Of a stretch of 64,000 bases of DNA, positions 1 through 64,000 are shown piece after piece (position 1 is the stretch's first letter; every line of letters begins with the position of its first letter). The notes under the pieces were generated by a model. It did not search any database. It was not told the DNA's origin and was given only the letters and a program-made list of their open reading frames with translations. A program made the position numbers and the translations under genes. The DNA is from Nitrospira sp. (GTDB lineage Bacteria > Nitrospirota > Nitrospiria > Nitrospirales > Nitrospiraceae), in assembly GCA_016873495.1 (NCBI GenBank), contig VGXC01000006.1, forward strand, positions 1 through 64,000, read 5' to 3'.

Positions 1-78
1 CACCGCGAGCTTCTGCTCAGCTGGCCACCGACGCTTCCGACCCCGTCCGTTCTGGATAGGTTTCACCGCTGTGTCCAT
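1..78 (-). CDS. IS3-type transposase OrfA, N-terminal 26 codons (partial)
   Basis: Only the first 26 codons are inside the window. They read MDTAVKPIQNGRGRKRR and then WPAEQKLAV, the basic stretch that opens the helix-turn-helix of IS3-family OrfA proteins. The ATG is 4-5 nt after GGAGGG. The family role is binding the IS ends and, with OrfB made by frameshifting, transposition. Whether the element is intact cannot be judged from here. Family assignment rests on this short stretch and the IS end next to it. Confidence 0.6.
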   Translation of the reverse strand, partial: MDTAVKPIQNGRGRKRRWPAEQKLAV

Positions 79-124
79 TATCCCTCCTGACCGCTGAGAC
101 CTGTCCAAATTTTAGTGGGGCACA
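1..124 (-). mobile_element. End of an IS3-family-like insertion sequence (cut by window edge)
   Basis: The minus strand starts with a TGTGCCCCAC end at about 124, followed by a short leader, a GGAGGG ribosome binding site and a transposase OrfA start at 78. A TG-starting end close to orfA is typical of IS3-group elements. The rest of the element lies beyond the left edge, so the other end and any target duplication cannot be seen. Confidence 0.6.
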
Positions 125-244
125 GCAGTTTAACCAACTAATAATGTAGCGCAGGCCCATAAGATAGAGTGTGAGAGGGGACAGGACAGCGGGCCTTACA
201 GACACATCACATGCCCGGACTCATTCGCAAGAATGAACGAGGGC

Positions 245-709
245 CTATTCCACTGCCTTCTCCAGCAATTTGCTAACCGGCTCAAGTCTCTCCGTCAACT
301 CTGCCGGCAGGCCATGGCGTTCTTGGAGTAGTTCCGGCGCGTTGTAGGTGAGCCAGACTTTGCCCTCTTGATCTTCCCAGGCCAGGGCTTTCATGGGAAG
401 GTCAATGGCGGCGGTCGGCCGGGCGACCATTAAGGCGGTGCCGCCCTTGGGATTCCCGAAGATGAGCAGCACCGTGGGCTTCATGTCGAGCCCCACTTGC
501 TTCGCCTCGCCGCTATGGTCAATGCGGACGAACACTTTCATCCCCTTGGCCGTGACCGCCTTTTCGATCCGGTCTACGCTCTCCTGGACCGAATATTTGC
601 TGGGCTTGGTCACCAGGTTGCTGCCGGCGTGGGCCGTTCCAGCCGACAGGGAGGCAACAGCCACGCTCGTCCAGAGCAACCAATTCAGCAGTTCGTTGGC
701 CAACCTCAT
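245..709 (-). CDS. DUF302 domain protein, exported
   Basis: A 154-residue protein with an N-terminal signal peptide (about residues 1-28, ending AGTAHA) and one DUF302 domain over the rest. Recognisable family features are the KGMKVFVRIDHSGEA segment, LLIFGNPKGGTALM and the KALAWEDQEGKVWLTYNAPE segment near the C-terminus. The start follows AAAGGAG at good spacing. DUF302 proteins are small, often periplasmic and of unknown biochemical role. The gene ends the local minus-strand run and lies 22 nt downstream of a heme c gene, so co-transcription with it is likely. No function is assigned. Confidence 0.85.
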   Translation of the reverse strand: MRLANELLNWLLWTSVAVASLSAGTAHAGSNLVTKPSKYSVQESVDRIEKAVTAKGMKVFVRIDHSGEAKQVGLDMKPTVLLIFGNPKGGTALMVARPTAAIDLPMKALAWEDQEGKVWLTYNAPELLQERHGLPAELTERLEPVSKLLEKAVE

Positions 710-731
710 GAATGACTCCTTTGTGCCTTCA

Positions 732-1205
732 TCAGGGATGACTCTCGCCCTTGGGTGCCGCAGGCGATCGCAGGGTCGCCAGGTAGGCCAAGAGATCGCG
801 GACGTCCTGGTCGCTCAAACTGGTGTCGGGCAACATGCCGGTTCCGACATGGCCTTCTCGAATGAGCCGAAACCGTTCCTTGTCGCTGGTCGCTTTCAGC
901 CCCTTCGGTTCACGCAATTGAGGGGGCTTGGGATCGAGGCGCGCGATATAGGCGGCGGTCTCCGGCGCCAGTTTTGGCAGCCGGTCCGGATGGGCATCCA
1001 CCCCATGGCAGTAGAAACAGACCCCCATGCTGTTGAAGAGGATCCTGCCTCTGGCTGCATCCCCTGCTGCTCCGGCCTGACCGCCCTGGGCGGCAAGCGC
1101 GACACCATCGAACCAGCCCGCAGCCACCAACCAGGCCAACCCGATACTCGCCACGAAAAGAACAGACCGTTCTCGCCCATTCTTTCCTAGCCGCTTCTCT
1201 TCCAT
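732..1205 (-). CDS. Class I-type cytochrome c, single heme
   Basis: A protein of about 157 residues with an N-terminal hydrophobic segment (residues about 14-38) that works as a signal peptide or anchor. One heme c site, CFYCH, is at residues 63-67, and a likely distal ligand Met124 lies in GTGMLPD, before a C-terminal helix (DQDVRDLLAYLATL). This is the c-type cytochrome layout, and it acts on the outer side of the inner membrane as an electron carrier. An upstream start at 1259 would overlap the lipoprotein gene and has no clear ribosome site, so the ATG at 1205 is preferred. Partner proteins are not evident. Confidence 0.85.
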   Translation of the reverse strand: MEEKRLGKNGRERSVLFVASIGLAWLVAAGWFDGVALAAQGGQAGAAGDAARGRILFNSMGVCFYCHGVDAHPDRLPKLAPETAAYIARLDPKPPQLREPKGLKATSDKERFRLIREGHVGTGMLPDTSLSDQDVRDLLAYLATLRSPAAPKGESHP

Positions 1206-1228
1206 GGCCAATGCCTTCGCGGGACTCC

Positions 1229-1603
1229 TCAGGAGGGCTTGAAGCCGTCTGTCACGCAATAGGTGGGCGACAGTTCTCCGCCGTGGCCTTCAGACTTGTG
1301 GGTCCATTTACGCAGGATGCCCTGCTTGTCGAAGGTGAGCACATATTCGTCGCACCAGGTCCCTGGCGCGCCCCAGCTATTCTGGTTGCTGGGGTCCTGC
1401 CACATGACCTGATAGACCCAGATCGGCTCGCCAGCCGGCGTGCTGGCCTGATACTTGGGCTGGCCCATCTTCTTGCGAACCTCTTCTTGAGTGGCCGTAC
1501 CCTTCGCCGATTCGAGGTAGACCGTCTCCTTGCCCTCCACGTAGACACAACCGGCCCCCAACAGGGCCAGGCCCACCACGATCACCCTTGCGAACCTGTT
1601 CAT
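1229..1603 (-). CDS. Small lipoprotein, paralogue 1 of 3
   Basis: A 124-residue predicted lipoprotein. The signal peptide ends in the lipobox LLGAGC, with the lipid-bearing Cys at residue 19. The mature part has a TATQEEVRKKMGQP stretch that recalls BamE/SmpA-type small domains, then WVYQV, WCDEYVLTFDKQGILRKWTH and SPTYCV with conserved Trp and Cys. Two close paralogues lie at 3111-3488 and 3494-3859. The ATG overlaps the stop of the pseudouridine synthase gene (ATGA), which suggests translational coupling. The BamE-like resemblance is an inference; the function is unknown. Confidence 0.8.
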   Translation of the reverse strand: MNRFARVIVVGLALLGAGCVYVEGKETVYLESAKGTATQEEVRKKMGQPKYQASTPAGEPIWVYQVMWQDPSNQNSWGAPGTWCDEYVLTFDKQGILRKWTHKSEGHGGELSPTYCVTDGFKPS

Positions 1604-2283
1604 GCCCCACCTCCCCCCTTGCCTGACTCGGTTATCCGCTCGATTTCCCGATCAGTCAAGTCCCGCCATTGGCCCGGCTGGAGATCGCCCAGTTCAATCG
1701 GCCCGATGGCCACCCGGACGAGCCGCAACGTCGGATGGCCCACCGATGCCGTCATGCGTCTCACTTGCCGGTTGGCCCCTTCCCGCAGCGTGATCTCCAG
1801 CCAGACGGTCGGCACGGATTTACGGAACCGGATCGGCACGGGCCGTTCGGGAAGCCCCGGCGCATCCGAAAGCAGGCGCGCCCCGGCGGGCCTGGTGCGC
1901 TTGCCGTTGAGCAGGACACCCTGCCGCAACTTTTTCAACGCCTCCTCGTCCGGCATGCGCTCCACCTGAGCCCAATAGACTTTCGGGAGTTTATGCCGAG
2001 GGTCGGTAATATGGTGCGCCAGGGCCCCGTCCGAGGTCAGCAGCATGAGCCCTTCGCTGTCCAGATCCAGCCGTCCCGCCGCATAGACGCCGGGAAGCGT
2101 CACGAACTCGGCCAGGGTCTGCCGGCCCTCCGGGTCGGTAAAGCAGGGCAGCACCCCATAGGGTTTATTGAAGGCGATCGTGCGAGGGTTGGCCGTCACC
2201 GGCGTTCTTGCCGGAGTAGCCCGGCGCCGGGGCCCTGTTGGCGCTTCTAGGCATCGGTTCGCGCTTGTTAAGGGCCCGACCAT
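1600..2283 (-). CDS. rluE: RluE-like 23S rRNA pseudouridine synthase
   Basis: A protein of about 227 residues of the RsuA/RluE group. The catalytic-loop motif [13 protein letters not shown] has its nucleophilic Asp at about residue 73, preceded by FNKPYGVLPCF and followed by the HKLPKVYWAQVE and NRQVRRM motifs. There is no N-terminal S4 domain, which fits RluE (modifying U2457 of 23S rRNA in E. coli) better than RluB or RsuA. The ATG at 2283 sits after GGGAGGG and is chosen over one at 2295. The gene overlaps the downstream lipoprotein start by 4 nt. The exact target base is inferred from family only. Confidence 0.82.
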   Translation of the reverse strand: MVGPLTSANRCLEAPTGPRRRATPARTPVTANPRTIAFNKPYGVLPCFTDPEGRQTLAEFVTLPGVYAAGRLDLDSEGLMLLTSDGALAHHITDPRHKLPKVYWAQVERMPDEEALKKLRQGVLLNGKRTRPAGARLLSDAPGLPERPVPIRFRKSVPTVWLEITLREGANRQVRRMTASVGHPTLRLVRVAIGPIELGDLQPGQWRDLTDREIERITESGKGGGGA

Positions 2284-2301
2284 TATCCCTCCCATGAACG
2301 G

Positions 2302-2892
2302 TCACGCCGATTTGTGCAGCAGCGGCGGGCCGAGCGGCAACAAGGCCCGGCCGGTAAATGCCCCGCTCAAACTTGCAACGGCATAATAGAAGGCTCCCAA
2401 CCCAACCAGAATGTGCAAAATGCCCGGCAGGGTCTCGGAAATGAAATCCAGTCTGGCAAAAGACGTGGCGGTGAAGGAGAGGGTGATCACGACATGGAGC
2501 AGGCTGAGTGCGACATTGCGATAAGCCGTCAGGTACACCATCACGGCGGAAAAGGCGGCGTACACCATATTGATCGGCGCAAACAAGACCATGGTAAAAT
2601 TGAACGAGGTGCCGGCGCTCACCAGCTTCGCCGTCGACACGGTGAGCCAAAAGAATCCATACATCGTCAGCGCGGTCCCGCCCAATTGCTCGTGGTATTG
2701 GATATCGGTGACCCCCGCCAAGATCTGCACGACGCCGCCGAAAACCAGCGCGATGACGAGGACGCCCACTCTGTCCGACTCGGGGATACCGCCCAATTGT
2801 GCGACACCGAGAGTCAGCGCCCCGACCGCCAGTCCGAATAGACCGATAGCCAGGACATCAATCCGCTGCAGCTCCTGCACAGCTCCAGGCAT
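2302..2892 (-). CDS. satP: GPR1/FUN34/YaaH (AceTr) family acetate/succinate-type transporter
   Basis: A 196-residue inner-membrane protein with six predicted membrane helices. The family landmarks are GLFGLAVGALTLG in helix 1 and FGGVVQILAG followed by GGTALTMYGFFWLT. Characterised members (SatP in E. coli, Ady2 in yeast) take up acetate and succinate with protons. The ATG follows AGGAGTCGT. It lies upstream of the pseudouridine synthase and lipoprotein genes with a gap of only about 20 nt, so it may head that transcript. The substrate is inferred from family. Confidence 0.85.
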   Translation of the reverse strand: MPGAVQELQRIDVLAIGLFGLAVGALTLGVAQLGGIPESDRVGVLVIALVFGGVVQILAGVTDIQYHEQLGGTALTMYGFFWLTVSTAKLVSAGTSFNFTMVLFAPINMVYAAFSAVMVYLTAYRNVALSLLHVVITLSFTATSFARLDFISETLPGILHILVGLGAFYYAVASLSGAFTGRALLPLGPPLLHKSA

Positions 2893-3110
2893 ACGACTCC
2901 TCCCTGTGTAGATGGCTCCTTCCGCTTATCTCATCTATGGGGGCCATGAGATGGCGAGCCGAGAGTCTAGCGAATGGGCCTTGTGGAGTCTAGCAACTTG
3001 TGGGGCCAGGCGAATGGGTGAGACCCGTGACGCCTCGAGTCCATGAAGGGAGGCGAGCCGTTGCCACCTGGCAGCGCTGCAGACATACCGGCAAGGACAG
3101 GGCGCGCTGA

Positions 3111-3488
3111 TCACGAGCCGGGCTTGAACCCGTCGGTCACGCAATAGGTCGGCATCCGTTCCCCTCCGTGCTTCTCGGACCTATGTGTCCAGCGGCGCAG
3201 GATACCCTGCCGGTCGAAAGTGAGCACATACTCGTCGCACCAGGAGCCGAACGATGACCAACTATTTTGGCTGCCCGCCTCGGCATGCCGCACTTCGTAG
3301 ACCCAGATCGGCGCCCCAGCCGGCGTGTCGGCCTTCAGACGCGGCTCTCCGAGCTCTTTCCGGACCTCGTCTTGCGTAGCCCGTCCCTGAGCCGATTCCA
3401 GATACAGAGATTCCTTGGCGACGAACAGGGTGCATCCCGCTCCCAGCAGGACCAGACCGGCGAGCCCGACGCGCAGGCTGTGCATCAT
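3111..3488 (-). CDS. Small lipoprotein, paralogue 2 of 3
   Basis: A lipoprotein of about 125 residues, with lipobox LLGAGC and Cys at about residue 19. The mature domain repeats the layout of the other two copies: ATQDEVRKELGEPR, PIWVYEV, WCDEYVLTFDRQGILRRWTH and MPTYCVTDGFKP. The start codon lies 6 nt after the stop of the third paralogue, so the two form a tandem pair read from the same transcript. An upstream ATG at 3527 would overlap the neighbour more and lacks a better ribosome site. Function unknown. Confidence 0.8.
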   Translation of the reverse strand: MMHSLRVGLAGLVLLGAGCTLFVAKESLYLESAQGRATQDEVRKELGEPRLKADTPAGAPIWVYEVRHAEAGSQNSWSSFGSWCDEYVLTFDRQGILRRWTHRSEKHGGERMPTYCVTDGFKPGS

Positions 3489-3493
3489 TGACC

Positions 3494-3859
3494 TTACCAC
3501 GTGGACGGGTACCCTCCGGGCACGCAATATTGGGGCATCCGTTCGCCTCCGTGAAACTCCGATTGGTGCGTCCAGCGGCGCAGCACATTCTGCCGGTCGA
3601 AGGTTAAGACATATTCATCGCACCACATGCCGGTCCAGGACCACCGACTGCCCGGATCATCCACCCGCACCTGATAGACCAGCACCGGATTGCCGGCTTG
3701 ATCGGCGATCGTCGCGCGCGGCTCTCCGAGCCGCTGCTTCACCTCGGCCAGCGTGGCCCGATCCTGCGCCGACTGGAGGTAGAGGGTTTCCTGGGGAACG
3801 AACAGCATGCATCCGGTCGAGAGCCCCACCAGCACCAGCGCCAAGAGCATCGCTTTCAT
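3494..3859 (-). CDS. Small lipoprotein, paralogue 3 of 3
   Basis: A lipoprotein of about 121 residues whose signal peptide ends LVGLSTGC, with Cys at residue 17. The mature domain shares ATLAEVKQRLGEPR, NPVLVYQV, WCDEYVLTFDRQNVLRRWTH and MPQYCV with the other two copies but is the most divergent. The ATG follows GGGAGGTGCATC. It is first in a minus-strand pair with paralogue 2 and is transcribed away from the protease gene at 4075. Function unknown; all three copies are expected at the outer or inner membrane through a lipid anchor. Confidence 0.8.
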   Translation of the reverse strand: MKAMLLALVLVGLSTGCMLFVPQETLYLQSAQDRATLAEVKQRLGEPRATIADQAGNPVLVYQVRVDDPGSRWSWTGMWCDEYVLTFDRQNVLRRWTHQSEFHGGERMPQYCVPGGYPSTW

Positions 3860-4074
3860 GATGCACCTCCCTCCCAAGCTGGATCGAGCCGCCACGTTCG
3901 ATCGACTCGCGGCGGAGTGGTCGCGTGCCGCCGGTGATGCTCACCTGAGGGGTCATCGACCGGTTGCTTCATTCTACACCCCTTTTTCTCCGAGAAAAGT
4001 CCCCCGTCTTTGTTTATACTGCCGGCAGGTCTCACTCCTGCGCATAGCGCCGGATATCATCAGCGAGGGAATCC

Positions 4075-5112
4075 ATGACTTGTTGCACCAAAAGAACAGC
4101 CACCCGCTCTCTGATCGCCTGGCCCCTGTTGACCCTCACCCTGTTGATGCCGATGAGCGCACCGCTCCATGCCCAATCGTCCGAGGACCATCTCAAACAG
4201 GCCGTCGAGCGGGCCAAACGGGCGACCGTCGGGATTTTGAACGCCACCCCGGACGCGCGCCAATCGGGCTACGATACGCAGCTGTCGCTCCGAGGCACTG
4301 GCATCCATCTGCGCAACGGATACATCCTCACCGCCCGTCATGCGGTCGAACGACAGAGCGGCAGTAACTCCGTGATCCCCGACACTATCTTGATCCTCAC
4401 GCAACAACTGGAGGAATTGCCCGCCAAACTCGTGGGCGACAACTCCTATCTGGACATCGTTCTGTACAGATTACCCTACCTGGTCGACTCCCTCGAAAGC
4501 GCGGACCTCTCGTTTGGGGTCCTGGACGCCACGACAGGTCAGCAGGTGTTCACCGTCGGCTATCCCCTGGGCTGGGGCCCGACCATTGCCTTCGGCCGCG
4601 TCGGCAACCCCAACACCTTCCTGCAGACCGTGGACACGCGTCTGATCCAGTCCGATGTCCCCGTCTGCAGCGGCAACTCGGGGGGCGGATTGTTCAATGC
4701 CGAGGGCGAACTGGTCGGCATCATGCACGCGATCATCAAGACCGACGAGGCCCAGGGCGGCCATGGGTGCAGCCGGCTGGCTTTTGCCGTCCCCGGCGGA
4801 CTGGCCAACAAGATCGTCACCGCGCTGTTGGAAGGCAAGCAGCCGGGCTTTTCACGTCTGGGGCTCCAGATGAAGGTCGTCAAAGTGGACAACCGATGGC
4901 GCGTCGCCGTCGGGGGCGTCTCCGAGCCGGCCTCATTGGGAGGCGTGCAAAAAGGCGATCTGCTCCTCGCCATCAACGACCAGGAGATCACCGACGCGGC
5001 GCAGTTGAAGAACTACCTGATGGAACGAACGGTGCCGGGGCAGAAGGTCACTCTCCGCGTCCTCCGCGGGGACAAGGAACTGGGGCTTTCCATTACGTTG
5101 GGCGGAGTCTAG
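4075..5112 (+). CDS. Trypsin-like serine protease with C-terminal PDZ (HtrA/DegP-like)
   Basis: A 345-residue protein with a signal peptide ending about residue 34 (APLHAQ). The protease domain carries the triad His89 (LTARHAV), Asp127 (NSYLDIVLY) and Ser202 (CSGNSGGGLF). A single PDZ domain occupies about residues 255-345 (GVQKGDLLLAINDQEI). This is the HtrA layout with one PDZ, so a periplasmic quality-control protease is likely. A TATACT -10-like hexamer lies at 4015-4020 but no convincing -35 precedes it. The next gene starts 2 nt after its stop and is probably co-translated. Confidence 0.87.
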   Translation: MTCCTKRTATRSLIAWPLLTLTLLMPMSAPLHAQSSEDHLKQAVERAKRATVGILNATPDARQSGYDTQLSLRGTGIHLRNGYILTARHAVERQSGSNSVIPDTILILTQQLEELPAKLVGDNSYLDIVLYRLPYLVDSLESADLSFGVLDATTGQQVFTVGYPLGWGPTIAFGRVGNPNTFLQTVDTRLIQSDVPVCSGNSGGGLFNAEGELVGIMHAIIKTDEAQGGHGCSRLAFAVPGGLANKIVTALLEGKQPGFSRLGLQMKVVKVDNRWRVAVGGVSEPASLGGVQKGDLLLAINDQEITDAAQLKNYLMERTVPGQKVTLRVLRGDKELGLSITLGGV

Positions 5113-5114
5113 CT

Positions 5115-5468
5115 ATGCCACCCCTGACGAGCCACAAGCCAAGAATCAGGCTCAGTCTGGTCACGGGCCTTGCGGGACTGTGGCTACTGGCTGGAACGGT
5201 CGAGGCGGGAGATCACAGAATCGCCTTGAGTTTGACCGGCAAGACCTGCGATCGCCAACGGGCGACAATCGAGACCGCTCTAAAGATGCTGCCCGGGGTA
5301 CATGCCGTAGATGTTCGCAGCGTCCCCGGCCACATCCTGGTCGACCTCGAGGAGGGCCGCGTCACTGCCGATCAAGCGGTCTCAACCGTGAACGGACTCA
5401 AGGCCCGAGACGGCTCCTGCGCGGCCCAGGAAATGAAATCCTGCATCACCGCCGAGATGTCTAAATAG
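5115..5468 (+). CDS. Exported HMA-like small protein
   Basis: A 117-residue protein with an N-terminal signal or anchor (about residues 10-32). Its mature part has the beta-alpha-beta pattern of a heavy-metal-associated domain: RIALSLTGKTC, ETALKMLPGVHAVDV, HILVDLEEGRVTADQAVSTVNGL. The usual metal-binding CxxC is absent; only a single Cys stands at that position (GKTCDRQ), with two more near the C-terminus. Metal binding is therefore doubtful. The start is 2 nt after the protease stop, which links it to the protease. The last 8 nt overlap the convergent hydrolase gene. Confidence 0.7.
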   Translation: MPPLTSHKPRIRLSLVTGLAGLWLLAGTVEAGDHRIALSLTGKTCDRQRATIETALKMLPGVHAVDVRSVPGHILVDLEEGRVTADQAVSTVNGLKARDGSCAAQEMKSCITAEMSK

Positions 5469-6231
5469 GCGCGACGTCTTCATCCGTCGGACGCTTGCGG
5501 GAGATTTGCGAGCACAGTATCAGGATGTCCGTCAGCTCCCTGGTGTGGGAGATCATCGGCGAGTGGTCTGATTCCAGCGTGAAGACGGCCTGAAACGAGA
5601 AGGGTTTCCGCATCTGCCGCTGGCTGGCCAGGGAGATGCTCCGGTCGCGCGTACATTCGATGAAAAATTTGGTGAGCCCTCCGAAAGCGCCTTCGTCATA
5701 GGTCACGGGCTCCGCAACGGGACGGAGCGGATCGGGACGGAGCTTGGCCTGCACCCATTTTACCGTCCCGGAATCACAGTCGCCATACAGCACCTCCGCC
5801 ACCCCCTGCGACGAGATCTTCCGACTCAGGCCGTCCTTGGATGAGGTCACGAAGAGATCGGCCCGCGCATCGGCATCGCCGCGCGACAGATCCTTCGACG
5901 ACTGCCCGCTCTTGGGCACATAGGCGGTGAGGTACACCAGACATTGAATGCGCGCGGGCAAGGCCGCCGCGACCGGCGTGATGACCATCCCCGCAAGACT
6001 GTGCCCCACCAGAATCACCGGGTCCTGGCGGGAGATGATGATCTGCTCGATGGCGTCGATGTAGGTCCTGAGGGTGATCTCGCCGAACGGCCGCTGATCC
6101 GTCCCATGACCCGGCAAGTCCGGGGCGATCACGGTATGGCCATGGGCCTTGAGCAGCGGGGCCACTCGATCCCAGGCCCACCCACCGTGCCAAGCGCTGT
6201 GCAACAGAACAAATGTGCTCACCGATGTCAC
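5461..6231 (-). CDS. Alpha/beta hydrolase (esterase-like)
   Basis: A 256-residue cytoplasmic alpha/beta-hydrolase. The oxyanion segment is VLLHSAWHGGWAWD near the start, the nucleophile elbow is GHSLAG with Ser78, and a C-terminal SDHSP/SHTREL region supplies the candidate His. The N-terminal pattern resembles plant salicylate/methyl esterase-like and bacterial EstC-type enzymes. The substrate cannot be told. The first codon is GTG and has only a weak ribosome site, so the exact start is uncertain by a few codons. It ends in an 8-nt convergent overlap with the HMA-like gene. Confidence 0.8.
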   Translation of the reverse strand: MTSVSTFVLLHSAWHGGWAWDRVAPLLKAHGHTVIAPDLPGHGTDQRPFGEITLRTYIDAIEQIIISRQDPVILVGHSLAGMVITPVAAALPARIQCLVYLTAYVPKSGQSSKDLSRGDADARADLFVTSSKDGLSRKISSQGVAEVLYGDCDSGTVKWVQAKLRPDPLRPVAEPVTYDEGAFGGLTKFFIECTRDRSISLASQRQMRKPFSFQAVFTLESDHSPMISHTRELTDILILCSQISRKRPTDEDVAPI

Positions 6232-6258
6232 CTGCCGATCTTCATGCGATTGCGACGG

Positions 6259-6738
6259 TTACAACCGATCGATACGAGCCAGCAATGCCGGCATCGCATC
6301 CCAAATATAATCGATGACCCACAGGGTATAGGCCCTTGCTGCCTCCTGGTTATGCTCCCAATCCGGGACCGCCTCCCCCACATCGAGCACCGGCTCATCC
6401 TTTTCATAGCACACCTGGTTGAACAGCGGCGCCTCCCGGCCAAAGCTCCGACGGATGAAGTCCCGATGATCGCATCCCATGGCCACGACCAGGCCGACGC
6501 CGGCGAGCAACTCGCCCGTCAGCTTCCGTTGCACGTGGCCGGAAGAATCGGCCCCCTTCTCCCGCAAACGGGCAGAGACCAACGGATGCACCGGCTGTGG
6601 CCTGGCTTCGATGCCGGCCGAGCCGACCAGGCAACCGGCCCCCGATTCCAGCCTGGCTCGCAAGGCTTGCTCGGCAACCAGGCTCCGAAACACATTCCCC
6701 GTGCAGACAAAGAGAATGGACGACACGTGGTTCCGCAT
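6259..6738 (-). CDS. Low-molecular-weight phosphotyrosine/arginine phosphatase family protein
   Basis: A 159-residue protein with the LMW phosphatase P-loop CTGNVFRS close to the N-terminus (Cys12, Arg18: CX5R). A DxxD-type segment with the general acid would lie in the second half, but I could not place it with certainty. Related folds include arsenate reductases, yet the CX5R loop and the E-Q-A-L-R spacing fit the phosphatase branch. It shares the minus strand with the hydrolase 27 nt downstream, and ttcA diverges from it. Confidence 0.75.
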   Translation of the reverse strand: MRNHVSSILFVCTGNVFRSLVAEQALRARLESGAGCLVGSAGIEARPQPVHPLVSARLREKGADSSGHVQRKLTGELLAGVGLVVAMGCDHRDFIRRSFGREAPLFNQVCYEKDEPVLDVGEAVPDWEHNQEAARAYTLWVIDYIWDAMPALLARIDRL

Positions 6739-6849
6739 GCGCCACCGATGGTATCACAGCTGCGCGCTTTGCCAAATCCCCCCGGCCGTTTCTTTGCGTT
6801 GTCTTTTCTTTGATTGTCCGCTTGCCGGAGGGTACAATGACGCCGCCCG

Positions 6850-7728
6850 ATGAATACCGCCGAAGAACAGACGCCACGCCTCGCGAAACAGCCGCGCAAG
6901 CTTTCTCCCGAAGCGGACAAGCTGCAGACCCGCCTCTGCCGCCTGGTCGGCGAAGCCATTGCCGACTATCGGATGATCGCAGCAGGCGACAAGATCATGG
7001 TCTGCCTGTCCGGCGGGAAGGACAGTTACGGCCTGCTGGACATTCTGCGCGTCCTGCAACGCCGCGCCCCGATCCGGTTCGACCTCATCGCCGTCAACCT
7101 GGACCAGATGCAACCGGGCTTTCCCGTCCACACGCTGCCGGACTACCTGACCGGCCTCGGTGTGCCGTTTCACATCGAAGAACGGGACACTTATTCCATC
7201 GTCAAACGAATGATTCCCGAAGGGCAGACGACCTGCTCCCTCTGTTCGCGGCTGCGGCGAGGCATTCTCTATCGCGTCGCCTCAGAACTGGGCGCGACCA
7301 AGATCGCGCTGGGACACCACCGGGACGATATTATCGAGACCCTCTTCCTGAACATGGTCTACGGCGGCAAGTTGAAAGGCATGGCCCCCATCTTCCGGGC
7401 CAAGGAACGGGGACATGTCGTTATCCGGCCGCTGGCGTATGTCCCGGAAACGGATCTGGCCCGCTACGCCGAGCTGATGGCCTTTCCGATCATCCCCTGC
7501 GACCTTTGCGGCTCACAGGACACCTTGAAACGCAAAGAAATGAAGGAGTTGCTGCGGGACTGGGAGCGGCGGTTTCCGGGAAGCATCGAGAACATCTTTA
7601 CCGCCATGGCCAACGTCGTACCCTCACGTCTCATGGATCGCCGGCTCCACGATTTCACCATCCAGCCGGCCGCCGGCCCGGAAACGCCGGACGGAAACGA
7701 GCTGGACGAGGACGACGTGCCGGCGTAG
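6850..7728 (+). CDS. ttcA: tRNA 2-thiocytidine(32) synthetase TtcA
   Basis: A 292-residue PP-loop ATPase of the TtcA/TtuA family. The ATP-binding SGGKDS lies at residues 54-59, the CxxC pair at Cys129/Cys132 ([12 protein letters not shown]), and a third Cys in [10 protein letters not shown] that completes the iron-sulfur site. TtcA thiolates C32 of certain tRNAs. Length and motif order match the family. The start ATG has a weak ribosome site. It is a single plus-strand gene between two minus-strand genes. Confidence 0.92.
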
Positions 7729-7751
7729 CGGATCGGCAACGCCACCGCCCC

Positions 7752-8489
7752 CTATCGCATCAGCGCCGCCTTGAGGATCAAGACCGTCCCCGAGACGAAG
7801 AGGAGGGCGGCGAAGACCGTCCGGTATTGGGCAGCGCCGATCTTGGCGTAGACAAGCTGGTCCGTCAACAGGTACGTGCCCACCCCGGCGAGCACGGCGA
7901 GCGCGCTCTCCGTGAACGGGATCGGAAACCGATCCAGCGCGACCAGCAGGGTCAGGAGCTGAAAGAAGGCGAAGTTCCCGTAGGCCACGGCCGTCGTCAC
8001 CCGCTGCACATCCTTCTCATAGTGCTTACTGTGGACGATCGCCGTAAGAAGGGAGCCGCCCAGGTTGGTCAAGCCGTGGATGATCCCCATGGCGACAAAA
8101 TAGGTGCGCTCATACCGGACCAGGGATTCGATCCACCGCTTCACCGGCTCGCACACGTCTTTCAAGGCCACCAGGATCAGGAAGAGCCCGACGAGGAACC
8201 CGATGTTGATCGCCGCACGGGTGACGAGCAGCAAACAGACAACGATGCCCGGCGCCGATAGGCTTAGAATCTTGCCGTAAAAGGAGCGGTCGATGTGGGC
8301 ATGGTACCGGCTCACCTGCAAGAGGTTGATGGAGCAGGAGATGGGCAACAGAACGGCCAGCGCCGTGACGAAGGGATAGCCCAAGACCAGCAGGATCGGC
8401 GTGCCGAACAGCAGCACGCCGACTCCGAACAGCGATTGAATCGTGGCCGTGACGAGGATCGCGGCAAGGATGTCCAGACTGATGGGCAT
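7752..8489 (-). CDS. TauE/SafE family membrane transporter
   Basis: A 245-residue protein of about seven or eight membrane helices with the TauE/SafE (sulfite exporter) pattern: an N-terminal LAAILVTATIQSLFGVGVLLFGTPILL segment (two lines of helix) and a repeat in the second half with HGLTNLGGSLL. The ATG follows GGAGG. Family members export sulfite, sulfoacetate or similar sulfur or organic anions; the substrate here is unknown. It converges with ttcA and is upstream of nothing obvious. Confidence 0.85.
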   Translation of the reverse strand: MPISLDILAAILVTATIQSLFGVGVLLFGTPILLVLGYPFVTALAVLLPISCSINLLQVSRYHAHIDRSFYGKILSLSAPGIVVCLLLVTRAAINIGFLVGLFLILVALKDVCEPVKRWIESLVRYERTYFVAMGIIHGLTNLGGSLLTAIVHSKHYEKDVQRVTTAVAYGNFAFFQLLTLLVALDRFPIPFTESALAVLAGVGTYLLTDQLVYAKIGAAQYRTVFAALLFVSGTVLILKAALMR

Positions 8490-8615
8490 GGCCTCCGAAT
8501 CACCGGTCCCGAGCTCTGGCGATTCGGCATAGACCCGCCAGGTCCATAGGGCAGGCGCAGTCTAGCATGGGCCGCCCTCGGAAAAGCAACCTCCGCGATC
8601 AATCCATTTAGTGGG

Positions 8616-8644
8616 TTCAAACTTAGCTCGATTCGTGTTATCTT
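8616..8644 (+). promoter_or_regulatory. Candidate sigma70-type promoter of fabI
   Basis: TTCAAA at 8616-8621 and TATCTT at 8639-8644, 17 nt apart, in a short AT-richer gap about 45 nt before the fabI start codon. Confidence 0.45.
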
Positions 8645-8689
8645 CACCCTCGTTTCGACCGGCCAGCCAACCGAGGAGATGACGGGGCT

Positions 8690-9469
<780 letters not shown>

Positions 9470-9519
9470 AGCGGCTCAATCCTCTGTGCGACCGCGGCAG
9501 CCTCAACGGCCGTCCGTCG

Positions 9520-11283
9520 TCATTCCAATAAATCCAGCTTGATCGACAACTCGCGGAGTTGTTCCGGAGAGACCGGGGACGGGGCCTCGGTCATGGGGCA
9601 CTGGGCCTTCTGGGTCTTTGGGAAGGCGATTACGTCGCGGATCGAGTCGGCCCCGCCCAGGAGCATGATCAGACGGTCGAGGCCGAAGGCGATGCCCCCA
9701 TGCGGCGGGGCTCCGTATTCGAGGGCGTCCAGGAGAAAGCCGAACTTGCCCGCCGCTTCTTCCTTATTGATGCCGAGCATGCCGAAGACGGTGCTCTGCA
9801 CGTCCCGGCGATGAATCCTGATGCTGCCCCCGCCGATTTCGTTGCCGTTCAGGACCAGATCGTAGGCCTTGGCCCGGACCTGCAAGGGATCGGACGCGAA
9901 CAAGGGGACATCCTCATCCAGCGGCGCCGTGAAGGGATGGTGAATAGCCACGTGCCGCTTCGCCTCCTGATCGAATTCCAACAACGGAAAATCGATCACC
10001 CACAGGGGTTTCCAGGCGGCCTTGTCGATGAGATTCAACTCCTCGCCCAGCAAAAGGCGCAACCGCCCCAGCACATCGTGCACCACGTTCGGCTTGTCGG
10101 CTCCGAAGAGGAGCAGGTCCCCCGTCGCCGCATCCGGCAGAGCCGCCAGCAGTGCCTTGGCATCCAGAAACTTGGCGATCACGGATTCCAACTGACCTTC
10201 GCCGGTAATCTTGACCCAGGCCAGGCCCTTGGCGCCAAAGCCCTTGGCCGTTTCCCCCAAGGCGTCGATCCTACTCCTGGGAATCGAGGCCCCGCCCTTG
10301 ACGATGAGGGCCTTGACCAGGCCTCCCTTGGTCGCCGTCTCCTTGAACACCTTGAACTCGCTCGTGGCCGCAAACGCGCTGACGTCATAGATGGGCAGGC
10401 CGAAGCGCAGATCCGGCTTGTCCGACCCGTACCGTCCGATCGCCTCCGCATAGCTCATCCGGGGAAAGGACGCAGGCAACGCCACCCCCGCCGTCCGTTT
10501 GAACAAAACCCGGATCATCTCCTCCATCAGGCCCATGATCTGTTCCCGGTCCACAAACGACATCTCGATGTCGATCTGGGTGAACTCCGGCTGCCGGTCG
10601 TTGCGCAGGTCTTCGTCCCGGAAGCACCGGGCCACTTGGTAATAGCGATCGACGCCGCTGACCATGAGAATCTGTTTGAACAGCTGCGGCGACTGGGGCA
10701 GCGCGAAAAAGTTTCCCGGGTTCACGCGACTGGGCACGAGATAGTCCCGCGCCCCTTCCGGCGTGCTTTTGGTCAGCATGGGAGTCTCGACGTCGAGGAA
10801 TCCCTGTTCGTTCAGGAACGACCGGGCCTCCTGCACGACCTCGTGCCGCAGCTTAAGCAGCTTCTGCATCCTGGGGCGGCGCAAATCCAGATACCGGTAC
10901 TTCAGGCGCAGGGCCTCCGTGACCTCCCCCTCGTCCTCGATCAGAAACGGCGGAGTCTTGGCCTCGTTCAAGATTTCGACAGCCGTGACCAGCACCTCGA
11001 TGTCGCCGGTCGCCAGGTTGGGATTGGCCGAGCCGTCCGGCCTGAGGGCGACGGTCCCAGACAGGGCCACGACGAATTCGTTGCGGAGCACGTGCGCGCC
11101 TTGATGGGCCGCGGCGCTGATCTCGGGATTGAAGACCACCTGCGTCAGCCCTTGCCGGTCCCGCAAGTCGATGAAAATGACGTTGCCGTGGTCCCGCCGG
11201 CGCTGGACCCAGCCGTTGAGGGTCACGGTTTGGCCCACGTGAGCCTTGGTCAGCTCCCCGCAACGATGCGTGCGCAGCATCAT
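9520..11283 (-). CDS. aspS: Aspartyl-tRNA synthetase
   Basis: A class II synthetase of about 587 residues in bacterial AspRS layout: N-terminal anticodon-binding OB fold ([23 protein letters not shown]), the three class II motifs ([38 protein letters not shown] and GIAFGLDRL at the end), and the large GAD insertion. The ATG pair at 11283/11280 overlaps the stop of rluB, pointing to translational coupling. Without a check of residues next to the anticodon pocket, it cannot be told whether it is discriminating or also charges tRNA-Asn. Confidence 0.96.
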
Positions 11284-12113
11284 GCCTTGCGCCCCTTCTT
11301 GGCCCTGGCCCACCCCTGCGCCCCGGCCCGTCGCCTGCGGGTCTTGGCCGCCGTCGAACCGGGCTCCGCGCCCGTCGCGACGTCCTTGATGCGGTCGGTG
11401 ACCACCGATCGCAAGGCGTTGGCTTCCCGGTCCGTCAAGTGCCGGAACTGGCCTGGCGACAGGCTTCCGAGCGACAGGGGCCCGAAGCGCACACGGGTCA
11501 ACTTGATCACCGGGTGCCTGACATAGTCCAGCATGCGCTTGACCTGATGGTTCCGTCCTTCATGAATCGTAACTTCCAGCCAGGAGTTCTCTTCCGCCTT
11601 CCGGATCTTTTTCACGACGGCCGGCTTGGTGAGCCCGTCCTCCAGCTCCACGCCCCGCTCCAGCTCCGCGATCTGCTTATCGTCCAGCATGCCCTTGACC
11701 TTAATGAGATAGGTTTTGGGCACATGGTAGCGTGGATGGAGCAGGGTCTGGGCCAGGGCGCCCTGATTGGTCAGCAGCATCAAGCCCTCGCTGTCATAGT
11801 CCAGACGGCCCACGGGAAACACCCGGACGCTCACCCCGCCGAGCAAGTCCGTGATCGTGGGCCGTCCCTCCGGATCGCTCAAGGACGAGACATAGCCCTT
11901 GGGTTTGTTGAGCATGATAAAGACCTGCGGCGGAGCCGGCTTGAGATGCCGCCCGTCCACTTTCACGTGGTCCTTTTCAACGTCGATCTTCGTGCCCTGT
12001 TCCCGCACGACCTGGCCGTTCACCGTCACCCGCCCCTCGGCGATGAGCATTTCCGCCCTGCGGCGCGAAGCGAGCCCCGAATCGGCAATGGCCTTTTGCA
12101 GTCTGACTTCCAT
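11280..12113 (-). CDS. rluB: 23S rRNA pseudouridine synthase RluB
   Basis: A 277-residue RsuA-family enzyme. An S4 RNA-binding domain fills residues 1-60 ([20 protein letters not shown]), followed by the catalytic [12 protein letters not shown] with Asp at about residue 105, and [12 protein letters not shown] basic C-terminal tail (RRRRAGAQG) is typical of RluB. RluB makes pseudouridine at position 2605 of 23S rRNA in E. coli; the target is inferred here. It overlaps aspS by the ATGATG junction, and guaA is upstream. Confidence 0.9.
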
Positions 12114-12140
12114 GGTCGTTAAGCGTTCAGCGTCCTTCCG

Positions 12141-13700
12141 CTATTCCCATTCTATGGTGGACGGCGGCTTCGAGCTGATGTCGTACACCACTCGATTCAC
12201 GCCTTTCACTTCGTTGATGATCCGGTTCGATATCCGGCCCAACAACTCCGGCGGAATCCTGGCCCAATCGGCGGTCATGCCGTCCAGACTCGTCACGGCG
12301 CGAATGGCGATGACGTGTTCGTACGTTCGCTGATCCCCCATGACGCCGACCGTGCGGATCGGCAGAAGCACGGCGAAGGCCTGCCAGATGTCCTTGTAGA
12401 GTCCCGCCGCCCGAATCTCCCGATCGACGATCGCTTCCGCGGCCCGCAAGATCGTCAGGCGCTCTGGCGTCACCGACCCGAGCACGCGAATGGCCAGTCC
12501 CGGACCGGGAAACGGCTGGCGCCAGACAATGTCGTCCGGCAACCCCAACTCCTTCCCCAGCACCCGCACCTCGTCCTTGAACAGCTCCCGCAAGGGTTCG
12601 ATCAGGCGCAGTTTCATCTTAGTCGGCAACCCGCCGACGTTATGATGGGTCTTGATCGTCGCCGACGGCCCCTTGAAGCTCACGCTTTCGATCACGTCCG
12701 GGTAGAGCGTGCCTTGCACCAGGAACTTGGCGTCCCCCGACTTCATCTTCGCTTCGGCCTCGAATTGCTTGATGAACAGCTTCCCGATGATCTTCCGCTT
12801 TCGCTCAGGATCGGTCACGCCCTTGAGCGCAGCGAGAAACGCCTGCGACGCGTCAAGCAGGCGCAAGTTCAAATGGAGCTGTCGGCCGAACGTCTGCTTG
12901 ACTTGTTCTTGCTCTCCATTCCGAAGCAGCCCATTGTCGACAAAGATGCACGTGAGTTGATCGCCGATCGCCCGATGCGTCAAGGCGGCCGCCACCGACG
13001 AGTCCACGCCGCCGCTCAAGGCGCAGATCACATGGTTCCTGCCGACCTGCTCGCGGATCTGTCCGACCGCGGTCTCTACGTAGGAACTCATGGTCCAGGT
13101 GGGCCGGCAGCCGCAGATGTCGTAGACGAAATTCCGCAGGATTTTGGTGCCATTCGGCGTATGCGCGACTTCTGGATGGAATTGGAGACAGTAGATGCGC
13201 CGGGACCCGCCCACGGATTTCATGGCGGCCACCGGGGAATTGCCCGTGTGGGCGATGGCCCGGAACCCTTTCGGCATCCGCTCGATCCGGTCGCCGTGGG
13301 ACATCCAGACCGGACAGGAGGACCCCTTCGTTACCCCCTTAAAGAGGTCCGAGGCATCGTCCAAGACCAAATCGGCCCGGCCATACTCCCGCTGGGACGC
13401 CTTGGCGACCTCGCCACCAAGCAGGTCCGTCACCAACTGCATCCCATAACAAATGCCCAGGACCGGAATGCCCTCGTCCAACAATTGCGCCTGGATTTTC
13501 GGCGCCTTCTTGTCATAGACGCTGGCAGGCCCTCCGGACAGCACGAGACCTTTAGGCCGATGGGCCAGGATCGTAGTCAACGAAGTCGTACAGGGAAGGA
13601 TCTGGGAATAGACCTGGGCTTCGCGGATACGGCGGGCGATCAGCTGAGTGTACTGCGAGCCGAAATCAAGGATAAGGATTCTGTCGTGCCACAGTTCCAT
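12141..13700 (-). CDS. guaA: GMP synthase (glutamine-hydrolysing)
   Basis: A protein of about 519 residues that converts XMP to GMP. The N-terminal class I glutamine amidotransferase has Cys84 in GICYGMQ and the His/Glu pair in FHPEVAHT. The ATP-pyrophosphatase domain has LSGGVDSS, and the C-terminal dimerisation domain ends in the usual KPPSTIEWE. The ATG at 13700 gives the expected N-terminus ([11 protein letters not shown]); a TTG two codons upstream is possible. It lies downstream of guaB, separated by the array at 13707-13791. Confidence 0.96.
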
Positions 13701-13706
13701 CTTCAA

Positions 13707-13791
13707 CGTCCGAAAGTCTGAAAGTCGTCAAGTCTGAAGGTCGGTGGCGGTCCCGACTGGGGGACTTTCGGACTCTCGACGTTTAAGACTC
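13707..13791. repeat. Self-complementary short-unit array between guaB and guaA
   Basis: Left arm: four units on the pattern GTCYGAAA with an 8-nt step. Right arm: the complementary pattern (ACTTTCGGACTCTCGAC), with about 20 nt between. It covers the last codons of guaB. It belongs to the array family described in the findings and is the only one with an 8-nt step. Confidence 0.65.
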
Positions 13792-15255
13792 ACTCCATTC
13801 GGTCCGGTAATTGGGCGCCTCTTTGGTGATGATTACGTCGTGGACGTGACCTTCCCGGAGGCCGGCCAGGGTTTGCCGGATAAAGGTGGCTTTTTGTTGC
13901 AGGTCCGGGATCGTCCGGCAACCGCAATAGCCCATGCCGGACTTGACTCCGCCGACCAGCTGATAGACGACGCCCGACAAAGTACCTTTGTACGGGACCC
14001 GGCCTTCGATCCCCTCCGGCACCAGCTTGGAAGCCGGACGATCGCCTTGGAAATAGCGGTCTCGTCCGCCCTTCTCCATCGCGCCAAGCGACCCCATGCC
14101 GCGATAGACCTTGTACGTTCGCCCCTGGAACAGGACGGTTTCGCCCGGGGACTCCTCGGTGCCGGCCAGAATGCCGCCGATCATGACTGCAGATGCCCCG
14201 GCGGCCAACGCTTTGGTGATATCGCCCGAATACTTGATGCCGCCGTCGGCGATCACCGGCACGCCCGTCCCGGCCAGCGCGGCCACGCAATCCGCCACCG
14301 CCGTGAGTTGGGGCATTCCGGCGCCGGACACCATCCGGGTCGTGCAGATGGACCCGGGCCCGACGCCGACCTTGACCGCATCGGCCCCGGCTTTCACCAG
14401 GTCCTTGGCCGCCGCCGCCGTCGCAATATTGCCCGCCGCCACCTCCAACGAGGGGTATTTGCGCTTCACGGCTTTGACCGTGTCCAACACGCTCTGCGCA
14501 TGGCCATGGGCCGTGTCCACGACCACCAGGTCGACCCCGGCCTTGATCAGAAGCGGCACGCGCTGCTCGGCATCAACCCCGACGCCGACGGCCGCCGCCA
14601 CCCGCAGCCTTCCGTGCTCGTCCTTGCAGGCATGGGGATACTTGATTCGCTTTTCGATGTCCTTGATCGTGATCAGGCCCTTGAGCTCGCCGCGCTTGTT
14701 GACGACGGGGAGCTTCTCGATCCGGTATTCATGAAGAATTTCCCGCGCCTTCTCCAAGCTGGTCCCCTCCGGAGCCGTAACCAGCTTGTCCTTCGTCATC
14801 ACCTGCGATACCTTCAGATCTATTCGGTTCTCGAACCGCAGGTCCCGGTTCGTCAGGATGCCGACCAGCTTGCCCTGCTTGGTCACCGGAATGCCGGAGA
14901 TGCGGTACTTCGCCATGATCTGATGCGCGTCGCGGATGGTCTGATCCGGCGCGATCGTGATCGGGTCGATGATCATCCCGCTTTCGGACTTCTTAACCTT
15001 ATCCACTTCGGCCGCCTGATCGGCCGGCGAAAGGACGCGGTGGAGGACGCCGATGCCGCCTTCCTGGGCCAGTGCAATGGCCAGGCGCGCTTCGGTCACC
15101 GTGTCCATGGCCGCGCTGACGATGGGAATGTTGATCGCGATGCGGCGGGAGATGCGCGTCTGGGTGTTCACCTCGGTGGGCAGTACTTCCGACTTGCCTG
15201 GGACCAGCACGACATCGTCGTAGGTCAAGCCGATGCGAACGTCTTTATCCAGCAT
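13783..15255 (-). CDS. guaB: Inosine-5'-monophosphate dehydrogenase
   Basis: A 490-residue IMP dehydrogenase, the step before GuaA in GMP synthesis. The N-terminal barrel part has [10 protein letters not shown]. Two CBS domains follow at about residues 95-205, and then the catalytic loop [13 protein letters not shown] with the active-site Cys. The flap and GMGSLGAM segment complete the family pattern. Order guaB-guaA on one strand suggests a single transcript. The start ATG has a weak ribosome site. Confidence 0.96.
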
Positions 15256-15404
15256 AGATTACTCGTGTGGACGCGAGGCTAGCCTGCGGCATGGGTCCCG
15301 ACTCGAAGTTGGCGGAATCTATCACAGCCTCTCCTTGAGATTCAAGAAGCGCCCCGACGATCTCCGCCCTTGGCATGCCGCCGGTCGCCGCGTCAGCCGC
15401 AGGG

Positions 15405-18380
15405 TTACCGATTCTGCGTCGGAGCGGCATTATCGGTGATTTCCGCAGCCGCCTCCGCTTCTTCCTGCAAGCGTTCACCGCCCTCGTCGGCCGGCATGAA
15501 CTGCTGCACGCGGGTATTCCCGCTGTCCACCACGAACACGCTGCCCTTGGCATCCACCGCGATCCCGTAGGGGAAGTTAAATTGCCCGTTGGCGGTCCCG
15601 AAGCCGCCCCACTGGGTGATAAAATTCCCTTCGCGGTCGAACTTCTGCACGCGCTGGTTTCCGGTGTCGGAGATGTACACGTCTCCGTTGCCGTCCACCG
15701 CAATGCCCCAGGGCGACCGGAGTTGCCCGGCTTCCTGTGCCTGCGGACTGCTGGCATGGCCAGGGCCCAGCCCGCCGCCCCACTTGGCGATCAACTGCGG
15801 CAACACGTTGGTGCTCGTGTCGAACTTTTGGATCCGATGGTTGCCCATGTCCACCACGTAGACGGACCCGTCGGACTGGTCCACGGCAATGCCACGGGCG
15901 AAATAAAACTGCCCGTCGTTGGTGCCGAAACTGCCCCAGGACATGATGAACTCGCCGCTCATGTCGAATTTCTGCACCCGGAAGTTGGCGCTGTCCACGA
16001 CGTAGATGTACCCGCGGACGCGATCCACGGCGATCCCCCAGGGCGAACTGAACTGCCCTTCTCCGTTCCCGCGCGCCCCGAACTTCATCAGATAGCCGCC
16101 CAACTTTCCGTCGAACTTCTGCACGCGGTGGTTGTTCGTATCCACCACCCACACATCCCCTTTGGCATCGGTGGCAATGCCGGTCGGGTTGTGAAAGGCG
16201 CCGCTGGAAGAACCGAAATTGCCCCAGAGGATGATGAAGTTCCCGTTGTTGTCGAACTTCTGCACTCGGTTGTTGCCGTTATCCACGACGAACAGCGAGC
16301 CTTGCTGATCGATCGCCAGTCCGTAGATCGGCGCGCTGAATTCGCCGCCGTGCAACAAGGATGCGCCCCGTCCGGGCCTTCCCCAGGTGGACACACAAAG
16401 GTAGCCGGACGTGTTGACCAGGATGGAGGAACTCGCCGGGACCGAGACGTTGTTGCCGGCGTCCTTGAACCAGACGTAGAGCGTCTTGTTCCCATCCCCC
16501 GTCGACAGGGTGAAGGGGATCGTGGCGCCGAACTTTTGGGCCAGGGCGACATCCACCCAGCCGGGCATGGAAGCGGTCGGCGCCATAGGACTCTCGGAAA
16601 CGTAGTAAGCGGCCACACCGGTGTCGACGTCGACGGCCGATACGGTCAGCACCACGTCCGGAGAACTGGTCATGAACGCCCCATGGTTGATCACGACGTT
16701 GGGGTTCTGCGGCGCGGTCATGTCGATGAGAACTGGAATGGTCGTGATCTCTTCCGAGAGGGCGCTTTCCAGCCCATCCCCGTATACCGCCGCCAGCGCA
16801 AAGTAATAGGACATGTCGTTGGTCAGGCCGCTGTGGGTATAGGGGCTCGTCACCCCCTCCACCCGCGTCCCGGTTTGCTTCGTCACGCCCGGCGAGGTGT
16901 GGAAGTAGAGGTTGTAGGACTGGGCGCCGGGCATCTCGAGCCAGCTCACCACTACTTCCGTATCGCCCGGCTTGACGACCACGCTCCGCGGCGCAGGCTG
17001 CTCGGTGGACTCCTTCGGTTGGGTGGCCTGGTGGGTTCGGGCGATCTCCTCTTCGGTCGGGACATACTTCAGGACCCGGTTGTTGCCGCTGTCGACAACG
17101 TAGACGTTCCCCTCTTTGTCCACCGCGATGCCGGACGGGAAGTTCAATTGGCCCTCGGTGATGCCCCGATTTCCCCAGGCGCAAATGAACGTGCCGTTGC
17201 CGTCAAACTTCTGGATGCGGTGATTGCCCTGGTCCGCGACATACACGTTGCCCAGCGCATCACAGGCCACACCCCAGGGCGCCTTGAACTGGCCGGGGCC
17301 CGCGCCGTCCTTTCCCCACTTGGCCAGGAAGCTACCCCGGGCGTCGAACTTCTGAATGCGGTTGTTACCCTCGTCGGCGATATAGATGTTGCCGACGAAA
17401 TCCACCGCCATGCCGCGCGGGAAAAAGAAGGCTCCGTCGAAGCTCCCGTCACGCCCCCATTTCAGGAGCGGAGTGCCGTCCGGCTGGAATTTTTGAATGC
17501 GGGCGTTGCTCGTATCGGAGACATAGAGATTGCCCTCCTTGTCCGTCGCTACCCCCCATGGTACGTCGAACTTGCCCATCCCCGCGCCGCGCCAAGCAAA
17601 GCCGAACTTGCCCCAGGCCTGCATGACATTGCCCTCGGAGTCGAACTTCTGGACCCGATTGTTCCCGCTATCGGCAATATATATGTCGCCGTCCAGACCC
17701 GCGGCCAACCCGCGCGGGTAATAGAACAACCCTTCTTCACTGCCGGCTTCCCCGCCCCACCGGGCCAGGAATTTTCCGTCCTTGTCGAATTTCTGGATCG
17801 AATGGTTATCCGTATCGGCCACGTAGATGTTTCCGTCCTTGTCCAACGCGAGGCCGGTCGGGGAACTGAACTCCCCGTCATCCATCCCCTCCTGCCCGAT
17901 CTTCATCGCCAGCAAATAGGGGGCCGGAATCGCCATCGCCTCGGCGGATTCCGGGCTTTCGCCCTTTGGCGTCACGACCGTCACGACGTAGTGGTAGCAC
18001 GTGCCGTTGGCCAGGTCGTCGTGGACATAGGGAGAGGAGGGGCCTTCGATGAGGTTGCCCTTCTCCTTGGTCACACCGATTACCGGATTGAAGTCGGCCG
18101 CACTGGCAATCGGCCTGGTCAATTCCGAGAACTTGATCTGAACGCCTTTGGAGGTGAGGAAGTACACGTTGTAATACATGGCTTCGGGGACCGGATCCCA
18201 TGTGAGCGTGACCCGTCCGTTACCGGGCTTGGCCGTGAGGCCGGTGGGCGCGGGAGGCAGGTCTTCTTGTTCGGTGGCTTCGCCGGCACCCCATTCACCG
18301 GCGCTGCCATCAACCCTGAGTGTGTGCCGAAGAGAGGAGCTCCTATCCCATCGAAATTCCTGTAAAAACCACTCTTTCAT
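15405..18380 (-). CDS. Giant NHL-repeat protein with Fn3/Ig-like domains
   Basis: A 991-residue protein with twelve NHL repeats in two groups of six (about residues 150-445 and 665-970). Each has the form GxAVDxxGNxYVxDxxNxRxQKF. Six repeats make one six-bladed propeller, so two propellers are expected. An N-terminal Fn3-like domain (about 40-145) precedes them, and a second Fn3 (about 465-555) and an Ig-like stretch (560-655) separate them. No clear signal peptide is seen in the first 30 residues, so either the start is misplaced or it is not Sec-exported. Role unknown; such propellers usually bind proteins, glycans or RNA. Confidence 0.85.
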   Translation of the reverse strand: MKEWFLQEFRWDRSSSLRHTLRVDGSAGEWGAGEATEQEDLPPAPTGLTAKPGNGRVTLTWDPVPEAMYYNVYFLTSKGVQIKFSELTRPIASAADFNPVIGVTKEKGNLIEGPSSPYVHDDLANGTCYHYVVTVVTPKGESPESAEAMAIPAPYLLAMKIGQEGMDDGEFSSPTGLALDKDGNIYVADTDNHSIQKFDKDGKFLARWGGEAGSEEGLFYYPRGLAAGLDGDIYIADSGNNRVQKFDSEGNVMQAWGKFGFAWRGAGMGKFDVPWGVATDKEGNLYVSDTSNARIQKFQPDGTPLLKWGRDGSFDGAFFFPRGMAVDFVGNIYIADEGNNRIQKFDARGSFLAKWGKDGAGPGQFKAPWGVACDALGNVYVADQGNHRIQKFDGNGTFICAWGNRGITEGQLNFPSGIAVDKEGNVYVVDSGNNRVLKYVPTEEEIARTHQATQPKESTEQPAPRSVVVKPGDTEVVVSWLEMPGAQSYNLYFHTSPGVTKQTGTRVEGVTSPYTHSGLTNDMSYYFALAAVYGDGLESALSEEITTIPVLIDMTAPQNPNVVINHGAFMTSSPDVVLTVSAVDVDTGVAAYYVSESPMAPTASMPGWVDVALAQKFGATIPFTLSTGDGNKTLYVWFKDAGNNVSVPASSSILVNTSGYLCVSTWGRPGRGASLLHGGEFSAPIYGLAIDQQGSLFVVDNGNNRVQKFDNNGNFIILWGNFGSSSGAFHNPTGIATDAKGDVWVVDTNNHRVQKFDGKLGGYLMKFGARGNGEGQFSSPWGIAVDRVRGYIYVVDSANFRVQKFDMSGEFIMSWGSFGTNDGQFYFARGIAVDQSDGSVYVVDMGNHRIQKFDTSTNVLPQLIAKWGGGLGPGHASSPQAQEAGQLRSPWGIAVDGNGDVYISDTGNQRVQKFDREGNFITQWGGFGTANGQFNFPYGIAVDAKGSVFVVDSGNTRVQQFMPADEGGERLQEEAEAAAEITDNAAPTQNR

Positions 18381-18447
18381 TATGTCCCTCGTGGTGACCG
18401 AACCATGGAAAGAAGTCCGCGTGCTTTCAACGACTTAGAAGCGGTAA

Positions 18448-18476
18448 CCTTAACAGAGCGAATAGAATCAAGTCAA
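18448..18476 (-). promoter_or_regulatory. Candidate promoter of the NHL-repeat gene
   Basis: On the minus strand TTGACT (18476-18471) is followed after 17 nt by TTAAGG (18453-18448), about 70 nt upstream of the gene. The -35 is good and the -10 weak. Confidence 0.4.
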
Positions 18477-18595
18477 GGCATCCGATTCCCCTATTCAGAT
18501 CAGCGGAGCTCGACACGAGGCGGTCTAGCGATAGCCCCGGGCACGGCCCCACAACCCGATTGTCCCGCCTCCTTCGATCCGTTAAGATTCGCTCC

Positions 18596-19555
18596 ATGGC
18601 CAAGCCATCCGTGTACGTTTCCAGACTCCTCGTCGCGCCGGTCATGGCTGCGATTCGAGAACGCTTTCACCTCACTCTCGAACCGGATATTGCTCCGCCT
18701 TCTCGGGAAACTCTGGCCCAAGGCCTCCGGAACGCGCAGGCCATCATCACCACGCTGACCGAGCAAATTGACGAGACTCTTTTGCGCGGGGCCCCGCGCT
18801 TGCAGGTGATCGCCAACCATGCGGTCGGGCACAACAACATCGATCTCCAGGCGGCCAAGGCGCGCGGCGTGATCGTGACCAACACGCCGGATGTCCTGAC
18901 CGACGCGACGGCTGACCTGACCTGGGCGCTCCTGTTGGCCGCCGCCCGCCGCGTGACGGAGGGACACCGGCTCGTCCAGACCGGAGCCTGGACCGGCTGG
19001 GAACCGACCCAGTTGCTGGGCGCGGAGGTCTCAGGGCAGACATTGGGGGTCATCGGGATGGGCCGGATCGGACAAGCCGTGGCGCGCCGTGCGGTGGGAT
19101 TCGGAATGACGGTCCTTTATGCAAGCCACAAGTCCGTGCCGTCGCCCGACCCCACGAAACCTTGGCAGCAGGTCACGCTTGAGACGCTCTTACGGCAAGC
19201 CGATTTCATCAGCCTCCATGTCCCACTGACCGCCGACACCCGTCATCTGATCGGAGAGCAGGCCTTTTCATTGATGCGTCCCACCGCCATCCTGCTCAAT
19301 ACGTCGCGCGGCCCGGTGGTCGACGAGGCGGCGCTCGTGGCGGCGCTCAATGCAGCCCGTCTGGCGGGCGCCGGGCTGGACGTCTATGAGGACGAACCGC
19401 TGCTCCACCAGGGCCTCCTGGCTCTCCCGCAAGTGGTCACCCTGCCCCACCTGGGATCGGCGACCCTGGGCACGAGAGTTCGTATGGGCCAGTTGTGCGT
19501 GGAGAATGTCCAGGCGGTCCTGGATGGACGGCCGGTGCTCAACCGGGTCATATGA
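18596..19555 (+). CDS. D-2-hydroxyacid dehydrogenase (glyoxylate/hydroxypyruvate reductase-like)
   Basis: A 319-residue NAD(P)-dependent D-isomer 2-hydroxyacid dehydrogenase. The Rossmann motif GVIGMGRIGQ is at 151-160. The catalytic set is Arg238 (NTSRGPVVDE), Glu267 (DVYEDEP) and His285 (LPHLGSAT). The overall pattern (NHAVGHNNIDL, TPDVLTDATADL) is that of glyoxylate/hydroxypyruvate reductases. The ATG at 18596 is preferred over one at 18560. It ends just before a strong bidirectional terminator shared with cspA. Confidence 0.9.
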   Translation: MAKPSVYVSRLLVAPVMAAIRERFHLTLEPDIAPPSRETLAQGLRNAQAIITTLTEQIDETLLRGAPRLQVIANHAVGHNNIDLQAAKARGVIVTNTPDVLTDATADLTWALLLAAARRVTEGHRLVQTGAWTGWEPTQLLGAEVSGQTLGVIGMGRIGQAVARRAVGFGMTVLYASHKSVPSPDPTKPWQQVTLETLLRQADFISLHVPLTADTRHLIGEQAFSLMRPTAILLNTSRGPVVDEAALVAALNAARLAGAGLDVYEDEPLLHQGLLALPQVVTLPHLGSATLGTRVRMGQLCVENVQAVLDGRPVLNRVI

Positions 19556-19583
19556 AGAATTGCGCCCCTTGAGGCGCACAAAC

Positions 19584-19619
19584 AAAAGGGCCCGCGGCTC
19601 GTAGCCGCGGGCCCTTTTT
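19584..19619. terminator. Strong bidirectional intrinsic terminator
   Basis: A perfect 16-bp stem (19584-19599 with 19603-19618) and a 3-nt loop, with T-runs on both sides, so it can end the dehydrogenase transcript (plus) and the cspA transcript (minus). Confidence 0.93.
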
Positions 19620-19675
19620 GTTGACCCGCCTGACTTGACCGATCGGACCCGCTCCCTGACGGGCCCTCGATCCGC

Positions 19676-19882
19676 TTACACCATCTTCAACACATTGGCT
19701 GCTTGCGGTCCCTTGGCTCCCTGGACGATATCGAATTCCACGTTCTCGCCTTCTTTTAATGTCTTGAAACCTTCACCTTGCAGCGCCGAGTAATGCACAA
19801 AAACGTCCTCACCGCTCTCAAGTCGGATGAATCCGAACCCCTTGCGATCGTTGAACCATTTCACTGTCCCCTTACTTCTCAC
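19676..19882 (-). CDS. cspA: Cold-shock protein (CspA family)
   Basis: A 68-residue single cold-shock domain with RNP1 (KGFGFI) and RNP2 (VFVHYSAL). CSD proteins bind single-stranded nucleic acid and act as RNA chaperones. The start is GTG at 19882, placed 5 nt after AAAGGAGG, which gives the expected GTVKWFN beginning. The leader is about 180 nt long and holds a mini-ORF and a terminator hairpin (separate entries). Transcription probably stops at the bidirectional terminator at 19584-19619. Confidence 0.94.
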
Positions 19883-19974
19883 ACGCTCCTCCTTTCCTAT
19901 ACCGCCCCTTGGGCCTGATGACACCCAAGAGGCTGAACGAACCGGCCCGTGAATCCCTGCACCAATCAATGCAT

Positions 19975-20010
19975 AAAAAAAGACCGCAGAAGGCGCACAC
20001 CTCCTGCGGT
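19975..20010 (-). terminator. Intrinsic terminator/attenuator in the cspA leader
   Basis: On the minus strand an 11-bp stem (ACCGCAGGAGG with CCTTCTGCGGT, 6-nt loop) is followed by seven Ts. It lies between the candidate promoter at 20061-20088 and cspA, with no full gene upstream on that strand. It should end leader transcripts unless read through. Confidence 0.8.
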
Positions 20011-20012
20011 AC

Positions 20013-20039
20013 TTACAAGCCAAGCATAGAGTTCATCAT
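20013..20039 (-). CDS. Possible 8-codon leader peptide upstream of cspA
   Basis: ATG ATG followed by six more sense codons and TAA (peptide MMNSMLGL). Its stop is 3 nt before the terminator stem, the spacing seen in ribosome-dependent attenuators. Preceded only by a weak GGGA. No run of regulatory codons is visible, so this may be chance. Confidence 0.25.
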
Positions 20040-20060
20040 CAATCCCGCAAACGGCGCAGC

Positions 20061-20088
20061 ATTTAACATAGGCCCCCCGGCTTGTCAA
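20061..20088 (-). promoter_or_regulatory. cspA: Candidate promoter for cspA leader transcript
   Basis: Consensus TTGACA at 20088-20083 (minus), 16 nt spacer, TTAAAT at 20066-20061. The start point would be about 20055, some 45 nt before the terminator hairpin. Confidence 0.55.
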
Positions 20089-20166
20089 GCGATTCTTTCT
20101 CGCGCAGACTGGCGGCGGCCCCTCGCCGACACCCGCATCCACTGCCTACGGCTCGTCCTTGAAATG

Positions 20167-20195
20167 TTTACAAGTCCTCGAAAATCCGTTATATT
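20167..20195 (+). promoter_or_regulatory. lptF: Candidate promoter of lptFG
   Basis: TTTACA at 20167-20172, exactly 17 nt, then TATATT at 20190-20195; both hexamers are close to sigma70 consensus. It diverges from the cspA promoter and lies 35 nt before the lptF start codon. Confidence 0.6.
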
Positions 20196-20229
20196 GTGGC
20201 CTCCGACGGGCTACCCCACAGAGGTTGGC

Positions 20230-21315
20230 TTGCCTAAGCTCCTAGATCGGTACATCTTCGCAGAACTGCTCCCCCCCTTCTGGATCAGCCTCCTAGCCCT
20301 CTGCTTTGTGATGCTGACAAAGGAATTGCTTCGCCTCGTCGAACTCCTGGTCTCGAAAGGCGTCGGGTTTTCGGCCGTCTTCAAGGTCTTTCTCCATCTC
20401 CTGCCCTCGTTCCTGGTTCTGACTCTCCCCATCGCGGGCATCATCGCCTCGATCACCGCCTTCAGCCGGTTGTCCTATGACAAGGAGCTGGTCGCGATGC
20501 GCGCGGCGGGCCTGAGTCTGGTTCGCCTCTCCGTGCCGGTCTTGTTTTTTTCCTGCCTCGTGTTCGTCTTGACGCTCGTGCTGTCGCAATGGGGACAGCC
20601 CTGGACCAGCGTATCGCTCAAAAAGCTGGCCTTGAACCTGCTGCGCGATCAACTCACGCTGGCCCTGGACAAGGGCGTGTTCAATGAACCGGTGCCCAAC
20701 ATGGTGATGTACGTGTCCGACAGCCAGGGCGGCGCACACGATCGGAGCATTTTCATCTCCGACGAACGCACCCCAGCCGAAGCCAAGATCATCGTCGCGA
20801 GCGACTATGCCCTCCTGAACGAGACCGGCGCCAATCAAGTGGGCATCCGGCTGCTCAACGGAACCATTCACAGCCGTCCCCACGATTTGGAGCAATACCA
20901 CCAAGTGTCGTTTTCCTCCTACGACTTGCGGGTCAGCCTAGACCAGAGTCTCTACGCCTCGTCGGAGGAACGGCCCTCCCGCGAGGCGGTGCTGCAAAAA
21001 CTCAACGACACCAAATGGACCGACACCGGCGCCTTGCGCCGCCTGATGGAATACTACAAGGACCTGGCCTTTCCCGCCGCCTCCCTCATCTTCGGGATGT
21101 TGGGCGTGCCCGTGGGCATCGTGTCCAAACGGTCCGGACGCGTGGGTGGATTTGCGGTCGGCGTCATGATCGTCATCGTCTACTATGTCCTGAACGTGCT
21201 CTGCGAATTCTTCGTGACGACCCTGATTCTGCCCCCCTTTGCGGGGGCCTGGGTGCCCAACGGGGTGTTCCTGGCCCTCGGGCTTATGCTCTTCCATCGC
21301 GTCAATCAACGATAA
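20230..21315 (+). CDS. lptF: LPS export ABC permease LptF
   Basis: A YjgP/YjgQ-family permease of about 361 residues. It has three N-terminal and three C-terminal membrane helices around a periplasmic beta-jellyroll part. LptF with LptG and LptB extracts LPS from the inner membrane and passes it to LptC/A. The TTG start at 20230 follows AGAGG and gives the usual opening (PKLLDRYIFAELL); upstream in-frame sequence is not LptF-like. lptG follows after 17 nt. Confidence 0.92.
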   Translation: MPKLLDRYIFAELLPPFWISLLALCFVMLTKELLRLVELLVSKGVGFSAVFKVFLHLLPSFLVLTLPIAGIIASITAFSRLSYDKELVAMRAAGLSLVRLSVPVLFFSCLVFVLTLVLSQWGQPWTSVSLKKLALNLLRDQLTLALDKGVFNEPVPNMVMYVSDSQGGAHDRSIFISDERTPAEAKIIVASDYALLNETGANQVGIRLLNGTIHSRPHDLEQYHQVSFSSYDLRVSLDQSLYASSEERPSREAVLQKLNDTKWTDTGALRRLMEYYKDLAFPAASLIFGMLGVPVGIVSKRSGRVGGFAVGVMIVIVYYVLNVLCEFFVTTLILPPFAGAWVPNGVFLALGLMLFHRVNQR

Positions 21316-21332
21316 CCGGCGCCGGCACGGCA

Positions 21333-22424
21333 ATGACGATTCTCTTTCGCTACATGGTCTCCGAGTACAGCAAAGTCTTCGTCATGTGTTTCGCCGGCCT
21401 GATGACCGTCTACCTCGTGGTGGACTTTTTCGAGAAGGTCCGCAAGTTCATCCGGTATGACGCGGAACTGTTGGCCATCCTCTGGTATTTTCTTTGCCGC
21501 ACCCCGGGGATTGCTTTTCAAATCGCGCCGCTCGGCGTCCTTATGGCCACCCTCTTGACGCTGGGCGTGCTGTCGCGCAGCCACGAAATCACCGCGATGC
21601 GCAGTTGCGGCATCAGCCTGTACCGCATCGCCGCCCCCTTCATCGCCGTCGCCTTCCTCCTCTCGCTGACGCTGCTCAGCCTCAGCGCCCTGATCATGCC
21701 GTTCGCGACCTCCAAGGCCGAGTACATCAAGACGGCCTTGATCGAGAAACGCAGCGGCCTCGCCACCTTCAAGGCCGACCGGCCCTGGATCCAGGCGGGC
21801 AATCGGACGCTCCTCAACATCGAGATGGTGGAACCGGACGGCAACATGCTGCGGGGCGTCCACCTCTACCTCCTGGCGCCGGACTTTCGACTGACCGACA
21901 TGATCGAAGCGAAAACCATCCGCTACGGAGAGCAAGGCTGGGTCCTGACCGACGGCGTGCACCGGGCCCTCTCACCGGACGGACGGTTCACCGTCGAGCG
22001 GTTTCGCACCAGACCGATCGAGATGTCCCAGACTCCGGAGGATTTCAGCACCTGGGCGAAAGTGGAATCGGACGAAATGACCCTGACGGCGCTCAGCGCC
22101 TATGTCGAACGGCTGCGCCGGGACGGGTACAGCTTCTCGCGGATGCTGACCGATTACCATGGACGCGTGGCTTTTCCTTTCGTTTGCCTGATCATGGCCA
22201 TCGTGGGAATCGCCTTGAGCCTCAGGCGGAGCGGCGTGCGCGGCAGCGGGATGGCCGTGGGGATCGGCCAGGCACTCGCCATCGGGTTTCTGTATTGGAC
22301 CACGCACTCGGTCTCGATCGCCTTGGGGCGCAGCGGGGCCATGGCCCCGCTGTTGGCCGGGTGGATGGCCAACTTGTTGTTTCTTTCCTTCGGCGGGTAT
22401 CTGCTGCTGAAAGTCCGGCAGTAA
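21333..22424 (+). CDS. lptG: LPS export ABC permease LptG
   Basis: A 363-residue partner of LptF with the same layout: N-terminal helices (FRYMVSEYSKVF), conserved EITAMRSCGISLYRI coupling segment, a periplasmic domain, and C-terminal helices. The ATPase LptB is not in this window. Its gene directly follows lptF and precedes fabF by about 105 nt, so it is probably part of the same envelope operon. Confidence 0.92.
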   Translation: MTILFRYMVSEYSKVFVMCFAGLMTVYLVVDFFEKVRKFIRYDAELLAILWYFLCRTPGIAFQIAPLGVLMATLLTLGVLSRSHEITAMRSCGISLYRIAAPFIAVAFLLSLTLLSLSALIMPFATSKAEYIKTALIEKRSGLATFKADRPWIQAGNRTLLNIEMVEPDGNMLRGVHLYLLAPDFRLTDMIEAKTIRYGEQGWVLTDGVHRALSPDGRFTVERFRTRPIEMSQTPEDFSTWAKVESDEMTLTALSAYVERLRRDGYSFSRMLTDYHGRVAFPFVCLIMAIVGIALSLRRSGVRGSGMAVGIGQALAIGFLYWTTHSVSIALGRSGAMAPLLAGWMANLLFLSFGGYLLLKVRQ

Positions 22425-22529
22425 CGGCCCGGCGGCCTGCCGGCAACCGAACGGCTGGTTGACTGTGCCTAGGCCATAGAGTAAAAGAGCCGCTGTGAGC
22501 ATTTGCACGACATGCGGCGTAGGACGCCG

Positions 22530-23783
22530 ATGAAAACCAGGGTCGTCGTGACCGGGCTGGGCGTCGTATCTCCGATCGGCATCGGGGTCCCCATCTTTTG
22601 GAAAGCGGCGTTGGAAGGGCGCTCGGGCATCACCGCGATCCCGCCGTTCGGCGACTTGCCGTTGGAAGCCTATCGCTGCCGGGTGGCCGGCCAGGTAACG
22701 GGCTTCGAGTCGGTGCGGTTTCCTGAGTCCGTCAACCCGGACCGCGTCGACCGGTACGCCCAGTTTGCGCTCGTGGCGACGCAGGAAGCCCTGGCCGACT
22801 CGGGCCTCCGCATGGACCGGGAGCCGCCGCACCGGGTGGGGGTCATCGTGGGCGCCGGCATGGGCGGCATGGTCATGGGAGAGCGCGAGATCACCCAGTT
22901 GTACCAGAGCCTGAAGCCCAACCGGGTGCACCCCAACTTCATTCCGACGATCACCTTGAACTCGGCCTCCGGCATCGTGGCCATGGCGTGCGGAGCCAAA
23001 GGCCCCAACCTGACCATCTCGACCGCCTGCTCCTCCAGCGCCCATGCGCTCGGCCAGGCCCTGACCTGCATCCGGTCAGGCCAGGCCGATGTGGTCATTA
23101 CGGCCGGCGCCGACGCCAGCATCACCCCGCTGGTCTTCGCCGGATTTTGCTCGCTGCGCGTCCTCTCCACCGGCTTCAACGAGGAGCCGGAACGGGCCTC
23201 GCGGCCCTTCGACCTGGCTCGCGACGGCTTCGTCATGGGCGAAGGGGCGGGAGCCCTCATTCTGGAGAGCTTGGCCCATGCCAAGAAACGCAAGGCCAGG
23301 ATCTATGCGGAAGTGGCCGGGTACGCCGCCACCAGCGAGGCCTACCACATGGTCATTCCGCGCGAGGACGGGACGGACGTCGCCGCAACCATGAAATTGG
23401 CGTTGGACGACGCCGACGTGACTCCGGCGCAGGTGGACTATATCAACGCTCATGCCACCTCGACCCCGATCGGGGACGCAGTCGAGGCCAAAGCCATTCG
23501 GCGATTGTTTAAGACGCGTGCGGATCGAATTCTAATCAACGCCTCCAAGTCCTTGATCGGGCATACCCTCGGCGCCGCCGGCGCCATGGGCGCCATTGCC
23601 TCTTCCTTGGCGTTGGAAACGGGTCAGGTGCATCCGACCGCGAATTACGAAAACTCGGACCCTGCCTGCGCCCTGGCTGGAATCTCGCGGGACACGCAAG
23701 AGCGGCCGCTCAAGGTGGCCCTGCTCAATGCATTCGGATTCGGCAGCAACAACGCTGCGCTGGTCTTGAAACGCTTCGCCTGA
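22530..23783 (+). CDS. fabF: Beta-ketoacyl-ACP synthase II (FabF)
   Basis: A 417-residue KAS I/II condensing enzyme. The Cys-His-His triad is Cys167 (TACSSSAH), His308 (NAHATSTP) and His345 (KSLIGHTLGA). FabF extends acyl-ACP with malonyl-ACP. The ATG at 22530 follows AGGACGCCG; the one at 22503 has no ribosome site. An ACP gene follows by 50 nt and lpxD after that, so it may serve a dedicated pathway such as the 3-hydroxyacyl chain of lipid A rather than bulk synthesis. Confidence 0.93.
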   Translation: MKTRVVVTGLGVVSPIGIGVPIFWKAALEGRSGITAIPPFGDLPLEAYRCRVAGQVTGFESVRFPESVNPDRVDRYAQFALVATQEALADSGLRMDREPPHRVGVIVGAGMGGMVMGEREITQLYQSLKPNRVHPNFIPTITLNSASGIVAMACGAKGPNLTISTACSSSAHALGQALTCIRSGQADVVITAGADASITPLVFAGFCSLRVLSTGFNEEPERASRPFDLARDGFVMGEGAGALILESLAHAKKRKARIYAEVAGYAATSEAYHMVIPREDGTDVAATMKLALDDADVTPAQVDYINAHATSTPIGDAVEAKAIRRLFKTRADRILINASKSLIGHTLGAAGAMGAIASSLALETGQVHPTANYENSDPACALAGISRDTQERPLKVALLNAFGFGSNNAALVLKRFA

Positions 23784-23833
23784 GCGGCACGAGCCGGACC
23801 CTCGGGCTTCACTCTTTCGCCAAAGGGTTCAGC

Positions 23834-24154
23834 ATGGGAGCCTCTTCCGCGATTGCGCCCCGCATTCACCAGGCACTGGCCGACTATTTGAAGCGGGACG
23901 TACAGACGATCACACCCGACCAGGCCTTGCGCGAGGACCTGGGGCTGGACTCCATGGCCACCATCGAACTCCTGTTTCGGATCGAAGAAGCGTTCGACCT
24001 GCAGATTCCGGACGGAGACCTGCAGAAACTCGTGACGGTCGCCAATGTCACCGCCTATGTCGAAGGCAGACTCGCGCCTGCGTCTCCCGCCACGCCCCGC
24101 AAGCCATCCCCCAAACAAGCGGCCGCTAAGCCGGCAAAAAGGAAAAAAAACTGA
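23834..24154 (+). CDS. acpP: Acyl carrier protein with basic C-terminal tail
   Basis: A 106-residue ACP. The phosphopantetheine site is Ser40 in the DSM motif (LGLDSM), and the four-helix pattern extends to about residue 80. Unlike the usual 75-80-residue ACP, it has a tail of about 25 residues rich in Pro, Ala and Lys ending KRKKN. It lies between fabF and lpxD, whose substrate is 3-hydroxyacyl-ACP. The household ACP gene is usually next to fabG or fabF elsewhere, so this may be a second, lipid A-associated copy. Confidence 0.87.
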   Translation: MGASSAIAPRIHQALADYLKRDVQTITPDQALREDLGLDSMATIELLFRIEEAFDLQIPDGDLQKLVTVANVTAYVEGRLAPASPATPRKPSPKQAAAKPAKRKKN

Positions 24155-24172
24155 CCGGAAAGGATGCGTTCC

Positions 24173-25252
24173 ATGGCGATCTCCCCCCTACAGCGGCTTC
24201 GTTTGGATGCGATCAGCGAAGCGGTCGGCGGCCGGCTGACCGGCCAGCCGGATCTGCTCATCACCGGTGCCTCCAGCTTGGAGCAAGCAGGCCCGGGCGA
24301 GCTGACCTACGTGGAGGGAGACAAGCATCTCAAGGCTGCGCTGGCCTCGCGGGCTGCTGCCTTCGTCGTGGTCCGCCATCTTCCGGAGCTGGCCCGTCCC
24401 CAGATCGTCGTCCCCAATCCGAAATACGCCTTTACCCACATCCTCCAGCGGTTTTTTGTCGCCCCCTACCACCCCCGCGGCATCGCCGAACAGGTGTGCC
24501 GAGGCCAGGACGTCCAGATCGGCTCCGACGCATCGATCTGGCCCTTTGTGACGTTGGGCCACCGAGCGAAGATTGGAGCCCGAGTCACCCTCTACCCGGG
24601 CGTGTTCGTGGGAGACGATTCGGTCGTGGGGGACGACTCAATCCTCTATCCCAACGTGACCGTGCGGGAAGGCTGCGTCATCGGAAAGCGGGTCATCGTT
24701 CACAGCGGCACGGTGATCGGTAGCGATGGGTTCGGGTACGTGCTGCACGAAGGCCGCCACTGCAAAATCCCCCAACTCGGCGGCGTCACGATCGAAGACG
24801 ACGTGGAGCTGGGCGCCAACGTGACGGTGGATCGGGCCACCTTCGGCCAAACAATGGTCAAACGCGGCGCCAAAGTGGACAATCTCGTGCAAATCGCCCA
24901 TAACGTCACGATCGGAGAGGACACAATCCTGGTCGCGCAGGTCGGCATCGCCGGCAGCACGACCCTGGGGCATCACGTGATCGTCGGAGGACAGGCGGGG
25001 CTGGCAGACCACATCGACATCGGAGATCAGGTGCTTATCGCCGCCCGCTCGGGGGTCAACCGCAGCCTCACCTCGAACCAGATCGTCTCCGGCGCTCCCG
25101 TCATGCCACACGAAACGGCGATCAAGGCCCAGGCGGTCATTCCACGTCTGCCGGAACTTCGTCAGCAGGTGCGAAACCTGGAGCAGCGGGTCCGGTCGCT
25201 AGAAGCGCAAGGGCCCACAAAGCCCAAGGCAAAAGGCAGCCGCGGCAAGTAA
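24173..25252 (+). CDS. lpxD: UDP-3-O-acylglucosamine N-acyltransferase LpxD
   Basis: A protein of about 359 residues that adds the second (N-linked) acyl chain in lipid A synthesis. An N-terminal uridine-binding domain (about 1-105) is followed by a left-handed parallel beta-helix of hexapeptide repeats (IGSDASIWPFVTLG, IGARVTLYPGV and later) and a C-terminal helix. The catalytic His lies in the HNVTIGED region. The ATG at 24173 has AAAGGA at 8 nt; the ATG at 24164 is too close to it. It is the last gene of the plus-strand cluster. Confidence 0.93.
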   Translation: MAISPLQRLRLDAISEAVGGRLTGQPDLLITGASSLEQAGPGELTYVEGDKHLKAALASRAAAFVVVRHLPELARPQIVVPNPKYAFTHILQRFFVAPYHPRGIAEQVCRGQDVQIGSDASIWPFVTLGHRAKIGARVTLYPGVFVGDDSVVGDDSILYPNVTVREGCVIGKRVIVHSGTVIGSDGFGYVLHEGRHCKIPQLGGVTIEDDVELGANVTVDRATFGQTMVKRGAKVDNLVQIAHNVTIGEDTILVAQVGIAGSTTLGHHVIVGGQAGLADHIDIGDQVLIAARSGVNRSLTSNQIVSGAPVMPHETAIKAQAVIPRLPELRQQVRNLEQRVRSLEAQGPTKPKAKGSRGK

Positions 25253-25286
25253 CCGCTATTGCCTTCTTACTTTTTCCAATCCCTAT

Positions 25287-25823
25287 TTACTTCTGACTTT
25301 CCCCCTGAGGGATCACTCCCTGCCAACCGTACATCTTCGCCCAAAAGAACCCGGCCCAGGGCAGCAGCAACGCCGCCATATAGTAGACATGGCCGAAGAT
25401 TGAGCTGACCGCAGCGGTGCCGACCAGCACTCCCACCCCGCCCAAGTACAGCCAGGGAACATAGCGCTGCCCAGGGTGTTCCGGAGGCTGTACGGCTGAC
25501 TCTTTCTTGGGTCGCTTGGGGCCGGTCTTCGAAAATGTCTTCAGTCGGCCGGCAAAATACCCAGGATGTTCCCGGAGCAGGTAGCGGTGATATCTCGTCT
25601 GCCCCCATCCGACCAATCCGCCCAGCAGCAGCAAACCGGTGCTCTCAAGAAAAGTCTGCCAGCCGTAGGTCTCCACCATGAACTGATAGATGAGCGAGGC
25701 ACTCCCGGCCAGCAGCATGATGAAGCCGAGAAGCACCGACGGAAAAAGAATATGCGTCTTGACGTACTGCTTCGCCAGCTCAGTTTCGTTCCCTACACGT
25801 CTGGATGAAATAAGTTTTGGCAT
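25287..25823 (-). CDS. Small membrane protein of unknown family
   Basis: A 178-residue protein with four predicted membrane helices arranged as two pairs (about 28-50, 60-80, then 127-145 and 148-165). A charged loop of about 45 residues with GPKRPKKE separates the pairs. I do not recognise the family. It converges with lpxD and is 34 nt from its stop. The start ATG at 25823 has no strong ribosome site. Confidence 0.6.
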   Translation of the reverse strand: MPKLISSRRVGNETELAKQYVKTHILFPSVLLGFIMLLAGSASLIYQFMVETYGWQTFLESTGLLLLGGLVGWGQTRYHRYLLREHPGYFAGRLKTFSKTGPKRPKKESAVQPPEHPGQRYVPWLYLGGVGVLVGTAAVSSIFGHVYYMAALLLPWAGFFWAKMYGWQGVIPQGESQK

Positions 25824-26444
25824 GATCCTGGCTTGAGCGCGCCCGTTCAGATCATTGTGATATATACCGAAGGGTGATTGTAGGATGTCTTTGCCTTCGG
25901 CCCTTCACCGATGCCGTGCCGTGAGAGCCGACTCGTTTCGGCAAGCTGGCCGCGGGCATGACAGGGTCTTGCTTAGTAGTTCCGCGTCAGACCGGTCGTT
26001 CCAATCTTACCCTTTGCAAGATCTCCTGCCCATAGGGCCTCGCACTGTCGGCGACGTAAAAGACTGCACTCCATCCGCCCTTCGGAGACCTCAGAGAAAA
26101 ATTTTCGCGCCACGATTGAGGGCCGGGCACCTGCGGCCATGCCAATCTTGTTTTCCTGTCCACAAAAATTGTGGACGACATGGGGATAATCTTGTGAATT
26201 AAGTGACCGCCTCTCAGGTACTATGCTGGGTCAGCGTTCTGCACAATTTTTAGGCTGTCATTATTTTATTAAATCATATGGTTATGACACTTGATGGCCG
26301 CTCTATTGGACCCCCAAGATACAGGGGTCTAGCCTAGGATTTTGGTGATACCTGAAGAGGGTCTGACAGCCTGTGGGTGAATCGCCCGGCACGACGATTG
26401 ATGAATCCTAACAAATGACGCCAAATCGGGACACATGAGACGGC
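25824..26444. other. Gene-free 620-bp interval
   Basis: No supported gene. It holds an inverted repeat GTCCACAA-AAA-TTGTGGAC at 26158-26176, several near matches to the DnaA box (best TGGGGATAA at 26181-26189 and TTCTGCACA at 26237-26245), an AT-rich stretch at about 26244-26290, and a GACCCC/GGGGTC hairpin at 26309-26329 without a T-run. Confidence 0.5.
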
Positions 26445-27762
26445 TCAGCCATTTGACGTGGCACCGCCTGGGCTGCGTCCGGAGACATCCGAGCCGACTA
26501 TTCCGGCCAGACGCTTCTCGATCTCCTCCAACCGTAATTGCATGGCTGCGACGGCTTCTCCGGTTTCCACCACTCGTTTCAGTAAGCCGGCCGCCTGTTC
26601 CTGCTCTTGCGCCAACAACGCGCGAAACTCGGCCACTTTCTGCTCGGCCTCCACCCCGCTCGACTGGGGAACGGTAGGAGCAGGAACGGAGGCTGCACTT
26701 TGCAAACGTTGGAGCAAATAGGAGGACCGGGTTTGCTCTTGCGCCAGCAGCTCCTCCAGCTGGGCGACCCGTGATGGATCGTCTCCGGTCGTCGACACCG
26801 GCTGGGCGCGACCGGGCTCCTGTCTCTGTCGGTCCGCCAACCCGGCTTCGAGCGCCTGAACGCGCTGCTGCAACGCCTCTGCTAGGGACGCCTGTTGAGC
26901 CAACCCGGCAGACTTGGCCCGTTCTTCCTCGAGCAGGCGAGTCAGCTCCGCAGCCTGGATCACGCTCTGGCCGAAGGCCTCCGCCTGCTGCGTCAACTGG
27001 GCCGAACGGGAGACTTCCCGGGCGAGCGCTTGCTCCAATTCGACTAGCCGCTGTTCCGCCTGAGTCAATCTGAATGCCTGTTCGGTTAGCCGGGCAGATT
27101 GTCCTTGCTCGGCTCCCAGCAACGCCTCCAATTCCTGAATTCGCGCTGCGGCCAGGCTTGCAAGCTTGGCCTGTTCTTCAAGCTGCCCGGCACGGATTCG
27201 CTCCGCCTCGAGACCGGCTTGCAACTCCTTGATCCGACCCTCGCCTTGCGTCACTTGTTCCGTCAGGAGCGCCACTTGCACCGGCTGGCTCTGCCCGCTG
27301 GTCAATAAGCTCTCCAGATCGCGAATCCTCGCTTCGGCGTCGAGCAGTTTCTGTGCCTGTTCGGCTGCACCGGCGGCCCGAACCTGCTCTTCTGCCAATC
27401 GCGTTTCCAACTCCACGATCCGGCTACCCGCCTGGTCCGACAGCTCCGCCTGTTGGGTCACCTGCAAGGACTTGGCCTGTTCTTCGGCAAGCGCGGCTTC
27501 CAGCGCCGCGAAGCGCCGTTGAGTCTCCTCAATACCCAACACCTGCTGGGCCAACGCGGCCGACCGGCCCTGCTCTTCCGCCAACAGTCCTTCCAGTTCC
27601 TTAATTCTGGCAGACGACTGCCGGAACGATTGCAGCTGTTCCTCCGTGATCTTGTAGACCTTGGGAACAGCCGGCTGGACGGACAGGGCCGGCGCCTCTC
27701 AAATAGCCCTCGATCAGCTGCAGCTCGGCGTTGGAATCGTCCACCACGACAATCTTACTCAT
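26445..27762 (-). pseudogene. Coiled-coil protein fused out of frame to a truncated response-regulator start
   Basis: The ATG at 27762 opens with MSKIVVVDDSNAELQLIEGY, the first 20 or so residues of a CheY-like receiver, after a GGGAGG site. At about 27700 the reading frame must shift by +1 to enter a frame coding about 410 residues of coiled coil, which starts EAPALSVQPAVPK. The coil is built of repeats of the form LEALLAEEQxRSAxLxQQA, rich in Ala, Gln, Leu and Glu. The receiver is otherwise missing (no Asp or Lys of the active site beyond DD). A frameshift mutation, recoding or a sequence error are all possible. Confidence 0.6.
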
Positions 27763-27781
27763 TGGAACTAGGCCTCCCTTT

Positions 27782-27818
27782 CACTTCATACCTCATACCT
27801 CGCACTTCATGCCTCGCT
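27782..27818. repeat. 7-nt array upstream of the coiled-coil gene
   Basis: Five units on the pattern CTTCATA / CCTCATA / CCTCGCA / CTTCATG / CCTCGC with a 7-nt step; a single arm. Confidence 0.6.
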
Positions 27819-27902
27819 ATCTGCGGCCCGGCTTGCCGCAACGGTCTTGGCGATCCGTCCGTCTCCTCCTTCCGCAATTCGGCGTCAGCGATCGCCCGGA
27901 CT

Positions 27903-28637
27903 CTAGCGGATCTGGATCGTCAAGCTGATCGCCCCGGCCAACTCCCCTTCTTTGAGCCCTTCTTTTTTCATGCCCGTCTTGTCCCGCTCGCCCTTGGGCT
28001 CCCCATGGCAACTCAAGCATTTCGGGCCCACATACTCAGGCTTCATCATCCGCAGCACCTGCCGGCCATCCTGTACCAGCACCCGGCTAAACTCCCTCCC
28101 CCTGGCGTAGGAAGGCTCGGAAAATTGCCTGAGCACCTCGGCCTCGAACTCGTCCGGCTTGTTACCGGGGTACCGGTATTCCGTGGCCGTGAGCTTCAGC
28201 TTCACGCCGGTCTTCTTCGTGAATTTCTCACCCGCTTTCCGCCCCCAGGAGGCGGGGATAAACCCCTTGAAGGCAACGCCTTGTTTATTAAGAACCGGCT
28301 GGGCCTCCGCCACGACTTCCTTCCCTGACTCCAAAAGCGTGAGCAACAATCCAGTTTGCGGAGAAGGCGTGGCACGACTCAGATCAATTTTTGCCACTTC
28401 TCTATATTTTTCGATGAGTTTGCCCCCAAAATACTCCGGCGTGAATCCCTTGTCCCCCCTGGCCGGATCGTTGAGCAGATCCTGATGTTCGGTGACAACA
28501 GTCCGCCCTGCTTGAATGAGTTCGATTAAAAGTAATGCGGTTTCGGCCTCATTGGCTGCAAACGCCGACCAAGGGAGACACATGAAAACGGCAAACAGGC
28601 CGATCGCCAGGCGGCCTGAGGCAATCGTGACTCGCAT
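27903..28637 (-). CDS. DUF3365 (Tll0287-like) heme-binding protein, exported
   Basis: A protein of about 244 residues with a signal peptide (residues 1-28, ending SAFAANEA). The rest is the Tll0287-like/DUF3365 domain, with one heme c motif CLSCHGEP near the C-terminus and the FKGFIPASWGRKAGEKF and EFSRVL segments typical of the family. Such domains are heme-binding sensors or redox proteins, alone or in histidine kinases. The ATG at 28637 follows GGAGGACATT. Its neighbours do not tell the partner. Confidence 0.82.
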   Translation of the reverse strand: MRVTIASGRLAIGLFAVFMCLPWSAFAANEAETALLLIELIQAGRTVVTEHQDLLNDPARGDKGFTPEYFGGKLIEKYREVAKIDLSRATPSPQTGLLLTLLESGKEVVAEAQPVLNKQGVAFKGFIPASWGRKAGEKFTKKTGVKLKLTATEYRYPGNKPDEFEAEVLRQFSEPSYARGREFSRVLVQDGRQVLRMMKPEYVGPKCLSCHGEPKGERDKTGMKKEGLKEGELAGAISLTIQIR

Positions 28638-28823
28638 AATGTCCTCCTCAATTGTGCGGCCCAGGGTACGGAGCACGCGAGATATAGGCGCTTCAGCCGT
28701 TTCGTCGAAGCATTCTTTCGATTTCACAAATCTCTGCCGCCGTTCAAGCAGACCTAAAAATAAGGCCTCATGCTACAAGGATTTACCTTTCCCTGCAAGC
28801 GGGAATGCGCTTTTAATCGCAGC

Positions 28824-29567
28824 CTACCGATCGCTTTGGGCCAGCTTCCGCTTCAGCCAACGCTCCGACCGCTTCAGCCCCTCGCCCACTCCTCGCATGA
28901 CCAGCCGACCGATCAACTCTCCCACCTTGGTGTGGGTCCCGCTGTATCGGAGCGACAGGCCATTCCGACCGGCTCCGCAGGCGATGACCACCGCGTCGGT
29001 GCCGGTCCCTGTGGCTCCCTGACGGCCGGTCCAGGTGGGAACACCTGCCGCAAAGAGCGCTGCGGTCTTGCTTTCCGTCAGCACTTGCACCGCCCCGACC
29101 ATGGCTGAGTCGGACAGACGCGCATTGGTGACCAGGATGATATTGATCGTGCCAGGCTTGGCGCAAGGCAGCTCCTTCGCCGGCTTCACCGGATCCCCGG
29201 CCCGCACGGCATTGGTCACGCCGACGGTGATAAACCCTTCGACCCACAAATTATCTGCCCCCTCCCGCAACGTGACAAGTTGTTTCATTGGGACCGCGGT
29301 CATGAGCCCCACCGCTTCGCCACACACCCCGAGATCCCCAGCCACTTGCGTCAAATACTTCGCAGGATCAGTCCATGTGCGCTTAGGGGGAGTCGCGGGC
29401 GCCGCAGCAGGATTGGCCTGGACTTGATGGTTCATGATGTACCGGGCCCGGACCAACCCACCGTGGCAGGCAGCGGAGGAAAGGACCTTCAGCCGCTTCT
29501 CCAGGTCGATCAGTAGGGTCCGGCCCTCTACCAGAAAGCGGGTCTCGAAGGAAAATCGTCGGTTCAC
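28824..29567 (-). CDS. cbiZ: Adenosylcobinamide amidohydrolase CbiZ
   Basis: A 247-residue enzyme that cuts the aminopropanol side chain of adenosylcobinamide to give adenosylcobyric acid, so that corrinoids with a foreign lower ligand can be rebuilt. Family features: VGVTNAVRAGDP, GTINIILVTNARLSD, a TGTGTDAVV segment and SLRYSGTHTKVGELIG near the end. The GTG start at 29567 follows GGAGGGCC and overlaps the cobD stop (GTGA). It is the last gene of the cobalamin island. Confidence 0.9.
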   Translation of the reverse strand: MNRRFSFETRFLVEGRTLLIDLEKRLKVLSSAACHGGLVRARYIMNHQVQANPAAAPATPPKRTWTDPAKYLTQVAGDLGVCGEAVGLMTAVPMKQLVTLREGADNLWVEGFITVGVTNAVRAGDPVKPAKELPCAKPGTINIILVTNARLSDSAMVGAVQVLTESKTAALFAAGVPTWTGRQGATGTGTDAVVIACGAGRNGLSLRYSGTHTKVGELIGRLVMRGVGEGLKRSERWLKRKLAQSDR

Positions 29568-30658
29568 ACCGGCCCTCCGAGCCACTTGCCCAAGGCGGCT
29601 ACCAGACGACGATTCTCCATCCGTCGGCGCACCGCCAGGCGGACCGTCCACCGGTTCAATCCCGGCACCGACGAGCAGTCCCTGATCAACAGTCCTCGGC
29701 TGGCCAAGGCCTCAGCGCAGACGCAGGCGGAACGCGACATCGGCAATTCCAGCAACAGAAAGTTGGCCTCCGACGGATAGACCCTCAACCCTGGCAGCGC
29801 CTTCAGGCTCATAACGAAGCGGGCACGCTCCCGTTGCAGGAAGGCCAGGCTGCGGCGGGTGTGGGCCAGGTCTCCAATCGCAGCCAGGGCGAACACTTGG
29901 GCCGGCATATTCACCGACCAGGGGGGCTGGAGCGCACGGACTTGTTCAATGAGCGGTGCGGGCCCCACCAGGTAGCCGAGACGAAGGGCCGGCATGGCAT
30001 AGAATTTTGTAAAACTTCGCAGGATCAGCAGATTGGCCGAGCGCCCGGCGTCGCGCATCACCGACCGGTCGGCGCAATACTCGACGAACGTTTCATCCAG
30101 GATCACCCGAATGCGGCGCCGAGCCGCCGCTTGCACCAACGTCCGCACTGCCGCTGCATCGACGGCCCGGCCGGTCGGGCTGTTGGGATTGCAGAGAAAG
30201 ATCGCATCCACCGGCTTCCGGCTGTGCTGCATCGTGTCCAGCACCCTCTCAAGCGGCGGACGATAGTCCTCGCTCCGTTTGGCATGCAGGTAGCTAACCC
30301 GCCCCCCTGCCAGCTCCACGGCGCGAGCATATTCTGAAAACGTCGGGCCGACGAGCAGCGCATGGCGCATCCCCAGGGCGCGCGGAAGCAGATGGATCAA
30401 TTCGCTAGACCCGTTTCCGACCAGAATCTGATCGGTCGCGAGGCGCCAACGTTTCGCCAGGGCTCGCCTGAGCGTAAGGCAGTCTGGGTCGGGATAATGG
30501 ACAAGTTGCGGCAACGTATGCCGCAAGGCCCGGACGGCAGCCGGCGACGGACCGAGCGGATTGATGCTCGCGCTGAAATCCGCCAAGCGGCCGATCGGGC
30601 GCCCGCTCGCGCGCGCGGCTTCGTAGACATTGCCGCCATGGGCAGGAACCCTCTTCAT
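29564..30658 (-). CDS. cobD: Threonine-phosphate decarboxylase CobD
   Basis: A 364-residue PLP-dependent fold type I enzyme that makes (R)-1-amino-2-propanol phosphate, the linker of the nucleotide loop. The PLP Lys is in SFTKFYAMPALRLGY, with NPNSPTGRAV and DETFVEY upstream and the family start FSASINPLGPS. The ATG at 30658 overlaps the cbiB stop (ATGA). In Pseudomonas-type naming the same enzyme is CobC. Confidence 0.9.
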   Translation of the reverse strand: MKRVPAHGGNVYEAARASGRPIGRLADFSASINPLGPSPAAVRALRHTLPQLVHYPDPDCLTLRRALAKRWRLATDQILVGNGSSELIHLLPRALGMRHALLVGPTFSEYARAVELAGGRVSYLHAKRSEDYRPPLERVLDTMQHSRKPVDAIFLCNPNSPTGRAVDAAAVRTLVQAAARRRIRVILDETFVEYCADRSVMRDAGRSANLLILRSFTKFYAMPALRLGYLVGPAPLIEQVRALQPPWSVNMPAQVFALAAIGDLAHTRRSLAFLQRERARFVMSLKALPGLRVYPSEANFLLLELPMSRSACVCAEALASRGLLIRDCSSVPGLNRWTVRLAVRRRMENRRLVAALGKWLGGPV

Positions 30659-31608
30659 GCGCATCGCCACGCGGCCGCCAACCCGGCCGCCAAGACCGAA
30701 GCCGTGACCATCAGGACCAACGCTTGCCGGATATGATCCGCCTGCAAGGCCCCGCCTGAATCCCCGAGGCGTGGCCTCTCGATGACGATCCCCTCATAGA
30801 CGTTCCGACCGCCGAGCTGAACTTGCAACGCCCCTGCCATGGCGGCCTCGGGCCAGCCGCTGTTGGGACTCTCATGCTTATCCGAATCACGCATGACGAT
30901 AGACCAGGTACGCGCAATTAGGTCTACGCGAAATTGAACAAGTCCTCCAGCCAGGGCTAGCAAGCAGGCAGTCAGGCGCGCCGGAATCCAGTTGGCCGCA
31001 TCGTCTAGGCGGGCTGAAGCCCACCCGAAGTCTCGAAAGCGTGCATCGCGATGCCCCACCATGGAGTCCAAGGTGCTGACGGCTTTAAAGGCCAGCGCCA
31101 GGGGCGCCCCGCCCAGCGCCAGATAAAAAAGCGGAGCGATCCCACCGTCCGCCGTGCTTTCTGCAATGGTTTCCACCGTCGCCCGCACCACGTCGGTTTC
31201 AGACAAGGATTCGGTATCGCGCCCCACGATGTGTGAGACCGCGGCTCGCGCCTCCTCTAGCGTACCGCCCTGCAGCGCGCGTAACACAAGGCCGGCATGG
31301 TCGGCCAAGTCTCTGACGGCCAGCGTGGTATACGCCAGCAAGATTTCCGCGCCGGTCGCCGCCAGGGGATGAACCAGCCCGGCCAGTCGAATCAGGCCCC
31401 ACCCGGCAGCCCAGACGCCGATCGGCAAACAGACCGCCAGCGCAAGCCCGGCCGTCCTGAGTCCAGCCGGGCTCTGCACGACTCGCCGGATCGACGTTTC
31501 ATACCAGACGATGCACCGGCCCATGAGCCGCACCGGGTGGGGAAAGCAACGGGGATCGCCGACCAGTGCATCGATCAGACACGCGAGCAACAGCGCTGAC
31601 GCAGTCAT
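30655..31608 (-). CDS. cbiB: Adenosylcobinamide-phosphate synthase CbiB
   Basis: A 317-residue membrane protein with several helices that joins adenosylcobyric acid with aminopropanol phosphate. It has the CbiB features DALVGDPRCFPHPVRLMG at the N-terminus, an AYTTLAVRDLADHA segment and the STADGGIAPLFYLALGG loop. It overlaps cobD by 4 nt and cobS by 4 nt, so all are one operon. The aminopropanol donor is made by the neighbouring CobD. Confidence 0.92.
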   Translation of the reverse strand: MTASALLLACLIDALVGDPRCFPHPVRLMGRCIVWYETSIRRVVQSPAGLRTAGLALAVCLPIGVWAAGWGLIRLAGLVHPLAATGAEILLAYTTLAVRDLADHAGLVLRALQGGTLEEARAAVSHIVGRDTESLSETDVVRATVETIAESTADGGIAPLFYLALGGAPLALAFKAVSTLDSMVGHRDARFRDFGWASARLDDAANWIPARLTACLLALAGGLVQFRVDLIARTWSIVMRDSDKHESPNSGWPEAAMAGALQVQLGGRNVYEGIVIERPRLGDSGGALQADHIRQALVLMVTASVLAAGLAAAWRCA

Positions 31609-32399
31609 GGCGCGCCGAGGAACAGGGGGGCCGCCAGCAGAAACAGGACTTCCGCGATTTCATTGACCGCGCCCAACGTATCGCCGGTGATGCCGCCAAA
31701 AAGCCGACGAGCGAAGAGGGTCATGGCATAAACCGCAATCCCGAGAACGGCCAGGCAGCTCAACGCGCCGACCGGACCGACGGCCCAGAGAAGCGCAAGG
31801 CCCAGCGTGCAGGAGGCCCAGGCCACATGCCCCATCGACAGGTACGCGATGAACGGTTGGGCCAGCCCCCCCTCGGATCGCGCATAGGGAGCCGAGATGG
31901 CGCTCACCACCATGGCCCATCGCCCGGCCGCCGGCAGACAGAGCAGGAGGGTCAGTCGTTCCTCGTCCGGCAGGTCCGTCAAGCCCGCATACTTGAGTCC
32001 GAGGACCAGGGCCAGTCCCGTGGCGCCGATCGCGCCGATCCGACCGTCCCGCATGATCGCCAGCCGTTCCACCGGACTCCGCCCGCCCGCCAACCCATCG
32101 AGGGTATCGGCCAAGCCGTCCTGATGCAGGCCTCTGGTCAAGACGACCAACAAGACGATGAGCAGCCCGTTCACGACATGGTCCGAGAAGACCTGGGCGA
32201 GCAGGAAATCGCTTACCGCGAGGATCACGCCCAGGATCAGGCCGATGAGCGGATACCAGCCCATCGACGAAGCCAGTTCCCCCGGCTCCGGATCATCGCA
32301 GGAACGGGCCACCGGAATCGCGGTCAGAAACTGCCAGGCGATCACAAAGGAACGTGAAAGGTGAAGGGCGAAATGTGAAAGGGAAGAAAGAAAACTCAT
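31605..32399 (-). CDS. cobS: Adenosylcobinamide-GDP ribazoletransferase CobS
   Basis: A 264-residue polytopic membrane enzyme that adds alpha-ribazole phosphate to adenosylcobinamide-GDP. The signature region TRGLHQDGLADTLDGLAGG is in the first half and the family start is WQFLTAIPVA. The first 17 codons (to about 32350) are made of the repeat array at 32353-32467, so the true start could be a later GTG at FVIAW; neither has a good ribosome site. The 3' end overlaps cbiB by 4 nt. Confidence 0.9.
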   Translation of the reverse strand: MSFLSSLSHFALHLSRSFVIAWQFLTAIPVARSCDDPEPGELASSMGWYPLIGLILGVILAVSDFLLAQVFSDHVVNGLLIVLLVVLTRGLHQDGLADTLDGLAGGRSPVERLAIMRDGRIGAIGATGLALVLGLKYAGLTDLPDEERLTLLLCLPAAGRWAMVVSAISAPYARSEGGLAQPFIAYLSMGHVAWASCTLGLALLWAVGPVGALSCLAVLGIAVYAMTLFARRLFGGITGDTLGAVNEIAEVLFLLAAPLFLGAP

Positions 32400-32467
32400 A
32401 AATTCCGTATCAAGACCTGTCGTTTCTCATTTCATCTTCCACTTTTGACCTTTCACCTTTCACGCTC
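32353..32467. repeat. 7-nt palindromic array between cobT and cobS
   Basis: Left arm with units GTGAAAG, GTGAAGG, GCGAAAT, GTGAAAG; right arm the complement (CTTTCAC CTTTCAC and variants), about 35 nt between. It supplies the first codons of cobS and the last of cobT. Confidence 0.75.
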
Positions 32468-33508
32468 CGACACGCCGGCTTCGTCGAAGGTGGCCATCTC
32501 GGTCAGAATCTTGAGACTGCCCTGCACCAGGCTGATGCCCAAACAGGCGCCGGTCCCCTCGCCAAGACGGAGATCCAGGTCCAGCAGGGGGTTGAGGTCC
32601 AGGTGGCGGAGCACTGCCTGGTGCCCCTGCTCCACTGAGAGGTGGGAGGCCAGCATATACTCCCGGCAGAGCGGCTGCAACGCCGCCGCTACCAGCGCCG
32701 CAGCGCCGGAAATGAACCCATCCAGGACGACTGGAATCCTGTGTCCGGCAGCCCCGATGATCAGCCCGGCGAGGCCGGCGATTTCAAACCCGCCCACCTT
32801 GGCCAGCAGATCCAGCGGATCGTGAGGATTCGGCCGGTGGCGCGCCAAGGCTTGTTCTATCACCGCCACCTTGCGCCTATACCCTTCGTCATCGATGCCC
32901 GTGCCCCGGCCGGTTACCACGGCGACCTGCGTTCCTGTCACGGCGGCGGTGATCGCCGCACTGGAAGTCGTGTTCCCGATCCCCATGTCGCCCGTGCCGA
33001 TGAGACCGATGCCTTCTTGCGCCGCTTGCGCAGCCAATTCCACACCGACCAGCAAGGCGCGCTCGGCCTCGGCACGGCTCATGGCCGGCTCCACGGAAAA
33101 ATTTTTGGTCCCAGCGGCAATTTTCCGGCCGATCAATCCAGGCATTGGCCCGAAGTCATAGGCCACACCGATGTCCACGACCCGGACCTCGGCCCCCACG
33201 TGACGGGCCAAGACATTGACCGCCGCTCCTCCGCGAAGAAAGTTCAACACCATCTGAGGCGTGACGGCGCTGGGGTAGGCGCTGACCCCCTCACCGGCTA
33301 TTCCGTGATCGGCGGCAAAGGTGTAGATCGCGGCCCGCGGCATGGGAGGGGGAATCGTGCCCGTAATCGAGACATACCGAGCAGCCAGTTCTTCCAGCCG
33401 TCCCAGACTCCCGACCGGCTTTGTGAGCCGATCCAGACGAGCCTGCGCGCGAGCCTGGGCCTCCCGATCACCCGGCCGGACCGCCTCGATAGCTTCTTGC
33501 AGGGTCAC
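32453..33508 (-). CDS. cobT: Nicotinate-nucleotide:dimethylbenzimidazole phosphoribosyltransferase CobT
   Basis: A 351-residue enzyme that makes alpha-ribazole phosphate from nicotinate mononucleotide and dimethylbenzimidazole. Family landmarks: TKPVGSLGRLEELA near the start, the ADHGIAGEGVSAYP loop, NFLRGGAAVNVLA, and LGEGTGA with the catalytic Glu near the C-terminus. The GTG at 33508 follows AAAGGGGA and gives the expected length; an ATG at 33580 adds a segment encoded by repeat DNA. Substrate partner BluB is encoded at 36575. Confidence 0.9.
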   Translation of the reverse strand: MTLQEAIEAVRPGDREAQARAQARLDRLTKPVGSLGRLEELAARYVSITGTIPPPMPRAAIYTFAADHGIAGEGVSAYPSAVTPQMVLNFLRGGAAVNVLARHVGAEVRVVDIGVAYDFGPMPGLIGRKIAAGTKNFSVEPAMSRAEAERALLVGVELAAQAAQEGIGLIGTGDMGIGNTTSSAAITAAVTGTQVAVVTGRGTGIDDEGYRRKVAVIEQALARHRPNPHDPLDLLAKVGGFEIAGLAGLIIGAAGHRIPVVLDGFISGAAALVAAALQPLCREYMLASHLSVEQGHQAVLRHLDLNPLLDLDLRLGEGTGACLGISLVQGSLKILTEMATFDEAGVSERER

Positions 33509-33569
33509 TTCGTTCCCCTTTGGCGCGAGAGAAACGCTCGAACTGTCAACCACCCGGCAGTGACGCGCC

Positions 33570-33637
33570 AGAGGTACCATACCAAACTTCGTTTGAGCCG
33601 GTCGCTTCGATCAAACGCGACCGGAGAGGCACCTTTC
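33570..33637. repeat. Two-hairpin repeat core, copy A
   Basis: A 68-bp unit with a small hairpin (AAAC-TTC-GTTT) and a second one (CCGGTCGC with GCGACCGG, loop of 11 nt). It is about 84 percent identical to the core of the larger copy at 37512-37581, with compensatory changes in both stems. Confidence 0.75.
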
Positions 33638-33690
33638 CATCGACTGACTCGGCTACGAACACCGTAAGTGGTGTCGCGCAACGCGACGCG

Positions 33691-34278
33691 CTACTTGAGC
33701 CGCAGCGGCATCCCACTGACGATGAAATAGACTTCGTCGGCCTCTTTGGCCACCTGCTGATTCACCGATCCCGCCAGGTCTCGGAATCGTCGCGAGGATG
33801 TTTCAGTCGGCACCAGCCCCAGGCCCAATTCGTTGCTGACAACCACGACCCTCGCCTTAACGGCCCTGATGGCGCGCAGCAATTCGGAGACCAGCGCCGG
33901 CACCTGCGATTCGGGAACGCTTCGGCCTTGCAGGTTGCTCAACCAGAGGGTCAGGCAATCCACGAGAATGGTCCGATAGGTCCGACCCTGCTTGTCGAAC
34001 CAACCGGCCAGGTCCAGCGGCACTTCTTCGGTCCGCCAGTCTGCCTGCCGCGAGGCCTGGTGCCGACGGATACGCTCAGCCATCTCATCATCCAAGGGCT
34101 GACCGGTTGCCACGAAAGCCTTGGGGCCGACGTTACCGGCCATCGCAAGGGCCGCTTCGCTTTTTCCCGACGCGGCCCCGCCCAGCACAAGGATCAGCCG
34201 CTCCCCTCGACGGTGATGGGGGATGCGTGATGGGTGATGCGTGAACGGTTGGCTGTCTTTTCTTTTCCTCCCCATCAC
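33691..34278 (-). CDS. cobU: Adenosylcobinamide kinase / guanylyltransferase CobU
   Basis: A 195-residue P-loop enzyme that phosphorylates adenosylcobinamide and then transfers GMP to it. The P-loop GGAASGKS is at about residues 33-40, the guanylylated His is probably in RIRRHQASR, and DCLTLWLSNL is a family segment. The first 25 residues (HHPSRIPHH region) are encoded by the repeat array at 34212-34301, so the true start is uncertain; family members begin close to the P-loop. Confidence 0.88.
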   Translation of the reverse strand: MMGRKRKDSQPFTHHPSRIPHHRRGERLILVLGGAASGKSEAALAMAGNVGPKAFVATGQPLDDEMAERIRRHQASRQADWRTEEVPLDLAGWFDKQGRTYRTILVDCLTLWLSNLQGRSVPESQVPALVSELLRAIRAVKARVVVVSNELGLGLVPTETSSRRFRDLAGSVNQQVAKEADEVYFIVSGMPLRLK

Positions 34279-34301
34279 CCTTCACCTTTCACTGATCACG
34301 G
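34212..34301. repeat. 7-nt palindromic array between cobQ and cobU
   Basis: Left arm GTGATGG, GGGATGC, GTGATGG, GTGATGC, GTGAACG; right arm CATCACC, CTTCACC, TTTCACT, GATCAC. The arms are complementary, with about 25 nt between, at the 5' end of cobU. Confidence 0.75.
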
Positions 34302-34303
34302 CT

Positions 34304-35821
34304 TCAGAGGCCCCGTTCGACCATCGCCTCTATCGCCGTCAGGTCCAGATGCTTGGCCATAAAATCGGCGAGCCGGTCGATCTGTTCATCCAGGGCCATC
34401 CCAGACTGCACCGGCAGGGCAGCCCAGCCTCGAACCTCACGGAGCCCGTTGAGAAAGACCCGTCGAAAGGCCACCGCATCGAAGAGACCGTGGACGTAGG
34501 TCCCGAGCACAAGGCCGTCCTCCGAGCTGGCTCCTTCCGGCCTCAGGGCCGCCTCGCCCTCGGCCCGGACTTCCAGCCAGGGGACGGCTCCTGCGTCCAA
34601 ACTGGTGCGGCCCATGTGTACTTCATAGCCTTCCACCGGGCAGCCACTCGCCGGGTGACGTCCACTCACCCCCACCGTAACCTTGTCCCGAGCAAAACTG
34701 GTCGTCACAGGCAACAGCCCCAGGCCTTCAAGCTCGCCCTCCGACGATTCGACCAAGTCCGGATCGAGAATCCGCTTGCCCAACAGTTGAAACCCTCCGC
34801 AGAGTCCTACTATTTTCCCGCCTGCGGCCAGCACCTGCCGGGCGACCAGATGGAGCTTCCGGTCCTTCACGAAACGTAGCGCTGCGGCCGTATTCTTGGT
34901 GCCGGGAAAGATCAACGCATCGAGCGGTTCTGTGATCGGCCCGACGACCCGGACCAGGCGAACATCCGGCTCGCAGGCCAGCGCGTCGAAGTCGGTGAAG
35001 TTCGAGATGGCCGGCAGGTCCACGACGCCGATCGTCAAAAACTCGTGAAGCGTGAAAGGTGAACCATGCAGCGAGCGAGAGCAAGAGGACTGGTCCTCCC
35101 ATCCCAGCGAGTCTTCCTGCGGCACCTGAAGATCGTGCCAATGGGGCACCACACCCAGGCATGGGATCTCGCACCGGGTTTCCACCATCTTCACGCCTGG
35201 CGCCAACAGGTCCGCGTCGCCGCGAAACTTGTTGATCAGAAATCCTTTGACATAAGCGCGTTCCTCAGGCTCGAGCAGAGCCAGCGTGCCCACCAGAGCC
35301 GCAAAGACCCCGCCCCGATCGATGTCGCCCGCCAAGATGACCGGCGCCCGCGCCTCCCGTGCCATAGCCATATTCACAATGTCTCGGTCACGCAGATTGA
35401 TTTCGGCCGGGCTGCCCGCTCCTTCAAGTATGACCAGGTCGAATTCCCCCGCCAACCGGGCCAAGGCGTCGCGCACGGCCGGCCAGTGGTCGCGCTTGAT
35501 GCGCCCGAAATCGGAGGCTTCCAACTGCCCGGCCACGTGCCCATTCACCACCAACTGGGCACTCCGCTCGCCGGAAGGCTTGATCAGCACGGGATTGAAA
35601 TCCGTCCTGGGAGCCAACCGGCAAGCCGCCGCTTGCACCGCTTGGGCGCGCCCGATTTCTCTTCCATCCGGCGTGACGAAGGAATTGTTGGACATGTTCT
35701 GCGCTTTGAAGGGCGCAACTTTAACGCCACGCCGCGCGAACAATCGGCAGAGAGCCGTCACGAGTACGGACTTGCCCACGTGGGACGCAGTGCCCTGGAC
35801 CATGAGCGTTTTTGCCGCCAT
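34304..35821 (-). CDS. cobQ: Cobyric acid synthase CobQ
   Basis: A 505-residue amidotransferase that amidates side chains b, d, e and g of adenosylcobyrinic acid a,c-diamide. The N-terminal ATP-binding part starts MVQGTASHVGKSVLV, and the class I-like glutaminase part has GLCGGFQLLG with the active Cys and the HMGRT/GTYVHGLF His region. The linker (about residues 250-265, RSLHGSPFTLHEF) is encoded by a short 7-nt array at 35045-35063, in frame. The upstream neighbour is the adenosyltransferase. Confidence 0.94.
   Translation of the reverse strand: MAAKTLMVQGTASHVGKSVLVTALCRLFARRGVKVAPFKAQNMSNNSFVTPDGREIGRAQAVQAAACRLAPRTDFNPVLIKPSGERSAQLVVNGHVAGQLEASDFGRIKRDHWPAVRDALARLAGEFDLVILEGAGSPAEINLRDRDIVNMAMAREARAPVILAGDIDRGGVFAALVGTLALLEPEERAYVKGFLINKFRGDADLLAPGVKMVETRCEIPCLGVVPHWHDLQVPQEDSLGWEDQSSCSRSLHGSPFTLHEFLTIGVVDLPAISNFTDFDALACEPDVRLVRVVGPITEPLDALIFPGTKNTAAALRFVKDRKLHLVARQVLAAGGKIVGLCGGFQLLGKRILDPDLVESSEGELEGLGLLPVTTSFARDKVTVGVSGRHPASGCPVEGYEVHMGRTSLDAGAVPWLEVRAEGEAALRPEGASSEDGLVLGTYVHGLFDAVAFRRVFLNGLREVRGWAALPVQSGMALDEQIDRLADFMAKHLDLTAIEAMVERGL
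35045..35063. repeat. 7-nt array inside cobQ (in frame)
   Basis: Units GTGAAGC, GTGAAAG, GTGAAC on the plus strand, translated on the minus strand as part of the linker between the two CobQ domains. Confidence 0.65.
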
Positions 35822-35843
35822 CCGTTGCCTCCACCCGGCAGAA

Positions 35844-35902
35844 CGCAGTAAGCAAAAAGCAGCCGCTTCTCTGTCGGCTGCCTACCGCCTATTGCCTCCC
35901 GC
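35844..35902. repeat. 7-nt palindromic array between pduO-type gene and cobQ
   Basis: Left units GCAGTAA, GCAAAAA, GCAGCC; right units GCTGCCT, ACCGCCT, ATTGCCT, CCCGC. The right arm covers the last codons of the adenosyltransferase gene. Confidence 0.7.
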
Positions 35903-36487
35903 GTTCTCACGGGTCCGCTCCCAGAGAAACTCCGGCTCTCCCTGCTTCTTGGCCGCCCAGCGGGCCAACACGAAGAGGGCGTCGCTAAGGCGGTTCACAA
36001 ACTTCACGATGACGGCGTCCACCGGCTCTTCCCTGGCCAACCTCACGCAGAGCCGCTCGGCCCTGCGGCAGATCGTCCTGGCTTGATGCAAGTGGCCGGA
36101 CACCTTGCCGCCCCCCGGCAGGATAAACTCTTTGAGCGGCGCCAGATCCTTCTGACAGGCGTCGATCATCCGCTCCAGCTTCGTCACATCCTGCGCGGTG
36201 ACCTGTGGCATGTTGGCAAACGTCTGGCCAGGAGCCGTAGCCAAAATACCCCCGGCATCGAAGAGCTTGTTCTGCACCCACCGAAGGTACTCTTCAAGAA
36301 CCGGTCCGGTCTTGGGCTCGGCCACCTCGGCATTGAAGACCCGGGCCAGGCCGATCGAGGCGTTGACTTCATCCAAGGTGCCATACGCCTCCACCCGCAG
36401 ATTGTCCTTCCAGACCTGTTGCCCGCCGGCCAGGCGGGTTTTGCCCCCATCGCCGGTGCGCGTGTAAACTTTGGTGATGCGCATCAT
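35882..36487 (-). CDS. pduO: Cob(I)alamin adenosyltransferase, PduO type
   Basis: A 201-residue PduO-type corrinoid adenosyltransferase (ATP:Co(I)rrinoid). The N-terminal ATP-binding motif is VYTRTGDGGKTRLAGG, with YGTLDEVNASIG and the HQARTICRRAERLCV segment in the helical bundle. The ATG pair at 36487/36484 follows AGGAGAAGA. A second, unrelated CobO-type adenosyltransferase is encoded at 37650-38249. Short arrays lie on both sides of this gene. Confidence 0.93.
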   Translation of the reverse strand: MMRITKVYTRTGDGGKTRLAGGQQVWKDNLRVEAYGTLDEVNASIGLARVFNAEVAEPKTGPVLEEYLRWVQNKLFDAGGILATAPGQTFANMPQVTAQDVTKLERMIDACQKDLAPLKEFILPGGGKVSGHLHQARTICRRAERLCVRLAREEPVDAVIVKFVNRLSDALFVLARWAAKKQGEPEFLWERTRENAGGNRR

Positions 36488-36505
36488 TCTTCTCCTAACA
36501 ATCAA

Positions 36506-38245
<1,740 letters not shown>

Positions 38246-38249
<4 letters not shown>

Positions 38250-39700
38250 GACGCCACCCCCTTCCCCTCCGCGCCCTGCGTGCGCCAGGCCCTGGCGGAT
38301 GCCACCAGCGATCGCGCCACAGCCGGCTGGCTGGAAAAGTGAAGATGGGCATAGAGGGCCACCGTGTTGCCCCGCACCAGCCCGTCCGGAGATCGGGGCT
38401 GTTCCTTCGCATCCGCCACGGAACAGGCATAGTCGAGCGCCCCCCTGGAGACGAGCGAGGAATAGTGAAACTCATGCCCCCGGGCCTTGAGGCCAGGCCG
38501 GCCGATCACGCAAGGCTTCGCGAGCTCGATTTCACGATAGCCCAGGGTCAGCCCAGGCTTGCACATCACGGCTTCGGCCGGAAACAGGCCGACCATCTCG
38601 TGGGCCCGCCCGTCGAAGTCGCGGATGGCCTGGGTCAGGTACATCATGCCGCCGCATTCGGCGTAGATCGTGCCGCCTCGCTCGGCAAAGTCCCGAATTG
38701 CCAGGCGCATGGAATTGTTCCCTGCCAACGCCTCGCCATACAACTCCGGATAGCCCCCGCCAAGATAAAGCAGGTCCACATCAGGCAAATTCTGATCCTT
38801 GATCGGAGAAAACCGAATCAACTCGGCGCCCTCCGTCTCCAACAGCTCCAAGTTCTCCTGGTAGTAAAAACAAAACGCCGCGTCGTAGGCAACTCCGATG
38901 CGCACCGGCTTGAACGCTGAACGCTGAACGCTGAATGATGAACGGGAAGATCCTTCCGTTCCATGCGCAAGTAATTCATCATTCATCATTCCGCATTCAA
39001 CATTGAGGTCGCCGGCCGTCCGCGCCAGGGCTTCCACCTTGTCCAAGTCCACCGTCTCGGCGGCAGCCCGTCCCAGCTTGTCATAGAGATCCGTTGAGCC
39101 CTGTTCGATCGCGGTCCGTAGGCCCAGATGCCGGTCGCCGATCGTGAGGCTTGAGTCCGGCCGCAAATAGCCCACGACCGATACCTTGGTCTCCGCCTCA
39201 ACCGCTTCCTTAAGCAGCTGAAAATGGCCCTCGCTGCCGATCCGGTTGAACAGAACGCCGGCCACCTTCAGGGACGGATCGAACTTGGCATAGCCGCTGA
39301 CCATCGCCGCCGCCGAGCGCGCCATGGCGCTCCCGTCAATGACGAGGAGAACCGGAGCCCCCAACAACTTAGCCATCTCGGCCGTGCTGCCGACCTCGTT
39401 GACCGGCGAGCTGCCGTCGAAAAGCCCCATCATGCCCTCGATAATCGAGATATCCGCACCGACCGCAGCCCGGCGAAAGATCTTCCGATTGATGTCGCCC
39501 GTCAACATCCAGCCGTCCAGATTATGCGAGGGCCGGCAGGTGGCAGCCGCATGGTGCCCCGGATCGATGTAATCAGGCCCAACCTTGAAGGGCTGGACCT
39601 TCCGGCCCCGCTGCCGCAAGGCGGCCAGCAGGGCCAGGGTCACGGTAGTCTTGCCGACATTGCTCTGCGTGCCGGCAATGACAAGGCGAGGTACTGTCAT
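38246..39700 (-). CDS. cobB: Cobyrinate a,c-diamide synthase CobB/CbiA
   Basis: A 484-residue glutamine-dependent amidotransferase acting on side chains a and c. The N-terminal P-loop-like start is AGTQSNVGKTTVTLALLAAL, and the C-terminal glutaminase has the active Cys in YAECGGMMYL. The linker between them (about residues 235-265, CGMMNDELLAHG and RSSFSVQRSAFKP) is encoded by the palindromic array at 38911-39006, in frame. Length is near the upper end for the family because of this insertion. Substrate is a late ring product, so ring genes must be elsewhere or the enzyme uses salvaged rings. Confidence 0.93.
38911..39006. repeat. 7-nt palindromic array inside cobB (in frame)
   Basis: Left arm TGAACGC three times, TGAATGA, TGAACGG; right arm ATTCATC, ATTCATC, ATTCCGC, ATTCAAC. 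Arms are complementary with about 28 nt between. It is fully translated with no stop on the minus strand. Confidence 0.8.
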
Positions 39701-39713
39701 GAGCGCCTACTCT

Positions 39714-41660
39714 CTACGAAAACAAGTCATGGTTCAGCCGCACGCCGAAGTAGATCGAACGAACCGGCGTCCCGGCATTGAGAATTTCCTGGTAGCGCTG
39801 GTTAAACAGATTGTCCGCTCGCACGTAAGCCTCGATGTGCTTGGTCACGGTATAGTTGGTGGTCAAGTTCCACACGTCGAAGGCCTGCATGCCCTGCCGA
39901 TCCCGGGTCGTATTGAACCGCGAACCGACGAAGCGGCCGGTCAGAATGATGTGCAACGGGTCGATGGGCTGGTACCCGGCCTGAAGACTCCACTGATCCA
40001 CCGGCTGGCGCGGCAACCTGGTCCCATTGCTCAGATCGCGCGTCATCGTATTGGTGTACTGGCCCTGAAAATCGAATGCTTTGATAAAGGGCAGGTCGAT
40101 GGTCTGCTTGTATGCAAAACTGGCTTCAAAGCCTTTGGTCGAGGAATTGCCCACGTTGAGCGGACAGAAGCTGAAGGTACTGAACGGGGCGCAGACCACG
40201 GAATCGAACGTGGTTACGATTTGATTGCTATACCGGTTCCAGAAGTAGCCCCCGCTCAACTTTAATCGTTTACCGAACAGTTGTTGGTCCACCCCCACAT
40301 CGAAACTCTGGCTCTTCTCTGCCTTGAGATTGGGGTTGCCGAAGTTGGCGAAATACAGTTCATTGATCGAGGGCGCCCTGAAGCCGGTTCCGTAACTCGT
40401 TCGAAGCTTCGTGTCCGTTTCCTTATGAAGATATCCGCCGGTCAACCGATAGGTCGTCGCCTCACCGAACACGTTGTAGTTGTCCTGCCTGATGCCGGCC
40501 GTGCCGAAAACCCGATCCCAAAGGTTCAACTGAGCCTGGGCAAATCCCGCGTTTGACGAGACGATTCTATTCGCAAGTGTATCGTTCTTCCCCTGTTGCT
40601 CGCGGAACTGGTACCCGAAGGTGAGCATCAGGGGATCGGCGACTTGCATGTTGTGCTGCCACTCAAGACGGTTGCTGAGCGTTCGCGTGGTGTTCGGCGG
40701 CGACCCGGATGGGACACTCAGCGCACCGGTAATGAGATTGCGCTGAAGATTACCTGGGAAAAACGGGGCATTTTCCTCGGCCCGCGCCAGCGTCAATTTT
40801 TGACTCCACCAATGGGTGATCGCCTGATCGTAGCTTCCGCCGAATACGAACTGCTGACTTTTGACTTTGGAATTAAAGACATCGGACGGCGTCGTCACGT
40901 TGTCGATGCTGGTCGAGCCGTTCATCCAACGGAAGTTGAACTCGAGGCGACCATCCTTGGGCAGATCCACGCCCAACCGCGAGGAGGCCGTCCAGTTGCG
41001 AAACGAATCCCGCTCTGTCGCGCCAAGCCGGGAATCAGCCGCGGAAAATCCGGCAAAATCCCAACGGGACAGGTCCGCAGAAAAGTCCACGAGGCCTTTC
41101 TTGCCCGTCACCTGCGCTCCCTCACGGATGGAATTGAAGGACCCATATTCGAAGAATGAACTCGCGTTGGTGGCCCCCGTGCCCTTCTTGGTGACGATGT
41201 TGATGACTCCGCCCATGGCATCCGATCCCCACAACATGCTTTGGGCGCCGCGCAGGATTTCCACCCGCTCGATATTGTCGGTCGTCAGATTGGCGAAATT
41301 GTAGGTGCCGGTCGTCGCACTATTGACGATGGCCCCGTCGATTAACACCAGGGTCTGTGTTGCGCCCCCCCCTCGGATGCGCACACTCGTATCGGTTCCA
41401 GGCCCGCCGTTGGAGAAGACTGCCAGGCCCTGCGCGAGCCGCAAGGCATCGGCCACCGTCTTGAATTTCTGCCGCTGCATCTCTTCGCCGGTGATGATCT
41501 CCACGGCGCTGGTCAGCTGACTGACCGGTACCGGCGTCTTGGTGGCACTGGTCACGACTTCTTCGGTTTGCACGACGGGCGTTTCTTCTGCCGCATGTGC
41601 GATCCTGGCTCCACTCAGCACTACCAACAACAAACCCAGCCCAATGCCAAACTTCCGCAT
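39714..41660 (-). CDS. btuB: TonB-dependent vitamin B12 receptor BtuB
   Basis: A 648-residue outer-membrane receptor. A signal peptide (residues 1-23, ending ARIAHA) is followed by a plug domain (about 45-165) with RIRGGGATQTLVLIDGA and VEILRGAQSMLWGSDAMGGVINIVT, and a 22-strand barrel ending in an aromatic residue near the C-terminus (YFGVRLNHDLFS). The cobalamin riboswitch upstream and the BtuFCD genes point to corrinoids as the ligand. The TonB box is not sharply defined. The ribosome site AAAGGGGAGG may be masked by the riboswitch. Confidence 0.92.
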   Translation of the reverse strand: MRKFGIGLGLLLVVLSGARIAHAAEETPVVQTEEVVTSATKTPVPVSQLTSAVEIITGEEMQRQKFKTVADALRLAQGLAVFSNGGPGTDTSVRIRGGGATQTLVLIDGAIVNSATTGTYNFANLTTDNIERVEILRGAQSMLWGSDAMGGVINIVTKKGTGATNASSFFEYGSFNSIREGAQVTGKKGLVDFSADLSRWDFAGFSAADSRLGATERDSFRNWTASSRLGVDLPKDGRLEFNFRWMNGSTSIDNVTTPSDVFNSKVKSQQFVFGGSYDQAITHWWSQKLTLARAEENAPFFPGNLQRNLITGALSVPSGSPPNTTRTLSNRLEWQHNMQVADPLMLTFGYQFREQQGKNDTLANRIVSSNAGFAQAQLNLWDRVFGTAGIRQDNYNVFGEATTYRLTGGYLHKETDTKLRTSYGTGFRAPSINELYFANFGNPNLKAEKSQSFDVGVDQQLFGKRLKLSGGYFWNRYSNQIVTTFDSVVCAPFSTFSFCPLNVGNSSTKGFEASFAYKQTIDLPFIKAFDFQGQYTNTMTRDLSNGTRLPRQPVDQWSLQAGYQPIDPLHIILTGRFVGSRFNTTRDRQGMQAFDVWNLTTNYTVTKHIEAYVRADNLFNQRYQEILNAGTPVRSIYFGVRLNHDLFS

Positions 41661-41702
41661 AACCCACCTCCCCTTTGACTCGAAGGGTTGAGTGAACTAG
41701 CT

Positions 41703-41950
41703 CGGCAGCCGGGTTTCCTGACTTGCGGATCGTTGCGCTCCCGCGCCTTCCCATCTTCAAACCGTGATCTGTGATGTGTGCTGCGTGATGAGTCAGAGGA
41801 GCTTCTTGCTCGGCTCCGAACCCATCACTGATCACTCGTCACTCATCACCGTCTCTAAGACAGTGGCGTTTTGCGGGATTGCTCCTCGCTTACAGTGGCG
41901 GTACCGTGATGGCCTTGCACCATCTTCCCCGTTCTGCTTGCCTCTCCTCT
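41703..41950 (-). promoter_or_regulatory. Cobalamin riboswitch upstream of btuB
   Basis: Minus strand in order: GGGGAAGATGGTGCAAG, ACGGTACCGCCACTGTAA, a second GCCACTGT (B12 box region), GATGGGAAGGCGCGGG and AAGTCAGGAAACCCGGC. These match the conserved parts of the cobalamin (AdoCbl) aptamer. The variable arm between the last GCCACTGT and GGGAAGG holds the palindromic array at 41763-41850. No terminator is seen before btuB; AACCC just upstream can pair with GGGTT that overlaps the ATG, so control is probably at translation. Confidence 0.9.
41763..41850. repeat. 7-nt palindromic array in the variable arm of the btuB riboswitch
   Basis: Left GTGATCT, GTGATGT, GTGCTGC, GTGATGA; right CATCACT, GATCACT, CGTCACT, CATCACC. 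The two arms pair as one long stem with a GGAGC-type capped loop. Confidence 0.8.
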
Positions 41951-42080
41951 CGACCTATCCTCCAATTTTGCGTGCCCCCCATCTGCCTCAACGAGGAGTG
42001 GGCACATCTTCCTCGTCGTTCAAAAACGCACCTCATATATCGTCGTTCGTATCTCGTTGTTGGAAAAGCGCCCGTCTTTC

Positions 42081-42112
42081 TTCACGCTTCACGCTTCACG
42101 CTTCACGCTTCC
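42081..42112. repeat. Perfect 7-nt tandem array at the end of btuD
   Basis: CTTCACG repeated four times, placed so that the last codon and stop of btuD lie in it. Single arm. Confidence 0.75.
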
Positions 42113-42963
42113 GTCATCGGCCGGCCCGGCAGCGTCACACGCGGCAAGCCGGACTGCGGATGCCGGTCCACCAAGACCCGACACCGATAGACTTCTTCCA
42201 AGACTTCCGGCGTCATCACCTCTTCAGGGAACCCCAAGCGTACGGTCCGCCCCCTGTCTAGCAGCAATAGGCGATCGCAGTATTGGCTGGCGAGATTTAG
42301 GTCGTGGGACACCAGAATCACGGTCAGTCCTCGTTCTTGGTTGAGCCGGCGCAGGATCGAGCAGATATCCAACTGGTGATGAAGATCCAGAAAGGCCGTC
42401 GGTTCATCCAAGAGCAGGACCTTCGGCTCCTGGGTCAGCGCGCGGGCGATGATCGCCCGCTGGCGCTCCCCGCCCGATACGTCGGTGATGGAACGGTGGG
42501 CCAGGTGCAGCACATCGGTTTCCCGCATCGCCGCCTCCGCCACGCGAATATCTTCCGGCCCTTCCCAGCCAAGACCGCTCAGGCCGATGTTGCGCCGATG
42601 GTGGGGAAAGCGCCCCATCAACACCATTTCGGTGATCGAGAACGGAAACGCGATCTGGCTCTCCTGAGGGACCAGCGCCACGGCTCTGGCCACGTCATGC
42701 TGCGGCATGCCCAGGAGCTCGCGGCCAAACAACCGCACCGAACCTTCCTGCGGACGCAGCACCTTCGCCAGAATTTTCAGCAGCGAACTCTTTCCCGACC
42801 CGTTCGGACCCAGAACGCCGACGATCTCTCCCGGGCGCACATCGAAGGTCAGACCATCAAGAACCCAGCCGTTGACCGACCGGCTTCCACCTGGATGGCC
42901 GTAGGAGAACCGGAGCCCGTCCACCGAATAGGCATGCACCTCTGTTGTCTCTTTCATGTTCAC
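42103..42963 (-). CDS. btuD: Cobalamin/metal chelate ABC transporter ATPase BtuD-like
   Basis: A 286-residue ABC ATPase of the FecE/BtuD group. Walker A is GPNGSGKSS, the signature VSGGERQRA and Walker B LLLDEPTAF, followed by HDLNLASQYCDR. The GTG start at 42963 overlaps the btuC stop (GTGA). It powers vitamin B12 uptake with BtuC and BtuF; the riboswitch upstream supports this over iron-siderophore uptake, which uses similar proteins. Confidence 0.9.
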   Translation of the reverse strand: MNMKETTEVHAYSVDGLRFSYGHPGGSRSVNGWVLDGLTFDVRPGEIVGVLGPNGSGKSSLLKILAKVLRPQEGSVRLFGRELLGMPQHDVARAVALVPQESQIAFPFSITEMVLMGRFPHHRRNIGLSGLGWEGPEDIRVAEAAMRETDVLHLAHRSITDVSGGERQRAIIARALTQEPKVLLLDEPTAFLDLHHQLDICSILRRLNQERGLTVILVSHDLNLASQYCDRLLLLDRGRTVRLGFPEEVMTPEVLEEVYRCRVLVDRHPQSGLPRVTLPGRPMTEA

Positions 42964-44114
42964 GCCAACCGGCCCTTCCGCGATGTCAGGAGATAGATGA
43001 AAAACGGCCCTCCGGCCAGGGCTGTCACCACACCCACCGGAATCTCCGTCGGAGCCAGCAGTGTGCGCGCGATCGTATCGGCCGCCATCAGATACAAGCC
43101 TCCCACAAGGGCGGACGCAGGCAAGAGCAGCCGGTGGTCGGCGCCAGTGAGCAGACGCATGGCATGCGGAATGACCATGCCAACAAACCCGATCATCCCG
43201 CTGACCGACACGACTGCGCCCGTCAATAGCGCCGAGGTAAAGAACACGGTCTTCTTGACGGTCTCAACATCCACGCCGAGCGAACGGGCCGACTCTTCCC
43301 CGAGCGTGAGGAGATTAAGCGAGGCGGCCTGGCGGAACAAGACGAATAGGCCGACCATGAGATAGCCGGCCAAGACAAGCATGGCCGGATAGTCCGGCGC
43401 GGTCAACGTGCCCATCAGCCAGGACATCATGCCGAACGAGCGATTCGGCTCCATGATCGACGTCACAAACATCACCAGCGCGGAGAAAACGGCATTGAGA
43501 ATGACACCGGCCAACAATAGGGTATGGATGGGCAGATACCCATACGCGGTCGCGATACGGTAGACCACAAGCACGGAGAGCAACCCTCCGGCCATGGCGC
43601 ACAGTGGCAGAGCCGAAAAGGCCAGGACGGTGCCCGTCAACCCGAACAGGATCGCCAACCCGGCGCCCAGCGCCGCCCCGCTGGAAATGCCGAGCACGTA
43701 GGGGTCGGCCAGGGGGTTGCGCAGCAAGGCTTGGAGTCCCACGCCGACGGCCGCCAGACAGCCGCCGACCATGAAGGCCAACAGCACTCGCGGCAGTCGC
43801 ACTTGCATGAGGATCACGCCGGTTGCGCCGGCGGACTCGATTCCCGCCTGCCCTTCGCGGACGGCCAAGCCTACGACGCGAATCTCTTCGGCAAGGTCAA
43901 TGCGCTCCGCGCCGAATTGCAGGCAGATCAGCAGCACGAGAACGGCGACCGCAGTCAAGGCCGACAGGGTGAGCTGCCACCGCAGGGGCGACAGCCTGGA
44001 TAACCCGACCGGCGCAGTAGGCATCGGCGCCGCAACTTCCCCTGCCGGCACCACGGGCGCCGACACCACGGCCCTTCGTTCTTCCGATTGAGTCTGTCCG
44101 GTGATGAGTCCCAT
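42960..44114 (-). CDS. btuC: Cobalamin ABC transporter permease BtuC-like
   Basis: A FecCD-family permease of about 384 residues with nine or ten helices. Landmarks are VRLPRVLLAFMVGGCLAAVG, ALLRNPLADPYVLGISSGA and FVGMVIPHAMRL, which contacts the ATPase. An N-terminal extension of about 60 residues precedes helix 1. The ATG at 44114 shares its first base region with the btuF stop (TAATG). BtuF, BtuC and BtuD are coupled by overlaps. Confidence 0.9.
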   Translation of the reverse strand: MGLITGQTQSEERRAVVSAPVVPAGEVAAPMPTAPVGLSRLSPLRWQLTLSALTAVAVLVLLICLQFGAERIDLAEEIRVVGLAVREGQAGIESAGATGVILMQVRLPRVLLAFMVGGCLAAVGVGLQALLRNPLADPYVLGISSGAALGAGLAILFGLTGTVLAFSALPLCAMAGGLLSVLVVYRIATAYGYLPIHTLLLAGVILNAVFSALVMFVTSIMEPNRSFGMMSWLMGTLTAPDYPAMLVLAGYLMVGLFVLFRQAASLNLLTLGEESARSLGVDVETVKKTVFFTSALLTGAVVSVSGMIGFVGMVIPHAMRLLTGADHRLLLPASALVGGLYLMAADTIARTLLAPTEIPVGVVTALAGGPFFIYLLTSRKGRLA

Positions 44115-45115
44115 TACGGCCCAGGCCCCTGCGCGAAAGCCTCCGGATGGATGATCCGGGCCAAGGCCTCCAGTCCCTGGGCGATCCTGGGACCAGGCCG
44201 GTTCAGTAGATCGGCGGCGATCTGATGAAACCGCCGGTGCTTGACCGCCGAGAGCGTGGTCCATCGCTGCCACTGTTGCTGCTCATTCTGGGGAATCGAT
44301 TCCGCCGACCCGATAGGAAAGATCAGCAATTCCGGATCTTCCTTTAGCACCTCTTCCAGGCTGAGGCGCGGGTACGGCATCTGCGCGCGGCCGGCGACGT
44401 TGACGCCGCCGGCCAGCTCGATCATTTGATGGATGAAACTCCCGGGCCCGACCGTAATGAGCGGCTGGGTATTCAGGACATAGAGCACGCGCAGAGGCGG
44501 GAGTTCCTGCACCGTGGCCCTGATCGCCGCAATCTGCCGTCGCATCTCGGTGGCCACCCGATCGCCTGCCTGGGCACGATCCATCATGCGTCCGATGGTC
44601 TGGACATGGGAGGGAATTTCCTCAATGGCCTTGGCCTCCAGAATGAAAGTGGGAATTTTGAGCTGTTCGAGCTTGGCCAGCGTATCCGCCCGAAGAAATG
44701 TACTGGGGGCCAGGACCAAGTCCGGCCTCAAGGCGACGATGGACTCCAGATTCGGGTTCGAATATCCGACTTTTGGTTTGGCGCGGGCCTGCGGCGGATA
44801 ATCGCAGTAATCGGTCACTCCGACGATTTCCTCATCGAGCCCGAGGCTGTACAGGATTTCCGTCATACTGGGCGCCAGCGAGACCACCCGGGTGGGCCGT
44901 TTGGCCAGGTAGAGCTTGCGGCCCAAGTCGTCTACAAAGGTCCGCGAGGCCAGGTTGGCCATGAACGGCATGCCCGTCAGGATGCCTTGCTGCCGCCGTT
45001 TCAGCGCCATATCGTCACTCTCAACGGCCTGCGCAACACCGGTAGTCCCTAACAACACCAGGCAGAAGCACCAGGCCCCAATCAGGGCGCAACCTTGCTG
45101 TGGACGGTTTTGCAA
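44114..45115 (-). CDS. btuF: Cobalamin-binding periplasmic protein BtuF-like
   Basis: A substrate-binding protein of about 333 residues with a Sec signal (helix LIGAWCFCLVLLG, then TTGVAQA). The fold is the cluster A-II/BtuF type, with RVVSLAPSMTEILYSLGLDEEIVGVTDYCDYP near the N-terminus and GPGSFIHQMIELAGGVNV in the second half. The start is unsure; TTG at 45115 is chosen because it lies just after the terminator hairpin of the leader, and no ATG gives a signal peptide. An upstream GTG at 45190 would read through the terminator. Confidence 0.85.
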   Translation of the reverse strand: MQNRPQQGCALIGAWCFCLVLLGTTGVAQAVESDDMALKRRQQGILTGMPFMANLASRTFVDDLGRKLYLAKRPTRVVSLAPSMTEILYSLGLDEEIVGVTDYCDYPPQARAKPKVGYSNPNLESIVALRPDLVLAPSTFLRADTLAKLEQLKIPTFILEAKAIEEIPSHVQTIGRMMDRAQAGDRVATEMRRQIAAIRATVQELPPLRVLYVLNTQPLITVGPGSFIHQMIELAGGVNVAGRAQMPYPRLSLEEVLKEDPELLIFPIGSAESIPQNEQQQWQRWTTLSAVKHRRFHQIAADLLNRPGPRIAQGLEALARIIHPEAFAQGPGP

Positions 45116-45152
45116 ACAAAAAATCCCCAAGGCCTGAAAGACCCTGAGGATT
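45116..45152 (-). terminator. Terminator of the btuF riboswitch
   Basis: Minus strand: ATCCTCAGG pairs with CCTTGGGGAT (one or two wobbles) around a 9-nt loop and is followed by six Ts. Its position between the aptamer and btuF suggests ligand-dependent transcription termination. Confidence 0.75.
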
Positions 45153-45209
45153 GCACCCGCTTCTTCACCCTCACCCTTTCCCCAGCCCACGAGGGAAAGA
45201 CGGTCATGC

Positions 45210-45450
45210 TCCGGGGAGGTCTTCTGGCTTAGGGTTCGACTCTACTCCCCGCGCCTTCCCATCTTCAAACCGTGATCGGTGATGTGTGATGCGTGATGCG
45301 TCAGAGGAGTTTCTTGCTCAGCTCTGAACCGATCACAGATCACTCGTCACGCGTCACCGTCCTACCGACAGTGGCTTCCGCGGGTTTCGTCCCCATTACA
45401 GCGGCGGGACCGCGAGGGAGTTGCACCCTCTTCCCTTGACCCGGAGGTTA
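45210..45450 (-). promoter_or_regulatory. Cobalamin riboswitch upstream of btuFCD
   Basis: Minus strand in order: GGGAAGAGGGTGCAACTCCC, GCGGTCCCGCCGCTGTAA, GCCACTGTC (B12 box region), GATGGGAAGGCGCGGGG and AAGCCAGAAGACC. A clear cobalamin aptamer with all core pieces. The variable arm carries the palindromic array at 45271-45359. The expression platform is the terminator at 45116-45152, so AdoCbl should stop transcription of btuFCD. Confidence 0.93.
45271..45359. repeat. 7-nt palindromic array in the variable arm of the btuF riboswitch
   Basis: Left GTGATCG, GTGATGT, GTGATGC, GTGATGC; right GATCACA, GATCACT, CGTCACG, CGTCACC. The loop between the arms (TCAGAGGAG and TTGCTC) is nearly the same as in the btuB riboswitch. 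Confidence 0.8.
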
Positions 45451-45609
45451 TGGTTTGTGGGGCCCACTCTAGGGGAGGGCTCGGACTCCTGTCAAGGCCA
45501 ATTTCCAGCGCGTGCGCTTCGTCCGCCACTGCCGAACTGCCGTGCCTTCACTTACAACGGCCCCGCTCACCCCAGTCGTCTCTCCGCATCGCAAAAAATC
45601 GTGCGATCA

Positions 45610-45639
45610 TTGGACTCGCAGACACAAGCACAGTAATAT
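45610..45639 (+). promoter_or_regulatory. Candidate promoter upstream of the 469-residue protein gene
   Basis: TTGGAC at 45610-45615, 18 nt spacer, TAATAT at 45634-45639; about 75 nt before the start codon. The interval 45451-45713 otherwise holds no gene. Confidence 0.4.
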
Positions 45640-45713
45640 GCACCCTGTCAGGCCCATGCACTGGCCCGCGGCCCCCGACGCGAAGAGGGAAGCAGCCGGC
45701 GATCTAGCCATTC

Positions 45714-47123
45714 ATGAAAAAGCCTTTCCTCCTCATCGTTCTCCTCGCGCTCCTTGTAATATTGCTCGATCTCGTGCGGAGCATATGGCTCGGCACCGGC
45801 GAGCCGCCGAGCGAGGCCTACAAGGCCTTACTGACGTCACCGCCACGGACCGCCTTAGATCCGAAGAGCAACGCGTATCTTCTCCTGTTGGGATTTTCGG
45901 CAAGCCCCACGGCCGACCCGGTGCACGTGGGCCACGACATGTGGCTGGAAGTGGAAAGCGATCGCGGGCATCGTCCCTTCGACTACGGCAAAGAGTCCCG
46001 GTCGGAGATGCGGATTGCGGAAGAGACACTGGAGACGCTGCGGGCCAAGGCCCCGGCGGGAGCGATCAACCAGCTCCGCGCTCTGGCCGATCCCGCCAAA
46101 AATCTGCTGCCTCCCCATGCCCTTCTGATCGACCGCTATCGTCAATGGGTGACGCTCCCGTTTGACGATTGGGGCTATGGCCACCCGGGAACCCCCAGAC
46201 TGGCGGATCTCTATGCCGCGCACCGGCTGTACTTAGTGGAAGCCTGGGCACAGGACACGTCAACCGCCCTTGACCGGCTGGGCAAAGATCTTGCGGCTTG
46301 GCGCGGGGTCCTGGCCAATGCAAAAACCCTGCATCTCAAGGTTTTTGCCGCCGCGATCGTGGATGAAGATGCGGCTCTCGTATCCGAAGCGCTCAATCTC
46401 CCCGACTTCGACGTGGCGCTCCTCCCGCGCTTGGACCCGTTGGTGCGCCCCCTGACGCCGACGGAACGATCCCTGCGCTGGCCCATCCAAAACGAATTCA
46501 TGGTCGGGGTCTCGCTCTTCGAACATCCGTTGACGAGCGCAGCGGCGCAGCTTCAGCCGGAATCGGACGCCCAGCAGCGCTGGACCGCCGCCCTGGCCGG
46601 TATGGCCGCCGACTCGTTTCAATCGGTCGAACAGCCCATCCCCGCCAACATGTTCTCCCGCTCCCCCATGCAGAGGCAACGGACGCTGAATATCTATGCC
46701 GCCTTTTGCGAAGCCACGATCAAAGCGGCCGATCAGCCGAACAGCCCATTTCCCAAACTGCTCGACATGGCTCGGCTGACCCACCGCCGGATTCTGGATC
46801 ACTTCGTGAATCCGATCGACAATTTCTTCGCTTCCGTGCCGGAGCCGGCCTGGGCTCCCTTTGCGGACCGGCTGTTGCGCACCGACGCGCGGCTCAAGCT
46901 GACCGCCCTGCACGCCAGATTGCACCGGCCGGGACGGGATCTTCCGATGGCCTCCCGCATCGTCCAAGCCGGGTCTGCATTCTACGATCCGTTCTCCGGC
47001 TTCCCCATGCTCTGGTCCGCCGCATCGGACAAGCTCTACAGTGTAGGGGAAAACCGGGGCGACGACGGCGGCGACGAGCAGCGAGACATCCCAATTGTCA
47101 TCCTCCCGGCCCAGTCCAGGTAG
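45714..47123 (+). CDS. Membrane-anchored protein of unknown family
   Basis: A 469-residue protein with one N-terminal membrane helix (residues about 4-25, LLIVLLALLVILLDLV) and a large outside domain rich in Ala, Leu, Asp and Pro. I see no cofactor site, Cys motif or repeat. Many helices are predicted by the pattern of Leu and Ala. No recognisable family. It is read plus while both neighbours are on the minus strand, so it is a single gene. Confidence 0.7.
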   Translation: MKKPFLLIVLLALLVILLDLVRSIWLGTGEPPSEAYKALLTSPPRTALDPKSNAYLLLLGFSASPTADPVHVGHDMWLEVESDRGHRPFDYGKESRSEMRIAEETLETLRAKAPAGAINQLRALADPAKNLLPPHALLIDRYRQWVTLPFDDWGYGHPGTPRLADLYAAHRLYLVEAWAQDTSTALDRLGKDLAAWRGVLANAKTLHLKVFAAAIVDEDAALVSEALNLPDFDVALLPRLDPLVRPLTPTERSLRWPIQNEFMVGVSLFEHPLTSAAAQLQPESDAQQRWTAALAGMAADSFQSVEQPIPANMFSRSPMQRQRTLNIYAAFCEATIKAADQPNSPFPKLLDMARLTHRRILDHFVNPIDNFFASVPEPAWAPFADRLLRTDARLKLTALHARLHRPGRDLPMASRIVQAGSAFYDPFSGFPMLWSAASDKLYSVGENRGDDGGDEQRDIPIVILPAQSR

Positions 47124-47176
47124 CCGACCCGGCCGGCTTCACGGAAGCCTCCCCGCCTTGTACTCCCCTTGCTGCC

Positions 47177-47431
47177 TTATCCGTACTTGATTTTGAGCGC
47201 CAAAATGGCCCCGGCCAGCACCAGCGTGACGACGTTGGCCACGATGACCGGGATGGAATGGATGAGCAGGCCGTAGACAAGCCACAGGAATACGCCGGTG
47301 CAGAAGGTCGCTAGCATGCCGAACGACATATCCCGCGCCGACTTGGTTTTCCAGGTCTTGATCAGTTGCGGGCAAAACGCGATGGTGGTAAGTGTGCCCG
47401 CCGCCAAGCCAAGAAACATGATCGGGTCCAT
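47177..47431 (-). CDS. SemiSWEET sugar-transporter-like protein
   Basis: An 84-residue, three-helix membrane protein of the SemiSWEET/MtN3 family. The start FLGLAAGTLTTIAFCPQLIKTWKTKSA has the PQ-loop, followed by MSFGMLATFCTGVFLWLVYG and a third helix ending LKIKYG. Bacterial SemiSWEETs form dimers that carry sugars by facilitated diffusion. The gene stands alone; its substrate is unknown. Confidence 0.9.
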   Translation of the reverse strand: MDPIMFLGLAAGTLTTIAFCPQLIKTWKTKSARDMSFGMLATFCTGVFLWLVYGLLIHSIPVIVANVVTLVLAGAILALKIKYG

Positions 47432-47506
47432 AACGTCCTATTCCCGCCTCTGTGCGTGAAGATGTGTCGTGAGAGAATAGAGGGTGTCCAATCCGCGCAC
47501 AAGCGC

Positions 47507-47917
47507 CTAACCCGATGGGATGTCTTTAAAAGAAACCGGCCCGAAGAGTTGGTACCGATAGCGGGCCACGATACGGTAGACGAGCAAAGCCAACGGGCGC
47601 GCGAGCGGAACTTTGAGCAGCGCCAGCCAGAAACGCCCGCCGCGCAAACCGGGAAGCAACGGGAGGAAGGCATCGAGCCCCCGGCTGATCCGACCATCCC
47701 GTTCGACCAGAAACGCCACATCCGGCCGGCCCGGCCTGTAGTCGGCGCCGAGATGACAAGCCGCCTCCTCGCTCTGATACGGGATGAAGCGAACCGTTGG
47801 CTCGCCGCCAAGCCGCTCCAGGCCGGCTTTTGCGGTGACGCAGAGGCGGCACTCGCCGTCATAGATCAGGGTGCGCTCCGGCCGGCTCTCGCCGTCCTTC
47901 TGGACGATCTGCCCCAT
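47507..47917 (-). CDS. DCC-type thiol-disulfide oxidoreductase family protein (DUF393)
   Basis: A 136-residue protein with the DCC motif YDGECRLCVTAK (Cys23 and Cys26), the mark of the DUF393 family of thioredoxin-fold-like proteins of unknown substrate. RFIPYQSEEA and RPDVAFLVERDGRI are further matches. The ATG at 47917 follows GGGAGGAGC and gives a normal N-terminus; the ATG at 47980 is less likely. A palindromic element lies 95 nt upstream. Confidence 0.85.
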   Translation of the reverse strand: MGQIVQKDGESRPERTLIYDGECRLCVTAKAGLERLGGEPTVRFIPYQSEEAACHLGADYRPGRPDVAFLVERDGRISRGLDAFLPLLPGLRGGRFWLALLKVPLARPLALLVYRIVARYRYQLFGPVSFKDIPSG

Positions 47918-48012
47918 GCTCCTCCCTGCAGAGGCCTTCACACTAGCAGTCGCGCTGCCATCAGGCAACTGTTGCCGCATGGATTCAGCGAAATCTTACC
48001 TCAAGACCCCAC

Positions 48013-48134
48013 AGGATGGTCAAACAGGCAGGCCAGCGAGGCCGCAGGAAGCGAGGTCCCCGAGGCGTACTGAAAAAGTACGTTGCGGGGTTCGAGCGAC
48101 CGAGAACAAAGCTGGATGCCTGTTTCAACATCCT
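48013..48134. mobile_element. Palindromic element C (MITE-like, 122 bp)
   Basis: Terminal inverted repeats of 18 nt, 16 of 18 paired (left AGGATGGTCAAACAGGCA). The arms contain CCAGCGAGGCCGCAGGAAGC and TTCGAGCGACCGAGAACAAA, shared with element B, and the centre is a perfect GTACT-GAAAA-AGTAC hairpin. No coding capacity. Confidence 0.75.
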
Positions 48135-48148
48135 GCTATAGTCGCCCC

Positions 48149-48562
48149 ATGTCCATCCCTCGAATCATGGCCCTCCTGCTCGCCATCCTAATCGCATTGG
48201 CCGTTTTTGCCACGCCAGGATCGGGAGCCGGCGGACACCTCATCCGATACGGGTTTCTTTACGGCCTGCCGCTGATCTTGATGGGCTTGCTGCTGGCCCA
48301 AGTCCGCTGGGCCTTGATGGCGGGAGTCATGTATGGAACCGTAGGCTTGGCCTTGGATATCTCCACGGCGGTGCAAGACCTGACCAAGACCGACGCTGGG
48401 GTTGAAGCGCTGCTGATCAGCGGCGCGAGCGGGCTGATGAATTTTTTGCTGATTGTCCTCGGCGGGCGCGGCTTCTTGGACGTCGGACCGGCAGCGAGGC
48501 CTCCAGAATCCCCCCGTCCCAATCCCCTGTCCCCGCCCGGAGCTGGACCGGCCGGACCCTGA
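48149..48562 (+). CDS. Small membrane protein of unknown family
   Basis: A 137-residue protein with four predicted helices (about 5-25, 33-52, 56-76, 92-108), a motif-poor sequence rich in Leu, Ala and Gly, and a Pro-rich tail (about 112-137). The tail is antisense to the end of the methyltransferase gene and may be non-essential. I do not recognise the family. Confidence 0.55.
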   Translation: MSIPRIMALLLAILIALAVFATPGSGAGGHLIRYGFLYGLPLILMGLLLAQVRWALMAGVMYGTVGLALDISTAVQDLTKTDAGVEALLISGASGLMNFLLIVLGGRGFLDVGPAARPPESPRPNPLSPPGAGPAGP

Positions 48563-49496
48563 CAAATCCCGCCAAGCGGAGCCAGGTCGTCGTCTCCTTC
48601 ACCGTGTAGGTGTTTCCACGCTTCGTGAACAGGAGCATGGTGACGGCGAACAAGTTGGCTTCCTGCGGATAGAGTCCGTCGGCATCCTGCAGGAAGGCAT
48701 CCTGGATCAGGAGACGCCCGCCCGGATTCAACGCGGCGGCGGCCCGGCGAAAGACTTGTCGGTTCTCTTCCGGCGAGTAGATGTGCAGCACGTTGGAATA
48801 CCAGATCACGTCGTACGTGCCCGGGATCGTCTGCCTCACAAAATCCACCGGCACATAGGACAGCCGATTTCCCTGGGAAACCGTGGCCGCGATCTCGCGC
48901 GCCACCTCCAGCGCCGGAGCCCGATCGGCTACCGTCGCCTGCAGCCTGGGGTTCTTTGCCAGAAAGGCCAGCGCGTAGGTGCCGGGGCCGCCGCCCAGGT
49001 CCAAGAAGGTCTGCGCCCCTTTGATATCGACTTGAGCCGCAACCTTGGGGGCCACCTCCATCGACCGATGATGCATGGCCCAGGTAAATTCCCTCCGATA
49101 GGCCGCCGCGTCCGGCTCGTCGTCTTCCAGCGGCTTGCCGGACCGGACCTGCTCGGTCAAGTGCGACCAGTCCACCCAATGATTTTTCAGAAGACGGAGA
49201 TAGGCCCCTCGATATCGGGGGCTCTTGGCATTGAGCTCGCCCGAACCGAGCGGCCCGTTGCGATAACTGCTCCCCTGTTTCTTGAGCAGGCCGATGCTGG
49301 TTAAATTCCGGCAGAGGATGTCGAGTCCTCGCCGGCTCACGCGGAGCCGCCGGGCCAGGGTCGGAACCGTCCAGGACCGCCCGCTGATCACCGTGAAGAG
49401 ATTCAGCTCTAGGGCCGTGATCAGAATCCGGGGCAACCGATAGGCGGAAACCGCGTCTCGAAAATCCTCGAACGTGCGGATAGGCGTCATAGGCAC
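48417..49496 (-). CDS. SAM-dependent O-methyltransferase, dimerising winged-helix type
   Basis: A 359-residue enzyme like acetylserotonin/hydroxyneurosporene-type methyltransferases. An N-terminal winged helix (about residues 10-95, TVPTLARRLRVSRRGLDILCRNL) is followed by a Rossmann domain with motif I LDLGGGPGTYALAF, motif II/III DVIWYSNVLHIYSPEE and NPGGRLLIQDAFL. The last 45 residues overlap the convergent membrane-protein gene. Substrate unknown. Confidence 0.85.
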   Translation of the reverse strand: MPMTPIRTFEDFRDAVSAYRLPRILITALELNLFTVISGRSWTVPTLARRLRVSRRGLDILCRNLTSIGLLKKQGSSYRNGPLGSGELNAKSPRYRGAYLRLLKNHWVDWSHLTEQVRSGKPLEDDEPDAAAYRREFTWAMHHRSMEVAPKVAAQVDIKGAQTFLDLGGGPGTYALAFLAKNPRLQATVADRAPALEVAREIAATVSQGNRLSYVPVDFVRQTIPGTYDVIWYSNVLHIYSPEENRQVFRRAAAALNPGGRLLIQDAFLQDADGLYPQEANLFAVTMLLFTKRGNTYTVKETTTWLRLAGFVRVRPVQLRAGTGDWDGGILEASLPVRRPRSRARRGQSAKNSSARSRR

Positions 49497-49505
49497 ATTG
49501 GAGAG

Positions 49506-49575
49506 GCGTCAGGCGCGAAACGTGAGGCGACAAGATTTCTGTCTCACCTCACTCCTTACCCCTCACGCCTCACGC
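49506..49575. repeat. 7-nt palindromic array between two minus-strand genes
   Basis: Right arm CTCACCT, CACTCCT, TACCCCT, CACGCCT, CACGC; left arm is a looser complement (GCGTCAGG and CGTGAGG). Confidence 0.7.
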
Positions 49576-49995
49576 TTTGTTGGCAAATTGCTGCTTACAC
49601 CAGCGGACGGCTTCCGTCACGTCCTCCAGCTTCGCCAAGTTCACCGGTCGCTGAAACATGACCGCCACATATGCGTCGGTCATCTCGGTCGCTTCCTCGA
49701 AACCGGCGTTCAGGAAGGCTTTCCGGACCTTGGCGACCATCGGCTGCAAATAGTACTTGGCCTGCTTGGCCAGCTCATCGGTGCCCAAATCCTCGGGCGT
49801 GCCGTCGGACAAGAGGCTTTTGACGTCGTCCATATCGATGCCCGTCTGGCAAATCACGCGGCCGTCCGGGGTCAGCTCCAGCATCCAATTTTCGTCGTCC
49901 AGCGCCAAGGCCAGCGCTCCGCCCGGCTCCAGCTCATAGAAGGCCGGATCTCGCCGACACAACTGCGTGCGCGTCTCCGCCCAGCCCTCGCTCAT
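49570..49995 (-). CDS. Conserved-type protein of unknown function
   Basis: A 141-residue soluble acidic protein. It has an N-terminal DPAFYELEPGGALALAL region, a middle GTPEDLGTDELAKQAKYYLQPMVAKVRKAF helix pair, and a C-terminal KLEDVTEAVRWCKQQF. I do not recognise a domain. It lies 24 nt downstream of the TPR gene on the same strand, so they may work together. Confidence 0.6.
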   Translation of the reverse strand: MSEGWAETRTQLCRRDPAFYELEPGGALALALDDENWMLELTPDGRVICQTGIDMDDVKSLLSDGTPEDLGTDELAKQAKYYLQPMVAKVRKAFLNAGFEEATEMTDAYVAVMFQRPVNLAKLEDVTEAVRWCKQQFANKA

Positions 49996-50018
49996 GCCCC
50001 CCTCTCTCCCGGCATCAC

Positions 50019-50813
50019 CTAACCGTGCCCGTTGCCGGCCAGGCGAGTCTGCAATTTTTCCAAGCGCTTTGTGTTTTCATCCAGCTTGGGCAACTGATAC
50101 TTGCGATCCATTTGCACGACCAACGCCAGCAGTTCGGCCGCTTCTTTGAGTCGCCCCAGTTCTTCGTAACACTGGGCCATCACATATCTCGCGCCTCCCG
50201 TCCGCAACTCGTCGCCGCTCCGTTCCGCCACCGCCTGGCTCGTCTGGCAACAGGCAAGCGCTTCCTCATAATGTTTCTGCACCAGATGCGTTCTGGCCAT
50301 CATGCGCCAGGCATCCGCAATGCCGCCCTGATCGTTCAATCGGCGCATCAAGGCCAGGGACTGATCGTAATAGCTCAGGGCTTCTTCGCACTGCCCCGTT
50401 TCACGGGCCACCAAACCGAGGTCCGAGAACAGCACGGCCAGCCCTAGTTCATCGCGGGACCGCCGCATGATGTCCAACGCCTCCAGGTAATAGGCGCGGG
50501 CCCGATTCCATTCGCCGGCGTCGGCGCGCAGGTTCCCCAGGTTAGCCAGAGTCGTGCCGATGCCCCGGTCGTCTCCCAGAATTTTTTGCAGTTCGAGCAC
50601 TTCCTGGTAGTAGGCCTGGGCCTGCTCCCGCCGCCCGCTCACCGCACAGATGTTCCCCAGGTTGCCGAGCGTCGCAACCAACGCCCGGCGGTCCCCCGTG
50701 ATCCGGTCGTAATCCAGGGCCTTGGCGTAGCAGACGTAGGCCTCGGTGTAATGGCCGTGCGAGAAAAAATCGTTCCCCTGGCGATTGAGCTGTTCGGAAT
50801 GAGTCGGCTGCAT
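50019..50813 (-). CDS. Tetratricopeptide (TPR) repeat protein
   Basis: A protein of about 264 residues with five or six tandem TPR units (each about 40 residues; for example GNLGNICAVSGRREQAQAYY, ANLGNLRADAGEWNRARAYY, DLGLVARETGQCEEALSYY, RMMARTHLVQKHYEEALACC). The repeats make a superhelix that binds other proteins. The 5' end is next to the metallo-beta-lactamase-like gene (stop at 50816). No signal peptide, so it is probably cytoplasmic. Confidence 0.87.
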   Translation of the reverse strand: MQPTHSEQLNRQGNDFFSHGHYTEAYVCYAKALDYDRITGDRRALVATLGNLGNICAVSGRREQAQAYYQEVLELQKILGDDRGIGTTLANLGNLRADAGEWNRARAYYLEALDIMRRSRDELGLAVLFSDLGLVARETGQCEEALSYYDQSLALMRRLNDQGGIADAWRMMARTHLVQKHYEEALACCQTSQAVAERSGDELRTGGARYVMAQCYEELGRLKEAAELLALVVQMDRKYQLPKLDENTKRLEKLQTRLAGNGHG

Positions 50814-50815
50814 GG

Positions 50816-51412
50816 TCAAACGAGCAGGGTCCGCTCAAGGACCTGTTTGGCGCCGGTGAGGATAGAGGCTCCGTCTCCTGCGAGGATGGTCTCGAAGTTA
50901 TACTTCAGAAGCCGCTTGAGCCCTTCCCGAGCCTTGGTCGGATCGGCATACTTTTCGTCCGGCAGCATGGTGAGCGATCCGGGCGGCTTCCCGATCAAGG
51001 CATCGCCCAGGATCAAGATTCCCTTCCCCTGCTGCAGAAAAAGCGCGGACTCGCCGGGCGATTTCTGATCCTTGAGATGAATCGCCCAGATACCGCCCGG
51101 CAGCAATTCCCCGTCTTTGTAGGTCTTGTTGGCCTTGATCGTCATGTGCGGCGCATCGGCCTCCGGCACCATGATCTGACAGCCGAACTCGGCCTGACAG
51201 ACGGCGGTTTCCCGTTCATGGTCCCGGTTCGTGAGCAAGATATAATCCAACTGGCCGCTTTTCCTGATCTGGAGTTTGTCCTCCGACCCCATGGGTGGCG
51301 GATCTACCAGCACTCGATGCTCCCCCACGAACATAAACAGGCCGTTGAAGTTCATCTGCTTCTCTTCCGAGAACCAGGACCATTGCCAGATGCCGGGGAG
51401 GAGTTGTTTCAT
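50816..51412 (-). CDS. Metallo-beta-lactamase fold protein with degenerate metal site
   Basis: A 198-residue protein with the alphabeta/betaalpha start NGLFMFVGEHRVLVDPP of MBL-fold proteins. The metal motif that is normally HxHxDH reads NRDHERE (LLTNRDHERE), and the C-terminal GHG-type His is replaced by Asp (LAGDGAS). The bridging-Asp segment (LGDALIG) is kept. Full metal binding is therefore unlikely. It may be an inactive or altered hydrolase. Confidence 0.7.
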   Translation of the reverse strand: MKQLLPGIWQWSWFSEEKQMNFNGLFMFVGEHRVLVDPPPMGSEDKLQIRKSGQLDYILLTNRDHERETAVCQAEFGCQIMVPEADAPHMTIKANKTYKDGELLPGGIWAIHLKDQKSPGESALFLQQGKGILILGDALIGKPPGSLTMLPDEKYADPTKAREGLKRLLKYNFETILAGDGASILTGAKQVLERTLLV

Positions 51413-51426
51413 GTCCGTCTCGGACC

Positions 51427-51454
51427 CATTAGCTATCAGCCATCGGCTATCAGC
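51427..51454. repeat. 7-nt array upstream of the metallo-beta-lactamase-like gene
   Basis: CATTAGC, TATCAGC, CATCGGC, TATCAGC; single arm. Confidence 0.65.
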
Positions 51455-51460
51455 TCTTGT

Positions 51461-51733
51461 TTACAGAGCTGCAATGGCGTCTTTCACCACCTTCGTCACC
51501 TTCGCGAGAATGTCGGCTTCGTTGGGCAGGTCCAGGATGTCGTCTTCGGGCACGGTGATGAACTTCCGATTGCCCCCCTTGGTAAGCGAGACCAGGAACA
51601 TGCTGTTCGACGGCGTCACCGGAATCACCACCTGAACGGCCGCGTCGATCTCCTTGACCAGGCCGAGAAACTTCTGCTTCCCCGCTTCTATCTCATCCAT
51701 CGAGGCGTATCCCTTCTCTGCAACGAACCGCAA
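51461..51733 (-). CDS. Small protein of unknown function
   Basis: A 90-residue soluble protein with N-terminal EIEAGKQKFLGLVKEIDAAV helix and a C-terminal NEADILAKVTKVVKDAIAAL helix flanking a beta-type part (FLVSLTKGGNRKFITVPEDD). No known family seen. Its start is 3 nt after the end of the thioredoxin-like gene, so they are likely on one transcript. Confidence 0.55.
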   Translation of the reverse strand: MRFVAEKGYASMDEIEAGKQKFLGLVKEIDAAVQVVIPVTPSNSMFLVSLTKGGNRKFITVPEDDILDLPNEADILAKVTKVVKDAIAAL

Positions 51734-51736
51734 TCC

Positions 51737-52276
51737 CTACAGGCCGCTCTTTCCGGCTCCGCCGGCCAGCAACTTATTCACTTCCTGCAGGATCAGGTCT
51801 GCCCCGGCCAGGTCCATATTTCCCACCCGCTGCCAGCGGATGACCCCCTCCTGGTCGATGATGTACACGTTGGGGATGAACTTTCCCCCGCCATACAGTT
51901 TATCCGTCGTCTTCTTCGGATCGATCAAATAGGGGTAGGTCACCTTGACCGGAAAGGCCGACAGGAACTCCAGCACGTTCTCCTTCGAATCGCCCGAGGA
52001 ATTGACCCCGACGACCGCCACCGGCTTGCCCTGGGTCGCCTCGTGGACCTTCTGCAGGTTGGTCCCTTGCATCAGGCAAGGCTCGCAGATATGGAACAGC
52101 CCCAGCACGACCACCTTGCCTTTGAAACTGTCGAGCGACACGGTCTCGCCGCCGATGGCGGTCAAGGCAAAGCCTGGCGCTTTCTCCCCGATCTTAAAAT
52201 AGCTCTTGGCCATGACCGTCGTGATTGCGACCGCCAGCAAGGCGACCGCCAGTCCTATCGTCAGAGAACGCTTCAT
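51737..52276 (-). CDS. Periplasmic thioredoxin-like protein (TlpA/AhpC-type)
   Basis: A 179-residue exported or anchored redoxin (signal helix residues 6-23, ending VMAKS). The active pair is CEPC at Cys64/Cys67 (FHICEPCLMQ), in the thioredoxin fold with FIPNVYIIDQEGVIRW. The layout fits TlpA/ResA-type proteins that reduce periplasmic disulfides, including apocytochromes, or AhpC/TSA redoxins. Partner not visible in the window. Confidence 0.85.
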   Translation of the reverse strand: MKRSLTIGLAVALLAVAITTVMAKSYFKIGEKAPGFALTAIGGETVSLDSFKGKVVVLGLFHICEPCLMQGTNLQKVHEATQGKPVAVVGVNSSGDSKENVLEFLSAFPVKVTYPYLIDPKKTTDKLYGGGKFIPNVYIIDQEGVIRWQRVGNMDLAGADLILQEVNKLLAGGAGKSGL

Positions 52277-52309
52277 CGCAGCCTCCTTCCCAAAACCAGA
52301 TGCGGACGG

Positions 52310-52396
52310 CTGATGGCGTATGGCGGGAATGGATCAGAGAGCGGAACAAGATTTCTCGTCCGGAGCCATCAGCTATCGACCATATGCCATACGCTC
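52310..52396. repeat. 7-nt palindromic array between purF and TlpA-like gene
   Basis: Right arm CATCAGC, TATCGAC, CATATGC, CATACGC; left arm GCTGATG, GCGTATG, GCGGGAATG. Confidence 0.7.
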
Positions 52397-52465
52397 CATC
52401 TTCTGCGGTTATCCTAGCACGCGAGAATTTTCAGGGGCAACAGCAATGATGGCGGGAAAACCGCG

Positions 52466-53917
52466 TCAGAAAAGGCCCAATTGCATTTCTTCGGCCTTTG
52501 TGAACGGAATGGGATACTTCTCGGTAAAGCAGGCGTTACAGTAGTGGCCGGGGTTCCCCGGCGAGGCGTTCAACATCCCTTCGAGACTCAGATAGGCCAG
52601 GCTGTCCGCGGTGATGTACTTGCGAATTTCCTGGATCGTGTGGCTGGAGCCGATCAACTCCTTCTTGGTCGGCGTATCGATTCCGTAAAAACAGGGTGAG
52701 ACGATCGGCGGTGAGCTGATCCGCATGTGCACCTCGCGCGCCCCCGCGTGGCGGAGCATTTTGACGATCTTCCGGCTGGTCGTCCCGCGCACGATCGAGT
52801 CGTCCACCACCACCACACGCTTGCCCTCCAACACTTCGGACACGGCGTTCAGTTTGATCTTGACGCCGAAATGGCGGATGGCCTGTTCCGGCTCGATAAA
52901 GGTCCGGCCGATATAATGGTTTCGGATCAGACCGTTCTCGAAGGGAATGCCCAAGCCTTCCGCGAAGCCCAGCGCGGCCGGCACGCCCGAGTCCGGCACC
53001 GGGATCACGATGTCGGCCTTGACCGGCGCCTCCTTCGCCAACTGCCGCCCCAGCGCCTTGCGCGTCAGATAGACCGCCCGGTCCCCGAAAATCTTGCTAT
53101 CCGGCCTGGCAAAATAGATGTACTCAAACACGCACTTGGCCGGGTCGGTCTTGGTGAAGGGCATATAGCTCTTCACCCCATCCTGGTTCAACACCACCAG
53201 TTCGCCCGGCTCGATCTCGCGCACCGCTTCCGCCCCGATCAGATCGAAGGCGCAGGTCTCGGACGCTACCAACCAACTGTCCTTCAGCCGGCCCAGGCAC
53301 AGGGGGCGGAACCCGTGGGGGTCCCGGCAAGCGATCACCGCGTCGTCCGTCAACAGCACGACCGAGAAGGAGCCCCGCACCTGGCTCAACGCATCGATGA
53401 TCCGTGACAGGAGTGTATCGCCGCGCGAGTGGGCCATCAGGTGAATCATCACCTCGCTGTCGGTCGAGGATTGGAAGATCGCGCCGTACGCTTCCAGCTC
53501 GTTCCGCAGCATCTGGGCATTGATGAGATTGCCGTTGTGCGCCAGGGCCAGATTGCCGAAGGCAAAGTTCACGGTCAGGGGTTGGACGTTCTTGAGGTTG
53601 CTCCCGCCCGCGGTCGAATAACGATTGTGGCCGATGGCCCTTGGCCCGGGCAGGCGCCTCAGCACCGATTTGGTGTAGATGTCGGCCACCAGGCCCATGC
53701 CTTTTTCCTGGTGGAAATGCTCGCCGTCGGACGAGACGATGCCGGAACCCTCCTGCCCCCGATGCTGCAGGGCATAGAGGCCGAGATAGGTCAGGTTGGC
53801 CGCTTCCTTGTGGCCGTAGATGCCGAAGACCGCGCACTCATCGTGGAATTTGTCTGGGGTAATCAATGGCAGACGTGAAGCGTCAGGCGTGAAGCGTGAA
53901 GCATGGGGAAGATTCAT
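52466..53917 (-). CDS. purF: Amidophosphoribosyltransferase PurF
   Basis: An enzyme of about 483 residues that makes phosphoribosylamine from PRPP and glutamine, the first step of purine synthesis. The catalytic Cys is about residue 28 (HDECAVFG), exposed after a propeptide is removed. The phosphoribosyl part has [13 protein letters not shown], the PRPP-binding motif. The 5' end is next to the array at 53873-53956, which encodes part of the propeptide ([11 protein letters not shown]), so the exact start (53917 or 53932) is uncertain. Confidence 0.94.
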
Positions 53918-53956
53918 TGGTGTGTGACCCATTCGCCTAACCCCTAACGCCTTACG
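53873..53956. repeat. 7-nt palindromic array at the purL-purF junction
   Basis: Left arm GTGAAGC, GTCAGGC, GTGAAGC, GTGAAGC; right arm CGCCTAA, CCCCTAA, CGCCTTA. It covers the end of purL and the first codons of purF. Confidence 0.8.
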
Positions 53957-56204
53957 ATTGTTCCAACGCCCGTTCGAGACTGTTGCCCCAGCGGTCAAAG
54001 AGCGTCTCAAGATCGGCGTCGATTTGGCAACCGGGGCCCCAATGATCGGCTGCCACGTCGATCACCAGCCGGTTCCCCTGCACCGAGCCGATGGCCGCCG
54101 CCGGCACGCCCATCTTCTCGGCCTTATTAAGCACCTGTTCGGCGACAGACGGCTTGACCGACAGGACCACCCGCGACTGGCTCTCGCCGAACAGCAGCGC
54201 ATCCCGACGAAGCCCGTTCGGCTCTAATCGTACCACAGCGCCGAGTCGAAGCCCAGGCGGGGACACGCAGCACTCAGCCAGGGCCACGGCCAGCCCTCCG
54301 TCGGAGCAATCATGCGCCGACTGGACCAGCCCTTCCCCGATTAACGTAAGCACGCAGGTATGCAGCGCCTTTTCCGCCTCCAGGCTCAGGTACGGCGGCG
54401 AACCCTGCTCCCGATGGTGCGCCACCCGCAGATATTCGGTCCCGCCCAAGTCGTCCCTCGTCGTTCCGAGTAAGATGATCCGGTCCCCCGCGTGCTTGAA
54501 CCATTGGGTCGTGGCCCGGTCCGCCGGCTCGATCAGCCCCACCATGCCTAGGATCGGCGTCGGATAGATGGAGAGCCCGTTGGTCTCGTTGTAAAAGCTC
54601 ACGTTGCCGCTGACCACCGGGACGCCGAAGGCCTCGCAGGCATCCTTGATCCCTTCGATGGCCAGCATGAACTGCCACATGATGTCCGCCCGCTCGGGAT
54701 TCCCGAAGTTCAGACAGTCGGTGAGGCCGATCGGCAGGGCGCCGGAACAGACCAGATTGCGCGCCGCTTCCGCCACGGCGATGCCCGCGCCCGCGTAGGG
54801 ATTCAACAGGCAGTACCGTCCGTTGCAGTCCGTGGCAATGGCCAGGGCCTTGTTCGTCCCCTTGATCCGCACCACCGCCGCATCCGACCCTGGCCGCACC
54901 AGCGTGTTCGTCCGCACCATATGATCGTACTGTCTATAGACCCAGGCCTTGCTGGCGATCGTCGGCGATTCCAGCAACGACAGCAGTGCCGCCGTCGCAT
55001 CTTTCACGTCCGGCAGGACGTCCAGATTGAGCGATTGCAGATGTTCCTGATAGGGAGGCGGGGCGTTGGGCCGCTCGTAGCGGGGCCCGTCTTCGGCCAA
55101 GGCCTTGGCGGGAATTTCCGCCACCACCTTGCCCTGGTCGCGTACGCGCAGGACGCCGTCGTTCGTCACCCGGCCTACTACCGCCGCGTCCAGGTCCCAT
55201 TTCTTGCAGATCGCCAGGACTTCTTCTTCCCTCCCCTCCTTGGCGATCATCAACATCCGCTCCTGCGACTCGGAAAGCATCAGTTCGTAGGGCGTCATGC
55301 CCGGCTCGCGCCGCGGGACCTCAGTCAAATCCAGGTCGATCCCGTTCCCCGCCCGCGACGCCATCTCGCAAGAAGAACTGGTCAGTCCCGCCGCGCCCAT
55401 GTCCTGGATGCCGACCAGCAAATCCTTGTCCATCAATTCCAGGCAGGCTTCCAGCAGCAGCTTCTCGGTGAAGGGATCGCCGACCTGGACCGTCGGCCGC
55501 TTGGCTTCGGAGGCTTCGTCGAACGCATCCGAAGCCATCGTGGCCCCATGAATCCCGTCCCGTCCCGTCTTGGACCCGACATACATCACCGGGTTGCCGA
55601 TGCCGGCCGCCAGGCCCTTGAAGAGCCGGTCTTTCTTGGCGATCCCCAGGCAAAAAGCGTTGACCAACGGATTTTGGCTGTAGATGTCGTTGAAGACCAC
55701 TTCCCCGCCGACCGTGGGCACGCCCATGCAATTCCCGTAACCGGCGATCCCGGCGACCACGCCCTTGAACAAGTGCCGGTTGAGCGGCTTATCCAGCAGG
55801 CCGAACCGGAGCGAATCCAGCAGCGCGATCGGTCGCGCACCCATCGTAAAGACGTCGCGCATGATCCCGCCCACACCGGTCGCCGCCCCCTGATAGGGTT
55901 CGATGAACGACGGATGGTTGTGCGATTCCATCTTAAAGACCGCGCAGAGCCCGTCGCCGATGTCCACCGCCCCGGCATTTTCCCCAGGCCCCTGGACGAC
56001 ACGCGGCCCGGTCGTCGGGAGCTTCCTGAGATGGACACGCGAACTCTTGTAAGAGCAGTGCTCCGACCACATGACCGAGAACATCCCCAGCTCGGTCAGG
56101 TTCGGCTCCCGCCCCAGGATCTCGACGATCTTCTGGTACTCCTCGTCCGACAGCCCATGCTGCGCGATGAGGTCTTTGGTGATGGGCTGCTCAAATATTT
56201 TCAT
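53952..56204 (-). CDS. purL: Phosphoribosylformylglycinamidine synthase II (small PurL)
   Basis: A 750-residue small-type PurL that needs PurQ and PurS, both encoded nearby. FGAR-binding and ATP motifs include [33 protein letters not shown] and [16 protein letters not shown]. Its first 37 codons are duplicated at 56863-56958 (see decoy entry). The ATG at 56204 directly follows the hepT stop (TGA ATG), with AAGAAGG upstream. This is the rebuilt copy and is full length. Confidence 0.96.
56094..56189. repeat. 96-bp direct repeat, copy in the functional purL start
   Basis: 95 of 96 bases match 56863-56958, in the same orientation, 769 bp apart. It covers codons 6 to 37 of purL. Confidence 0.95.
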
Positions 56205-56561
56205 TCACTTAGCCTTCTTCTTAATCCGCTGGGCTTTTGAAAGCATCGCCAAGACATGCTGCTTCAAGACTGGGAGTCGCTTGGACACAACTCCCCACAC
56301 AATCGACAAATCGACACCGAAGTATTCGTGAATCAGAACGTTGCGTAACGCAGTGATGCTCCGCCAGGGAACTCCGGGGTGTTGCTTTTTCACCTCAGCC
56401 GGAAGGTTCTTGACTGCCTCGCCGATGATTTCCAAGTTCCGAATGACAGAATCCTGAACCATGGTGTTTTGGAAAAACGCCGACCGGCCATCCTCGGTAT
56501 ATTTTTCGATCCTAGCAATGGCGTCGCGAATATGCTTTAGGTAGACCGTCGCATTTCTCAT
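56205..56561 (-). CDS. hepT: HEPN toxin of the MntA-HepT toxin-antitoxin type
   Basis: A 118-residue HEPN-domain protein (DUF86). The RNase motif RX4HXY is intact: Arg73, His78 and Tyr80 in ALRNVLIHEYFGVD. Family HepT proteins cleave RNA and are silenced when the partner MntA adds AMP groups to the motif Tyr. mntA is directly upstream with a 4-nt overlap. It sits in front of purL with the stop and purL start side by side. Confidence 0.93.
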   Translation of the reverse strand: MRNATVYLKHIRDAIARIEKYTEDGRSAFFQNTMVQDSVIRNLEIIGEAVKNLPAEVKKQHPGVPWRSITALRNVLIHEYFGVDLSIVWGVVSKRLPVLKQHVLAMLSKAQRIKKKAK

Positions 56562-56851
56562 AGCGGCTTGGCCGTTCGGAGGATCTCTCGGCGTAAATAG
56601 GGGCTCAATCCGGCTTCTGTTACCACATCCACTTTACAGCCCAACAAATCTTCTACGTCCAATTTGAACGCCACTAGGTCCAGCAAGTCTCGATCCGGCC
56701 GAAGGGTGACGAGCAAGTCCAGATCGCTGGCGCTTGTCGCATCACCCGAAGCATGAGAGCCAAATACCCGCATCAGCGCGACCCCATGGGCTTGCGCAGC
56801 CCTGCGAATGGCCTTTGTTCTACTTTTCAGCAAACTCGCTGTCACAATCAC
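56558..56851 (-). CDS. mntA: MNT-type nucleotidyltransferase antitoxin MntA
   Basis: A 97-residue minimal nucleotidyltransferase. The motif GSX10DXD is complete (Gly31, Ser32, Asp43, Asp45 in [20 protein letters not shown]), with [13 protein letters not shown] at the end. It is the antitoxin partner of HepT. The GTG at 56851 overlaps the stop of the purL decoy (GTGA); a GTG at 56845 is also possible. Confidence 0.9.
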
Positions 56852-56973
56852 AGCTCCCGCGCGGTCAGGTTCGGCTCCCGCCCCAGAATCTCGACGATCT
56901 TCTGGTACTCCTCGTCCGACAGCCCATGCTGCGCGATGAGGTCTTTGGTGATGGGCTGAGTCTCGGCTTTCAT
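56848..56973 (-). pseudogene. Decoy 5' fragment of purL (41 codons)
   Basis: An ATG after AAGGGATA starts a 41-residue frame ([19 protein letters not shown] onward) that equals the PurL N-terminus for about 33 residues and then ends TAREL and stop. It is probably the original purL start, cut off by insertion of the mntA-hepT pair. The stop overlaps the mntA GTG, so translation of the fragment may drive mntA. Confidence 0.85.
56863..56958. repeat. 96-bp direct repeat, upstream copy (decoy purL start)
   Basis: Partner of 56094-56189; one mismatch. The two copies flank the 673-bp mntA-hepT segment. Confidence 0.95.
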
Positions 56974-56995
56974 TATCCCTTCCCGTACCCTTCAA

Positions 56996-58021
56996 TCATT
57001 GAATCGCCACCATGCGAGTGGCCTCGTGCTTCGTTTCTTTTCCATCCACCATGCGCGTGAGCGTCACCTGGCCTGTGTAGGTCCCAGTCGGCCAAGTCGA
57101 AGCGGTCACCTTCTTTCCCACAAAAACAAAGCGTCGCGCCTGGGTTCGATCCACAGAGTTTTCCTGCTCCAGCATGGGCTTGCCATCCGGCCCCATGATA
57201 CGGAACTGTACCCGATCTCCTGCTACTACCCCCAACATGTCCACCCAGAGGACCAAGGCGGGGCTGGTCGCCGCCAGTGGCCCCTCCTCACGCTTTCCGC
57301 TCCTGATTGCCTCGCTGTCCGGTTTCCCAGTCGCAAATCCAACGTTGTAGAGCGAAACCGGCTCATACTCGATGCGCTGATCCGCCCGCCACAGGGGCTT
57401 CCCATCCTTCCCGCAACCGGCGATCATCGGCCGATCGGTGAAAGGATCGATGGCTTTTCCATCCTTGCGAACTGTCAGGTGGACGTGGGGGAATTCCGTC
57501 TTGCCGGAGAGTCCGACCAAGCCCAACTGGCCGCCCCGCTCGACCTTGTCCCCCGCCTTGACCTTGATACTGCCTTCCTTCAAATGGCAATACTGGGTCT
57601 GCCAGTTGCCTTCATGATCTATCACGACGCCGTTGCCGCATTCCCGCCCGGCAATACGTTTGCGCGAGGCTTCGTCGGTCAACGCGACATCCTGCATGCC
57701 ATCCCGCACGTTCTTCACCAGGCCCGGCGCGCTGGCCACCACCGGCACCCCCTGGGCCATCACGGCCAGGTCACGGATGGCGAAATCCGTTCCGTCATGG
57801 CCGTCATAGGTTCGCCGATTGCAGCGGAAGTCGCGCGCCTCCACGGAAGGGTCCACATCCACGTAATTCGCCACCCAACAGGTCTGGCCAATGGCACAGA
57901 CCAACGGCAGCCCCAAACCCTCCGTCTCGATGGGAGCGGCAGCAACGGAGACGCCCTGGCTCAACCAGACAGCCAATAGGCACAGAGGCAAGCCGCTTCT
58001 CTTCCAGCCCATAGCGTGCAT
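56996..58021 (-). CDS. M23 (LytM-type) peptidase domain protein, exported
   Basis: A 341-residue protein with a signal peptide (residues 1-29, VSVAAA). The LytM domain has zinc ligands His75 and Asp79 (DGHDGTDFA), His146 (YCHL) and His179-x-His181 (PHVHL), so the metal site is complete. The C-terminal part (about 200-341) is a second, beta-rich domain. Members cut peptidoglycan cross-bridges or act on cell-wall turnover. It sits between purQ (4 nt gap) and the purL region, an odd place for a cell-wall enzyme. Confidence 0.85.
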   Translation of the reverse strand: MHAMGWKRSGLPLCLLAVWLSQGVSVAAAPIETEGLGLPLVCAIGQTCWVANYVDVDPSVEARDFRCNRRTYDGHDGTDFAIRDLAVMAQGVPVVASAPGLVKNVRDGMQDVALTDEASRKRIAGRECGNGVVIDHEGNWQTQYCHLKEGSIKVKAGDKVERGGQLGLVGLSGKTEFPHVHLTVRKDGKAIDPFTDRPMIAGCGKDGKPLWRADQRIEYEPVSLYNVGFATGKPDSEAIRSGKREEGPLAATSPALVLWVDMLGVVAGDRVQFRIMGPDGKPMLEQENSVDRTQARRFVFVGKKVTASTWPTGTYTGQVTLTRMVDGKETKHEATRMVAIQ

Positions 58022-58024
58022 CGG

Positions 58025-58741
58025 CTATGTCAGGACCGCCTTGAGTTTGGCCTTCTGCAGCGCGTCCAGCATGGACAGGAAAATCAGGCGTCCGTCATCG
58101 TTCCCCAGGACCTCTTCCGCGCTGCGCTCCGGATGGGGCATTATGCCCATCACGTTGCCCGCTGCGTTCCTGATGCCGGCAATATTGTCCAGCGACCCGT
58201 TGGGATTGGCCTCCGGCGTGACTTTGCCTTCTGGGGTACAGTAGCGAAAGACGATCTGGGCCGCCGCCTTCATCTGGGACAGGGTGACGTCGTCCGTGTA
58301 GTAGTTGCCATCCGCATGGGCGATGGGGATTTTCAGGACCTGGCCCGGTTGGCACCGACCGGTGAAGGGCGTCGCCGCATTCTCGACCGTCACGTAGACA
58401 TCCTTACAAATGAACGACAGCGACCGGTTCCGCAACATGGCGCCGGGAAGCAAGCCGGCCTCCAACAGAATCTGGAAGCCGTTGCAGATGCCCAGGACCA
58501 TCCCGCCATCATGGGCGAACTCTTTCACCGCCCCCATGACCGGAGAGAACCGCGCGATCGCGCCGGTCCGCAAGTAGTCGCCGTAAGAAAACCCGCCCGG
58601 CAGGACGATCGCATCCAGGCCGTCCAGCTTGGTCTCCTTGTGCCAGACCGGGATGGCCTTGTGCCCGAGCACATCCGACAGGACATGGATGCAGTCGTGG
58701 TCGCAGTTGCTGCCTGGAAATACGATGACGCCGAAGTTCAT
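58025..58741 (-). CDS. purQ: Phosphoribosylformylglycinamidine synthase subunit I PurQ
   Basis: A 238-residue class I glutaminase that feeds ammonia to PurL. Catalytic Cys in [10 protein letters not shown] and the His/Glu pair in [10 protein letters not shown]. The start [19 protein letters not shown] fits PurQ. It is downstream of purS with a 57-nt gap that contains a short array, and 3 nt upstream of the M23 gene. Confidence 0.95.
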
Positions 58742-58744
58742 ACG

Positions 58745-58778
58745 GCAATGCTCAATGTTGAATGTTCAGTGTTCAATT
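58745..58778. repeat. 7-nt array between purS and purQ
   Basis: CAATGCT, CAATGTT, GAATGTT, CAGTGTT, CAAT; single arm. Confidence 0.7.
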
Positions 58779-58798
58779 TTTGGTCACGTCATTGAAAA

Positions 58799-59041
58799 TT
58801 AACTCGTCAATTCAAATCGGTACTCTTCAATAATGGTATTGGCTAGCAATTTCTCACACATGGCCTTGACCTCAGCCTCAGCCTTAGCCTTGTCTTTTTC
58901 TGCCAGGTCCAGTTCCATATATTTCCCCACCCGCACGTTGTCGGCCGACTTGAACCCCAACGTCTCCAAGGCATGTTGGATGGCCTTCCCCTGGGGGTCG
59001 AGAATGCCTGGCTTCAACGTCACATGAATCTTCGCTTTCAC
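58799..59041 (-). CDS. purS: Phosphoribosylformylglycinamidine synthase subunit PurS
   Basis: An 80-residue protein that bridges PurL and PurQ in the small-type FGAM synthase complex. PurS features: KIHVTLKPGILDPQGKAIQHAL and GKYMELDLAEKDKAKAEAEV. It is the first FGAM synthase gene in the run, after the small two-helix membrane protein gene and purC. Confidence 0.93.
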   Translation of the reverse strand: MKAKIHVTLKPGILDPQGKAIQHALETLGFKSADNVRVGKYMELDLAEKDKAKAEAEVKAMCEKLLANTIIEEYRFELTS

Positions 59042-59050
59042 GCCTTCCTC

Positions 59051-59272
59051 CTACCGGCTCTCTTCTTTCTGCGCTTGCGCCATCAGCACCAGTTTTTTCC
59101 TCGCCCAGTTGATGACCGCCGCCAGGACCAGCCCCCCGGCCGACAAGGCTAGAAACGACCAACGCCAAAACAGGTCAACCGTGTTGATCGCCATCAAGGC
59201 CACGGCCGCCGCCCAGACCACGATGGCCCAGATCAGCCCATGCTCCATGAATTTCAAAACCAGCCGCTTCAC
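59051..59272 (-). CDS. Small membrane protein of unknown function
   Basis: A protein of about 73 residues with two predicted helices (about 10-32 and 38-58), a start VKRLVLKFMEHG and a basic C-terminus. The GTG at 59272 follows GAGAAGG and is preferred; an earlier ATG at 59341 gives a longer form. It is between purC and purS in the operon. I do not recognise the family. Confidence 0.55.
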   Translation of the reverse strand: MKRLVLKFMEHGLIWAIVVWAAAVALMAINTVDLFWRWSFLALSAGGLVLAAVINWARKKLVLMAQAQKEESR

Positions 59273-59405
59273 CCTTCTCACTCCCCCCAAAAGATCGGGC
59301 TGTTCCGAGGAGATGCGGCGGTTGGCCTCACCTGCGCGCATCGAGCGAGCGCGCCTTCATTGCGCGCTCTGCGAGCAAGAGGCCGACTGATGCGTCCCCT
59401 GATCT

Positions 59406-60116
59406 TCATCCACATACCCGCTTCAGCACTTCCTGATAGGCCTCTTCGATCTTGCCCAAGTCTTTCCTGAAGCGATCCTTGTCCATGGACTCTTTGGTCT
59501 TCTGGTCCCAGAACCGGCAGGTGTCCGGCGAAATTTCGTCGGCCAGGATCAGACTCCCCTTGTGCCGCCCAAACTCCAGCTTGAAGTCCACCAGGATCAT
59601 GGTCCGTTCCTGAAAGAAGGGCGTCAGGAGCCGGTTGATCTTGAGCGCCAGGTCCTTGATTTGGCCGACCATCCCCGGGTCGGCGAGGTTCAACAGACGG
59701 ATATGCTCCTCGGTAATCAGCGGATCGCCCAGCGCATCGTTCTTGTAATAAAACTCGACGATCGGCGGCGCAATTGCCTCCCCTTCCTTCAGCCCAAGGC
59801 GTTTCGCCAGGCTTCCGGCGATGATGTTCCGCACCACGACTTCGATCGGCACGATCCGGACCTTCTTGGTGAGCATCTCCCGGTCGTTCAATCGCTCGAC
59901 GAAATGCGTCGGCACCCCGCCTTCTTCCAATAGGCGAAAGAGCCGTTCCGAGACCTTGTTGTTGACGATCCCCTTCTCGACGATCGTCCCCTTCTTCTGC
60001 GCGTTGAAGGCCGTGGCGTCGTCTTTGAAATATTGGATGACACGATCCGGGTCCACCGTCTCAAAAATCTTCTTCGCCTTGCCCTCATAGAGCATCGTGC
60101 CTTTCATCAATGTCAT
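59406..60116 (-). CDS. purC: Phosphoribosylaminoimidazole-succinocarboxamide synthase (SAICAR synthase)
   Basis: A 236-residue enzyme that joins CAIR and aspartate. Landmarks: LYEGKAKKIFETVDPDRVI, NGVP-type FVERLNDREM loop, VDFKLEFGRHKG and a DEISPDTCRFWD segment. The ATG at 60116 overlaps the purB stop (ATGA) and is preferred; an ATG at 60107 is also possible. Confidence 0.94.
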   Translation of the reverse strand: MTLMKGTMLYEGKAKKIFETVDPDRVIQYFKDDATAFNAQKKGTIVEKGIVNNKVSERLFRLLEEGGVPTHFVERLNDREMLTKKVRIVPIEVVVRNIIAGSLAKRLGLKEGEAIAPPIVEFYYKNDALGDPLITEEHIRLLNLADPGMVGQIKDLALKINRLLTPFFQERTMILVDFKLEFGRHKGSLILADEISPDTCRFWDQKTKESMDKDRFRKDLGKIEEAYQEVLKRVCG

Positions 60117-61444
60117 GAGCGCCCTCTTCCTGTCCGCTTTGTACCGGCTCCCGCGCCGAAGACCCGCCGGTAAATCTTGTCCAGGTGCCGCAGGTAGTAC
60201 TTGGGGTCGAAACAGGCGGCGATCTGCGCCTTGGTCAGCGCCTTGCCGATCACCGGGTCCTTGCCGACCAAATCCTGGAACCCGGCCTTCCCCTTCCAGG
60301 CCTCCATGGCGCAGCGCTGCACTGCTTCGTAGGACGCTTTGCGCTGGGCGCCTCGCTCCACCAGCTCCAGCAACAGCCGCTGCGAATAGACCAGCCCGCC
60401 GGTCAGGTCCAGGTTCCGCCGCATCCGCCCCGGATAGACCAGGAGGTTTTGGATGAGGTCAGTCAACCGGACCAGCATGTAGTCCGCCAGGATCGTGCTG
60501 TCCGGCATGATCACCCGTTCGACGGAGGAGTGGCTGATGTCCCGCTCGTGCCAGAGGGCCACGTTCTCCAACGCCGCCAGGCTGTTGGCCCGCACGACGC
60601 GGGCCAAGCCGCAGAGGTTTTCCGAGGCAATGGGATTCCGTTTGTGGGGCATGGCGGAGGAGCCCTTTTGCCCGGCGGAGAAATATTCCTCCGCCTCCAG
60701 CACTTCCGTTCGCTGCAAGTGCCTGATCTCGGTGGCGAACTTCTCGATGCTGGCCGCCAGCAGGGCCAGGGCCGAGAGGTAGGCGGCATGCCGATCCCGC
60801 TGCACCACTTGATTGGATACGGGGTCCGGCTGGAGCCCCAGCTTCTTGCAGACATAGGCTTCGACGTGGGGGCCCTGATGCGCAAACGTCCCCATCGCGC
60901 CGGAGAGCTTCCCGACCGCGATCTCCTCCCGCACCGCCTTCAGCCGAGCCAGATGCCGCTTCGCCTCCTCATACCAGATGGCCAGCTTGAACCCGAAGGA
61001 AATCGGTTCACCGTGAATCCCATGGGACCGTCCGACCATGATTGTGTCGCGGTGCTCGAGCGCCCGCTTTTTGAGCACGGCCAGCAGGTCCTCGACATCC
61101 TTCAAAATCAGGTCCATGGCCTCGGTCATCTGCACGGCCAACGAGGTGTCCACGATGTCCGAGGAGGTCAGGCCGATGTGCAGGAACCGGACTTCCTTTC
61201 CCACCGGCAGGGCGAGTGATTCGAGGAACGCGATCACGTCGTGCTTGGTGACCTTTTCGATCGCGGTAATCCTCGCCGGATCGATCTTGGCTCTGCGCCG
61301 GATGCGGGCCGCCACGCCTCGCGGCACCTCTCCGGCCCGTTCCAGGGCTTCGCAGGCCAGCAACTCAACCTCCAGCCAGATTTCATACTTGTGCCGAAGG
61401 TCCCAGATGGCTTTCATGCCGGGCAGGGTGTAGCGTTCAATCAT
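60113..61444 (-). CDS. purB: Adenylosuccinate lyase PurB
   Basis: A 443-residue fumarase-superfamily lyase with two roles, in SAICAR cleavage and in AMP synthesis. Signature SSAMPHKRNPI is present, as well as GRSHGIHGEPISFG with a catalytic His. Length and layout fit the bacterial short type. The 3' end couples to purC by a 4-nt overlap. Confidence 0.95.
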   Translation of the reverse strand: MIERYTLPGMKAIWDLRHKYEIWLEVELLACEALERAGEVPRGVAARIRRRAKIDPARITAIEKVTKHDVIAFLESLALPVGKEVRFLHIGLTSSDIVDTSLAVQMTEAMDLILKDVEDLLAVLKKRALEHRDTIMVGRSHGIHGEPISFGFKLAIWYEEAKRHLARLKAVREEIAVGKLSGAMGTFAHQGPHVEAYVCKKLGLQPDPVSNQVVQRDRHAAYLSALALLAASIEKFATEIRHLQRTEVLEAEEYFSAGQKGSSAMPHKRNPIASENLCGLARVVRANSLAALENVALWHERDISHSSVERVIMPDSTILADYMLVRLTDLIQNLLVYPGRMRRNLDLTGGLVYSQRLLLELVERGAQRKASYEAVQRCAMEAWKGKAGFQDLVGKDPVIGKALTKAQIAACFDPKYYLRHLDKIYRRVFGAGAGTKRTGRGRS

Positions 61445-61477
61445 TAGCGACTCGTCATTTCCATGTCACACACAGGA

Positions 61478-61532
61478 CAATGTTCAGTGTTCAATTTTCA
61501 ATTGAACATTGCTCATTGGCCATTGAACATTC
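61478..61532. repeat. 7-nt palindromic array between nusB and purB
   Basis: CAATGTT, CAGTGTT, CAATTTT, CAATTGA then GAACATTG-type complement units ATTGCTC, ATTGGCC, ATTGAAC. The two arms meet with almost no loop. Confidence 0.75.
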
Positions 61533-61539
61533 CGATCGT

Positions 61540-61995
61540 TTACGCGTCACGCCTCACTGGTTCAGCCATGACTTCCACCCGCTTGGCCTCCAGACGTGGG
61601 TCTGATTTGAGCACCTGGTCCAGAATCCCGTTGACGAACTTTTTCGTCTCTTCGTCCGCGAATCGTTTGGCCAGTTCGAGCGCTTCATTGACCGTGACCT
61701 TGGCCGGCACGTCGGGCAGATAACAGAGCTCATACAGCGCCGCCCGCAGAATGTTGCGGTCCACGATCGGCATGCGGCTCACTTTCCAATTCGTCGCATG
61801 GGCGCCGAGCAGCTTGTCCAATTCAGGCCGGTTCGTCAGGACCCCCTCGACGAGCTGGTCGGCAAACTGCTTCACCTCCGGCTCGACTTGGTGCTGGGCC
61901 TCGAAATCGGTCAGCCAATGGCCGCCCTTTCCATGAACGTCCCATTGGAAAAGGATTTGCAAGGCGCGCTCGCGAGACTGTCGTCGAATGCCCAT
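61540..61995 (-). CDS. nusB: Transcription antitermination factor NusB
   Basis: A protein of about 151 residues that binds boxA RNA with S10. The start RRQSRERALQILFQWDVHGK and the VTVNEALELAKRF ... FVNGILDQVL segment fit NusB. The ATG at 61995 is chosen over one at 62019 because it matches the family start. It is downstream of ribH by 30 nt, the common ribH-nusB pairing. Confidence 0.92.
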   Translation of the reverse strand: MGIRRQSRERALQILFQWDVHGKGGHWLTDFEAQHQVEPEVKQFADQLVEGVLTNRPELDKLLGAHATNWKVSRMPIVDRNILRAALYELCYLPDVPAKVTVNEALELAKRFADEETKKFVNGILDQVLKSDPRLEAKRVEVMAEPVRRDA

Positions 61996-62025
61996 TGACG
62001 TTCGCCTATGCTCCCTCAACCAGAC

Positions 62026-62565
62026 TCATCGTTTCCTTCGGCTGCGCGAGCGCCTTGCCCTGCTCCCGGCGCCCCGGCGCGCAGCTTGCTTCACGCCCAG
62101 GGCTTTCATCTGTTGCAACAGGTTCGCCATTTCGATGGCGGTTCTGGCCGCGTCGGCGCCTCGGTTGCGCTCAGCGCTTCCCGACCGCTCCAGCGCCTGC
62201 TCCACGTTCTCCGTCGTCAGCACGCCGAACACGACCGGGACGTCCGATTCCCAGGCCGCTTGGGCGATGCCCCGGCTGGCTTCCGCGCTGATGTATTCGA
62301 AATGGGGAGTCTCGCCGCGAATGACCGCGCCCAAACAGATCACCGCATCGAAGCGTCCTGAGCGGGCCATGCGGCGCGCCACCAGCGGAATCTCGAAAGC
62401 GCCCGGCACCAAGACCACCTGGATCGCCGACTCGACCGCTCCGGCTTTGCCGAGCGTTTCCAGCGCCCCGGCCAGAAGCCGGTCGGTCACGAACTCGTTG
62501 AACTTGCTGACAACCAAGCCAAATCGCAGGTCCTTGGCGTCGAGCTGTCCTTCGAGCGGCTTCAT
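62026..62565 (-). CDS. ribH: 6,7-dimethyl-8-ribityllumazine synthase RibH
   Basis: A 179-residue lumazine synthase. Landmarks: FGLVVSKFNEFVTDRLLAGAL, VPGAFEIPLVARRMA, VICLGAVIRGETPHFEYI and the ASRGIAQAAWESDVPVVFGVLTTEN segment with His in the active site. It condenses the diaminouracil with dihydroxybutanone phosphate. It has a basic C-terminal tail (RARRSRSRRKR). The ATG at 62565 follows GAAGG. Confidence 0.93.
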   Translation of the reverse strand: MKPLEGQLDAKDLRFGLVVSKFNEFVTDRLLAGALETLGKAGAVESAIQVVLVPGAFEIPLVARRMARSGRFDAVICLGAVIRGETPHFEYISAEASRGIAQAAWESDVPVVFGVLTTENVEQALERSGSAERNRGADAARTAIEMANLLQQMKALGVKQAARRGAGSRARRSRSRRKR

Positions 62566-62688
62566 GCAGAGACCTTCAGCCGGGCCGAGCCCGGTGGTGT
62601 GGCGGCGTTCCGTGAACAATGAGGCAAGTCCGGACGCACCTTAGCAGGTTCGCCCAAAAACTGGCAAGGACTAGATGGGCAGAGAGGG

Positions 62689-63897
62689 TTAAACCTTATT
62701 CAGAATATGCCCGAGCTTATTTTTCTTCGTGCGCAGGTAGCGCTCGTTGGCCGCGCGGGGAGCGATTTCGATCGGCACGCGCTCGGTCACCTTGAGCCCA
62801 TAGCCTCCGATGCCGACGATTTTGCGCGGATTGTTGGTGATGAGGCGAATCTTCTGGAGCCCCAGATTGACCAGGATCTGGGCGCCGATTCCATAGTCTC
62901 GCAGGTCCGGCTTGAAGCCCAGTTGAAGATTGGCCTCAACCGTGTCGCTGCCTTCATCCTGAAGTTTGTAGGCCCGAATCTTGTTGAGCAGGCCGATTCC
63001 CCGCCCTTCTTGGTTCAGATAGAGCAACACTCCGCGGCCTTCTTTTTCAATGATTTGCATGGCGCTCTGCAACTGGTCACGGCAATCGCAGCGCAGCGAT
63101 CCGAACACGTCGGCCGTCAAGCAACCCGAGTGAACCCGCACCAGGCAGGGGGACCCGTCCTCCACCCTCCCCTTGACCAGAGCGATGTGCGTGCCGCCGT
63201 CCACCTCATTTTCGAAGACTACGGCATCGAACTCGCCGAAAATTGTCGGGAGCTTAGCGCTCGCGATCCGTTTGATGAAGGTTTCCCGATGCATGCGGTA
63301 TTCGATCAGGGACTTGATCGTCACCAGCTTGATCTTGTGTCGCTTGGCGAATTCCATCAATTCCGGCACCCGCGCCATCGTCCCATCTTCGTTCATGATT
63401 TCACAGATGACCCCGGCCGGGTAGAGTCCGGCCAGCCTGGACAAGTCCACGGAGCCTTCGGTCTGCCCCGCCCGTTTGAGCACTCCGCCCTTCTGAGCTT
63501 TCAGCGGGAAAATATGGCCAGGCCTGGCCAGATCGGCCGGCTTGCTTTTGGGGTCGATGGCCGTGTGGATCGTGGTGGCACGGTCGGCCGCGGAAATGCC
63601 GGTGGTAATGCCCTTCCGCGCATCGATGGACACGGTGAAGGCGGTCCCAAACGTCGCCGTGTTCTCGGCGGCTTGGGGCGGGAGTTGCAATTCCTCCACC
63701 CGTTCCGGCGTCAGCGCCAGACAGATCAAGCCACGGGCATGTTTCGCCATGAAGTTGACGGACTGCGGGTTGACCTTTTCCGCCGCCATCACCAGGTCCC
63801 CTTCGTTCTCTCGATCCTCGTCGTCCACCAGGATCACAAAGCGGCCCTTCTTGATGTCCTTGATGGCCTGCTCGATCGTGTCGAATTCCTGCGCCAT
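62689..63897 (-). CDS. ribBA: Bifunctional riboflavin synthesis protein RibBA
   Basis: A fused enzyme of about 402 residues. The DHBP synthase part (about residues 1-200) has [12 protein letters not shown] and [13 protein letters not shown]. The GTP cyclohydrolase II part (about 205-402) has zinc-site cysteines in [21 protein letters not shown] and the Arg in [16 protein letters not shown]. It makes both ends of the lumazine precursor used by RibH. The ATG at 63897 follows GAGGAATAA. RibD and RibE are not in the window, perhaps past its right edge. Confidence 0.94.
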
Positions 63898-64000
63898 GCC
63901 CGTTATTCCTCTACGCTCGTTCCGAACCCATACGCAGCCCATTATAGGGGGTCGGCGTGAAAAACGCCAATGCGCGGCCTTCCGGAACGGTATCGGCCCC

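Follow-up and report, generated by a model that had tools for sequence, protein, structure and literature searches.

A segment of cobB that is translated in the interdomain linker of CobB is probably one copy of a group of dispersed short palindromic elements, which settle, change in size and are replaced at permissive sites, and which are translated where such sites lie in genes. The segment is located in a 64-kb stretch of DNA (the window) from a genome referred to as G000, and three congeners (G001, G002 and G003) were compared with it.

Position and structure of the cobB array

The features of cobB, in positions of the window, are as follows.

38246..39700, minus strand: cobB, cobyrinic acid a,c-diamide synthase, 484 aa (NF002204, E = 1e-153; ORF)
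39146..39685, minus strand: CbiA ATPase domain, CobB residues 6-185 (PF01656, E = 3.8e-20)
38327..38902, minus strand: GATase_3 glutaminase domain, CobB residues 267-458 (PF07685, E = 4.6e-42)
38911..39006, no strand assigned: palindromic heptad array, translated as CobB residues 232-263 (repeat, alignment and shuffle tests)
38911..38945, plus strand: left arm of the array, TGAACGC three times, TGAATGA and TGAACGG; the minus strand reads stop-free SSFSVQRSAF
38946..38973, no strand assigned: non-repeated core of the array, common to G001 and absent from G003
38974..39004, minus strand: right arm of the array, TGAANNN heptads on the coding strand
38990..38992, minus strand: codon GGA (Gly237), in the slot where a phase-0 heptad would give an in-frame TGA stop

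The coordinates at which the earlier note had placed the array, between the ATPase and glutaminase domains, were confirmed by these assignments, and the ORF and the alignment showed that the array is translated without a stop and that both quoted peptides are correct. Tandem Repeats Finder reported period 7 at 38911-38944 (TGAACGC) and at 38974-39004 (ATTCATC). The left arm consists of TGAANNN units and the right arm of NNNTTCA units, the arms being 37 nt long with a complementarity of 76%. The period-7 score of the array was 21 at best and 37 as the sum of two arms, as against maxima of 15 and 19 in 20,000 dinucleotide shuffles. The RNA of the coding strand was calculated to fold with -39.9 kcal/mol (z = -3.6 against shuffles).

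An AlphaFold2 model of CobB built with 31 CobB sequences, one locus with a stop having been left out of the protein alignment, had a mean pLDDT of 89.7, and values below 50 were found at residues 235-261 and the last five residues and nowhere else. The array is thus predicted by the model to coincide with a disordered interdomain linker that has no fixed structure. When a solved CobB structure was sought by sequence with phmmer at a threshold of 0.001, no match was obtained.

CobB linkers of related species

The CobB of G001 (85% identical) carries the same array as that of G000, and the CobB of G003 (82% identical) carries a different one. The CobB of G002 (78% identical) has a linker of 21 residues with no array, as compared with 36 residues in G000. 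The comparison of linker residues among related CobB proteins, which the earlier note had proposed as a check, therefore showed that they are not conserved even within the genus, and the array is not a fixed component inherited from the ancestral CobB. The net difference in length between the linkers of G000 and the array-free G002 is +45 nt, not 96 nt, which indicates that the array replaces a part of an older linker and is not a clean 96-nt addition. The note had also reasoned that the frame is kept because 96 nt is a multiple of three; the frame is indeed kept, but it is the net change in length, not the length of the array, that decides this.

A strong period-7 signal (score of at least 10) was observed in 16 of 110 CobB linkers (13 of them distinct) and in 4 of the 1737 windows taken from other parts of these genes, and this enrichment over the rest of the genes was essentially limited to period 7. 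On a CobB tree computed without the linker, the array trait needs 7 changes, at least 5 of which are forced by well-supported branches, and the changes are spread over Nitrospirota, a deltaproteobacterial group and Binatia-like rows. The heptads of the period-7 arrays in deltaproteobacterial cobB linkers are quite different. Period-7 arrays have been acquired by CobB linkers on repeated occasions and in several phyla. The cobB arrays of G005, G010, G014 and probably G003 share a register and may represent one old array, and the array of G000 and G001 belongs to another subfamily than these four, both as read by eye.

Between G000 and G001, dN/dS of cobB was 0.72 in the linker and 0.13-0.15 in the domains, the value of the linker being that expected for nearly neutral filler. 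An unusually slow divergence of the array DNA between these two genomes was also considered, and nothing was concluded from it because the low synonymous divergence of the linker is similarly low elsewhere in cobB. The cobB linkers of other Nitrospirota including N. moscoviensis (L015, L016 and L047) contain a different palindrome made of CCCTCCC-like stretches.

Arrays across the genome and turnover at shared sites

Well over 60 arrays are present in the genome, mostly in intergenic regions. The pattern TGAWNNNTGAWNNNTGAW had 100 matches in the genome versus 3 in the reversed control, and the pattern GGCNAGNGGCNAGNGGCNA had 25 versus 0. In the unselected 64-kb window, 17 segments of period 7 were found, and each other period from 4 to 12 accounted for 3 or fewer. 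The 94 sites in the genome stretches examined comprised 70 intergenic sites, 15 that overlap a gene end and 9 within genes; a home-made caller supplied the gene boundaries for this tally, and Pfam domains were used to check the cases within genes. Where an array separates two co-directional genes, its median distance is 4 nt to the stop upstream and 16 nt to the start downstream. The heptads include TGAANNN, GTGATNN, RGCTGAN, GGCNAGN and others. Dozens of sites draw on a small number of subfamilies, and each of these occupies both arms of its arrays. The array pattern was counted in 61 related genomes, and the numbers were patchy, ranging from 0 to 168.

Over most of its length, the window is syntenic with G001, G002 and G003. 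A period-7 array is present in at least one of the four genomes at 15 sites; most of the shared sites differed in their heptads or were empty in one genome, and one orthologous tract had 4 perfect units in G000 and 10 in G002. The arms of an array share a subfamily but not the order of its heptads, since 581 matches in mirror order were counted and 589 ± 11 with permuted heptads. This lack of mirror order gives no sign of recent fold-back copying or of selection for exact pairing, and as current forces behind the palindrome both were rejected, since permuting the heptads of one arm leaves the matching unchanged. A search for known non-coding RNAs near other arrays in 40 stretches detected tRNAs only, none of which overlaps an array.

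Two further kinds of repeat were observed in the window. A dispersed asymmetric element with a CGTATCT-type part on the left and (CTTCACG)n on the right, 4 to 10 units, occurs at about 42005-42111 and also at L138, L143, L120 (G003) and L127 (G002). Pieces of a second dispersed repeat family, which match mutually and are unrelated to the heptad arrays, are located at 37449-37655, 47950-48135 and 33571-33638.

Arrays translated in other proteins

A paralogue of CobB encoded in the window carries heptads of its own in the same interdomain linker.

34304..35821, minus strand: CobQ-like paralogue, CbiA at residues 6-230 and GATase_3 at residues 263-449
35046..35063, no strand assigned: three TGAANNN heptads in the cobQ linker, in G000 only among the four congeners

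The CobQ heptads add 7 residues (21 nt) relative to G001-G003, where they are absent. MurG has an in-frame palindromic array between its two domains that is common to G000-G002. In the same linker of the G003 murG (L190), an apparent 8-nt repeat, GGGGACGC/GGGGACAC, was noticed by eye. A GT2 glycosyltransferase contains an in-frame array, in place of which array-free relatives have a loop of about 10 residues and other relatives have different arrays. In-frame arrays are also found in both linkers of an E2 acyltransferase and in a Methyltransf_28 protein, the latter array being absent in G002 and G003, with different arrays in other genera. CheA, an M28 peptidase, UreF and a HerA-like ATPase provided further in-frame cases, and most of the proteins with in-frame arrays have domains on both sides. 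The view that arrays enter genes and survive where protein structure tolerates them is thus supported by the CobQ, MurG, GT2, E2 and methyltransferase cases beyond cobB. Insertion is supported for cobB as well, with the caveat that cobB itself offers no clean empty site. An ACT-domain protein has a period-7 stretch of 29 nt (L181:1872-1900) that aligns without gaps to array-free relatives, and this absence of a length change fits local formation.

Arrays in cobalamin riboswitches

Two cobalamin riboswitches in the window contain arrays.

41691..41973, minus strand: cobalamin riboswitch 1 with an insert of about 99 nt in the variable-stem loop (RF00174, 86.5 bits)
41760..41849, no strand assigned: palindromic GTGATNN array within riboswitch 1, empty in G002
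45197..45459, minus strand: cobalamin riboswitch 2 with an insert of about 103 nt in the same loop (RF00174, 81.1 bits)
45268..45357, no strand assigned: palindromic GTGATNN array within riboswitch 2, 87% identical to the array of riboswitch 1

The inserts are the arrays, and they take up the apical loop of this stem. Both riboswitches are present in all four genomes and 7 of the 8 carry an array; the one without, in G002, is 185 nt long as compared with 239-283 nt for the others, and the model scores are similar. Inspection of this empty site by eye revealed no target-site duplication. The two arrays of G000 have a common core and are 87% identical, whereas the riboswitch bodies are 70-75% identical. 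This difference points to copying or gene conversion between the riboswitches. A 469-aa ORF with no Pfam match lies beside riboswitch 2 (45714-47123, plus strand).

Reading frame and stop codons

A perfect heptad array gives an identical cyclic 7-residue peptide in its three frames. Since 7 and 3 are coprime, all frames code for one 7-residue cycle, so that the sequence of the heptad and not the frame decides whether an array is tolerated. For the same reason, a TGA-type unit invariably puts a stop on one of its strands, and every inverted pair includes an arm of this kind. Units of the GGC- and CAG-type are mostly free of stops on both strands. Genic sites accounted for 6 of 14 arrays of the GGC-type (stop-free) and for 2 of 53 of the TGA-type (Fisher p = 7e-4). 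The codon-phase-0 unit of cobB arrays, at which TGA would be a stop, is TTA in G003, G010 and G014, GTA in G005, and GGA in G000 and, by eye, in G001. The TGA-type arm of the G000 cobB array was probably accepted because its phase-0 unit carries GGA in place of TGA and the linker lacks a fixed structure.

Origin of the arrays

On the reading that we prefer, an element of about 70-100 bp would have some 4-5 units from a single subfamily on one side of a short unique core and the same subfamily, inverted, on the other. Comparison of the species shows that such arrays establish themselves at permissive sites, lengthen or shorten by entire units and give way to arrays of other subfamilies. An array would be acceptable in any frame if its heptad is free of stops on the strand that is read and the net change in length is a multiple of three. 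The permissive sites are those directly downstream of stop codons, the apical loop in the stem of a riboswitch and, in proteins, surface loops or disordered linkers between domains. Presence and absence of arrays, turnover of subfamilies, change in unit number and avoidance of stops are shown. We infer that the cobB array arrived as a copied unit instead of arising by growth within the linker, and that slippage and conversion would then have reshaped it, gene conversion together with tandem slippage being the likeliest driver. Mobilisation of the REP/RAYT type was rejected, since PF01797, used to search for the Y1 (RAYT-type) transposase, matched nothing in G000 and, as a control, matched 5 of 14 named genomes. 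As for the features of MITEs, inverted arms are present, no target duplication was seen at the empty riboswitch site by eye, and the transposase search concerned the Y1 family only.

The main rival to copied entry is local growth, in which the array never moved; a chance seed in the linker would have expanded by slippage and the inverted arm would have arisen by template switching, the result being a 7-nt microsatellite in unconstrained sequence. The change from 4 to 10 units in the perfect tract of G000 and G002, the different heptads found in different species at one site and the indel-free stretch of the ACT-domain protein all agree with this explanation, as does the literature, in which an excess of heptamers has been ascribed to polymerase slippage (PMC4679880, PMC4692102). 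However, slippage alone makes no inverted second arm, and against local growth stand the recurrence of a few subfamilies over dozens of sites, each in both arms, and the non-repeated core shared by the two riboswitch arrays. We thus regard local growth as an unlikely origin of the cobB array, though one to be taken seriously, and some short indel-free stretches may arise in this way.

A further rival takes the array for a selected functional element of cobB, which might for instance bind a protein, pause translation as a hairpin or act as a regulatory structure in the RNA. A selected element of this kind would be in line with the folding of the mRNA, which is better than that of shuffles (z = -3.6), and there are proposals of the sort for other heptads: TAACTGA arrays as sites of a translational regulator (PMC4679880) and heptad arrays of Geobacter metallireducens as sites of a global regulator (PMC2700814). 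Nevertheless, the array is absent in G002 and most other CobB genes, heptads are not conserved between species at the same site, and exact pairing of the arms is not kept, so a selected function seems very improbable. Chance repetitiveness of an unconstrained linker, to which the weak constraint (dN/dS of 0.72) would be congenial, is virtually excluded and was already refuted by the shuffles, none of the 20,000 reaching the score of the array, and by the enrichment of linkers over the same genes at essentially period 7 alone. Copied entry followed by reshaping is retained as the probable origin. A bolder generalisation, that bacteria of several phyla carry self-spreading palindromic 7-nt arrays which the length of their unit turns into frame-independent coding elements, and which again and again give rise to disordered linker peptides in enzymes that are unrelated and to side stems in riboswitches, entire arrays being swapped between subfamilies at a given site by an undescribed copying mechanism, is put forward tentatively and is more doubtful than the reading of the cobB array.

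These arrays would represent a repeatedly observed route from non-coding repeats to protein sequence, in which the stop content of the heptad predicts which of them enter genes. Because the same loops repeatedly acquire arrays in related species, their origin, spread and structural cost are open to comparison and bench tests.

Comparison with known repeat systems

The closest precedent of the cobB array, by analogy, would be the Rickettsia palindromic elements (RPE), which are also known in Wolbachia and Methanocaldococcus jannaschii. RPE are ca. 100-150 bp long, occur in intergenic regions and in frame in non-structured segments of conserved genes, and at one locus different RPE groups can be found in different species (PMC3767692, PMC2996958). 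Like RPE, the arrays are short palindromic repeats in many copies (inverted arms; 100 versus 3 pattern matches), and they lie in frame inside conserved genes without destroying them (CobB, CobQ, MurG, GT2, E2 and others). Unlike RPE, they consist of tandem 7-nt units around a unique core, have many coexisting subfamilies, encode one cycle in all frames and have copies in riboswitch stems. As the relatives are Nitrospirota and not Rickettsiales, we do not file the arrays as RPE.

Heptad repeats have been described in Beggiatoaceae, Cyanobacteria, Geobacter, Xanthomonas and Nostoc (PMC4679880, PMC2700814, PMC4692102, PMC4476775), and a partial literature search found no report of translated heptad arrays in Nitrospirota. 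The TAACTGA heptamer repeats of marine Beggiatoaceae, Cyanobacteria and Bacteroidetes are mostly intergenic and place stops in three frames of one strand, and MacGregor suggested that they are tolerated between parts of modular proteins (PMC4679880). The arrays described here likewise have 7-nt tandem units and are mostly intergenic. However, TAACTGA repeats are direct and of one heptamer, whereas the arrays have several heptads in paired inverted arms and are present or absent in orthologous protein linkers. With heptads of TGAANNN, GTGATNN, RGCTGAN, GGCNAGN and other types, the arrays are not TAACTGA repeats; by their 7-nt tandem units and variable copy number (4 versus 10), they are heptanucleotide simple-sequence repeats.

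The heptanucleotide elements of Geobacter metallireducens are tandem, some are paired on opposite strands, and the GGGACCG family occurs also in genes; their heptads differ from those reported here, and they were read as regulator-binding sites, the part of that source available giving no comparison of genic copies between orthologues (PMC2700814). The arrays in riboswitch stems show that the same process also reshapes structured RNA. In this respect they resemble the P6b stem of the Nostoc tRNA-Leu intron, in which paired 7-nt repeats switch class repeatedly within the genus (PMC4476775); both are RNA side stems made of paired 7-nt repeats, the Nostoc case being a group I intron and not a riboswitch or a protein gene.
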